35,760 nt of DNA from contig JAKSHX010000008.1 of assembly GCA_024399155.1 (NCBI GenBank), positions 1-35,760 on the forward strand. Direction: 5' to 3'. This document shows, one piece after another, positions 1 to 35,760 of the stretch (positions are counted from its first letter, which is position 1; every line of letters starts with the position of its first letter). The notes under the pieces were generated by a model. It saw only the letters and a program-made list of their open reading frames with translations. It had not been told where the DNA came from and searched no databases. A program made the translations under genes and the position numbers. Source of the stretch: an archaeon. Lineage in GTDB: Archaea > Thermoplasmatota > Thermoplasmata > Methanomassiliicoccales > Methanomethylophilaceae.

Positions 1-131
1 GTGTAAAATATCCAGTGCTTGCATGGGGACTTGGTTTTGAAAGGCTCGCAATGTTGAAATGGAATATAACCGACATTCGTGATTTATATATTCCAGACAT
101 TGACTATCTAAAAAAGAACCCAATTTTTTAA
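1..131 (+). CDS. pheS: Phenylalanyl-tRNA synthetase alpha subunit, C-terminal end (partial)
   Basis: A frame open from base 3 to a TAA at 129-131 gives the last 42 residues of a protein whose 5' part lies outside the window. The tail contains WGLGFERLAMLKW, then TDIRDLY and a PDIDYL segment. This matches motif 3 of class II synthetases (G-x-G-x-E-R) and the usual ending of archaeal PheS. PheS forms an alpha2-beta2 enzyme with PheT that charges tRNA-Phe in the cytoplasm. Another class II enzyme of the PheS-like branch, such as SepRS, cannot be fully excluded from so short a piece, but PheS is the better match. Confidence 0.75.
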   Translation, partial: VKYPVLAWGLGFERLAMLKWNITDIRDLYIPDIDYLKKNPIF

Positions 132-417
132 GCCATCTATTTTTAATTTTTCATTGTAATTTCGTACTGAGTTTATAAACACATATTGCCTTCAGTCGCT
201 CTAAGAGAATACGCAGCTTTTATGGCCTTTTGGTTATATTCATTTGGAAATTTCAAGAAGCCTCCTTACACGTATTGTCAAATTTTATTCCAGAAGATTT
301 AACAGTTTTTACTTACAGCTCAGATATAATCATAAAAACCTCAAATTATTAGAAACAACCAAAGAGAGAACAAAGAACGCACATTTTGATGAGACAATCA
401 ATCCAATCAATTAAAAC

Positions 418-540
418 TCAATTTTCTGCATCTGTAGTGTTAACCAGTATTTCGTCTACCGTCTCAAATGCAATATTTTGATATTCAGACAATTCAATAA
501 ATATGTTCATTCCTGTATATCGTTTAATTTCAAATACCAT
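418..540 (-). CDS. Possible small or remnant protein, unknown
   Basis: The minus strand is open from 639 down to a TGA at 418-420. The first ATG, at 540, gives 40 residues beginning MVFEIKRYTGMNIFIELSEY and ending TVDEILVNTTDAEN. The composition looks protein-like, with amphipathic beta-like stretches and an acidic tail. There is no clear ribosome binding site, and the upstream part of the frame (cysteine- and arginine-rich) looks less convincing. I recognise no family. It may be the end of a decayed gene or a chance frame in AT-rich DNA. Confidence 0.2.
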   Translation of the reverse strand: MVFEIKRYTGMNIFIELSEYQNIAFETVDEILVNTTDAEN

Positions 541-643
541 GCATAAGGCACGTGGTTGTCGTTTCCAACAATACAATAAATTCTTGAACAGTACACAATT
601 ATTATTTGAAACTGATAATCCAAAGGTGGTAACATATAATCAG

Positions 644-651
644 TAAATATA
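644..651 (+). promoter_or_regulatory. TATA box of dtdA
   Basis: TAAATATA is centred about 23-24 bp before the dtdA ATG at 671. With the usual archaeal spacing the transcript would start at or next to the start codon, so the mRNA is probably leaderless. No Shine-Dalgarno sequence precedes the ATG. Confidence 0.5.
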
Positions 652-670
652 TCGTTGATAGAGAATAGAG

Positions 671-1492
671 ATGTCAAGACTCTTGGTTTGTTGTAAACAA
701 GATATTCCTTCTATGAATATGAAACATCAACTTTTGGAAAAAGGAGAATGGGAAGATATAGGGTCGGATGGAGTTAATTCATACTTACAGAACGACAACA
801 TTGTTATGATAACCATTGATAATATGCACATTTATGCCGAAAATATTGACAAGACTGCAGAGAATTTTGGGATAAGAGTTGATGATATAGTTGTTCTTAG
901 TAAACACAGTTCTGCCAGTAAAAAACCTACGTTGACCGTTCATCCCATAGGGAACTATAAAGAAAATCAAATGGGTGGTAATGCCAAAACTCTCGTAAAA
1001 TCATTGCCTCATCTAATGTCTGGCACATTGAGAAAGATATATGAATTAAACGATAACCCTACCTATCATGTTTCCTTCGAAGTGACGCATCATGGGCCAT
1101 ATGTAGATACACCTGCGATGTATATTGAAGTCGGGAGCGAAGAATCACGTTGGAATGATGAACATGCAGCCAAAATTTTAATAGATTCTTTGATCTCCGC
1201 GGAGGAAAAAGATAATCCCGTTATAGTTGGTGTCGGAGGTGGCCACTATGCACCAAAATTTTCAAAGTTAGCACTTACTAAGAATATAGATATTGGACAC
1301 ATGGTGCCAAACTATCAAATAGTTGGCTCATCAGATGATGAAATTAGTAGGATGATTTCTGATGCCGCTAAAATGTCCAACACTGACATGATTTATGTAC
1401 ATCAAGGTTCAATGAAAAGTTCTGAGGAAAAAAGAATTGATGCCATTATAGACTCATTGGGTCTTCATAGATTCTTTCCCAAAAATATGTGA
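671..1492 (+). CDS. dtdA: D-aminoacyl-tRNA deacylase, archaeal DTD2 type
   Basis: This 273-residue protein hydrolyses D-aminoacyl-tRNAs so that D-amino acids are recycled and not incorporated. The family signatures are visible: SKHSSAS at 77-83 followed by LTVHPIGN at 88-95, THHGP at 139-143, and GGGHYAPK at 189-196. These are the conserved blocks of the DTD2/GEK1 family found in archaea and plants and unrelated to bacterial DTD1. Length is normal for the family. The ATG at 671 is supported by the TATA spacing and by the typical N-terminus. Its TGA ends at 1492 and the convergent pyrH stop begins at 1493, so the two genes abut with no spacer. Confidence 0.93.
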   Translation: MSRLLVCCKQDIPSMNMKHQLLEKGEWEDIGSDGVNSYLQNDNIVMITIDNMHIYAENIDKTAENFGIRVDDIVVLSKHSSASKKPTLTVHPIGNYKENQMGGNAKTLVKSLPHLMSGTLRKIYELNDNPTYHVSFEVTHHGPYVDTPAMYIEVGSEESRWNDEHAAKILIDSLISAEEKDNPVIVGVGGGHYAPKFSKLALTKNIDIGHMVPNYQIVGSSDDEISRMISDAAKMSNTDMIYVHQGSMKSSEEKRIDAIIDSLGLHRFFPKNM

Positions 1493-2185
1493 TTAATGAG
1501 AATTTATGAATGTACCCTTAATTTCATTCCCAAGTATCGCATTTTTTAATTCTGATAATTCTCTTCCGTTAATCATTAAAATGTCAATTTTATTATCTTT
1601 GGCTATTTTCACTCCAAGAGGGTCAAAAATCGATGATTTACACGCAATATGTTCATCGTAAATGATCGTCTTCAATTCATCAATAGTCATTTTTGAATAT
1701 CTATTTGCGTTAGGATTGGCCTTAGGGTCATCAGAATATACAGCATCAACGTTGCTTGCATTTACAATACGTGTTGCACCACAAAATTTTGCAACCATTG
1801 CCGCTACAGCATCAGTAGTATGACCAGGTTCCGTACCGCCCATGACAGCTACTTTGCCAGGAGAGGCCATATTGGCACAATCTTCAGGTTTTACGGGAAT
1901 TGTGTCAAATCCTACATCGCCCAGTGCTATTGACAAAAGTTTTGCATTAATTCTCGTTACGCATATTCCGAGTTCATCTAGTTGATATGTGGAGCCGCCG
2001 AGATTTTTTCCAGTATTAGAATAATACCTTGAAATTTTTCCACCTCCGCAAATAACCATTAAACACACTTTTTTTGAAACCTCTTTGAGTACCTCTGCCA
2101 GATCCCTTATGTATTTTGCATCATCCTTTTCAGGGATAAGGACAGAACCCCCTATTGATACTACAACTTTATCCACGAGCCTCAT
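1493..2185 (-). CDS. pyrH: Uridylate kinase (UMP kinase), archaeal type
   Basis: The 230-residue protein belongs to the amino-acid kinase fold and matches archaeal PyrH, which phosphorylates UMP to UDP with ATP in pyrimidine synthesis. The phosphate-binding motif SIGGS is at 10-14, GGGK at 47-50 is followed by ISRYY, and the LDELGI plus TRINA segment is typical of archaeal UMP kinases. Further support comes from NVDAVYSDDP in the nucleotide-binding part and a C-terminal MINGRE segment. The frame stays open further upstream, but the ATG at 2185 places the kinase motif at the usual distance and keeps the 52-bp divergent promoter region shared with prf1. Isopentenyl phosphate kinase is a related alternative, but the GGGKISRYY block favours UMP kinase. 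Confidence 0.88.
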   Translation of the reverse strand: MRLVDKVVVSIGGSVLIPEKDDAKYIRDLAEVLKEVSKKVCLMVICGGGKISRYYSNTGKNLGGSTYQLDELGICVTRINAKLLSIALGDVGFDTIPVKPEDCANMASPGKVAVMGGTEPGHTTDAVAAMVAKFCGATRIVNASNVDAVYSDDPKANPNANRYSKMTIDELKTIIYDEHIACKSSIFDPLGVKIAKDNKIDILMINGRELSELKNAILGNEIKGTFINSH

Positions 2186-2237
2186 CAATACCTTTATAAT
2201 TAATTTTAATTTGGGTAAAGTTCGTGAAGTGTTAAAT
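2186..2237. promoter_or_regulatory. Divergent promoter region between pyrH and prf1
   Basis: The 52-bp spacer is very AT-rich and contains TTTATAATTAATTTTAATTT around 2193-2212, which can supply TATA boxes for either direction. For prf1 the predicted transcript start would fall roughly 5-16 bases before its ATG. No other operator-like symmetry is evident. Confidence 0.4.
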
Positions 2238-3470
2238 ATGGCAGACAGCAGCTTGCTGATGAAAGCCAAGTATGACTTTAAAAAAGCCATGCAGGAGATC
2301 ATGAGTACGAGAGGCCGTGGAACTGAGTTAATATCAGTTTACGTTCCAGAGACAAAACTGATATCAGATGTCACGTCATATCTCAGAGATGAGTATTCGC
2401 AGTCATCAAATATCAAATCCAAGTCAACAATGAAGAATGTTCAAGGCGCAATCGATTCGATAATGTCAAGGCTTAAGACATTTAAATCAACACCGCCGAA
2501 TGGAATTGCCATATTTTGTGGAGAGGTACCTAAAGCAGGTGACCAGACCAAAATGGTACAATATGTCATAAATCCGCCTGAATCAATTACAACATTTCTC
2601 TACAGGTGTGATTCGTTATTCTTTACTGAACCCCTGGAGACAATGCTTCTTGACAAAAAATCGTATGGTCTTATAACCATAGACAGACGTGAAGCCACAC
2701 TAGGGATACTCACTGGAAGCAGGATAGTCGTTCTCAAGCACCTTGATTCATTAGTTCCAAGTAAGCATCATCAAGGTGGACAATCATCTGTAAGATTCGA
2801 GAGGCTCATTGAGATTGCTGCACATGAATTTTTTAAGAAGGTTGCGGATTTCGCTGTAAATCTATTCCTATCAAGAACGGAATTAGTAGGTCTTTTGATT
2901 GGAGGACCCGGAGCAACGAAGGATTTTTTCATTAAAGAAGAGTACCTTCATCACGAATTGCAAAAAAAGGTCATCAAGCCATATTTTGATACAGGTTATA
3001 CAGATGAATCAGGACTAAGAGAATTGGTAGATGCAGCAAAAGACACTATTCAGGATATTGATCTTGTAGAAGAAAAAAAGTTTGTTCAAAGATTGTTCAG
3101 AGAAATTAGAGAACCAGATGGGGGACTTTCGGCATATGGTGAAAATACAGTAAGAGATATAGTAAACATGGGAGCAGCTGAGACGGTACTGCTATCGGAA
3201 GCACTCAACAAAAGACGAATTACTGTTAGTTGTTCGTCTGGACATACGTATCAAGATACTGTAGACAACATAGATGATAAGGTATTTTGTAAAGAGTGTG
3301 GGTCTGTTGCGACCATTGATAAAGACATGGATTTAATAGATGATTTTTTCGACATAGCAGAAGTGTATAACACATCAGTGAAGATCATCTCCCCTGAATC
3401 TGAAGAAGGAGAGATGCTAATGAAAGCATTCGGTGGCATAGCTGCCATACTGAGGTATAAGGTTCGATAG
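2238..3470 (+). CDS. prf1: Peptide chain release factor aRF1
   Basis: The 410-residue protein recognises stop codons in the ribosomal A site and triggers peptide release. It has the three eRF1 domains. The N-terminal decoding domain carries NIKS at 58-61, the central domain carries GGQ at 180-182 (HHQGGQSSVRFER), and the C-terminal domain has a small metal-binding segment with CSSGH and CKECG. Length matches archaeal aRF1. The ATG at 2238 gives the standard N-terminus; upstream codons in this frame lie inside the divergent pyrH gene. It ends in TAG, and argS starts one base later, so the two genes are probably one operon. In pyrrolysine-using archaea aRF1 competes with UAG decoding, and nothing in the decoding motifs here looks altered. 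Confidence 0.95.
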   Translation: MADSSLLMKAKYDFKKAMQEIMSTRGRGTELISVYVPETKLISDVTSYLRDEYSQSSNIKSKSTMKNVQGAIDSIMSRLKTFKSTPPNGIAIFCGEVPKAGDQTKMVQYVINPPESITTFLYRCDSLFFTEPLETMLLDKKSYGLITIDRREATLGILTGSRIVVLKHLDSLVPSKHHQGGQSSVRFERLIEIAAHEFFKKVADFAVNLFLSRTELVGLLIGGPGATKDFFIKEEYLHHELQKKVIKPYFDTGYTDESGLRELVDAAKDTIQDIDLVEEKKFVQRLFREIREPDGGLSAYGENTVRDIVNMGAAETVLLSEALNKRRITVSCSSGHTYQDTVDNIDDKVFCKECGSVATIDKDMDLIDDFFDIAEVYNTSVKIISPESEEGEMLMKAFGGIAAILRYKVR

Positions 3471-3471
3471 T

Positions 3472-5211
3472 ATGTCTGTGATGGACTTATTTAAAACAGA
3501 GGTGGAAAATGCAGTTAAAACTGCATTAGAAAAAATCGGTACGAACACATCGTTTATAGTAGAAGTCCCCTCCGTGGAAACAGCAGATCTCGCAGTACCT
3601 TGTTTTCTTATGTCCAAGGTGTTGAGGGCGGCACCCAATGACATTGCAAAAAAGCTTGCGGAAATGATCAAACCATCTGGAATGATTTCTGATGTCAATG
3701 CACTCAACGGTTATCTCAATTTTAGCATGGATAGATCACAGTTGGTTACAGGTACAATGAATGATGTACTGTTGGCAGGTGATAAGTATGGTAACAAAGT
3801 ATCCAATGGTATAAGAGTCAATGTAGAACATACATCTGCCAATCCTACAGGGCCAATCCATGTTGGACGTGCAAGAAATCCGATCATTGGTGACACTTTA
3901 GCAAGGTGCCTTTCAATGTGTGGTTATGACGTTTCTACTGAGTATTACGTTAATGATGTCGGTAAGCAAGCTGTTATTCTCGCCTGGGGAGTCAATAATA
4001 TTTCTGAAGAAACAATTAATAAAGACACATGTAACGCAACAGCAAAGGATTGTCATAAAGCCGATCATAAGTTTGTTACAAACTATCGTATCGCTAATAA
4101 GATGATGGAAGAAGATCCGGAAGTACAGGAACAAATCAGTATTATGCTAAGAAAGTTCGAGGTAGGAGATGCAAATACTGTTTTTAATGTACGTAAAATT
4201 GTTGAGGCGATGCTCGGTGGCATGAAAGAAACGTTGGCAAACATCAATGTGTTTATAGACACATACACCTGGGAGTCTAAATTTATTATAGATGGCTCTG
4301 CAAAGAAAATTGTAGAAAACTTGAAAAAATCAAAGTATGCAAAGCATGAGAGCGACGGAGCATATTACGTTGATTTAAAGGACTTCGATGTGCACGGTAA
4401 GAACACAAAATTCATCTTCACCAGAGCGGACGGCACCACGTTGTACACTACCCGCGATCTTGCATATCATATGGATAAATTTAAAAGATCTGACAAGGTC
4501 ATCGATGTTCTAGGAGAAGACCAAAAACTTGGAAGTAAACAGCTTTGTTCAGCATTACAAATTTTAGGATGTAACAAAAAACCAGACACAATGTTCTACG
4601 CGTTCGTTTCTCTTCCTGAAGGTAGAATGTCAACCAGAAAAGGGGTTGTTGTTTATCTAGACGATCTAATTGATGAAGCAATATCCAGGGCATATTCGGA
4701 GATTAAATCCAGGCGTTCAGACATGTCTGAGGAGAAGATAAGAGATATTGCAAAAATCATTGGTGTTGGTGCAATAAGATACAACATAATTCGTGTTCAG
4801 CCTGAGAAACAATTTGTCTTTAAATGGGAGGAAGCACTTAATTTTGATGGAAATAGCGGGCCATTTCTTCAATACTCCTATGCAAGAGCATGCAGCATAC
4901 TTAGAAAAGCTGGAAAATTTAGAGAGGTTGTAGACGCATCAAAACTCACCGATGAATGTGAAATAAAACTTGTAAAAGTAATTTCCAAGTTTAGTAATGT
5001 GATCGAACTGGCCGGAGAAATGAAGTATGTTCATAAACTTCCCGCATATGGACATGAACTTGCTGTTGCTTTCAATCAATTTTATGCATCAGTACCAGTA
5101 CTTAATTCAGATGAAGAAAGAGATGCACGTATCACACTTGTAAAATGTACAAAAATTGTCCTTAACAATGTTTTGAATTGTTTGGGAATGGGTGCACCAG
5201 AGGAGATGTAA
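3472..5211 (+). CDS. argS: Arginyl-tRNA synthetase
   Basis: This class I synthetase of 579 residues attaches arginine to tRNA-Arg. An N-terminal tRNA-recognition domain is followed by the HIGH-type motif HVGR at 130-133 in the context SANPTGPIHVGRARN. The KMSKS equivalent is MSTRK at 386-390, a usual form in ArgRS. The last 120 or so residues form the helical DALR anticodon-binding domain, with the QYSYARACSILRKA signature near its start. The ATG is one base after the prf1 stop, which implies cotranscription and translational coupling. The GNAT gene follows with its ATG at 5214, just after the argS TAA. Confidence 0.96.
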   Translation: MSVMDLFKTEVENAVKTALEKIGTNTSFIVEVPSVETADLAVPCFLMSKVLRAAPNDIAKKLAEMIKPSGMISDVNALNGYLNFSMDRSQLVTGTMNDVLLAGDKYGNKVSNGIRVNVEHTSANPTGPIHVGRARNPIIGDTLARCLSMCGYDVSTEYYVNDVGKQAVILAWGVNNISEETINKDTCNATAKDCHKADHKFVTNYRIANKMMEEDPEVQEQISIMLRKFEVGDANTVFNVRKIVEAMLGGMKETLANINVFIDTYTWESKFIIDGSAKKIVENLKKSKYAKHESDGAYYVDLKDFDVHGKNTKFIFTRADGTTLYTTRDLAYHMDKFKRSDKVIDVLGEDQKLGSKQLCSALQILGCNKKPDTMFYAFVSLPEGRMSTRKGVVVYLDDLIDEAISRAYSEIKSRRSDMSEEKIRDIAKIIGVGAIRYNIIRVQPEKQFVFKWEEALNFDGNSGPFLQYSYARACSILRKAGKFREVVDASKLTDECEIKLVKVISKFSNVIELAGEMKYVHKLPAYGHELAVAFNQFYASVPVLNSDEERDARITLVKCTKIVLNNVLNCLGMGAPEEM

Positions 5212-5213
5212 GT

Positions 5214-5720
5214 ATGGAAATCCGTTTGATGAAGCTCAAAGATATTGTCCATGTCAGAGAATTGGAAATATCTTGTATCAAAGAATATTTTGCATCAATT
5301 TTAGATAATAAATGGGAAACACTTCCACAACAGTGGAAAAACGATCTTGGTGCGAGCAGCAACAAATCGTTCACTACGTATATCGAATCAGGTCTTAGTT
5401 TTGTAGCGGAAGAGGATGGCGAGATTTTTGGATTCATATTTGCTCAAATGTTGCACCATGTGAATAATACTGAAAATCTTGTCTGGATCGAAAATATGGG
5501 TGTCCACTCATACCTCAGACGCAATGGAATTGGTTATAGACTTTTACGTGCAGTTATAAAGGCCGGAATTGAAAAAGGTGCAACAGTTGTTCACAGTTCG
5601 ATACAACCTAACAATGTTCCGTCTGTAATGTTACATAAAAAGATCGGGTTCTTTATGGATAGACGTGAAGTTGCGTTATTTGATTGTAATGACATCAAGA
5701 AAAAGCCCGTTAAAAATTAA
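5214..5720 (+). CDS. GNAT family N-acetyltransferase, RimI-like
   Basis: The 168-residue protein has the GNAT fold. It starts MEIRLMKLKD, reads FVAEEDGEIFGFIFAQ in the central strands, and shows the acetyl-CoA pyrophosphate-binding loop RRNGIG at 102-107 followed by a hydrophobic helix. SVMLHKKIGF near the end fits motif B. Such enzymes transfer acetyl groups from acetyl-CoA to protein N-termini or small amines; the substrate cannot be read from the sequence. The ATG at 5214 is preceded by GAGGAG about eight bases upstream and lies 2 bp after the argS stop, so it is the third gene of the prf1-argS operon. Its 3' end overlaps the convergent lipoate-ligase-like gene by 11 bp. Confidence 0.85.
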   Translation: MEIRLMKLKDIVHVRELEISCIKEYFASILDNKWETLPQQWKNDLGASSNKSFTTYIESGLSFVAEEDGEIFGFIFAQMLHHVNNTENLVWIENMGVHSYLRRNGIGYRLLRAVIKAGIEKGATVVHSSIQPNNVPSVMLHKKIGFFMDRREVALFDCNDIKKKPVKN

Positions 5721-6306
5721 AACTCTTTTCAAACGCCTCTACAATTTCTCTTCTATCCGGCAAATAACCAAGACATTCCTCTATGGATGTCAGACTGCGA
5801 CGTTCATTCTTAATTGGTTTCAACACTCTGTCTATGATATCAGCGTCTAACTTCATTATGAGTGTACCATGATGTAGGACAGTATTTTTGTCTCTGTACT
5901 GTGAGCATCCGGATATTTTCATGTCACCCACTAAAACATCGTTAACGGGCTTATACGTTGATTTTATTCCAACGCATTCCAGTGTTTTGACTAAGCACTC
6001 ACAGAACATTTTATATGAATTTTCTTTAGACTCAAAATGAGATTTTTTTATTATTATTGAGTAGATCAATTGTGTCATATCAGTGTAAATAGCACTGCCA
6101 CCACTCATTCTTCTAATTACAGCTATGTGGTTTTTCTTCATAACTGATTGGTCAACGCAATCTTCTAATATGTTAAACCTGCCCAGGGATATGGTAGGTC
6201 TGTTTCTTGAATAGATAATCAATGAAGGCTCTCCTTTAGAAAAAAGCGTGTTTTCGAGATTTAATCCATCCCGTGGTGATATGATGCCGTAATCTTTTAC
6301 CTTCAC
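5710..6306 (-). CDS. Lipoate/biotin protein ligase family protein, LplA-N type
   Basis: At 198 residues this is the catalytic BPL_LplA_LipB domain only. RRMSGGSAIYTD at 65-76 corresponds to the RR-x-SGGGAVYHD block. NDVLVGDMKISGCSQ at 122-136 contains the catalytic-type lysine K130 of the KISG motif, and HHGTL at 145-149 completes the site. The family activates lipoate (or octanoate or biotin) as the adenylate and transfers it to a lysine of an acceptor protein. In archaea such as Thermoplasma the catalytic half needs a separately encoded C-terminal partner; none is visible here. The start is GTG at 6306, chosen because it is the first in-frame start after upstream stops. No lipoyl acceptor gene is nearby, so the substrate is open. 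Confidence 0.8.
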   Translation of the reverse strand: MKVKDYGIISPRDGLNLENTLFSKGEPSLIIYSRNRPTISLGRFNILEDCVDQSVMKKNHIAVIRRMSGGSAIYTDMTQLIYSIIIKKSHFESKENSYKMFCECLVKTLECVGIKSTYKPVNDVLVGDMKISGCSQYRDKNTVLHHGTLIMKLDADIIDRVLKPIKNERRSLTSIEECLGYLPDRREIVEAFEKSFNF

Positions 6307-6380
6307 TTAAATCGTCCAACAATATGTTAACGAAAAAGAAAAAAGTTTAGTCAATGTCCTATTTCTTATGCCTCACCCTA

Positions 6381-7019
6381 TTATACATTATAGATCTGTT
6401 TCTTAGACTTCGTCAATACTGAGCGATTAGATTTTTTTATCATCTTTTCTTTATAAAGATTGGTAAACATTTTTTCTCTCATCGTAGTATCTAATTTTGT
6501 CATATTGCTGTTACGGATGCACATATAGATGGCCACAACAACGATTTAACTATAATGACAATGTATGTAATTGGCCTCTTTCCACATAGAATGGTTAACG
6601 TTGATTTTTACTATTTCAAATACTCCAATAATTTCATTTTTATCATTATTGTCATACACTTGCACATACATACTTAGTTTTAGGATATCACATAGCCAGC
6701 CACTGAGGTTAATAGTTTTGGCACACCCATTGGTACCTGATCCAGGAATATTCCCCTCCCAAGTTGTTCCTTCTCTGTTGTCATCTGTACAATAGTCGTA
6801 TACTACAATTTCAGCATTCACAGAATCTTCGCCGTCATTAATCAATGTGTAATCAATATACCCTCCACCGTTATCAAAGAAATTCGATGCATATGCTTAT
6901 CCTTTTTCAGTAATCGTAGTATTCGCAACATCTGTTAAACGGATGGGAACAATCATAAGTCCCAATATAACAGGGGAACACCACAAACTTCTTGGAATAA
7001 TTCCATTCAACCATACATG
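6381..7019 (-). pseudogene. Decayed gene, possible secreted or membrane-anchored protein
   Basis: One minus-strand frame runs 213 codons from 7019 to a TAA at 6381-6383, interrupted only by TAA codons at 6897-6899 and 6546-6548. In random AT-rich DNA about ten or more stops would be expected. The middle piece is strongly protein-like, with FFDNGGGYIDYTLINDGEDS, then VVYDYCTDDNREG, and SMYVQVYDNNDKNEIIG. This resembles the beta-sandwich ectodomains of archaeal surface proteins or pilins. A hydrophobic SPVILGLMIVPI lies upstream. A short hydrophobic IVVVAIYMCI followed by lysine-rich residues lies downstream, like an anchor with a cytoplasmic tail. The frame directly follows the purP stop. I cannot name a family. 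A short intact gene starting at TTG 6845 (99 residues) is an alternative. Confidence 0.5.
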
Positions 7020-8183
7020 TCATGTAATAATTTCATCTATGCGCTCTTGTTCAATAGCTTTTTTAATCTCTATCGAAAGTCTTCTCCCAGTGCTCATTTC
7101 ACATCTCCATAAGGCATTACCATAAGAGTGTCCGATGGCCATATGTACATTAGTGCCCCCTCCAATACGTGGCGCAACATCGTATATGTAGAAATGTAAA
7201 TCCTTATCGATACATGTTTGAAGGCAGAAAGGTCCAATGATTCCTGGATTGTAATATTTTTTTGTGGCAGCGACATACTTTTCAGCAAGTTTAAATGCTT
7301 CATCTAAAAGCGATTCTCTAAGTGTCGCAGAGTTGTGTCCGCAGACTGTGTACTCGGGCAATATTCCATCATCTTCAAGTTCTACTTGTTGCTTACCCGG
7401 AAGTCTACAATAACCATCAAGCGAACTTTCAAATCTCCAATCTATTCCCAGAAGTTCGATTTTTTCTCCTTTTTCTTCAAGAGGGGAATAGAAGAAATCA
7501 AGATTAAAGACTGGTCCGATAATATATTGTTCCATTCTGGCAGATTCGAGAAAGTTTTCCTCTATTACTCCATCTCGAATAAGTTTTTGAGATTTCTGAC
7601 AAAACTGATCGTAAGATTTTGCTGTGAAAAAACCTCTTTCGAGTTTCTTCTGTTTGTGATGAACTTTAATAATAGTAAGTCCCATATTATCAATATCTTC
7701 AGGTCTTTTGACCTCTTTGGGTGCAGGAAGACCCGCTTTATTCAAAATCCAGTAATAATCTTTATCGTCACCCCTTTCCTCGGATCTGAGGAGATTTCTA
7801 CTTCCGACCATCGGTATGGCAAAATCATTTTCAACAGCATCGATGCCACAGTATGAAACGAAGGAACGGTTAGGGATGAATAGAATATTGTTTTCCATCA
7901 TCTTTTCTTGTATATTCGGACATAAAACATCACTAAATTTTTCAAGGATTAAACATTCATCGACCACGCCACGAATTATATTGCCAGCAGTGTCACGTTG
8001 TGTTTTAAAATAATTAGTGAACGTTTTTTCTCTGCCTTTTTGACAAACTGCCATTGTGCGAAAACCTTCTGATACGGCCCCGTCACATGTATCCAGTGCA
8101 GAATGAGAAGCAATGACACCGATCTTTGCTTTTTTAAGATCGTATTTTTTAAGATTTGTTAAAATTTGGTTTCTATCAATCAT
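7020..8183 (-). CDS. purP: Formate-dependent FAICAR synthetase (IMP biosynthesis)
   Basis: The 387-residue ATP-grasp protein matches archaeal PurP, which makes formylaminoimidazole carboxamide ribotide from AICAR, formate and ATP, replacing the formyl-folate step of PurH. Characteristic pieces are the N-terminal IASHSALDTCDGAVSEGF, which in PurP contributes to substrate binding, the GSRNLLRSEER segment, a central ATP-grasp region with HHKQKKLERGFF, and the C-terminal YDVAPRIGGGTNVHM. Length is close to normal (about 340-390). The ATG at 8183 is preceded by a TATA-like CATAAAAT (8205-8212) at a spacing that suggests a leaderless mRNA. It lies 45 bp downstream of the MgtE-type gene on the same strand but probably has its own promoter. 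Confidence 0.93.
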   Translation of the reverse strand: MIDRNQILTNLKKYDLKKAKIGVIASHSALDTCDGAVSEGFRTMAVCQKGREKTFTNYFKTQRDTAGNIIRGVVDECLILEKFSDVLCPNIQEKMMENNILFIPNRSFVSYCGIDAVENDFAIPMVGSRNLLRSEERGDDKDYYWILNKAGLPAPKEVKRPEDIDNMGLTIIKVHHKQKKLERGFFTAKSYDQFCQKSQKLIRDGVIEENFLESARMEQYIIGPVFNLDFFYSPLEEKGEKIELLGIDWRFESSLDGYCRLPGKQQVELEDDGILPEYTVCGHNSATLRESLLDEAFKLAEKYVAATKKYYNPGIIGPFCLQTCIDKDLHFYIYDVAPRIGGGTNVHMAIGHSYGNALWRCEMSTGRRLSIEIKKAIEQERIDEIIT

Positions 8184-8228
8184 GACTGTCCCGCATCTGT
8201 AACTATTTTATGCTAATAAAAGGGTGTG

Positions 8229-9488
8229 TCAAACTACTAAAATCACAGAACTAAAAGGTGTTATAACAGCCATTAAAATGAAAGTACCAACAATATCCAT
8301 AATCGACGATGTGATGGGTATGCAGTGATCGTCCGGATTAAGATGAAATTTGATTGTAACTATAGCTACATAATACGAGAGAAAATTGATTACCGTCGTT
8401 GTAAGTATTCCCGCAAGAAGCATGGTACCAATTAGAAGAACGCAATCTAAGGTGACAGACAAGATGACAGGCCAAAAGATAAACACCGTAGATCCGATGA
8501 ATACAAAAGTTATAAGCGCCAGCACATATATGATGGCAAAGTTTTTCCAAACTTCTTTCGACGGTATAGTTGCAGTGTCAATGGTACCTAAATGGAGCAT
8601 CGAACTGAGTCTTGAAGTTAACATACCTGATAATGCGTTTCCCGCGTTGAGGAACGCAGGCAGTAAAACCAGAACCAGAAGTACTTTATGTCTAGTCAAC
8701 GAGTTAGTTTCAGTCTCAATAATTACACCTGCTAATACCTCGAGTAATATGCATACAACAAGCACAGGTGTAGATTGTATAACAATTCTTTTTGCCTCAT
8801 CCATCCTCTTTCTTTTATAAGTTTTTCTCATAAAAATGAGAATAGTAACTACTGCTGTAATAATCAGTAGGACAATACATGCAACACGGGTAAATAGTTC
8901 ATCACATCCTTCGCACATAATTGTCGCGATGTGGATCATCGGGATTGTAGTAATGTCCCCAACAACCGCAATGAGTGGTGCGGTGATATTATCTACATCC
9001 CAATCTCTCTTATAGCCCTCATAAGCAATGGCAATGTTAAATGCCATTACTATCATTCCAGCAAGTAGCCCTCCTACTAATGAGATGAATGTAAACCCGA
9101 AAACATCAAGGGTACACTTGAAAAATCTATCCGATATTACCCAGCCAATAACACCCATTATTGCTGATAATAGAAGTGTAAGTGTCAGCGTACCCTCGAT
9201 ATTGGATCTTAAGACACTATTTTTTTTAAATGTCATTTGAAAGGTACCCATATGCATAGATGTACCGATACGGCTACCCATCGCTCCAAAAATGTTACCA
9301 CGCATCCCTATCGCGCAGTAAATCATGATCATCATTCCATGAATCGTTGCGATAGTTTCTTCCATCGCAGTGAGAAAAAAACCAGCTACCAGGTCAGTGA
9401 TAGCAGCGATTGTCAAAGCTATGAGCCCCATCACAAACACCGACTTATTGCAGGCAAAAAATTTGTCGGGTTTGTTTATCAAACTCAT
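8229..9488 (-). CDS. MgtE/SLC41-type divalent cation transporter, two tandem domains
   Basis: This 419-residue integral membrane protein carries two copies of the MgtE membrane domain and lacks the cytoplasmic N and CBS domains of bacterial MgtE. Repeat 1 contains RGNIFGAMGSRIGTSMHMG and DNITAPLIAVVGDITTIP. Repeat 2 contains AFLNAGNALSGMLTSRLSSM and PDDHCIPITSSIMDIVGTF. The acidic or polar D-x-x-x-x-P-x-x motif on each pore helix is the cation-site signature of the SLC41 family. The likely substrate is Mg2+, moved across the cytoplasmic membrane. It is divergent from two PhoU/TrkA-C regulators, a pairing also known in other archaea, which suggests they control cation transport. A TATA box at about 9534-9545 predicts a leader of only about 25 bases. 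Confidence 0.88.
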   Translation of the reverse strand: MSLINKPDKFFACNKSVFVMGLIALTIAAITDLVAGFFLTAMEETIATIHGMMIMIYCAIGMRGNIFGAMGSRIGTSMHMGTFQMTFKKNSVLRSNIEGTLTLTLLLSAIMGVIGWVISDRFFKCTLDVFGFTFISLVGGLLAGMIVMAFNIAIAYEGYKRDWDVDNITAPLIAVVGDITTIPMIHIATIMCEGCDELFTRVACIVLLIITAVVTILIFMRKTYKRKRMDEAKRIVIQSTPVLVVCILLEVLAGVIIETETNSLTRHKVLLVLVLLPAFLNAGNALSGMLTSRLSSMLHLGTIDTATIPSKEVWKNFAIIYVLALITFVFIGSTVFIFWPVILSVTLDCVLLIGTMLLAGILTTTVINFLSYYVAIVTIKFHLNPDDHCIPITSSIMDIVGTFILMAVITPFSSVILVV

Positions 9489-10086
9489 AAAATCACATCA
9501 CTACATCATTCATTCCGACACCTAAAGAGCATAACTTATATAAAAAAAAGGTCCAGAACTTTTAGAGAAGACAAGTGGCATTCATGTTCAGACTGCTGTA
9601 ACCAATGACTGAAATCACGTGTATACAAATGTGGCATCATCAGAATTTTATAAAATTTCTATACGTCACATCATTAATTACTATGTTTATCGAATTCAAT
9701 TTTCTTATAATCGAAGTCAGTGCTCTAGAACAAATGTGTCGTCAGTCACAAAATGAAAATAATACGTAGTAAACAAAGATCACTTTTTTGCACAATGCTT
9801 GTTGTGTTATCAGTGGAATAGCGTAGAAATTTTAAACAGCCAAAACTACTTTACCAGTTAATATATTAATCTTTAATGAAATGTAGAAATTATAGCGTTA
9901 ACGTGACTTAATCCGTTTCTATCTATAAACGCGCGTACGAACACTATTGTGGTGGTTTATTTTATATAGAGTTAATTAATAATACAACACAGTTAAGTTA
10001 ATTATGCAAACGATCGCATTGTTAATCAACCCAAACGACTCGAATAGCAGCGGCCGTGTAAGCGTACCTGATCGAAGGGGCACTCA
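9489..10086. other. Divergent regulatory region between the MgtE-type gene and the PhoU/TrkA-C pair
   Basis: This 598-bp region holds the leftward TATA box TTTTATATAAG (9534-9545, read on the minus strand). Rightward TATA-like elements occur at 9960-9969 (TTTTATATAG) and 9972-9983. The right end contains the 28-codon ORF listed separately. A 54-codon plus-strand frame at 9605-9769 has a hydrophobic stretch but no supporting evidence. The rest is AT-rich without recognised features. Confidence 0.45.
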
Positions 10087-10090
10087 ATGA
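10004..10090 (+). CDS. Short leaderless ORF overlapping the start of the PhoU/TrkA-C gene
   Basis: ATG at 10004 opens a 28-codon frame, starting MQTIALLINPND and ending in RRGTQ. Its TGA at 10088-10090 overlaps the ATG of the next gene (10087) in an ATGA arrangement. A TATA-like TTAATTAATAAT lies at 9972-9983, about 26 bp before the ATG, so the ORF could be translated from a leaderless mRNA. A G-rich GAAGGGG within its 3' end can act as the ribosome binding site for the downstream gene. No homology is recognised. It could be a coupling or sensing leader peptide for cation control, a small protein, or chance. Confidence 0.4.
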   Translation: MQTIALLINPNDSNSSGRVSVPDRRGTQ

Positions 10091-10728
10091 GTGATAATTC
10101 CGGTGAATATCTTAGCCTTGACAGTATAAACATGACTGTTCGAGAAATTTTGACAGAGATGAAGGACAAGTCCGAAGTTATTGTGGACCTCGCGTATGCC
10201 TCGTTGATGTATGATAGTCGCGATATGGCAGACAAAGTCAGCGAAATTAAGGATGATATAGAGGATTTGAAATACGCAATACGTGTGAAAACTCTTGTAG
10301 CAGCGAGAACTATTGATGATGCAAAACAATTATCAGGAATTCTCCAGGTAGCATCAGCTGCTGATAGAATCTCCCAGTCAGCAGGGGAAATAGTAAAACT
10401 TCTTGATATTCCAGCAGAAAAGAGACTGTTTATTAATAACATCATAAAAGAGGCCGATGAGAAATTTCGAAGAATCCGCATTTTAAACGGGTCGGATATG
10501 GTTGGAAACACTATTGGGAAACTTGCCATCGAATCACTTACTAGCGCAAGAGTAATTGCAATTAAAAATCGTCATGGGTGGATATACGATCCTGGCGGTG
10601 ATATCAAGATCCACGCAGGAGACGACATAATAGTTCGTGGATTTGATGATGGTTTCGATCGCCTTGTCGAATATGCAAATGGAAAAAAGCCCTGGGAGTT
10701 CTCTAAGGATAGTGAGGCTGATGAATAA
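10087..10728 (+). CDS. PhoU domain and TrkA-C (RCK_C) domain regulatory protein
   Basis: The 213-residue protein has an N-terminal helical PhoU-like domain of about 130 residues, with the MADKVSEIKDDIEDL heptad-like helix. A C-terminal RCK_C (TrkA-C) domain follows from about 140, showing the MVGNTIGKLAIES segment and GGDIKIHAGDDIIVRG. TrkA-C domains bind small ligands and gate or regulate ion transporters. In archaea this architecture is usual next to cation transport genes. It probably acts as a cytoplasmic regulatory subunit, here perhaps for the divergent MgtE-type transporter (inference). The ATG at 10087 follows GAAGGGG and an in-frame upstream TGA at 10069. Its end overlaps the paralogue by 8 bp. 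Confidence 0.85.
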   Translation: MSDNSGEYLSLDSINMTVREILTEMKDKSEVIVDLAYASLMYDSRDMADKVSEIKDDIEDLKYAIRVKTLVAARTIDDAKQLSGILQVASAADRISQSAGEIVKLLDIPAEKRLFINNIIKEADEKFRRIRILNGSDMVGNTIGKLAIESLTSARVIAIKNRHGWIYDPGGDIKIHAGDDIIVRGFDDGFDRLVEYANGKKPWEFSKDSEADE

Positions 10729-11293
10729 GGTAGAATCAATGCTTCTCGAACTCAAAGATACGTCTGAATTTATGGTCGATCTTGCATATTCCTCATTGCT
10801 TTACAATAATGCAGAAATTGCCGAAGAAGTTCTATTTCTTAAAACAAAAATGGATGATTTAAGCAATCAGATTCAACAATACATTGAGAATACCGGGAAG
10901 GAACATCCTGATGAAATTACAAAATTTACATTCATTCTTAGATTGCAAATGGCGATAGAAGAGATTGCAAATGCTGCAACATCCATCGCAGATGTTGTCT
11001 TGAGAGGATTAGGAGAACATCCTGTTATTCAGATGAGCATTCAAGAATCTGAAGCTACAATAGAGGTAGCTACCGTTGCCGGAGAATCTAGTTTGGTGGA
11101 CAAAACTCTCGGAGAAAAGGCTCTAGGAAGTCGTACTGGTATGTATGTGATGGCAATTAAACGCGGAAATCAATATGTCTATGGGCCAGGGAAGGATTCA
11201 AAAATATCACTTGGAGACACCCTTATAGCGAAAGGGCCTAAAGAGAGCGCTGACCATTTCATCAATATAGCGAAAGGTACTGAAAAGTTATGA
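10721..11293 (+). CDS. Second PhoU domain and TrkA-C domain regulatory protein
   Basis: This 190-residue paralogue of the preceding gene has the same order: a PhoU-like helical domain (ELKDTSEFMVDLAYSSLLYN aligns with EMKDKSEVIVDLAYASLMYD of the first protein) and an RCK_C domain from about 120 (LVDKTLGEKALG, then DSKISLGDTLIAKGP). The ATG at 10721 overlaps the end of the first gene (ATGAATAA), so the two are translationally coupled and likely form a hetero-oligomer. Sequence similarity points to tandem duplication with divergence. A longer frame starting at 10637 is not used because it would overlap the first gene heavily and add non-homologous residues. Confidence 0.84.
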   Translation: MNKVESMLLELKDTSEFMVDLAYSSLLYNNAEIAEEVLFLKTKMDDLSNQIQQYIENTGKEHPDEITKFTFILRLQMAIEEIANAATSIADVVLRGLGEHPVIQMSIQESEATIEVATVAGESSLVDKTLGEKALGSRTGMYVMAIKRGNQYVYGPGKDSKISLGDTLIAKGPKESADHFINIAKGTEKL

Positions 11294-11477
11294 TGACATC
11301 ACAAAATATTGTTGGTCTATAAGGCAGGATTGTCTGCTTTGATGAAAAACATCCCTATTTTAAGATATCCCCCTTTTGTTGCTAATTAACGGCTGCCTTT
11401 ATACAGCAGTGCTATGGGACATTAGATATTAACGTGGATAAACAACACCCTATAGATTGAATACGAAGGAACACGAT

Positions 11478-11482
11478 AAAAA
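11478..11482 (-). terminator. Poly-T terminator of tRNA-Gln
   Basis: A run of five T on the minus strand begins two bases after the encoded CCA end. Archaeal RNA polymerase typically terminates at such T-runs. Confidence 0.5.
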
Positions 11483-11483
11483 T

Positions 11484-11559
11484 TGGTAGCCTCGTGCAGA
11501 TTTGAACTGCAGTCCTCAGATCCAGAGTCTAAGATGATTGACCACTACACTACGAGGCT
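11484..11559 (-). tRNA. tRNA-Gln (CTG anticodon), CCA encoded
   Basis: The minus strand folds into a cloverleaf. The acceptor AGCCTCG pairs with CGAGGCT. The D arm has a GTG/CAT stem. The anticodon stem TTAGA/TCTGA encloses the loop CTCTGGA with anticodon CTG, which reads CAG. The T arm is TGCAG-TTCAAAT-CTGCA. The discriminator is A and a genomic CCA follows. There is no intron. A TATA-like element lies at 11584-11594, about 28 bp upstream. Confidence 0.93.
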
Positions 11560-11986
11560 ATTCATCACACTATCACTGTTTTCTTTTAATATGTTTCGAT
11601 TTTTATTCACACAATGTTATATGTATTGCATAAATTACACGATAAATCCTCTTTCAATAACACAAAAGCCAACATCGATTATTCGGTATAAATATGAAAT
11701 TATACACTTTGCTATAGAGATGTACCGCCAAAGTAGGCTACCGACCAAATCCATATATTTGATCTTTAAGCTAGCCAAGTTCTATGTTTATACTTTATCG
11801 ATTACCGATGCAATATCCATTTCACTATATTCAAGTAGACTGTTTCTAGTCCATCTATAATCGTAAACATTTATACCACGCACCACTTATACTGCATCCG
11901 ACGCAAATCTTTCCGACATGAGCAGTATCCATGACATCATACAACATTGTCAACTCTTTCAAATTTTGAAAATAATCAACAAATGG
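11560..11986. other. Intergenic region between tRNA-Gln and adk, with possible coding remnants
   Basis: A tRNA promoter element (TTTAATATG on the plus strand, about 11585-11593) sits at the left edge. On the minus strand, the frame 11635-11886 is open for 84 codons except for two close stops (11788-11790 and 11782-11784). It contains protein-like pieces such as YDYRWTRNSLLEYSEMDIAS and MDLVGSLLWRYISIAKC. A second frame directly behind adk (11855-11986) reads MLYDVMDTAHVGKICVGC and ends in TAG. Neither can be assigned, and both may be decay products or chance. Confidence 0.3.
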
Positions 11987-12619
11987 TTAGTCTATCAACA
12001 CTTTCTTAATGTTAGCGAAAACATCATTAATGGTACCATCATCGCCTCTCACAGTAACAAGCTTACCATTCCTTGAGTAATAGTCAATAAGTGGAAGAGT
12101 GCTTTCACGGTAGACATTTAGTCTGTTCATGATGACTTCTTCTTTGTCATCATCCCTTAAGCAGAGTTTTGTACCACATACGTCGCATATGCCGTCTTTT
12201 TTTGGAGGGTTATTAACAAGATGGTATACGATATCACATTTAGGGCATGAACGTCTCTCTGTAAGCCTTTTTACGAGTACATTGTCAGGGACATCAATAT
12301 TAATCACAAGATCTATATCTGCGATCGCCGATAAGGCATCGGCCTGTTGTATAGTTCTTGGATATCCATCAAGAAGAAATGCACCGGATATCTCTGCAAT
12401 TTTTTCCTTCATTATCCCAATTATGATATCGTTTGGAACGAGGTTACCTTCATCCATATACTTTTTAGCTTGCTTCCCAAGTTCTGTACCATTTCTAACT
12501 GCTTTACGAAGCATGTCTCCGGTCGAAAGTGATGTAAAACCGAGCTTGTTACTTATGATCTTTGCCTGCGTTCCCTTTCCTGCACCGGGTGGTCCAAGGA
12601 GGACAATTTTAGACTTCAT
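11987..12619 (-). CDS. adk: Adenylate kinase
   Basis: The 210-residue enzyme interconverts ATP plus AMP and two ADP. The P-loop GPPGAGKGT is at 9-17, the AMP-binding STGDMLR at 32-38 and DGYPRT at 84-89. The lid carries four cysteines (C125-x2-C128 and C145-x2-C148), the zinc-lid form of the bacterial-type enzyme. Many archaea instead use the AdkA type; the AdkB-type found here is usual in Thermoplasmata and several Euryarchaeota. The ATG at 12619 is chosen because it places the P-loop at the usual distance; an in-frame ATG at 12637 would add six residues. Its own promoter is probably the AT-rich segment near 12651-12665. Confidence 0.93.
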   Translation of the reverse strand: MKSKIVLLGPPGAGKGTQAKIISNKLGFTSLSTGDMLRKAVRNGTELGKQAKKYMDEGNLVPNDIIIGIMKEKIAEISGAFLLDGYPRTIQQADALSAIADIDLVINIDVPDNVLVKRLTERRSCPKCDIVYHLVNNPPKKDGICDVCGTKLCLRDDDKEEVIMNRLNVYRESTLPLIDYYSRNGKLVTVRGDDGTINDVFANIKKVLID

Positions 12620-12637
12620 GGTTCCAGACCATCTCAT

Positions 12638-13199
12638 TCTTTGTTGTTTTTTGTATTAAGTTTATGCTGCCTCTTCTGGCTGTTAATTATCAACAGATTA
12701 TTCCTCATCCAATCAAAATTAAAACCCATCTCCGGCACACAGAAACCTCATAGACCTATGAGCATTTAAAAGTAATATTTATTCATTATGGTTGTGACAC
12801 CAAATACCATCAATTTTTCATGTGCCACGAAACTTCTATATGTCATGCTGGAGACTGAACCTGTCATATGAGATTACCTTTCTTATTCTGGTTGATGATC
12901 ATCAACCGAAAGAACAATCCAGCGCACTTTATCCTTATAATACAGAAATACAAACCTATCTTTTATTAGCGCATGTTTAATGTCAAAGTCGTTTAATAGC
13001 GAAAGATACCCGTACAGTGACTAGACACCAATATCTCTCCTCTGTAGCTATATCTGCTAAAAGTTAAATATGTGACTTCTTCAAAATGAGTATATTTTGC
13101 GGCCAGACTACACATCTATCAAACATAATTTTTCAGTTGACAATTCACAGGCTCAATTATTTAACTGCAATTGTTGTTGTCAGCGCCGGTGCCTGTACG
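12638..13199. other. Intergenic region between adk and the FAD oxidase, with two palindromes
   Basis: This AT-rich region contains an interrupted palindrome CTCATAG-AC-CTATGAG at 12747-12762 and a perfect 18-bp palindrome GGTTGATGATCATCAACC at 12890-12907. Neither is followed by a T-run, so operator sites are more likely than terminators. A TATA-like ATTATTTAA (13155-13163) lies ahead of the preferred GTG start of the oxidase. The alternative in-frame ATG at 13086 also lies here. No other gene is supported. Confidence 0.45.
12890..12907. promoter_or_regulatory. Perfect 18-bp palindrome, possible operator
   Basis: GGTTGATGATCATCAACC is identical to its reverse complement. It lies about 290-310 bp before the preferred start of the oxidase and about 270-290 bp upstream of adk. 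Perfect palindromes of this length are typical binding sites of dimeric helix-turn-helix regulators. Its regulator and target are unknown. Confidence 0.4.
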
Positions 13200-14636
13200 G
13201 TGGAACAGAATATCATAGACCAGGTTGAAAAAGCAGTCGGAACGGATGGATATTCAGTGAGGTTTGCAGATCTTTACACATATGGGTTTGATGCGTCGAT
13301 ATTTCATACTACTCCCGATATAGTTATACAACCTCGATCTACGGAGCAAGTATCAGAGATCATGAAGATTGCTAATGCTAATAGAATACCTGTGGTTCCT
13401 AGAGGAGCAGGGACAGGATTATGTGGTTCGGCAGTACCCATTAAAGGTGGAATCGTTATGGATATGAGTCGAATGAATAAGGTCCTAAATGTCAGTATAG
13501 GTGACCTCTGGGTAGATGTGCAGGCAGGGTGTGTATACAACGCGCTCAACGAGGAACTAAGTAAATATGGATTCTTTTTTCCATGTTCACCTGGTTCAGC
13601 TGAGGTGGCAGAGATTGGAGGGATGGTTGCTACAAACGCATCAGGTATGAGGGCCATCAAATATGGTGCCACTAGAGACTTTATCTTAGGATTGACGTTT
13701 GTAAAAGCAGATGGAGAGATTGTCCGCGCGGGAACGAAAACCATCAAGGACGCATCAGGATATCAACTAGCACGTTTACTTTGTGGAAGTGAAGGCACAT
13801 TAGGAATTATTACTGAAGTAACGCTTAGACTTACTACCAAACCTCATGCATCAGCATCCGTTCTTATTTCATTCGATTCAGTATTTGACGCTGGAAGATG
13901 CATATCAGCTATCATTGCTAAACCATTAATACCCGCATCATGTGAATTACTCGATAGCGTTTCAATAGATGCAGTGAACAAATCACAAGGTAGTCCATTA
14001 CCTAATGCCAAGGCACTGATAATCGTGGAATGTGATGGGGAATCAGAGCAAGTTGATAGAGACATTGTTGCAATCGTTAAAATAGCTAAGGAAGTTGGTT
14101 GTAAAACCATCACACCAACTCATGATAAGAAGCAGATTGCTACCTGGACATCTGCAAGAAAATCTATCATGACGTCATTGTCAGCGTTGAAACCCGGATT
14201 TTCTTCTGTTTCATTAGCTGATGATATGGGCGTACCTGTGTCTAAAATACCAGATGCAGTCATGTCATACCAAAAAATTGCAGACAAGTATAAAGTTGTA
14301 ATAGCTACGTACGGCCACGCTTCAGATGGAAATCTTCATACAAAAATGCTTTTGGATCCTCTCAACAAGGATGATTGGGATAGAGGTGTAAAAGCCGTCA
14401 ATGAGATTTTCGATGTAACACTCGCACTTGGTGGAACAGTCTCTGGAGAACACGGAATAGGAATTTCAAAAACACTTAATTTTCAAAAGGAGAGAGCATC
14501 TGCATTGTCATCTATTAGGGCAATTAAGAAAGCGATGGATCCAAATAATATACTAAATCCAGGTAAAATTGATCAATGGGAAGGTTGTATGTTAGGAAAA
14601 ATACCTCTTAGATATCCATGTAAAGAATATATGTGA
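13200..14636 (+). CDS. FAD-linked oxidase, glycolate oxidase/D-lactate dehydrogenase GlcD family
   Basis: The 478-residue protein belongs to the VAO-type flavoproteins that oxidise 2-hydroxy acids such as glycolate or D-lactate. The N-terminal FAD-binding_4 domain shows PRGAGTGLCGSAVPIKGGIV and later GSEGTLGIITEVTLRL. The C-terminal FAD-oxidase_C domain shows ATYGHASDGNLHTKMLLDP and GGTVSGEHGIGISK near the end. The GTG at 13200 gives the N-terminus normal for the family. An in-frame ATG at 13086 would add 38 residues that look unlike the family. Such proteins usually work with an iron-sulfur CCG-domain partner (GlcF or HdrD-like), which is not next to it here. The electron acceptor and substrate are therefore unknown. 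Confidence 0.86.
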   Translation: MEQNIIDQVEKAVGTDGYSVRFADLYTYGFDASIFHTTPDIVIQPRSTEQVSEIMKIANANRIPVVPRGAGTGLCGSAVPIKGGIVMDMSRMNKVLNVSIGDLWVDVQAGCVYNALNEELSKYGFFFPCSPGSAEVAEIGGMVATNASGMRAIKYGATRDFILGLTFVKADGEIVRAGTKTIKDASGYQLARLLCGSEGTLGIITEVTLRLTTKPHASASVLISFDSVFDAGRCISAIIAKPLIPASCELLDSVSIDAVNKSQGSPLPNAKALIIVECDGESEQVDRDIVAIVKIAKEVGCKTITPTHDKKQIATWTSARKSIMTSLSALKPGFSSVSLADDMGVPVSKIPDAVMSYQKIADKYKVVIATYGHASDGNLHTKMLLDPLNKDDWDRGVKAVNEIFDVTLALGGTVSGEHGIGISKTLNFQKERASALSSIRAIKKAMDPNNILNPGKIDQWEGCMLGKIPLRYPCKEYM

Positions 14637-14977
14637 AGTTATCTGCTTCCCCTGTATTTTTGTTCATAAATCTTTAGTGTTATTTTAGGGTGTTTACTAG
14701 AACCAACTATTTATTTACGGTTATGCTGGGCCTCCAGCAATTCATCTTTCGAATCAACAATTGCACAATAACAAACTTCTCAGAAATTGTTCAGTGATTA
14801 AATAAGTATTTACATTTGTTACAAAAATAACATACAATTAAAAGTAATATTAAATCAAGACCAAATCGAATCAATCAGATGTGAATCAACAAGTTTAAAA
14901 TGTCCGGCATACCACCCAACCAATCTTTTATTCAGCAATAGTGACGTGAAAAATCATAACCAAATAGATTGCCTACT
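14637..14977. other. Intergenic region between two convergent genes
   Basis: The oxidase gene and the M50 protease gene converge here. A small hairpin TGCTGG-GCCT-CCAGCA lies at 14724-14739, and several T-rich runs occur near 14655-14690. These may end transcription. No gene is visible. Confidence 0.45.
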
Positions 14978-15628
14978 TTAAACACTAGTTTTTAGGAAGA
15001 ACAATAAAGCGGCAGCGGTCATAATCATTACTGCATATATTCGAATATCCCACTTGAAGACTTTCAATCCATCGAGATTCAAGATAGGAATGAGATTAAA
15101 GAATGCCAAAAAAGAGTTTAACATTGCTACACAATAAAGTACAATTGCGAATAGCTCGGTGGAAGAGATCATACACAGAATTGTCGCCATGTATCCAATG
15201 ACAATATTTACTACAGGACCTGCTGCGCTAATTTTTCCGTACACTTCTTTTGTCAAGTTGTCGCCGTAAATGTAGACCGCGCCAGGCGCAGCCAAAAGCA
15301 ATCCAATACACGATGATAAAATGCCAAGTACGAGACCCATTGGAAACATTCTAAATTCTGCCCACATACCATACCTTTGTGCAGTGAATTTATGTCCCAA
15401 TTCGTGAAACAAAAAACTGAAAATAATAAGTATGAATGATACACCTATCCAACAGAGAGTGTTTATTATCACATCATTACTAAATATCCTATTTTCATGA
15501 AAAATCAGAGTTGTGGCTACGGTAAGTGCAACTACCGCTATTGTCATATCTCTGATCTCTATCCTACTGAAGGTAGGCACTCCGTAATCGTTATTGATGT
15601 CAGCGTTGTCGTTTATACTCATTTGCAT
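14978..15628 (-). CDS. Site-2 protease-like membrane peptidase, M50 family
   Basis: The 216-residue membrane protein has the zinc-binding HELGH at 75-79 inside a hydrophobic helix, AAGPVVN at 135-141, and the third zinc ligand in NLDG at 184-187. These are the hallmarks of the compact archaeal M50B intramembrane metalloproteases related to SpoIVFB and S2P. Five to six hydrophobic segments are visible and there are no PDZ or CBS domains. It may release membrane-bound regulators or remove membrane protein remnants; the target is unknown. ATG at 15628 is used; a second ATG two codons later (15622) is equally possible. It is divergent from the CysH-like gene across only 41 bp. Confidence 0.87.
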   Translation of the reverse strand: MQMSINDNADINNDYGVPTFSRIEIRDMTIAVVALTVATTLIFHENRIFSNDVIINTLCWIGVSFILIIFSFLFHELGHKFTAQRYGMWAEFRMFPMGLVLGILSSCIGLLLAAPGAVYIYGDNLTKEVYGKISAAGPVVNIVIGYMATILCMISSTELFAIVLYCVAMLNSFLAFFNLIPILNLDGLKVFKWDIRIYAVMIMTAAALLFFLKTSV

Positions 15629-15669
15629 TTAGATTGTGGTTTAATATAATATAAAGTTTTTTCTGAGCC
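15629..15669. promoter_or_regulatory. 41-bp bidirectional promoter between the M50 and CysH-like genes
   Basis: The central TTTAATATAATATAAAG (15640-15656) contains TATA-like elements on both strands. Each lies roughly 22-30 bp from the start codon of its gene, so both transcripts would be leaderless or nearly so and the TBP sites would overlap. Only one direction might be served at a time. Confidence 0.45.
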
Positions 15670-17565
15670 ATGGTGCGGTCTAATATAGCTAATGCAAAGA
15701 AAAAATGTCTTTGGTGTGATTTTTGCGGTACCATTGTCCTTGGGAAAAAATGTATCTGTGGAAATAACCCCAGAGAATTTGAAATCAACAGTCCCGGAGA
15801 TATCAGACCGTGCATAGGTGAAAGCACCGATCTTATTTTATCATTGTTTAAAAAAGAATTCGGTACAGATACACCATTGAGAGGCAAGATGATATTTCTA
15901 AACAAAGTGCCAGGTGATGATCGTGTCGATGAAATAATAGCTCATGGGGCTGTTATTGGAATAATAAAATTTGACCTAATAAAGAAATGTTTTTCAATTG
16001 AACTTAGACAATCCGGTGCTAAAATCTTTAACTCATACGCTAGTAAAAACATAATTACCCTTGGGTCAATACCTGGACACCTTAAAGGAAAATTAGTTGC
16101 TGGAAAAGATATAAAAGATGTTGTAGGAGACTTCGAAGAGGGATCATACGCCATCATCAGGAAGGGTGAGAAAGTTGGCGTAGGTGTTGTTTTAGGAAAT
16201 AGCTCTTCATTAAAAGAAATGAAAAAAGCAGTCAAAATTAGAGATATTGGTGATAATAAAAACATATTGTTGTCACCGAATTCTGACAGAGAGCACTTTG
16301 TAAGGTCAAATAGGAAATACTTAAAGAAAATCGAAAGCGACGCCATACATAACATTAAATCGTTTATCGACCAGAAAAAGACACCTATAACTATATCTTT
16401 TTCTGGAGGAAAAGACTCCCTCGCAGCTTACGGCGTGGCGTCAAAGGCGTTGAAGACAAAAATAGACCTTCTATTCGTAGATACAGGTCTAGAGTTTCCA
16501 GAGACAGTCGAATATGTTAAAAATTTTGTAAGAAAAAACAACTTACGTTTGCATGAAGCACAGGCAAATAACGCATTTCATAATAATGTTGATATTTTTG
16601 GGCCTCCGGCTAAAGATTTCAGATGGTGTTGCAAAGTTTGTAAACTCGGACCAATGACTGACATGATATCAAAGGATTATCCAAATGGTACGATCACCGT
16701 GGAAGGTAACAGAATGATGGAGTCATTCACGCGTCTCAAAATAGGATTTATTTCAAGTAATCCATTTGTTCCAAATCAGACTATACTTAATCCTGTAAGA
16801 ACATGGAACGCTTCTGAAATTTGGGGATATATATGGATGAATGAACTAGAATACAATCCACTATATGAAAAAGATTTCGAGAGAATCGGATGTTATCTTT
16901 GTGCATCATGTCTTGCCAGTGAATGGAAAAATACTGAGCGCATTCACCCTGAATTGTATAGGGATTGGATAAATTATCTTTACAAATATGCCGACAGACA
17001 TGGTCTCTCAAAAGAATTCGTGGATATGGAATTTTGGAGATGGAAAGTCCTCCCACCAAAAATGATTAATTTTGCTAAAAATATAAACTTAAAAATAAAG
17101 CCAATCTCCACAGAAGAGCCATCAATAAAAATGCTCAAAGGTGCATCATCATGCGCTTCTGGAGGTTTTTCCGTTGAAGCAATAGTGAACATTTCAAGAG
17201 TGAGAAATTTTTCAGCTGTGAAATATGCGCTTAAAACAATAGGAGATGTAAGATATTCTGATGAATTTGAAGTTGCTCTATTAAAAAATGGCAACACCAC
17301 CGTAAAAATGTTTGGTGGAGGACAAATTTCCGTCATATCAAAATCATTTGAAGATGCCAAATTAATGTTTGAGAGGGCAGTTAAAGCACTACTTAGGTCA
17401 CAGATGTGTACGTCTTGTGGAATATGTGCTAAAAAATGTCCCAAACACGCAATTACAATTAACAATGGTCTACATGTTAACTTTAATAAATGTGTGTCAT
17501 GCGGGAAATGTGAGACTTCCTGTATGATTGTACACTATTATAATAAAATCATCGTAAATCGGTAA
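15670..17565 (+). CDS. CysH-like PAPS reductase-family protein with zinc ribbon, PUA and ferredoxin domains
   Basis: This 631-residue protein combines several modules. An N-terminal zinc ribbon (C16-x2-C19 and C28-x-C30) is followed by a PUA-like domain at about 125-185. The adenine nucleotide alpha-hydrolase/PAPS reductase domain has the pyrophosphate loop SFSGGKDS at 243-250. Two extra cysteine clusters (RWCCKVCK and GCYLCASC) come next, then a C-terminal 2x[4Fe-4S] ferredoxin with cysteines 580, 583, 586, 590 and 608, 611, 614, 618. Similar proteins are annotated in methanogens as PAPS reductase, but PUA and zinc-ribbon domains usually mean RNA binding, so ATP-dependent sulfur transfer to RNA is as plausible as sulfate reduction (inference). 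ATG at 15670 follows the shared divergent promoter. No sulfate assimilation genes are adjacent. Confidence 0.8.
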   Translation: MVRSNIANAKKKCLWCDFCGTIVLGKKCICGNNPREFEINSPGDIRPCIGESTDLILSLFKKEFGTDTPLRGKMIFLNKVPGDDRVDEIIAHGAVIGIIKFDLIKKCFSIELRQSGAKIFNSYASKNIITLGSIPGHLKGKLVAGKDIKDVVGDFEEGSYAIIRKGEKVGVGVVLGNSSSLKEMKKAVKIRDIGDNKNILLSPNSDREHFVRSNRKYLKKIESDAIHNIKSFIDQKKTPITISFSGGKDSLAAYGVASKALKTKIDLLFVDTGLEFPETVEYVKNFVRKNNLRLHEAQANNAFHNNVDIFGPPAKDFRWCCKVCKLGPMTDMISKDYPNGTITVEGNRMMESFTRLKIGFISSNPFVPNQTILNPVRTWNASEIWGYIWMNELEYNPLYEKDFERIGCYLCASCLASEWKNTERIHPELYRDWINYLYKYADRHGLSKEFVDMEFWRWKVLPPKMINFAKNINLKIKPISTEEPSIKMLKGASSCASGGFSVEAIVNISRVRNFSAVKYALKTIGDVRYSDEFEVALLKNGNTTVKMFGGGQISVISKSFEDAKLMFERAVKALLRSQMCTSCGICAKKCPKHAITINNGLHVNFNKCVSCGKCETSCMIVHYYNKIIVNR

Positions 17566-17598
17566 CCTTTATAATTTTAAAGCGGTGTCGTGCATACT

Positions 17599-18336
17599 AT
17601 GGATGCAATCATGGGTACCGCAGGAGCATTAGCCTTAGGCATGGCTTTAGCGCTCATGTATATTGTTTTGAGAAATTATACTTACCCGGCAGTTGAGGAA
17701 CCATTCTTTAGTGACCCGTCATTGTTTTGGTTATTTGTTGTAGGGCTAATCGAGGGCACGATTTTGTTTGTATTTTATACCTACCTTGTCCCATGGTATA
17801 AAATTGCTGGACTTGGTTTTATTGTTGCAATTGTATTCGGTATGATCACTGAATTGTCAAAATTGATTGTACTTAATTTGAAGAGATATGCCGGCAGGTC
17901 TGACACGATATTTTATGGGTTTGGTATTGGATTAGGCTTAGGAACATCAATGGGATTCGGATTGATCTATTATTATGCTGGCAGATTGGAGACAGATGTT
18001 CTATCTTGGGTAATTATTACGATAATGGCCATGCAGAATATTTTTTTGCACGCTGGTACCGGAATAAGGATTGGCGAAGGTGTAGCGAGACGCAAATCTG
18101 CAGAATTTTTTATGCTAGCACTGTTTACGAATGCTTTATTTCAAGTGTTAATAACCCCTACGTTTATGTTATCAGCCACTAGCGACATGTACTGGCTTAT
18201 ATATGTCACCATGACAATGGCTTTGATAGCGGTCGTTGTCAACTTGTACGTGATGGTTTGCAAAAAACTTCCGATCATCGTTTCTGAAGTACTAAAATAT
18301 GAAGGAAAGAAACGCGGTGACATTCCTGGTCTGTAA
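17599..18336 (+). CDS. Multispanning membrane protein, unknown function (PrsW/YhfC-like)
   Basis: The 245-residue protein has seven or eight hydrophobic segments. A polar motif MITELSKLIV in one helix and GFGIGLGLGTSMGFG in the next recall the E-x-x-K and glycine-rich helices of the CPBP/PrsW superfamily, but the key glutamates are not clearly complete, so protease activity cannot be claimed. TATA (TTTATAAT, 17568-17575) lies about 26 bp before the ATG at 17599, which supports this start over the GTG at 17590 and suggests a leaderless mRNA. It is on the same strand as the CysH-like gene, 33 bp after it, but has its own promoter. Its stop is one base from the convergent zinc-ribbon gene. Confidence 0.6.
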   Translation: MDAIMGTAGALALGMALALMYIVLRNYTYPAVEEPFFSDPSLFWLFVVGLIEGTILFVFYTYLVPWYKIAGLGFIVAIVFGMITELSKLIVLNLKRYAGRSDTIFYGFGIGLGLGTSMGFGLIYYYAGRLETDVLSWVIITIMAMQNIFLHAGTGIRIGEGVARRKSAEFFMLALFTNALFQVLITPTFMLSATSDMYWLIYVTMTMALIAVVVNLYVMVCKKLPIIVSEVLKYEGKKRGDIPGL

Positions 18337-18337
18337 A

Positions 18338-18757
18338 TCATATTCTATACTTGCCGTATCCAACTTCATGTATTATACAAGATACGAGCATCATTTCCAA
18401 ATATCGTTTGCCTTTACCAGGGGCAATTTCTTCTACATCTTTTAATTCAAAAGTACCTTTAATTTTTGTCAATTCCTCAGCTATTATGTTGATTTTAGCA
18501 TCAATGTCTGTAATGTGTTTCAATGCACAAGCTAGTGCTGATAATGGATTAGGATCAGTGGGTTCTTCCTCATTGACAGTAGAAATTGTCATGTTCGTAA
18601 GTACATTTCTAACAACAGACTGGTCATCATTTTTAAAATAGATTTTAGCAGTTTTTGTTGTTGTTTTATGATTACAATAGGGGCATGTAGTTACACTATT
18701 GGAAGTATCGATAATCCTTTTTCTTTTACAATTGTTACATCCAATGATAGCAAACAT
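18338..18757 (-). CDS. DUF1922-like zinc-ribbon protein
   Basis: The 139-residue protein begins with a zinc ribbon: C7-x2-C10 and C25-x2-C28 (MFAIIGCNNC, then TTCPYC). This resembles the archaeal DUF1922 family, whose role is unknown. The rest is charged, partly helical, and ends VSCIIHEVGYGKYRI. Its ATG overlaps the last base of the pdaD stop (TAATG), so it is cotranscribed and translationally coupled with the arginine decarboxylase gene. A regulatory or accessory role in polyamine synthesis is only a guess from position. Nothing catalytic is seen. Confidence 0.65.
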   Translation of the reverse strand: MFAIIGCNNCKRKRIIDTSNSVTTCPYCNHKTTTKTAKIYFKNDDQSVVRNVLTNMTISTVNEEEPTDPNPLSALACALKHITDIDAKINIIAEELTKIKGTFELKDVEEIAPGKGKRYLEMMLVSCIIHEVGYGKYRI

Positions 18758-19233
18758 TAGTCACGATACTCCGTAAATACAAGAGCAGCTACGCAACATC
18801 CATAGTTATTTGCAGGTATTTCTTGTTCTTCAATAATAAAACTGATATCTTCAAATTCAACCCCGCGAAGTCTTGCCATCTCATTCATTTTCCATTGGAG
18901 ATCTGCTTTCAGAGATTTTTTGGACCCGTGTAAATGTCCTTCTGCAACATATCCTCCTTTGCAATCCTTCCTAAATCCGTATGCAATGCCTGCAGAAATT
19001 GTCTCACCTTCTGTTCCTCTCATTTGTGCTAGAACGCAATGTGTCACTGCACCCATCGGAAGTTCTATAGGCATTATTTGCCCCGCACCTACTGGTATAA
19101 CTGATGATACAGATACGAGGTTTTGTTCACCTATTCCTGCATTGATAAGGGCACGATCAAAAGCGTTCAATTCCGATATCGAACTGACTGCGGAACTCGA
19201 GGTAACAAAAAACTTTGTAGGTACAAGGTTCAT
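18757..19233 (-). CDS. pdaD: Pyruvoyl-dependent arginine decarboxylase
   Basis: The 158-residue proenzyme converts arginine to agmatine, the first step of archaeal polyamine synthesis; agmatine is also used to modify tRNA-Ile. PdaD cleaves itself between two serines to form the pyruvoyl group. The site here is LVSVSSVIPVG, with cleavage expected between S43 and S44, giving chains of about 43 and 115 residues. The MGAVTHCVLAQ and AEGHLHGSKKSL segments also fit PdaD. Length matches the family. The ATG at 19233 sits about 26 bp downstream of a TATA element (ATTATAAATT on the plus strand, 19256-19265), so the transcript is probably leaderless. The zinc-ribbon gene follows directly. Confidence 0.93.
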   Translation of the reverse strand: MNLVPTKFFVTSSSAVSSISELNAFDRALINAGIGEQNLVSVSSVIPVGAGQIMPIELPMGAVTHCVLAQMRGTEGETISAGIAYGFRKDCKGGYVAEGHLHGSKKSLKADLQWKMNEMARLRGVEFEDISFIIEEQEIPANNYGCCVAALVFTEYRD

Positions 19234-19349
19234 AGCCGGCCCAATACGCTTACAGATTATAAATTTGGCCTAAGTATTTCTGTACTCGACTGTTACGACT
19301 ATTATCGTGTTACGGTAATTATATACGATTCGTCTGCATCGAGGGCCAC
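19234..19349. promoter_or_regulatory. Divergent promoter region between pdaD and the M16 peptidase
   Basis: Two separate TATA elements are visible. The leftward one, read on the minus strand, lies at 19256-19265 and the rightward TTATATA at 19319-19325. Each is about 26 bp from its start codon, so both genes appear leaderless. A repeated TGTTACG occurs twice between them. Confidence 0.5.
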
Positions 19350-20624
19350 GTGTCATTTTCTACTATCGACGTTAGGAAAACAAATGCAGGCATACCTGTT
19401 ATAATAGAGGCGATTCCGAGTGCACGTAGTTCAGGTTATCTTGTTGCCGTAAGAACTGGTTCCAGAGACGAATCTTCGAATATAGGTGGTCTTTCTCATT
19501 TATTAGAACACGTAGTGTTCAGAGCAACAAAGACTCGTACTTCGTTTCAGATGTCGAAAGAGATCGAAGGTGCAGGAGGGGAGTTTAACGCATTCACATC
19601 CAAAGAGATGACAGCTTTTTATGCTGTTACGATAAAAGAAACGGAACCCGTTGCAAAAGATATTGTTGGTGACATTGTTGCCAATCCAGTCATAAGTAAA
19701 GAAGCCACAGAACTGGAAAAGAGTATAGTTATGCAGGAGATCAGTATGGTCGAAAATGACCCTGAAAAATATATTCATGATCTATTTGACATGGCCATTT
19801 GGAAGGGACACGAGCTTGCACAAACTGAGGCTGGTACAACCGATACAGTCAGAAATTTAACAAACGTTGATCTCAGAAATTATTACGAAAATAAGTATAA
19901 GGCGCCAAACTTCACTGTATTTGGCGTCGGTGCAGTAAATGGTGATGATGTAGTTGAATGGTCAGAATCTATCTTTGACCCATTAGTCGGAGGGAACTAC
20001 AATCAAAGAAAAAAGCCAGATGTTTGCAATTCAGGCTATACACTTCATAGAAGAAATGAAGACCATTGCTACATGGCGATGGGATTCAAATCCTATGAGT
20101 CTGACAACCCTAAAATAAACGCGCTTAAAATTTTGAGCATCATTCTTGGTCACGGTATTTCTTCAAGACTGTTTCAAAGTGTCAGGGAAGAGAAGGCTCT
20201 CGTATATTCGATATATAGCATGGTCAATCAATATACTGATGCTGGGCATATAGCATCGTTCATGTCGTCTACCAGTGAAAATGTGCTTGAGGCTATAACA
20301 ACGACAGCAAAGGTGTACAAACAATTAAAGGATGAAGGACTTACTAAGGGTGAGCTAGCCAGATCAAAGAACATTTTTAAAGGCAGTTTAATCAGGAGCA
20401 TGGAGTCTACTGAGCATAGAATGTTCAGATTAGCAATAGACACAATGACTAGTGGAAAATCGACTACGCTTGAAGAACGTACAGCCACACTGGACGCAGT
20501 TACAGAAGAAGACGTAATGAAGGTTGCCAATGAAATCTTAGACCCAAAAAGATTAAACGTTGTAATGCTCGGAAGTGATGTTCAAAATATGAAAGATTTC
20601 AGCGTGGATCAGTTGGACTTCTGA
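19350..20624 (+). CDS. M16 family zinc metallopeptidase (processing peptidase-like)
   Basis: The 424-residue protein has the inverted zinc motif HLLEH at 50-54 and the downstream glutamates E123 and E130 (EKSIVMQE) that complete the site. A C-terminal M16_C domain follows, with HGISSRLFQSVREEKALVYS, the conserved R/Y-type substrate-binding block. Length equals that of single-chain PqqL or MPP-beta-like enzymes, which usually act as homo- or heterodimers. No partner subunit is next to it and no signal peptide is seen, so it is probably a cytoplasmic oligopeptidase. The start is GTG at 19350, about 26 bp after TTATATA. The 3' end overlaps the convergent protease gene by 16 bp. M16 peptidases are patchy in archaea, so acquisition from bacteria is possible. 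Confidence 0.88.
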   Translation: MSFSTIDVRKTNAGIPVIIEAIPSARSSGYLVAVRTGSRDESSNIGGLSHLLEHVVFRATKTRTSFQMSKEIEGAGGEFNAFTSKEMTAFYAVTIKETEPVAKDIVGDIVANPVISKEATELEKSIVMQEISMVENDPEKYIHDLFDMAIWKGHELAQTEAGTTDTVRNLTNVDLRNYYENKYKAPNFTVFGVGAVNGDDVVEWSESIFDPLVGGNYNQRKKPDVCNSGYTLHRRNEDHCYMAMGFKSYESDNPKINALKILSIILGHGISSRLFQSVREEKALVYSIYSMVNQYTDAGHIASFMSSTSENVLEAITTTAKVYKQLKDEGLTKGELARSKNIFKGSLIRSMESTEHRMFRLAIDTMTSGKSTTLEERTATLDAVTEEDVMKVANEILDPKRLNVVMLGSDVQNMKDFSVDQLDF

Positions 20625-21100
20625 AATTCCTGGATTAGATATTCTACGGCGGTCGTTGCTTTTTTAATCGATGCATTAACTTTTTCTGTTAAACCCTCAT
20701 GCATTGTTTGAACGTCTTCAACCTCTATCGCTACAAATTTTACAGAGACAGGCATCTCTTCTGGATTCATTTTTTTTCCAATCACTATCGCGGTGGTGAG
20801 GTTAATACCATGTGTCGGGGTATCAGCTATCGTCGACTCAAAATCTTTAAGATCAAAGATCATAACCGTTCCAGGTTCATATTGTTCGGTTTTAATGGCA
20901 TCTATGATTATTGCGTGGTGGTACCCTAAAAGGATTGGTATTATATCCAGTCCTCCTACAGTCTCCTGACACGTATCTACGCCGCTGAGATGCTTATCTT
21001 CAATATTCTGTGCAACTATCAGACCGATAGCATCATCTGACATAATTGAATTTCCGAGTCCAATGACAAGTATTCTTCCCTTCGTATCTTTCAACGGCAT
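20609..21100 (-). CDS. Hydrogenase maturation protease-type peptidase (HycI/HyaD family)
   Basis: The 163-residue protein has the family hallmark GLGNSIMSDDAIG at 14-26, the IIIDAIK segment with D67, and a histidine near THG at 96-98. These correspond to the nickel-sensing ligands of HycI and HybD. Such endopeptidases cut the C-terminal tail of NiFe hydrogenase large subunits after nickel insertion. In a methanogen the natural client would be an Mvh- or Frh-type hydrogenase, not encoded in this window. Its ATG directly follows the TAG stop of the DUF1538 gene (TAG then ATG, in the same frame), so it is the second gene of that operon. Confidence 0.85.
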   Translation of the reverse strand: MPLKDTKGRILVIGLGNSIMSDDAIGLIVAQNIEDKHLSGVDTCQETVGGLDIIPILLGYHHAIIIDAIKTEQYEPGTVMIFDLKDFESTIADTPTHGINLTTAIVIGKKMNPEEMPVSVKFVAIEVEDVQTMHEGLTEKVNASIKKATTAVEYLIQEFQKSN

Positions 21101-22576
21101 CTAAGTAATGCTCCTACTATGTTTCATATAAATACTCAGTACACTCAAAAATAGACATGGGGCTAAAGCTATCAGGGATATTAGTCCAAACCCGTTAATC
21201 ACTGCTTCAACTCCTTTATACATAGTAGAAGAAAGACCGACATATATTGAAGAAAGTATTGCAACTGACATAGGTCCTGTAGATACTCCTCCCGCGTCAA
21301 AGGCTATGCCGACCATATCTTCCTCACCACACCACATTAAAATTATCGTCAACACATACCCAGGGACAATTATCCATATAAAATCAAAATTAAAGACTGT
21401 TTTCGCTATACCAATGGCAACGAAGAACGCAACCCCGGACGATATAATTATCATTATAGGATTTCTAGACAGTAGGCCTCGCGAAGTTCTTTCTACTTGA
21501 TATCCAAGGATAGATACTGCCGGTTCCGCAAACGCAACCAAAAACCCTAATATAAATCCTATGCCAACGACAATGAATGGATTATTGAGTTCATGGAGTT
21601 CGATACCGAGGGCTGTGGATAAAGGCATAAATCCAGCATACACGCCTGTGAGAAATATTGTCGCGCCCAAACCAGCGAATACAACACCTTCTATCATGTC
21701 AGTTACAGCAGTCCAAGAGTATCTCAGGAAGACTTTTTGGAACAACATAAAGAAAACGATTAATGGAATCAAAGTATAAAGCACACTAATTGTGCTCTTG
21801 ATAAATTCACTTTTTACAAGTTTAAAATCTAGCGGTGCTGCCTCGACACTAGTGGTAATTTCAGATATACCGCCGTTTCCGTTGAGAATGCCCATTATCA
21901 GTAACGCAATTATTGGTCCGATGGATGCAAGACCAATCATACCGAACCCTTCCATTTTATTTCTATGCGCACCCACAGAGCAGATTCCAATACCAAGTGC
22001 CAATAATACAGGTACGGTAATTGGTCCAGTAGTTACCCCTCCAGAATCTAATGCTATGGCAATAAATTCCGTATTGTTTGATATGTAAAGATATAATGTT
22101 AATACGATAACCGCTACGTAACCTATCGTTATCATAGCTCTCAGAGACAATTTGTAAATTATCCTGAACGTAGCAACTATAAGAAAAAACGCTACTCCAA
22201 CTGCTATAAAGTATGTCAAAGTCATCGGATCAATTAATTTGAATAACGAATTAACCTGGGTCGAGAACACTATTACATCAGGTTCTGCGACTGTCACCAA
22301 GAAAGATATGGTAAAAACCACAGCAATCATAAACATTCTGGATCGTCTTTTAGGAATTTCCATGCCAATGGAACTTCCCATAGGATCAATACCAACTTCA
22401 ACGCCAGTTAGGAATGTGGTAAATCCGACAATAACCAGTACGATACAAAAGGCTAATACCAGAAGTTCCTCCATCGGCATATCAAGAATGAATCTGGCTA
22501 TGAGACTTACAGCTATGATTGCAGGTAAAATCGATCTCAACACATCTTTAAATTTATCTGCAAGTAAATAGCCCAT
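21101..22576 (-). CDS. DUF1538 membrane protein, two tandem domains
   Basis: The 491-residue protein has twelve or more hydrophobic segments arranged as two copies of the DUF1538 domain. Each copy contains an AEP-type helix (VAEPDVIVF, then FAEPAVSILG) and a glycine-rich motif (ALDSGGVTTGPITVP, then AFDAGGVSTGPMSVA). The internal symmetry suggests a transporter; the substrate is unknown. A leaderless mRNA is predicted because TATA (GTTTAATAAA on the plus strand, 22595-22604) lies about 26 bp before the ATG at 22576. Paired direct repeats flank that TATA box, and a ModE/LysR-like regulator is divergent, so regulated expression is likely. It ends with TAG directly followed by the ATG of the hydrogenase-type protease. 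Confidence 0.85.
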   Translation of the reverse strand: MGYLLADKFKDVLRSILPAIIAVSLIARFILDMPMEELLVLAFCIVLVIVGFTTFLTGVEVGIDPMGSSIGMEIPKRRSRMFMIAVVFTISFLVTVAEPDVIVFSTQVNSLFKLIDPMTLTYFIAVGVAFFLIVATFRIIYKLSLRAMITIGYVAVIVLTLYLYISNNTEFIAIALDSGGVTTGPITVPVLLALGIGICSVGAHRNKMEGFGMIGLASIGPIIALLIMGILNGNGGISEITTSVEAAPLDFKLVKSEFIKSTISVLYTLIPLIVFFMLFQKVFLRYSWTAVTDMIEGVVFAGLGATIFLTGVYAGFMPLSTALGIELHELNNPFIVVGIGFILGFLVAFAEPAVSILGYQVERTSRGLLSRNPIMIIISSGVAFFVAIGIAKTVFNFDFIWIIVPGYVLTIILMWCGEEDMVGIAFDAGGVSTGPMSVAILSSIYVGLSSTMYKGVEAVINGFGLISLIALAPCLFLSVLSIYMKHSRSIT

Positions 22577-22578
22577 AT

Positions 22579-22624
22579 TTGACGGTATTCACATGTTTAA
22601 TAAATCATTGACGGTATATCACAT
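22579..22624. repeat. Two direct repeats flanking the DUF1538 TATA box, candidate operator
   Basis: TTGACGGTATTCACAT at 22579-22594 and TTGACGGTATATCACAT at 22608-22624 differ by one inserted base and start 29 bp apart, close to three helical turns. The first lies between the TATA box and the DUF1538 start codon, and the second lies just upstream of the TATA box. This is the expected layout of a repressor site. The adjacent ModE/LysR-like gene is the obvious candidate regulator. Confidence 0.6.
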
Positions 22625-22663
22625 CCAAACCCGTCGTGGCGTGAATTTTTAATGTTGAGAGTT

Positions 22664-22671
22664 TTCTATAT
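22664..22671 (+). promoter_or_regulatory. TATA box of the ModE/LysR-like gene
   Basis: TTCTATAT lies about 26 bp before the GTG at 22693, supporting this start and a leaderless transcript. A partial third copy of the neighbouring repeat (GTATCAC) lies between it and the GTG. Confidence 0.45.
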
Positions 22672-22692
22672 CAGTATCACTATTAAGTCATC

Positions 22693-23511
22693 GTGGAGAT
22701 TGAATTCAAGACATTCGCGGTTGTAAATGGAAATAAAGTTTCGTTCAGACAGTTAGAAATTCTATCATCAATCAAAAAATATGGTAGTAAAACCGCTACA
22801 GCACGAGCGCTTGGAATATCGGTTCCAGTTGTTCATAAATATATGACACTGATGGAAAACACCGTAGGTGCTAAGTTGATGATATCCACACCAGTTGGGA
22901 CCAAACTCACAGAAACAGGATTGAAACTTCTAGAGATGTTTAGCATAATGACTGAAAGATGTAAGAACAATCATGATTTCACGGTGTCCTGTTCGCCTGT
23001 AACAGAAGAATTAGTGATACATGCCATATCACTATCAAAAGTGAAAGCCAACGTTGTAGTTTCTGATGACTGTACAAATATACGCCTTCTAAAAGAAGGA
23101 CACTCAGACATGATTATTCTCGACGATCCTCAGTTTTTAGAAGAAGTTGATAATTTCGAGTGGGACATAGTTGGATATATGGATATGATACACGTTGATA
23201 ACGGGCCGTTATACATTAAATATAAATACGGCGCGCAGAGAATTGCTTATGCACAACTTGACACGTCTGGAAAAAAATACGAAATAACCAGTGAAACATG
23301 CTACGTCCCAGATCTTTTAAATTCAAATAAAAGTTTCTTCATCGACGAGATTCTTCTTTTTAGACGTGGTGTAAAACTAAAAAGTGCCACAGAAAAAAGT
23401 CTTTTGAGACACTCCATAACTGCAGTCTACCGTAAAAGCAACAGCAAGGTTGCGCACATATTAAGAATATTGCAATCAAAAACAGACTCCGAGTATTACC
23501 TTAAAAGGTAA
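22693..23511 (+). CDS. ModE/LysR-like winged-helix transcriptional regulator
   Basis: The 272-residue protein starts with a winged helix-turn-helix of the ModE-N/LysR type (residues about 15-75; KYGSKTATARALGISVPVVH is the recognition part). A C-terminal portion follows with segments such as RLLKEGHSDMIILDDPQFLE that recall the periplasmic-binding fold. Comparable archaeal proteins are annotated as molybdate-dependent or LysR-like regulators; no metal or oxyanion ligand can be proved here. GTG at 22693 is supported by the TATA spacing and by the absence of homology upstream. It is divergent from DUF1538 across 116 bp that hold the paired repeats, which suggests that it controls that operon and possibly itself. 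Confidence 0.78.
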   Translation: MEIEFKTFAVVNGNKVSFRQLEILSSIKKYGSKTATARALGISVPVVHKYMTLMENTVGAKLMISTPVGTKLTETGLKLLEMFSIMTERCKNNHDFTVSCSPVTEELVIHAISLSKVKANVVVSDDCTNIRLLKEGHSDMIILDDPQFLEEVDNFEWDIVGYMDMIHVDNGPLYIKYKYGAQRIAYAQLDTSGKKYEITSETCYVPDLLNSNKSFFIDEILLFRRGVKLKSATEKSLLRHSITAVYRKSNSKVAHILRILQSKTDSEYYLKR

Positions 23512-23532
23512 TTGGTCTCCTATTAGAGTCAT

Positions 23533-23579
23533 CCTATATTATATACTGCAAAATCATATAGAGCCCCAGGGTAGGTATA
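23533..23579 (+). promoter_or_regulatory. Promoter and leader of hdrCB
   Basis: TATATTATATAC around 23535-23546 is a strong TATA box. The predicted start near 23566 leaves a leader of about 13 bases ending in GGGTAGGTATA before the ATG, which can pair weakly with 16S rRNA. Unlike most genes here, hdrC therefore seems to have a short leader. Confidence 0.45.
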
Positions 23580-24074
23580 ATGGTAACACTCAATCCTGAC
23601 TTTGTAAGTGAACTCGCCACTGCCGGCGGAGAAAACGCAAAAATGTGTTTTCAATGTGGAACATGTACTGCAAGTTGTCCTTCTGGAAAAAATACAGCAT
23701 ACAGAACAAGAAAAATCATGAGGATGGCGCAACTTGGTTTGAAGGATATGATCATTGGCAGCGATGACCTCTGGCAGTGCACGACATGCTACACATGTGA
23801 AGAGAGATGCCCCCGCGGTGTCCCAATCGTTGACGTAGTTATTGCGCTCAGGAACATTGCCGTCGCTAATGGTAAAATGTATGATGCTCACAAGAAGACT
23901 GCTAGCAACCTTATTAAATTCGGACACACAGTCCCCATTAACGATAAAATTAAGGCACAGAGGGTAGAACTTGGGCTTCCAGAAGTTCCTCCGACAGTTA
24001 TTGCAAATGAGAAAGCAAAAGCAGACCTTGATGTAATCTTTAAAGCTACTGGTTTTACAAAACTTATCGGGTGA
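23580..24074 (+). CDS. hdrC: CoB-CoM heterodisulfide reductase subunit C
   Basis: The 164-residue protein carries two [4Fe-4S] ferredoxin-type motifs: cysteines 23, 26, 29, 33 (CFQCGTCTASCPSG) and 67, 70, 73, 77 (CTTCYTCEERCPRG). This is the HdrC pattern. HdrC passes electrons from HdrA to HdrB in the soluble HdrABC complex, which reduces the heterodisulfide formed in the last step of methanogenesis and bifurcates electrons to ferredoxin with hydrogenase MvhADG. Length is normal. hdrB follows after 5 bp. hdrA is not in the window, so it must be encoded elsewhere. Together with hdrB this is the best evidence that the organism is a methanogen. Confidence 0.94.
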   Translation: MVTLNPDFVSELATAGGENAKMCFQCGTCTASCPSGKNTAYRTRKIMRMAQLGLKDMIIGSDDLWQCTTCYTCEERCPRGVPIVDVVIALRNIAVANGKMYDAHKKTASNLIKFGHTVPINDKIKAQRVELGLPEVPPTVIANEKAKADLDVIFKATGFTKLIG

Positions 24075-24079
24075 TTATA

Positions 24080-24925
24080 ATGGCTAAATATGCGTTTTTC
24101 CTTGGGTGTATCGCACCACTAAGATATCCAGGCATCGAAAAATCTACAAGAGTCGTTGCCGAGGCACTTGGAATCGAGCTCGTAGATCTTACAAATGCAA
24201 GTTGTTGCCCGGCACCTGGTGTTATCAGGGCGTTTGACAAAAAAACATGGATTGCAGCCGCTGCAAGAAATCTTGCCCTTGCGGAGAAAAATGGGCTAGA
24301 CATCTTGACCATATGTAATGGATGCTACGGGTCACTTTTTGATGCAGCTCACGAACTCTCAGAAAATAAAGATCTACTCGCAGATGTTAACGAGATTCTT
24401 TCGAAGATTGGACTCGAGTACAAAGGAACAACTAAGGTCAGACACTTCGCAGAAGTACTTTACAATGATATTGGCATCGAAGCTATTAGATCAAAGATTG
24501 TCAAACCTCTCGAGTATGAGGTAGCAGCATTTTACGGGTGCCACTTCCTTAAGCCTAGCAAAATTAAGCAATTAGATGACCCAGAGAATCCACACATTCT
24601 CGATGAATTAATTAGTGTGACAGGGGCTAAGTCCATGCCTAGAAAACAAAAGGTACTTTGTTGCGGAGCGGGAGGAGGTCTCAGGGCAGGATTTCCAAAT
24701 AATGCAATGAAGCTTACAGAGACTAACTTAGAAAACATCAAAGAATCTGGAGCAAAATACATAATCGATGTATGTCCGTTCTGTCACTTACAGTTCGACA
24801 TCGGTCAGAAAGATTTAGGATATACCTTCCCTGTCCTCCATCTTTCACAACTCTACGGTATAGCGATGGGTATGGACGTCAAAGAGCTTGGGTTATCAGC
24901 TCATCAAACACCCGTTACGCTTTGA
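24080..24925 (+). CDS. hdrB: CoB-CoM heterodisulfide reductase subunit B
   Basis: The 281-residue catalytic subunit has both complete CCG motifs (C-x31-C-C-x35-C-x2-C form). The first has C10, C42-C43, C79 and C82; the second has C154, C194-C195, C232 and C235. These bind the two unusual non-cubane [4Fe-4S] clusters that cleave the CoM-S-S-CoB disulfide. The ATG at 24080 is preceded by GGGTGA with five bases of spacing, a good Shine-Dalgarno sequence that overlaps the hdrC stop. An upstream GTG at 24071 is therefore not preferred. A GC-rich hairpin follows the TGA. Confidence 0.96.
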   Translation: MAKYAFFLGCIAPLRYPGIEKSTRVVAEALGIELVDLTNASCCPAPGVIRAFDKKTWIAAAARNLALAEKNGLDILTICNGCYGSLFDAAHELSENKDLLADVNEILSKIGLEYKGTTKVRHFAEVLYNDIGIEAIRSKIVKPLEYEVAAFYGCHFLKPSKIKQLDDPENPHILDELISVTGAKSMPRKQKVLCCGAGGGLRAGFPNNAMKLTETNLENIKESGAKYIIDVCPFCHLQFDIGQKDLGYTFPVLHLSQLYGIAMGMDVKELGLSAHQTPVTL

Positions 24926-24926
24926 A

Positions 24927-24965
24927 ATTTTTTAGGGGTATAAATCCCCCATTTTCCATTTCTTT
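24927..24965 (+). terminator. Hairpin and T-rich tail after hdrB
   Basis: GGGG-TATAAAT-CCCC (24935-24949) forms a short GC stem between two T-rich stretches, with the T-rich tail CATTTTCCATTTC behind it. The position right after hdrB fits transcription termination. Confidence 0.45.
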
Positions 24966-25407
24966 AATGTTTAATCCATACCTGTAGGGTTGAACATACA
25001 ACTCAGATACAAATTCATAAAAATATTCGCACTTATAACGTTGTACCTCTAACTCCACGCGTCCAATTTTTTATCGTGAAAAATGTAATAAAGTCAAGGC
25101 TTTGTCAGCAACCCTACCATAATAGGGGTTATTTTTACAATCTAAGTACTCAGATGTTAGTATTGCCGATACAAGTTAGTCGTAGTACATGACCGAGTCA
25201 CATCGTCCCTTCATTATACCCATCAAAAGATCTTATTACACGGTGAGATATTGCTACTCTAAACGTTTTGACACCAATTTGTATCCTAATGTAAATTCTA
25301 ATATAATTTTGTTCACTCATGCAATAGACTATATAAATGTATTATTTCAAAATGAAAAATATTGCACATTTGTTATGACCACTTATATATAATATTATTG
25401 AACAATG

Positions 25408-25417
25408 TATATATATG
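25408..25417 (+). promoter_or_regulatory. TATA box of rps3ae
   Basis: TATATATATG predicts a start near 25438 and a leader of about 20 bases containing GAGTGA five bases before the ATG. A second TATA-like run lies at 25382-25394. Confidence 0.45.
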
Positions 25418-25457
25418 ATAAGTATATCAACGAGTTATTAAAATTAGAGTGACTGTA

Positions 25458-26186
25458 ATGGTAGGAAAAAAAGCAAAAGTCTCATCTAGAAAGATTAAGG
25501 ATAAATGGAAAGTAAAGGAATGGTACAAAGTGCACGCGCCTCTCATGTTTAATGAATCGGAGATCGGCGAGACACCAGCGATCGATCCTGATACATTATA
25601 CGGAAGGGTTGTTGAAGTTACCGTTAACGAGTTGACTGGCGACTTTTCTAAACAACACATCAAGATAAAATTCCAAATTACAAATATTGATGGACATGAT
25701 GCAAAGACATCATTTATAGGCCATGAACTTACAAGTGATTACGTCAGGAGACTAACCAGGAGAAGGAAGACTAAAACAGATCATGTCGTTGATATTACCA
25801 CAAAAGATGGATTTGTTCTCAGGTTAAAGCCAATGTCTGTTGCAGAGAGAAGAATTCAAACTTCGCAAGGAGACGCAATGAGACACTGCATGGTTGAAGC
25901 ACTTACACAGATCGGAGTAGAGAACACTTTATCCGATATTGTTAAAATCATCGTTTCTGGAGATATGGCAAAAATTGTTGCAAAGGCTTGTCATGCAATA
26001 ATCCCAATCAAGCGCATCGAAATTCGTAAAAGCGAAGTGCTAAAGGTTGGAGAGGGAGAACCAGAATCAATAATGTCGGCGTTTGAACCTACTGAAGAAC
26101 CTGTTGCAGAATCTGGGGAGATGACTGAGAATGAACCCTCTACAGAAGAACATGAAGTAGAGACACACGCAGAAGCAGATCTTTAA
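25458..26186 (+). CDS. rps3ae: 30S ribosomal protein S3Ae (eS1)
   Basis: This 242-residue small-subunit protein is specific to archaea and eukaryotes. The start VGKKAKVSSRKIKDKWKVKE, the block WYKVHAPLMFNESEIGETPA and the downstream ELTGDFSKQHIKIKF are diagnostic. The last 40 or so residues form an acidic glutamate-rich tail, longer than in many archaeal S3Ae proteins. ATG at 25458 is preferred over the in-frame GTG at 25449 because GAGTGA precedes it at a good distance. It stands alone, 33 bp ahead of tRNA-Met. Confidence 0.95.
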   Translation: MVGKKAKVSSRKIKDKWKVKEWYKVHAPLMFNESEIGETPAIDPDTLYGRVVEVTVNELTGDFSKQHIKIKFQITNIDGHDAKTSFIGHELTSDYVRRLTRRRKTKTDHVVDITTKDGFVLRLKPMSVAERRIQTSQGDAMRHCMVEALTQIGVENTLSDIVKIIVSGDMAKIVAKACHAIIPIKRIEIRKSEVLKVGEGEPESIMSAFEPTEEPVAESGEMTENEPSTEEHEVETHAEADL

Positions 26187-26189
26187 ACC

Positions 26190-26197
26190 TTTTAAAC
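26190..26197 (+). promoter_or_regulatory. TATA box of tRNA-Met
   Basis: TTTTAAAC is centred 26 bp upstream of the mature 5' end at 26220, immediately after the rps3ae stop. Confidence 0.45.
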
Positions 26198-26219
26198 ATT
26201 TCACAGATACACTACATAC

Positions 26220-26326
26220 GCCGAGGTGGCTCAGCCTGGTGGAGCGTCGGACTCATAAGGTTGCAAGGTCAATAGATCTCTTCCAGAGAAATCCGAAGGT
26301 CATGGGTTCGAAACCCATCCTCGGCA
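26220..26326 (+). tRNA. Elongator tRNA-Met (CAT) with a 33-nt intron
   Basis: Exons give the acceptor GCCGAGG/CCTCGGC, the D stem GCTC/GAGC, the anticodon stem TCGGA/TCCGA with loop CTCATAA, and the T arm ATGGG-TTCGAAA-CCCAT, with discriminator A. The intron occupies about 26258-26290, between positions 37 and 38, the canonical archaeal site cut by the bulge-helix-bulge endonuclease. The ends may shift by a base or two because of repeated A. G1-C72 and the non-GGG anticodon stem make it an elongator and not the initiator. No CCA is encoded. Confidence 0.92.
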
Positions 26327-26473
26327 CTCGTCACTATCATCATAGTGCTGTCCCCGCCAATTGAAAAAGTTTGGTGCACTTTGTATTTCTGGATTTTTAT
26401 TTACCGCAAAATAAATTGGAGCCAAATACATTGTTTCATAACAAATAGTAAATAAAGTCGCCTCTTGTCTCCT

Positions 26474-27004
26474 ATGATGAAATCTGTTTTTCTTAAAAGA
26501 TCCCTTCCAGAATACAAGAAAGTTAAAAATCTTTATTTAACAACCTTTCCCAAAATTGAAAGGATTTCGTTTTGGTTTATGAGACTTCTATGTCTTAGAA
26601 AAAATACTGAGCTCCGTGTATGGTTTGATGAAGGACAAATGGTCGGTTTCACTTATTCCTCGTCGACGAATAAATATTCAATAGTTGGTTATTTTGCTGT
26701 TATTCCAGAGACTAGATCCAAAGGTTATGGCTCTCGTATTCTAAAAGAAATTAGAAATCTCTACGGTGGTATTCCTATGGTCATCGATATTGAATATATA
26801 CCCGAAGGAACACCTAGTGATGATGCGAAAGTACGTAGAAAGCAATTTTATGAGATGAATGGCTTTGCAGATACAGGATATGTCATCAGCAGTATGGGGA
26901 AGTTGTACCACGTGTTGTTTACAGATGGAGACTTCGATGTCAAAGAGGTGGCAAAGTGCATGGGCAAATGTTTCTTCATCCCTTATAAACCATACAAAGT
27001 TTAA
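26474..27004 (+). CDS. GNAT family N-acetyltransferase
   Basis: The 176-residue protein has a GNAT core, with FAVIPETRSKGYGSRILKEI containing the R-x-x-G-Y-G acetyl-CoA loop, followed by MVIDIEYIPEG and RRKQFYEMNGF. The start MMKSVFLKRSLPEYKK and the LTTFPKIERISFWFM segment resemble a group of acetyltransferases common in gut Firmicutes, so gene exchange is possible (impression only). ATGs at 26474 and 26477 are equivalent; a TATA-like GTAAATAA about 26 bp upstream suggests a leaderless mRNA. It stands alone between tRNA-Met and a gene-free stretch. The substrate is unknown. Confidence 0.8.
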   Translation: MMKSVFLKRSLPEYKKVKNLYLTTFPKIERISFWFMRLLCLRKNTELRVWFDEGQMVGFTYSSSTNKYSIVGYFAVIPETRSKGYGSRILKEIRNLYGGIPMVIDIEYIPEGTPSDDAKVRRKQFYEMNGFADTGYVISSMGKLYHVLFTDGDFDVKEVAKCMGKCFFIPYKPYKV

Positions 27005-27389
27005 TTTTTTTATATAAACGTTGCAATGTAAGTTTATAAGTACAAATGGATAGCCAATTTAAGTATGTCACTTCAGTTGCTCCAAATAATCATATTTACG
27101 TAGAAATTTCATAATAATGAGAATCTGATCACAACATCTAATATATGAAGATGATAAAAAGAACAAGTGCCAATTTTTATTTATGTTTGATATTTTATTC
27201 TGTATTGCCATGTTAAGTTTTGTTTTTAGCTGTCCGATATTCTACTTAACATCACAAATTTAACAATTACAAGACATTATGTGGTATATTTCGATTCTAT
27301 GTTGTTAGATCATACTATCATTGCAGATCAATACAGTATCTGATAACACTAAACAAGAACAACGTACATAAGACACAATTAATTATCCC
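27005..27389. other. Intergenic AT-rich region
   Basis: These 385 bp follow the GNAT gene and meet the convergent HAD gene. A tiny frame beginning MKMIKRTSANFYLCLIFYSV looks like a signal peptide but stops after 23 residues. Nothing else is supported. Confidence 0.45.
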
Positions 27390-28034
27390 TTAGGATTGCT
27401 GCCAATAATCATGTAATACTTTGTCAATATCTTTTGGTGACAATGCATATTTTATGTCGTCACAACTGTCTACGGTGATACCATATCCATAAGTAGCAGC
27501 GATGAACCCTACACCAGCATTCTTAGCAGCATCTAAGTCACTAAAACTGTCACCTATCATCACAGTATTTTTAGCGATAACGCCAGTTTTTTCCATACAT
27601 ATCTTGATCATATCACTCTTTTTGCGTTCGATTTTCCCATATGAACCCTGGATAATATCGATACAGTCTAGTATTCCAAACTTTACGAGGATGTCCGTAA
27701 CATACGGTTGATACGTCATCGTCGCTACACCTATCGCATACTTATTGTGAAGACTACGAATTAGATGTGGAATGTCTTTGAATGGGGATATCATGACACA
27801 ACTCTTTTCTTCATAGTTTTTATTGAATATTTTTATTGCCTTGTCAAGTTCTTTACCATTTACACTTAACATTCTTTTCAAATTATTTGACAAATTGCCT
27901 GTAAAACTTTTTACAAACTCATCATCAGAAATATTTTTGCCGAACGATTTTATAGTTTGTTTGTAACAATATTCTATGCAGGGCCAAGAATCACATATGG
28001 TGCCGTCCATATCAAATATTACAAGTTTTTTCAT
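27390..28034 (-). CDS. HAD-superfamily hydrolase, phosphoglycolate phosphatase-like
   Basis: The 214-residue protein has the HAD motifs in order: DMDGT at 8-12 (nucleophile D8, acid D10), the T in VATMTYQ for motif II, the lysine in KIERKKSDM for motif III, and GDSFSDLDAAKNAG for motif IV. The helical cap between motifs I and II makes it a class C1 enzyme like Gph. The physiological phosphate ester is not known. Its ATG overlaps the trm1 stop by four bases (ATGA), so it is translated from the trm1 message. That placement could suggest a repair role for damaged nucleotides, but this is speculation. Confidence 0.87.
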   Translation of the reverse strand: MKKLVIFDMDGTICDSWPCIEYCYKQTIKSFGKNISDDEFVKSFTGNLSNNLKRMLSVNGKELDKAIKIFNKNYEEKSCVMISPFKDIPHLIRSLHNKYAIGVATMTYQPYVTDILVKFGILDCIDIIQGSYGKIERKKSDMIKICMEKTGVIAKNTVMIGDSFSDLDAAKNAGVGFIAATYGYGITVDSCDDIKYALSPKDIDKVLHDYWQQS

Positions 28035-29131
28035 CCCATCTCACCTAGAACTTCTGTATAAACAGAAAGGACTTCTTTTAATGATAATACAGTTTTGAAG
28101 CCAGTGGGTGAAATATGGGTTCTTGAAGTTTCCCCATACTCATTCATACGTTCAATAAATTTGTCGAATGGAGGTGTGCTCTTTTTCAAGTATGATGATA
28201 TTTCACTGATCTCATACATCAAAGGAACATCAATCTCTTGTCTCCATGTTTCGAGATACTTATTGCATCTTTTTTCTGTAGCCATATTATTGGCATTCAT
28301 CTTTAACAGATGTTTCTTATCGAATAAAGTGCCACCCCAAAACGGCCCATATTTGTACTCCCTTCCAGGTTCAAAAGAATATGATCTTTCTAGCGTTAGA
28401 GGGTTATATGATACATATATGAGATTTGACAACGAAATATCAGCATGTTTAGCGCCATCTATTATTTTTACATAGGCCCTAAAATAATGATCAGAACTGA
28501 AAGAAAGCATTGAAGTTATTCCTTTGTTGAATTTCGCGGCTTCTCTTGCAATTGCCCCGATCAGTATTCTAAGACCAGCTTCATGACACATAGGGCCCCT
28601 TAGTGGTGTGGATTGATATCTGCGTCTACACTTTTCTATATGAGCTCCAGCCAACGGTGCTGTATCTGTTGCAGTAATCGCTAGATATCCATCTCTCTTG
28701 CAACCGATTATTGACGAATGTAGAAAAGGTATCGGTGAACCAAATGGATCTATGTCAACATAATCAAAAACTTCTTCAGCGAGCAAAGAATGCATATTTT
28801 TGTTTGATACAATACAATTATCAAGATTATTGAGTCTTATATTCTCCTTGATATACAATGTGGCATACGTGTTAATGTCATTTGCCGTAACCACCGTTTT
28901 GGGCACTTCGTTTGCAATTCTAATCGACCTAGAACCTGTGGCGGCCATTGCATCTGCAACTGTCATCTCTTTACTGAAAGCCCTCAAAAACATTACACTG
29001 ACGTCTCTGTTAAAAGCCATCTGTTCATTAAAAAATACATCATTTGTTTTTTTCCCGGGTCCATTAATAGAATGGTTGTTTGGTACTATTATTCTAGTAC
29101 TTCCTTCTATTATTTCGGTTCCTGATATCAT
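28031..29131 (-). CDS. trm1: tRNA (guanine26-N2)-dimethyltransferase
   Basis: The 366-residue S-adenosylmethionine-dependent enzyme converts G26 of tRNAs to m2,2G. The SAM-binding loop is VADAMAATGSRSIR, the acidic strand is VVTANDIN, and the catalytic motif is VDIDPFGSPIPF. The SIIGCKRDGYLAITATDTAP block and a C-terminal winged-helix-like region are typical of archaeal Trm1. Length is normal. A TATA element (AAATATAC on the plus strand, 29153-29160) about 26 bp before the ATG at 29131 indicates a leaderless mRNA. The HAD gene is coupled behind it. Confidence 0.94.
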   Translation of the reverse strand: MISGTEIIEGSTRIIVPNNHSINGPGKKTNDVFFNEQMAFNRDVSVMFLRAFSKEMTVADAMAATGSRSIRIANEVPKTVVTANDINTYATLYIKENIRLNNLDNCIVSNKNMHSLLAEEVFDYVDIDPFGSPIPFLHSSIIGCKRDGYLAITATDTAPLAGAHIEKCRRRYQSTPLRGPMCHEAGLRILIGAIAREAAKFNKGITSMLSFSSDHYFRAYVKIIDGAKHADISLSNLIYVSYNPLTLERSYSFEPGREYKYGPFWGGTLFDKKHLLKMNANNMATEKRCNKYLETWRQEIDVPLMYEISEISSYLKKSTPPFDKFIERMNEYGETSRTHISPTGFKTVLSLKEVLSVYTEVLGEMG

Positions 29132-29365
29132 TAGATACTTTCTCCACTCATCAAATATACATTTTGTACAGTAATAAACTACGGTTTATAGGTGTAACCT
29201 AAAAGTAACAATCGACACGTCACGTATGTATAATCCTGATTCTGTTAAATCATTACACAACATTTGTTGATATGTCTTTACACACTTCTGCCGGGCATTC
29301 ATATCGTGGCAGTTTGAAAAAATTATTATGTCCTCAATCACAACCTTTTAACAAAAGCAATTCTC

Positions 29366-29372
29366 AAAAAAA
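29366..29372 (-). terminator. Poly-T terminator of tRNA-Gly
   Basis: Seven consecutive T on the minus strand lie about 17 bases beyond the CCA end of tRNA-Gly. Confidence 0.5.
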
Positions 29373-29388
29373 TACGTCTTCAGATACC

Positions 29389-29464
29389 TGGTGCGGGCGC
29401 CGGGATTCGAACCCGAGTTCTAACCTTGGCAAGGTTAAGTGATAACCAGCTACACTACGCCCGC
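29389..29464 (-). tRNA. tRNA-Gly (GCC anticodon), CCA encoded
   Basis: On the minus strand the acceptor GCGGGCG pairs with CGCCCGC. The D stem is GTG/CAC. The anticodon stem TAACC/GGTTA encloses loop TTGCCAA with anticodon GCC. The T arm is TCGGG-TTCGAAT-CCCGG, the discriminator is A, and CCA is genomic. No intron is present. A TATA element (TAATATAAAA on the plus strand, around 29488-29497) lies about 26 bp upstream. Confidence 0.95.
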
Positions 29465-29596
29465 GTCCACAACGGCCAAATTTATTACATAATATAAAAA
29501 TTATCGTCTGCCTTTGGTATTATTGCTCGTAAGCACGGCGGCTTCATTTCCCAATACGTATTTAAGTGGTTCATCTATATGCGAAGGTAGATGGAC

Positions 29597-29615
29597 GTTT
29601 GAGTCAGTCTCAAAC
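29597..29615 (+). promoter_or_regulatory. Hairpin in the leader of the DEAD-box helicase gene
   Basis: GTTTGAG-TCAGT-CTCAAAC is a perfect 7-bp stem with a 5-base loop, directly followed by AGGAT and, nine bases later, the GTG start. If transcribed it would sit against the ribosome binding site. The TATA candidate CGTATTTAAG (29557-29566) would place it in the mRNA leader; CTATAT at 29575-29580 would start transcription within it. Confidence 0.45.
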
Positions 29616-29629
29616 AGGATTTGATAGTT

Positions 29630-31051
29630 GTGATCTCAAAATTTACAGATATCGGTATTAGCCTGGATATCGCAAGAGCAATGGACGACATGGGGTGGGA
29701 AAAACCCACACCCATACAGATAAAGGCAATTTCTGAAGGACTTAAAGGGATAGATCTTTTTGGGCAAGCTCAAACTGGTACCGGTAAAACTGGTGCGTAC
29801 GGCTCAATTATACTCGGAAGAACATTTTCAAGAAGAAAAGTTCCCAGTGCCATTGTGCTGGTTCCTACCCGAGAATTAGCACTTCAAGTTGCAGAGGAAT
29901 TAGAAAAACTTTCCAGATATACCGGACATAAAATCGTCCCCATTTACGGAGGTTCAGGTAAAAGAGCGGATATCGATATTCAGATAATGGAATTAAACGA
30001 AGGATCTGATGTTATTGTTGGCACTCCTGGAAGAGTTAAAGATATGATAATCCGCGGTGCACTCAATTTGACGGACATTAAAGAACTTGTCCTCGATGAG
30101 GCTGATAGAATGCTTGACATGGGATTCATTGAAGATATAAATTTTATAATGAAAACGATGCCAAGAAAAAAGCACACACTATTATTTTCTGCTACCATGC
30201 CCGAATGTGTGAAGGCATTAGCATACGGCTATATGCACAAACCCAAAGAAATTTCTGTTTCTCAAGATGAATTAGTGTTAAACCTTACTAAACAGTATTA
30301 CGCGTCTGTCGGAAGGAAGAATAAAATATGGGCTCTGTGCAAAATTCTTGATATTGATAGACCTAAGGCAATTATCTTTTGTCAGACCAAAAAAATGGTA
30401 GATATTTTAGAAGAAAAACTTATTAAATTTCATTATAAGGCCGAAGCAATACACGGTGATCTTCCACAATCTAAGAGAGAAAGTGTTATTAAAAATGTCA
30501 GAAACGGTAAGATCGACATTCTTGTTGCCACAGATGTTGCTGCACGAGGGTTAGACATTGATGATATAACATATGTTATCAACTATGATATGCCAGATGA
30601 TGTAGATGTATACATCCATAGAATTGGAAGGACTGGCCGTGCAGGAAAGGAAGGTACAGCTGTTTCATTTGTAACATCTGAGGAACAGCATTTTATCAAA
30701 GAATTTGAACTTCGTACTGGTATGAAAATTGACAAACGAGAAATTCCTGAAGATGAAGGAGTGACAGACGCCGTTAAAAAAGTTACTGACTATGATCAAA
30801 TATCAAATGTATTCGGAATGGTTAAATTTGAAATCAATTTAGGTAGGAATGATGGTTACGGAGAGGGCAGTCTCATAAACTTCATTACATGTAACGCAAA
30901 GGTACGTGATATCGCAATAGGAAAAGTACAGATAGGTATGGAATCGTCGATAGTGGAAGTGCACAAAGACTTTGGCGATAAAATGATCATGAATCTCTGC
31001 AAGCGCGAATATCATGGTAAACACGTATCCGTAAAGGCAATTCAGAACTGA
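29630..31051 (+). CDS. DEAD-box ATP-dependent RNA helicase with DbpA-like RNA-binding domain
   Basis: The 473-residue helicase has the Q motif (GWEKPTPIQ at 22-30), motif I AQTGTGKT at 47-54, PTRELALQ, TPGR, motif II DEAD at 156-159, SAT at 187-189, and ATDVAARGLDI and HRIGRTGRAG in the second RecA domain. The last 80 or so residues (FEINLGRNDGYGEG, then AIGKVQIGMESSIVEVH) match the DbpA RNA-binding domain found in DeaD/CsdA and DbpA. It probably unwinds rRNA or mRNA structures, as cold-shock helicases do. The GTG at 29630 is preferred over TTG at 29621 because AGGA lies at a suitable distance. A hairpin precedes the start. Confidence 0.93.
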   Translation: MISKFTDIGISLDIARAMDDMGWEKPTPIQIKAISEGLKGIDLFGQAQTGTGKTGAYGSIILGRTFSRRKVPSAIVLVPTRELALQVAEELEKLSRYTGHKIVPIYGGSGKRADIDIQIMELNEGSDVIVGTPGRVKDMIIRGALNLTDIKELVLDEADRMLDMGFIEDINFIMKTMPRKKHTLLFSATMPECVKALAYGYMHKPKEISVSQDELVLNLTKQYYASVGRKNKIWALCKILDIDRPKAIIFCQTKKMVDILEEKLIKFHYKAEAIHGDLPQSKRESVIKNVRNGKIDILVATDVAARGLDIDDITYVINYDMPDDVDVYIHRIGRTGRAGKEGTAVSFVTSEEQHFIKEFELRTGMKIDKREIPEDEGVTDAVKKVTDYDQISNVFGMVKFEINLGRNDGYGEGSLINFITCNAKVRDIAIGKVQIGMESSIVEVHKDFGDKMIMNLCKREYHGKHVSVKAIQN

Positions 31052-31101
31052 TCATCAAATTTGTAAACATCTACAAACGAATAGACGAAAAATGTTTTGT
31101 T

Positions 31102-33726
31102 CTATTTTTCTATAACAATAGTCACATCGTCAACTCGCAATATATCAACGGCGTTGCCATTAAACACCGTCTTTTTTTCAAATGTTAGATACTCTGATGT
31201 CAATTCTATATCTTTGTTATTTACTGAAATAATGATCTTACCATCATTGACGAGAGCAGATGCAACCTTCTCCGGATTGAGGTTCGCAATCTCTGCTATG
31301 ATAGATTTAGCATCAGTCTTGAATGCTGGTCCAAGTTTAGAATACAGCGGTTTTACTGCAGTATATTTTTCAACAATGTCTGCTCTTTCCATAATCTGCA
31401 GTTTTTTAATTTTTACAGTGTTTGTAATATCTAACAGTACTTCATTCAAATTTTTTGTACTAGATCCGATAAGTTCCACCGATTGAAGCATCGAGTTTAA
31501 TGGAATTTTCATCTCAGATTTCCATTTGCGAATAGCTGCAATAATTTCTTTTAATAATTCACCAACTTTCTCTGCATTTTCATCTACAAACATCTGTTCT
31601 GGCCATTGTGTGAGATGAATACTTTTAACACTCTCATATTTTACGAAATGTTCCTGATATATATCTTCAGTTACGTGTGGCATGAAAGGCGTCAACATTT
31701 TAATGGAGCCCAAAAACACATTATATAACGTATACTTGACAGCAGGATCCCCTCTAAATTTTACCATCTCGATGTAATGATCAGCAAATTCATGCCAAAT
31801 AAAATTCTCTATGTCCTTCATAGCTTTATCGAAGGCATAATTATCCATATGCTCAGTTACGGATTTTATAACCTGTGAATACTTACTAATAATCCATTTG
31901 TCAGACGGCCGAAGTTCGTCTATCGTTACATTTACCGGTTTTGTATCGAACAAGGGTGCAACGAACTGTCCAATGTTAAAAATTTTATTACATATTTTAC
32001 TCCCTCTGACAACGTCTTTTTCTCTAAATGCGTGATCTATTCCTAAAGAACATGTTGATGCATAATATCTAAACGCATCCGCCCCGTACTTTTTTAGAAT
32101 TGGTACTGGATCAATAACATTGCCAATTGATGTGTGCATCGGTGTGCCATCAGGGGCCATAACAAATCCATGGATCATAATGTCCTTCCACGGAATATCG
32201 CTTTTGATTTGATTACTCCTGAGTATAGTATAAAAGGCCCACGTTCTAATTATGTCGTGTGATTGAGGCCTTACAGACATCGGCCACAATTTTTTGTGTA
32301 GTTCTTCGTTTCTACCCCAATATGTGTTATACAAAGCGGATCCAGAAGAATCCATCCACGTGTCAAATACATCCGTACAACCACTAAATTCTGTGCACCC
32401 GCACTTGGGGCATTTGTCTATCGGTGGCTCATCTTTTATTGGGTCACAATAACACATTTCTTTTGTAGCACATACTGCGTGACCGCATTTATTACACTCC
32501 CATATCGGAATAGGTGTGGCGAAAATGCGTTGTCTCCCTAGGACCCAATCCCACTGCAACGAGTTTGTCCAGTCCTCGAGTCTAACTTTCATGAATTGAG
32601 GAAACCATCTGATTTTTTTCGCCATTTCTAAAATTTGCTCTTTAAAATCTAAAGTTTTTAAAAACCATTGAGGTACTTGTAGATATTCTATTGGTGTATG
32701 GCATCTCCAGCAGATGGAAACTTGTTGACGATTTTCTTCCTGTTTTACAAGAATCCCGTTATTTTTTAAATCATTAATTGACGCTTCACGTGCTTCAAGA
32801 ACAGTCATCCCAGCATATTTGCCAGCAAGTTCAGTCATTTTTCCCTGTTCATCAATTCCCTTTTCTAAATCAAAGTGATACTTCATTGTCCATTCGAGAT
32901 CATCTTTATCGCCAATAGTACAGATCATCACATTACCTGTTCCGTACTCCATTTTAACTTTTGGATCAGATATAACTTTGACACGTTTTCCGAAAAGAGG
33001 CGTAATCAACTCTTTACCAATCAAATACTTTTTTTCTTCATCGTCCGGATGCACTGCAACAGCTTTACACGTGCACAATAATTCAGGTCTTGTTGTTGCA
33101 ATAAGTAAAAAACTTTCAGGACATTCGTCTGCCACTTGGAATTTGATGTAGTTGAGTTTATTGATGTTGTCTCTATATTCTACTTCAGCGTCAGCGAGTG
33201 CAGTCATACAACTTGGGCACCAATTTACAGGATAATTGCCCTTATACACGAGTCCTTTATTGAACAGCTCTATGAAAGATAGTTGGGTTATGCGTCTGTA
33301 GTATGGTGTATCGGTTTGATAGTAGATGCTCGGATCCATGCTTTCTCCAAGCATTTCAAATTCGTGGATCATCTGATTGATTTTCTCGTTTGCGAACTTT
33401 TCACAAAGTTCTCTGTATTTCTCTCTAGACGTGTTTAGTTTGTTAATGTTGTATTTCTTTTCTACCATTATTTCGATTGGTGTACCGTTTACATCGAAAC
33501 ATAAGGGAAAGAAAACGTTGTATCCTCTCATTCTTTTATAGCGAGCAACAAAGTCTATGAGTGAATAACCGGTAGCATGTCCTAGGTGGAGTGCTCCAGA
33601 CGCATATCTTGGAGGATTGTCAATACTGTAAATCTTGTCGGAGCTTGGATCAAAGCGATATATTTTTTCTCTTTTCCACATCTCCTGCCATCGTTTTTCG
33701 ATAGCTGCAGGCTCATACCGCGACAT
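31102..33726 (-). CDS. valS: Valyl-tRNA synthetase
   Basis: The 874-residue class I synthetase charges tRNA-Val and edits threonine. The HIGH motif is HLGH at 47-50. An inserted CP1 editing domain (about 150-360) contains the TTRPELL block. A zinc-type cysteine cluster lies at about 411-450 (CNKCG, CPKCGC). The anticodon-binding domain starts near 615, and a coiled C-terminal part follows. The place of KMSKS is taken by PMHTS at 529-533 within DGTPMHTSIGNVIDP, so both lysines are absent. The ATG at 33726 fits the family; a longer open frame upstream is not used. A TATA box about 26 bp upstream, framed by an inverted repeat, predicts a leaderless and possibly regulated transcript. The stop codon is TAG. 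Confidence 0.93.
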   Translation of the reverse strand: MSRYEPAAIEKRWQEMWKREKIYRFDPSSDKIYSIDNPPRYASGALHLGHATGYSLIDFVARYKRMRGYNVFFPLCFDVNGTPIEIMVEKKYNINKLNTSREKYRELCEKFANEKINQMIHEFEMLGESMDPSIYYQTDTPYYRRITQLSFIELFNKGLVYKGNYPVNWCPSCMTALADAEVEYRDNINKLNYIKFQVADECPESFLLIATTRPELLCTCKAVAVHPDDEEKKYLIGKELITPLFGKRVKVISDPKVKMEYGTGNVMICTIGDKDDLEWTMKYHFDLEKGIDEQGKMTELAGKYAGMTVLEAREASINDLKNNGILVKQEENRQQVSICWRCHTPIEYLQVPQWFLKTLDFKEQILEMAKKIRWFPQFMKVRLEDWTNSLQWDWVLGRQRIFATPIPIWECNKCGHAVCATKEMCYCDPIKDEPPIDKCPKCGCTEFSGCTDVFDTWMDSSGSALYNTYWGRNEELHKKLWPMSVRPQSHDIIRTWAFYTILRSNQIKSDIPWKDIMIHGFVMAPDGTPMHTSIGNVIDPVPILKKYGADAFRYYASTCSLGIDHAFREKDVVRGSKICNKIFNIGQFVAPLFDTKPVNVTIDELRPSDKWIISKYSQVIKSVTEHMDNYAFDKAMKDIENFIWHEFADHYIEMVKFRGDPAVKYTLYNVFLGSIKMLTPFMPHVTEDIYQEHFVKYESVKSIHLTQWPEQMFVDENAEKVGELLKEIIAAIRKWKSEMKIPLNSMLQSVELIGSSTKNLNEVLLDITNTVKIKKLQIMERADIVEKYTAVKPLYSKLGPAFKTDAKSIIAEIANLNPEKVASALVNDGKIIISVNNKDIELTSEYLTFEKKTVFNGNAVDILRVDDVTIVIEK

Positions 33727-33736
33727 AGATAACAGG

Positions 33737-33765
33737 ACATGCACATAATATAAATAAGTGCATGT
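33737..33765. promoter_or_regulatory. Inverted repeat framing the valS TATA box, candidate operator
   Basis: ACATGCAC (33737-33744) and GTGCATGT (33758-33765) are perfect 8-bp inverted arms. The 13-bp spacer between them contains the valS TATA element (read TTATTTATATTAT on the minus strand). A protein bound to both arms would cover the TBP/TFB site and repress valS. Confidence 0.6.
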
Positions 33766-33805
33766 AAACGCGCGCACTTTATTAGCACGTATGTAAGCGC
33801 ACGCA
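33762..33805. repeat. Imperfect 15-bp direct repeats upstream of valS
   Basis: ATGTAAACGCGCGCA at 33762-33776 and ATGTAAGCGCACGCA at 33791-33805 differ at two positions and start 29 bp apart. The first overlaps the right arm of the TATA-flanking inverted repeat. The local GC-rich character stands out in this AT-rich spacer. Confidence 0.55.
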
Positions 33806-34188
33806 TCATAATAATTATAATAAACAGTTATAGAGAAATAAAGTTTCAACGGTGTAAGATATTCGTTTAACACTTATATGACAAATACAGTGACAAACAA
33901 ATAACGACACACTAAGGACGTCAGTTATAATCTTATCATTTCTTGTGAGCCTACTAACATCGCTGAATTAATTATTGTAATACACTTTACACATTCGTTG
34001 GCATTTACAATTATAGAACAGAGCAAACGACACGAAAAATACTTTTCATACCTTCTCTCATCATTTGATGTAATCGCTCACTTTTTATAAACGAACGTCT
34101 AACACACGATTTATCTAAACGAGCCATCTGCAATTCAAAGAGAAGTGAGCAAATGTAATAACGAGTTTATATTTACACCTACAAAATA

Positions 34189-35760
34189 TCAAAGGTCAAA
34201 AAATGAGTTTCCCTCTAATAGACGATTAATAGTATCTTTTATTTCAGATATTTTTATGCGCCTTTGTTCTTTAGAATCACGGTCTCTTATGGTTATAGTG
34301 GCTTCATCACAGTTGTTATCGATAGTTTCATAATCTACAGTTATGCACCACGGTGTTCCAATTTCATCCATACGGGCATATCTTTTACCAATTGTTCCAG
34401 ATCCGTCATAACATGCTTCGATACCACAGGTATGAAGGCTTTCGTAAATTTTGTATGCTATTCTATCAAGGCCATCCTTTTCCATTAAAGGAAACACACC
34501 GACTTTTACAGGCGCTACAGTTGGTGCCAAATGTAGCACTGTGTAATCTTTTTTCTCATCATATTCATACGCATGCTCGAGTATAGAGTAAAATATTCTA
34601 TCAAGTCCATGGGATGGTTCGATTACGTGAGGAACAACCCGCTCACCTGTAACTTTTTCTTTGACATGTATAACTTCAAAATATCTTTCGTCAAGATCTA
34701 TTTTCTCGTCATTTATTGTAATTTCAATCCTGTTATTTTTTACATCGATGGGTGATAATGCCTCAATTGCAGCGGCAATTTTACTGGCCCGTTCTTTAAA
34801 TCTAGGTCCAAGAGCTTTATTTCTGGCTTTAATTACATCTTTCTCTATTTCTCTCGGCACGTCAAATTTTTTAAAATGCGACATATCTTGTCCTGAGAAC
34901 AACGCATGCCTCGAAAGATCCCACGATCCTCTATCTGCAATACCTACAATTTCGGTCCATCCATACGTTAAAAGAACTTCAGCATCCCAGCAATCTGTAG
35001 CGTAGTGAGCCATTTCATTTTTCTCATGTTCCCTAAATCTAAGCCTTTTGGAATCGATTCCCAGTTTGGTCAATAGTTGCTTGGTGGTATATACAAAATA
35101 CGCAAGTACCTGATTAGCGATAACCCCTCTGTCTACGGCCTCTTTCACTGTCATCGTAGTTAATTCAAGTGTGGTATTCGGTATAAGATCAAGATACTCG
35201 TTTTCAACTTCAGAAAATCTATCCCAATTTTTATTTTCAGGATCTACAAAAAGTTCCGCCTCCATTTGGTTAAATTCCCTCATTCTAATCATACATTGGC
35301 GGGGTGCAATTTCATTTCTATAACTTCTTCCAGTTTGCATGACGCCAAGTGGAAGTTTTTCTCTGTTGTATCTATAAAGATTGAGATAGTTAGCGAATAT
35401 GCCCTGTGCTGTTTCCGGTCTTAGGTACCCTACACGCGCCGATCCAGGCCCTATGTTGGTTTTAAACATTAAATTGAATTCACCAACAGGTCCTAAATCG
35501 CCACCACACTCGGAACATTTGACATCGTATCTTGCAAATGCTTCATTTATTTCTTCAGGGGTAAGAGCGTCTGAATTGTCACAGAATTCTTTGACAATGT
35601 GATCTGCCCTAAAGGGAGCATGGCACTTTTGACAGTATGTAATAAAATCTGCGAAATTATCAACATGTCCAGATGCTTTAAAAACATCTTTTGGATTAAT
35701 TATTTCCGAATCTATTTCAACAAAATTTTCTCTTACTTTGTATATTGACCTCCACTCTTC
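34189..35760 (-). CDS. glyS: Glycyl-tRNA synthetase, archaeal/eukaryotic type (5' end missing)
   Basis: The frame is open from the window edge to a TGA at 34189-34191 and gives 523 residues; roughly 50 N-terminal residues lie outside. It is the homodimeric class II GlyRS of archaea and eukaryotes. A zinc-type segment with cysteines (CQKCHAPF, then CSECGGDLG) precedes FNLMFKTNIGP and LRPETAQGIF. Motif 2 is visible in SYRNEIAPRQCMIRMREFNQ, and motif 3 in PSHGLDRIFYSILEH. The C-terminal anticodon-binding domain (LHLAPTVAPVKVGVFPL onward) ends in the usual charged tail. An internal ATG at 35469 is not the start because the upstream codons are clearly GlyRS. Confidence 0.96.
   Translation of the reverse strand, partial: EEWRSIYKVRENFVEIDSEIINPKDVFKASGHVDNFADFITYCQKCHAPFRADHIVKEFCDNSDALTPEEINEAFARYDVKCSECGGDLGPVGEFNLMFKTNIGPGSARVGYLRPETAQGIFANYLNLYRYNREKLPLGVMQTGRSYRNEIAPRQCMIRMREFNQMEAELFVDPENKNWDRFSEVENEYLDLIPNTTLELTTMTVKEAVDRGVIANQVLAYFVYTTKQLLTKLGIDSKRLRFREHEKNEMAHYATDCWDAEVLLTYGWTEIVGIADRGSWDLSRHALFSGQDMSHFKKFDVPREIEKDVIKARNKALGPRFKERASKIAAAIEALSPIDVKNNRIEITINDEKIDLDERYFEVIHVKEKVTGERVVPHVIEPSHGLDRIFYSILEHAYEYDEKKDYTVLHLAPTVAPVKVGVFPLMEKDGLDRIAYKIYESLHTCGIEACYDGSGTIGKRYARMDEIGTPWCITVDYETIDNNCDEATITIRDRDSKEQRRIKISEIKDTINRLLEGNSFFDL

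Follow-up and report, generated by a model that had tools for sequence, protein, structure and literature searches.

A LysR-type regulator and a conserved palindrome upstream of hdrCB in Methanomassiliicoccales

Genes of the locus and their conservation

The window (the whole stretch of DNA analysed here, 35,760 nucleotides from a Methanomethylophilaceae genome of the order Methanomassiliicoccales) contains two divergently oriented sets of genes (Table 1). One comprises the genes for a DUF1538 membrane protein and a hydrogenase maturation protease; in the other, the gene for a LysR-type regulator is followed by hdrC and hdrB. HdrCB is part of the enzyme that acts in the last step of methane production, and the Methanomassiliicoccales are methane makers in the guts of people and livestock. 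The DUF1538 and protease genes abut (21101/21100), for which reason it is plausible that they form one operon.

Table 1. Features of the regulator locus, with positions in the window and the basis of each assignment
Feature	Position	Strand	Basis
Hydrogenase maturation protease	20609..21100	-	TIGR00072 3e-25, over cut-off
DUF1538 membrane protein, UmpA- and UmpB-like halves in one chain	21101..22576	-	Pfam DUF1538 1e-107
Repeat copy 1, TTGACGGTATTCACAT	22579..22594	+	Sequence read; seen in this genome only
TATA-like box TTTATTAA of the plausible DUF1538-protease operon	22597..22604	-	Sequence read
Repeat copy 2, TTGACGGTATATCACAT	22608..22624	+	Sequence read; seen in this genome only
LysR-type regulator, 272 aa	22693..23511	+	HTH_1 2e-9; AlphaFold2 pLDDT 92; Foldseek
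Candidate operator palindrome GTATTACC-TTAAAA-GGTAATTG	23493..23514	.	Overlaps regulator stop codon; conserved before hdrC, 79 loci
hdrCB TATA box ATTATATA	23538..23545	+	23 bp past palindrome
hdrC, CoB-CoM heterodisulfide reductase subunit C	23580..24074	+	TIGR03290 1e-60, over cut-off
hdrB, CoB-CoM heterodisulfide reductase subunit B	24080..24925	+	TIGR03288 4e-122, over cut-off

The regulator carries an HTH_1 domain (37.7 bits against a Pfam cut-off of 26.6) that is present in all 42 members of its family. An AlphaFold2 model, obtained from an alignment of 42 sequences, has a mean pLDDT of 92, and its best Foldseek matches are full-length LysR-type regulators, e.g., CbnR, CcmR and OxyR (E-values to 1e-14 over about 300 alignment columns; the TM scores, only 0.4-0.58, probably reflect a different domain arrangement). 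The predicted model has the LysR fold with a C-terminal effector domain resembling periplasmic binding proteins. The corresponding Pfam family, LysR_substrate, goes unrecognised in the window protein and is weakly matched in 4 of the 42 family members. A first-pass annotation of this DNA had described a ModE/LysR-like regulator divergent from the DUF1538-protease operon. The HTH_1 domain and the gene orientation bear out the LysR-like half of that description; the ModE half does not fit, as the protein scores 28 bits with TIGR00637 (cut-off 98.5), has no ModE effector domain by Pfam and adopts a full LysR-type fold in the model. As judged from the predicted structure, the protein is a LysR-type regulator and not a ModE.

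The DUF1538 protein matches its Pfam family with 358.7 bits in two stretches, and its halves match the NCBIfam models for UmpA (7e-52) and UmpB (8e-38), both under the equivalog cut-offs. By sequence, it belongs to the family of UmpAB Na+/H+ antiporters. UmpAB of Halomonas zhaodongensis, which is made of two separate proteins rather than one fused chain, is a Na+(Li+,K+)/H+ antiporter, and antiport activity in the DUF1538 family is known for this Halomonas pair only (PMC5484666). The family assignment speaks against the initial suggestion that the protein might transport an oxyanion or a metal. The proposed connection of the protease with a nickel enzyme, on the other hand, holds up. The sole [NiFe]-hydrogenase large subunit above the family cut-off in this genome, MvhA, ends in ...DPCNSCATH-SLPGQMPLTAVIRNSDGSIYDRIARN, an extension of the kind removed by hydrogenase maturation proteases, and is the probable substrate of the enzyme.

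Orthologs of the regulator were found in 94 of 101 Methanomassiliicoccales genomes. In the 80 relatives whose loci were fetched, hdrC-hdrB lies downstream of the regulator wherever the contig continues, and almost all of them have the protease gene upstream. The 7 relatives without a regulator ortholog gave no hdrC match either (in a search without a positive control); most likely the whole locus is missing from these assemblies, which thus provide no evidence for loss of the regulator alone. The DUF1538 gene is a less regular neighbour: it sits between regulator and protease at 18 of 81 loci (the window and 17 relatives) and is present in 26 of 101 genomes, in some of them away from the regulator locus. 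The constant partner of the regulator is hdrCB, a pattern at odds with the self-contained transport unit envisaged at first, and the regulator very probably controls the hdrCB step of methane production, not a transporter. Three genomes outside the order, from other families of the class or phylum, also encode the regulator at full or almost full length, with hdrC-hdrB downstream. In all three (L221, L222 and L223, from G133, G319 and G108, respectively) the block includes the palindrome listed in Table 1, which suggests joint inheritance or transfer.

Direct repeats in the DUF1538-regulator spacer

The start points of the two direct repeats, TTGACGGTATTCACAT and TTGACGGTATATCACAT, are separated by 29 bp. 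Between them, on the minus strand (22604-22597), lies the TATA-like box TTTATTAA, about 25 bp ahead of the DUF1538 start codon at 22576, a position that would correspond to the geometry of a leaderless promoter. The repeats, their spacing and their placement around the TATA-like box are as first described; the third, partial copy close to the start of the regulator gene is weak, with no match at one mismatch or fewer. Scored as a repeat internal to the spacer (116 bp), the pair attains 13, a value that none of 1000 dinucleotide shuffles reached (best shuffle, 11).

A search of the genome revealed no second good site and no further copies above background. None of 100 relatives has the repeats, and in the 17 other DUF1538-regulator spacers the best 10-mer match to them has at least 2 mismatches. 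The same-genus relatives that were compared either lack DUF1538 at the locus or are cut by a contig end, none having an intact spacer. The idea that the repeats are a conserved operator, put forward in the first-pass annotation, does not survive this comparison, whose outcome that annotation had itself named as grounds for dropping the idea. The near-background counts in the genome and the absence of matches among the 100 relatives also led us to discard the repeats as a regulon motif. Neither do they qualify as degenerate halves of the palindrome ahead of hdrC, the best score of its position weight matrix (PWM) in the spacer being 3.9, about the 90th percentile of random pieces of the window. 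Neither an Rfam family nor an RNA structure was detected in the spacer, at the end of the regulator gene or in the hdrA leader.

Judging from these comparisons, the direct repeats appear to be a species-level feature distinct from the regulator's candidate operator. In this species alone, the DUF1538-protease operon might still use them as its operator, with the divergent regulator or some other factor as the binding protein. Their excess over chance within the spacer and the way they bracket the TATA-like box fit this idea, which we nevertheless regard as unlikely given their absence from 100 of 100 relatives and from all 17 spacers between the same gene pair, the lack of further copies in the genome and the lack of a match to the conserved palindrome in the spacer. 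Such an operator would be compatible with control of hdrCB as proposed below. All in all, the initial observation was largely right and its interpretation mostly not, and the object of interest at this locus is the unit formed by regulator, palindrome and hdrCB.

A palindrome at near-fixed distance from the hdrCB TATA box

A 22-bp palindrome with the consensus GTATTACC-N6-GGTAATAC is found 80-96 bp ahead of hdrC in nearly all of 79 loci; the window copy, at 23493-23514, reads GTATTACCTTAAAAGGTAATTG. Palindrome scores of at least 11 out of 16 occur at 74 of the 79 loci, as compared to 2.2% of random 200-bp control pieces, and scores of at least 12 at 64 loci, as compared to 0.15%. Changes in the palindrome tend to be matched across both arms: complementary arm cells number 510 out of 632, while shuffles average 442 and reach 465 at most (shuffling ignores the relatedness of the sequences). 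In many loci the 3' end of the regulator gene reaches into the palindrome, and coding constraint could account for part of its conservation. With 25.4 bits, the palindrome is the top PWM match of the window, the next best anywhere scoring 10.3, and it also ranks first in the genome, where just two further places match it within 3 mismatches. One of them is in a coding region: the second genomic palindrome, at G000:C88:7750, is located inside the gene for a KH-domain protein and was set aside as a coding coincidence.

In 78 of 79 loci, 21-23 bp separate the end of the palindrome from the TATA box, while the DNA in between carries little information across loci. That the spacing is kept while the sequence is lost points to contacts between proteins at the promoter as the constraint. 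The exception, L106, arose because the scoring chose a second palindrome farther upstream; ahead of hdrC this locus carries two palindromes, and a TATA-like box follows each of them. Outside the order, a spacing of 21 bp is seen in two of the three genomes but not in the third.

Palindromes also occur at two other positions. At 12 loci, one lies just ahead of the regulator gene itself, mostly between -32 and -11 relative to its start, where it would cover the leaderless promoter of the regulator gene. In addition, a palindrome scoring at least 11 is located upstream of hdrA-mvhDGA in 25 of 37 Methanomethylophilaceae genomes, at a near-constant -212 to -237. These palindromes are weaker than those of hdrC and have no TATA box at the hdrCB spacing; shuffled sequences would yield one in about 12% of cases anywhere in the 340 bp, and some of them would be expected by chance. 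No hdrA-upstream palindrome was found in the present genome, in its relative G002 or in the other families sampled. A PWM search of the spacer likewise yielded no palindrome at the promoter of the regulator gene in this genome, where regulation would consequently rest on the single site ahead of hdrC. In many Methanomethylophilaceae (L261, L266, L267, L279, L283 and others) a conserved TCTGGC-like element follows the hdrA palindrome by about 28-30 bp. It has no Rfam match and no TATA box at the hdrCB spacing.

The location of the palindrome at the regulator stop codon, along with the maintenance of base pairing, could denote an RNA hairpin, for instance one that terminates the regulator transcript or belongs to a leader, instead of a protein site. 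We hold this to be highly improbable: lying upstream of the hdrC TATA box, the palindrome is outside the hdrC transcript; its sequence is conserved, not its pairing alone; it recurs ahead of other promoters and matches no Rfam family.

The position of the hdrC site relative to the TATA box bears on the direction of control. Archaeal activators bind just upstream of the BRE/TATA elements at tightly constrained positions, whereas repressor sites overlap or follow these elements (PMC2995911, PMC4158304). By this measure, the hdrCB site favours activation and the autogenous site favours repression. Conversely, the regulator could sit on the palindrome to repress hdrCB or to block readthrough from its own gene until relieved by a ligand. 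The palindrome often overlaps or abuts the regulator stop codon, where a bound protein might act as a roadblock; Ptr2 has been suggested to work in this way on the gene that encodes it (PMC2995911), and the position of the hdrC site is by itself compatible with either effect. Still, the near-invariant 21-23 bp to the TATA box and the unconserved DNA in between conform to the geometry of archaeal activators, and repressors usually bind over the TATA box or downstream of it (PMC4158304). We therefore rate repression or roadblock at hdrCB as quite improbable.

Proposed control of the heterodisulfide reductase genes and related systems

We consider it likely that this order-wide LysR-type regulator acts through the 23493-23514 palindrome, most likely activating hdrCB, that it often represses itself, and that hdrA-mvhDGA is a probable further target. 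The regulator would bind GTATTACC-N6-GGTAATAC as a symmetric dimer unit and, from a near-fixed 21-23 bp ahead of the TATA box of hdrCB, would most likely aid the loading of TBP/TFB and hence transcription. The trigger would be a small molecule bound by the C-terminal domain. In most of the Methanomethylophilaceae tested, hdrA-mvhDGA is probably a second target; in some genomes the regulator would repress itself from the palindrome over its own promoter. Two neighbours may be co-regulated: the divergent protease, with its presumptive role in maturing MvhA, and the DUF1538 cation/proton antiporter that some genomes have at the locus. Previous comparative genomics of Methanomassiliicoccales noted that hdrBC lies apart from hdrA-mvhDGA and predicted a bifurcating complex (PMC4153887). 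Our best explanation, drawn from genome comparison, is that the regulator is an activator of this MvhADG-HdrABC complex that often represses itself. A more tentative extension, which we think possible though somewhat doubtful, is that one order-wide switch co-ordinates hdrCB, hdrA-mvhDGA, the regulator gene and possibly MvhA maturation, sensing a metabolite of methanogenesis or redox metabolism hitherto unrecognised as a signal.

The regulator shares with CbnR, CcmR/CmpR, OxyR and DarR the N-terminal HTH_1 winged helix and, in the predicted fold, the periplasmic-binding-protein-like C-terminal domain; an adjacent target operon, a dyad operator and frequent autoregulation would be further common traits. 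It differs from these proteins in its archaeal host, with TBP/TFB transcription, in an effector domain that Pfam does not recognise, in its candidate operator, a symmetric N6 dyad, and in its proposed target, heterodisulfide reductase. Among methanogen proteins, HdrR of Methanosarcina barkeri (MSBRM_RS03855) is a winged-HTH regulator that activates the hdrBCA operon through a palindromic promoter region (PMC11218639). Compared by description, HdrR belongs to a methanogen order other than the window's, has hdrBCA as target, is not described as LysR-type and was deposited as a hypothetical protein (PMC11218639). HrsM of Methanococcus maripaludis/voltae is a LysR-type, selenium-dependent repressor of hydrogenase operons (cited in PMC11097638). 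It acts between frc and vhc, and the passage on HrsM in that source, on which this comparison by description relies, mentions no role at hdrCB (PMC11097638). Activation from a constrained dimer site upstream of BRE/TATA is known for Ptr2 of Methanocaldococcus jannaschii and for LysM; both are Lrp family proteins with another operator (PMC2995911), whereas the window regulator is of the LysR type.

In the open-access literature searched, we found no paper on the window's regulator, which is not proof of novelty, and no regulator of the core energy metabolism of Methanomassiliicoccales. A conserved regulator with a defined candidate operator next to hdrCB offers a concrete point at which control of the heterodisulfide reductase step can be tested, and a convenient target for EMSA. 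The palindrome itself illustrates, with many loci across an order, an archaeal activator-like site whose distance from the TATA box is nearly fixed.

Downstream from hdrB, about 520 bp of AT-rich DNA (24926-25448) separate the gene from the next one, with no notable open reading frame and no Rfam match in this interval. Farther along, Rfam identifies a 107-nt tRNA on the plus strand (26220-26326, 57 bits); not called by ARAGORN, it is probably a tRNA gene with an intron.
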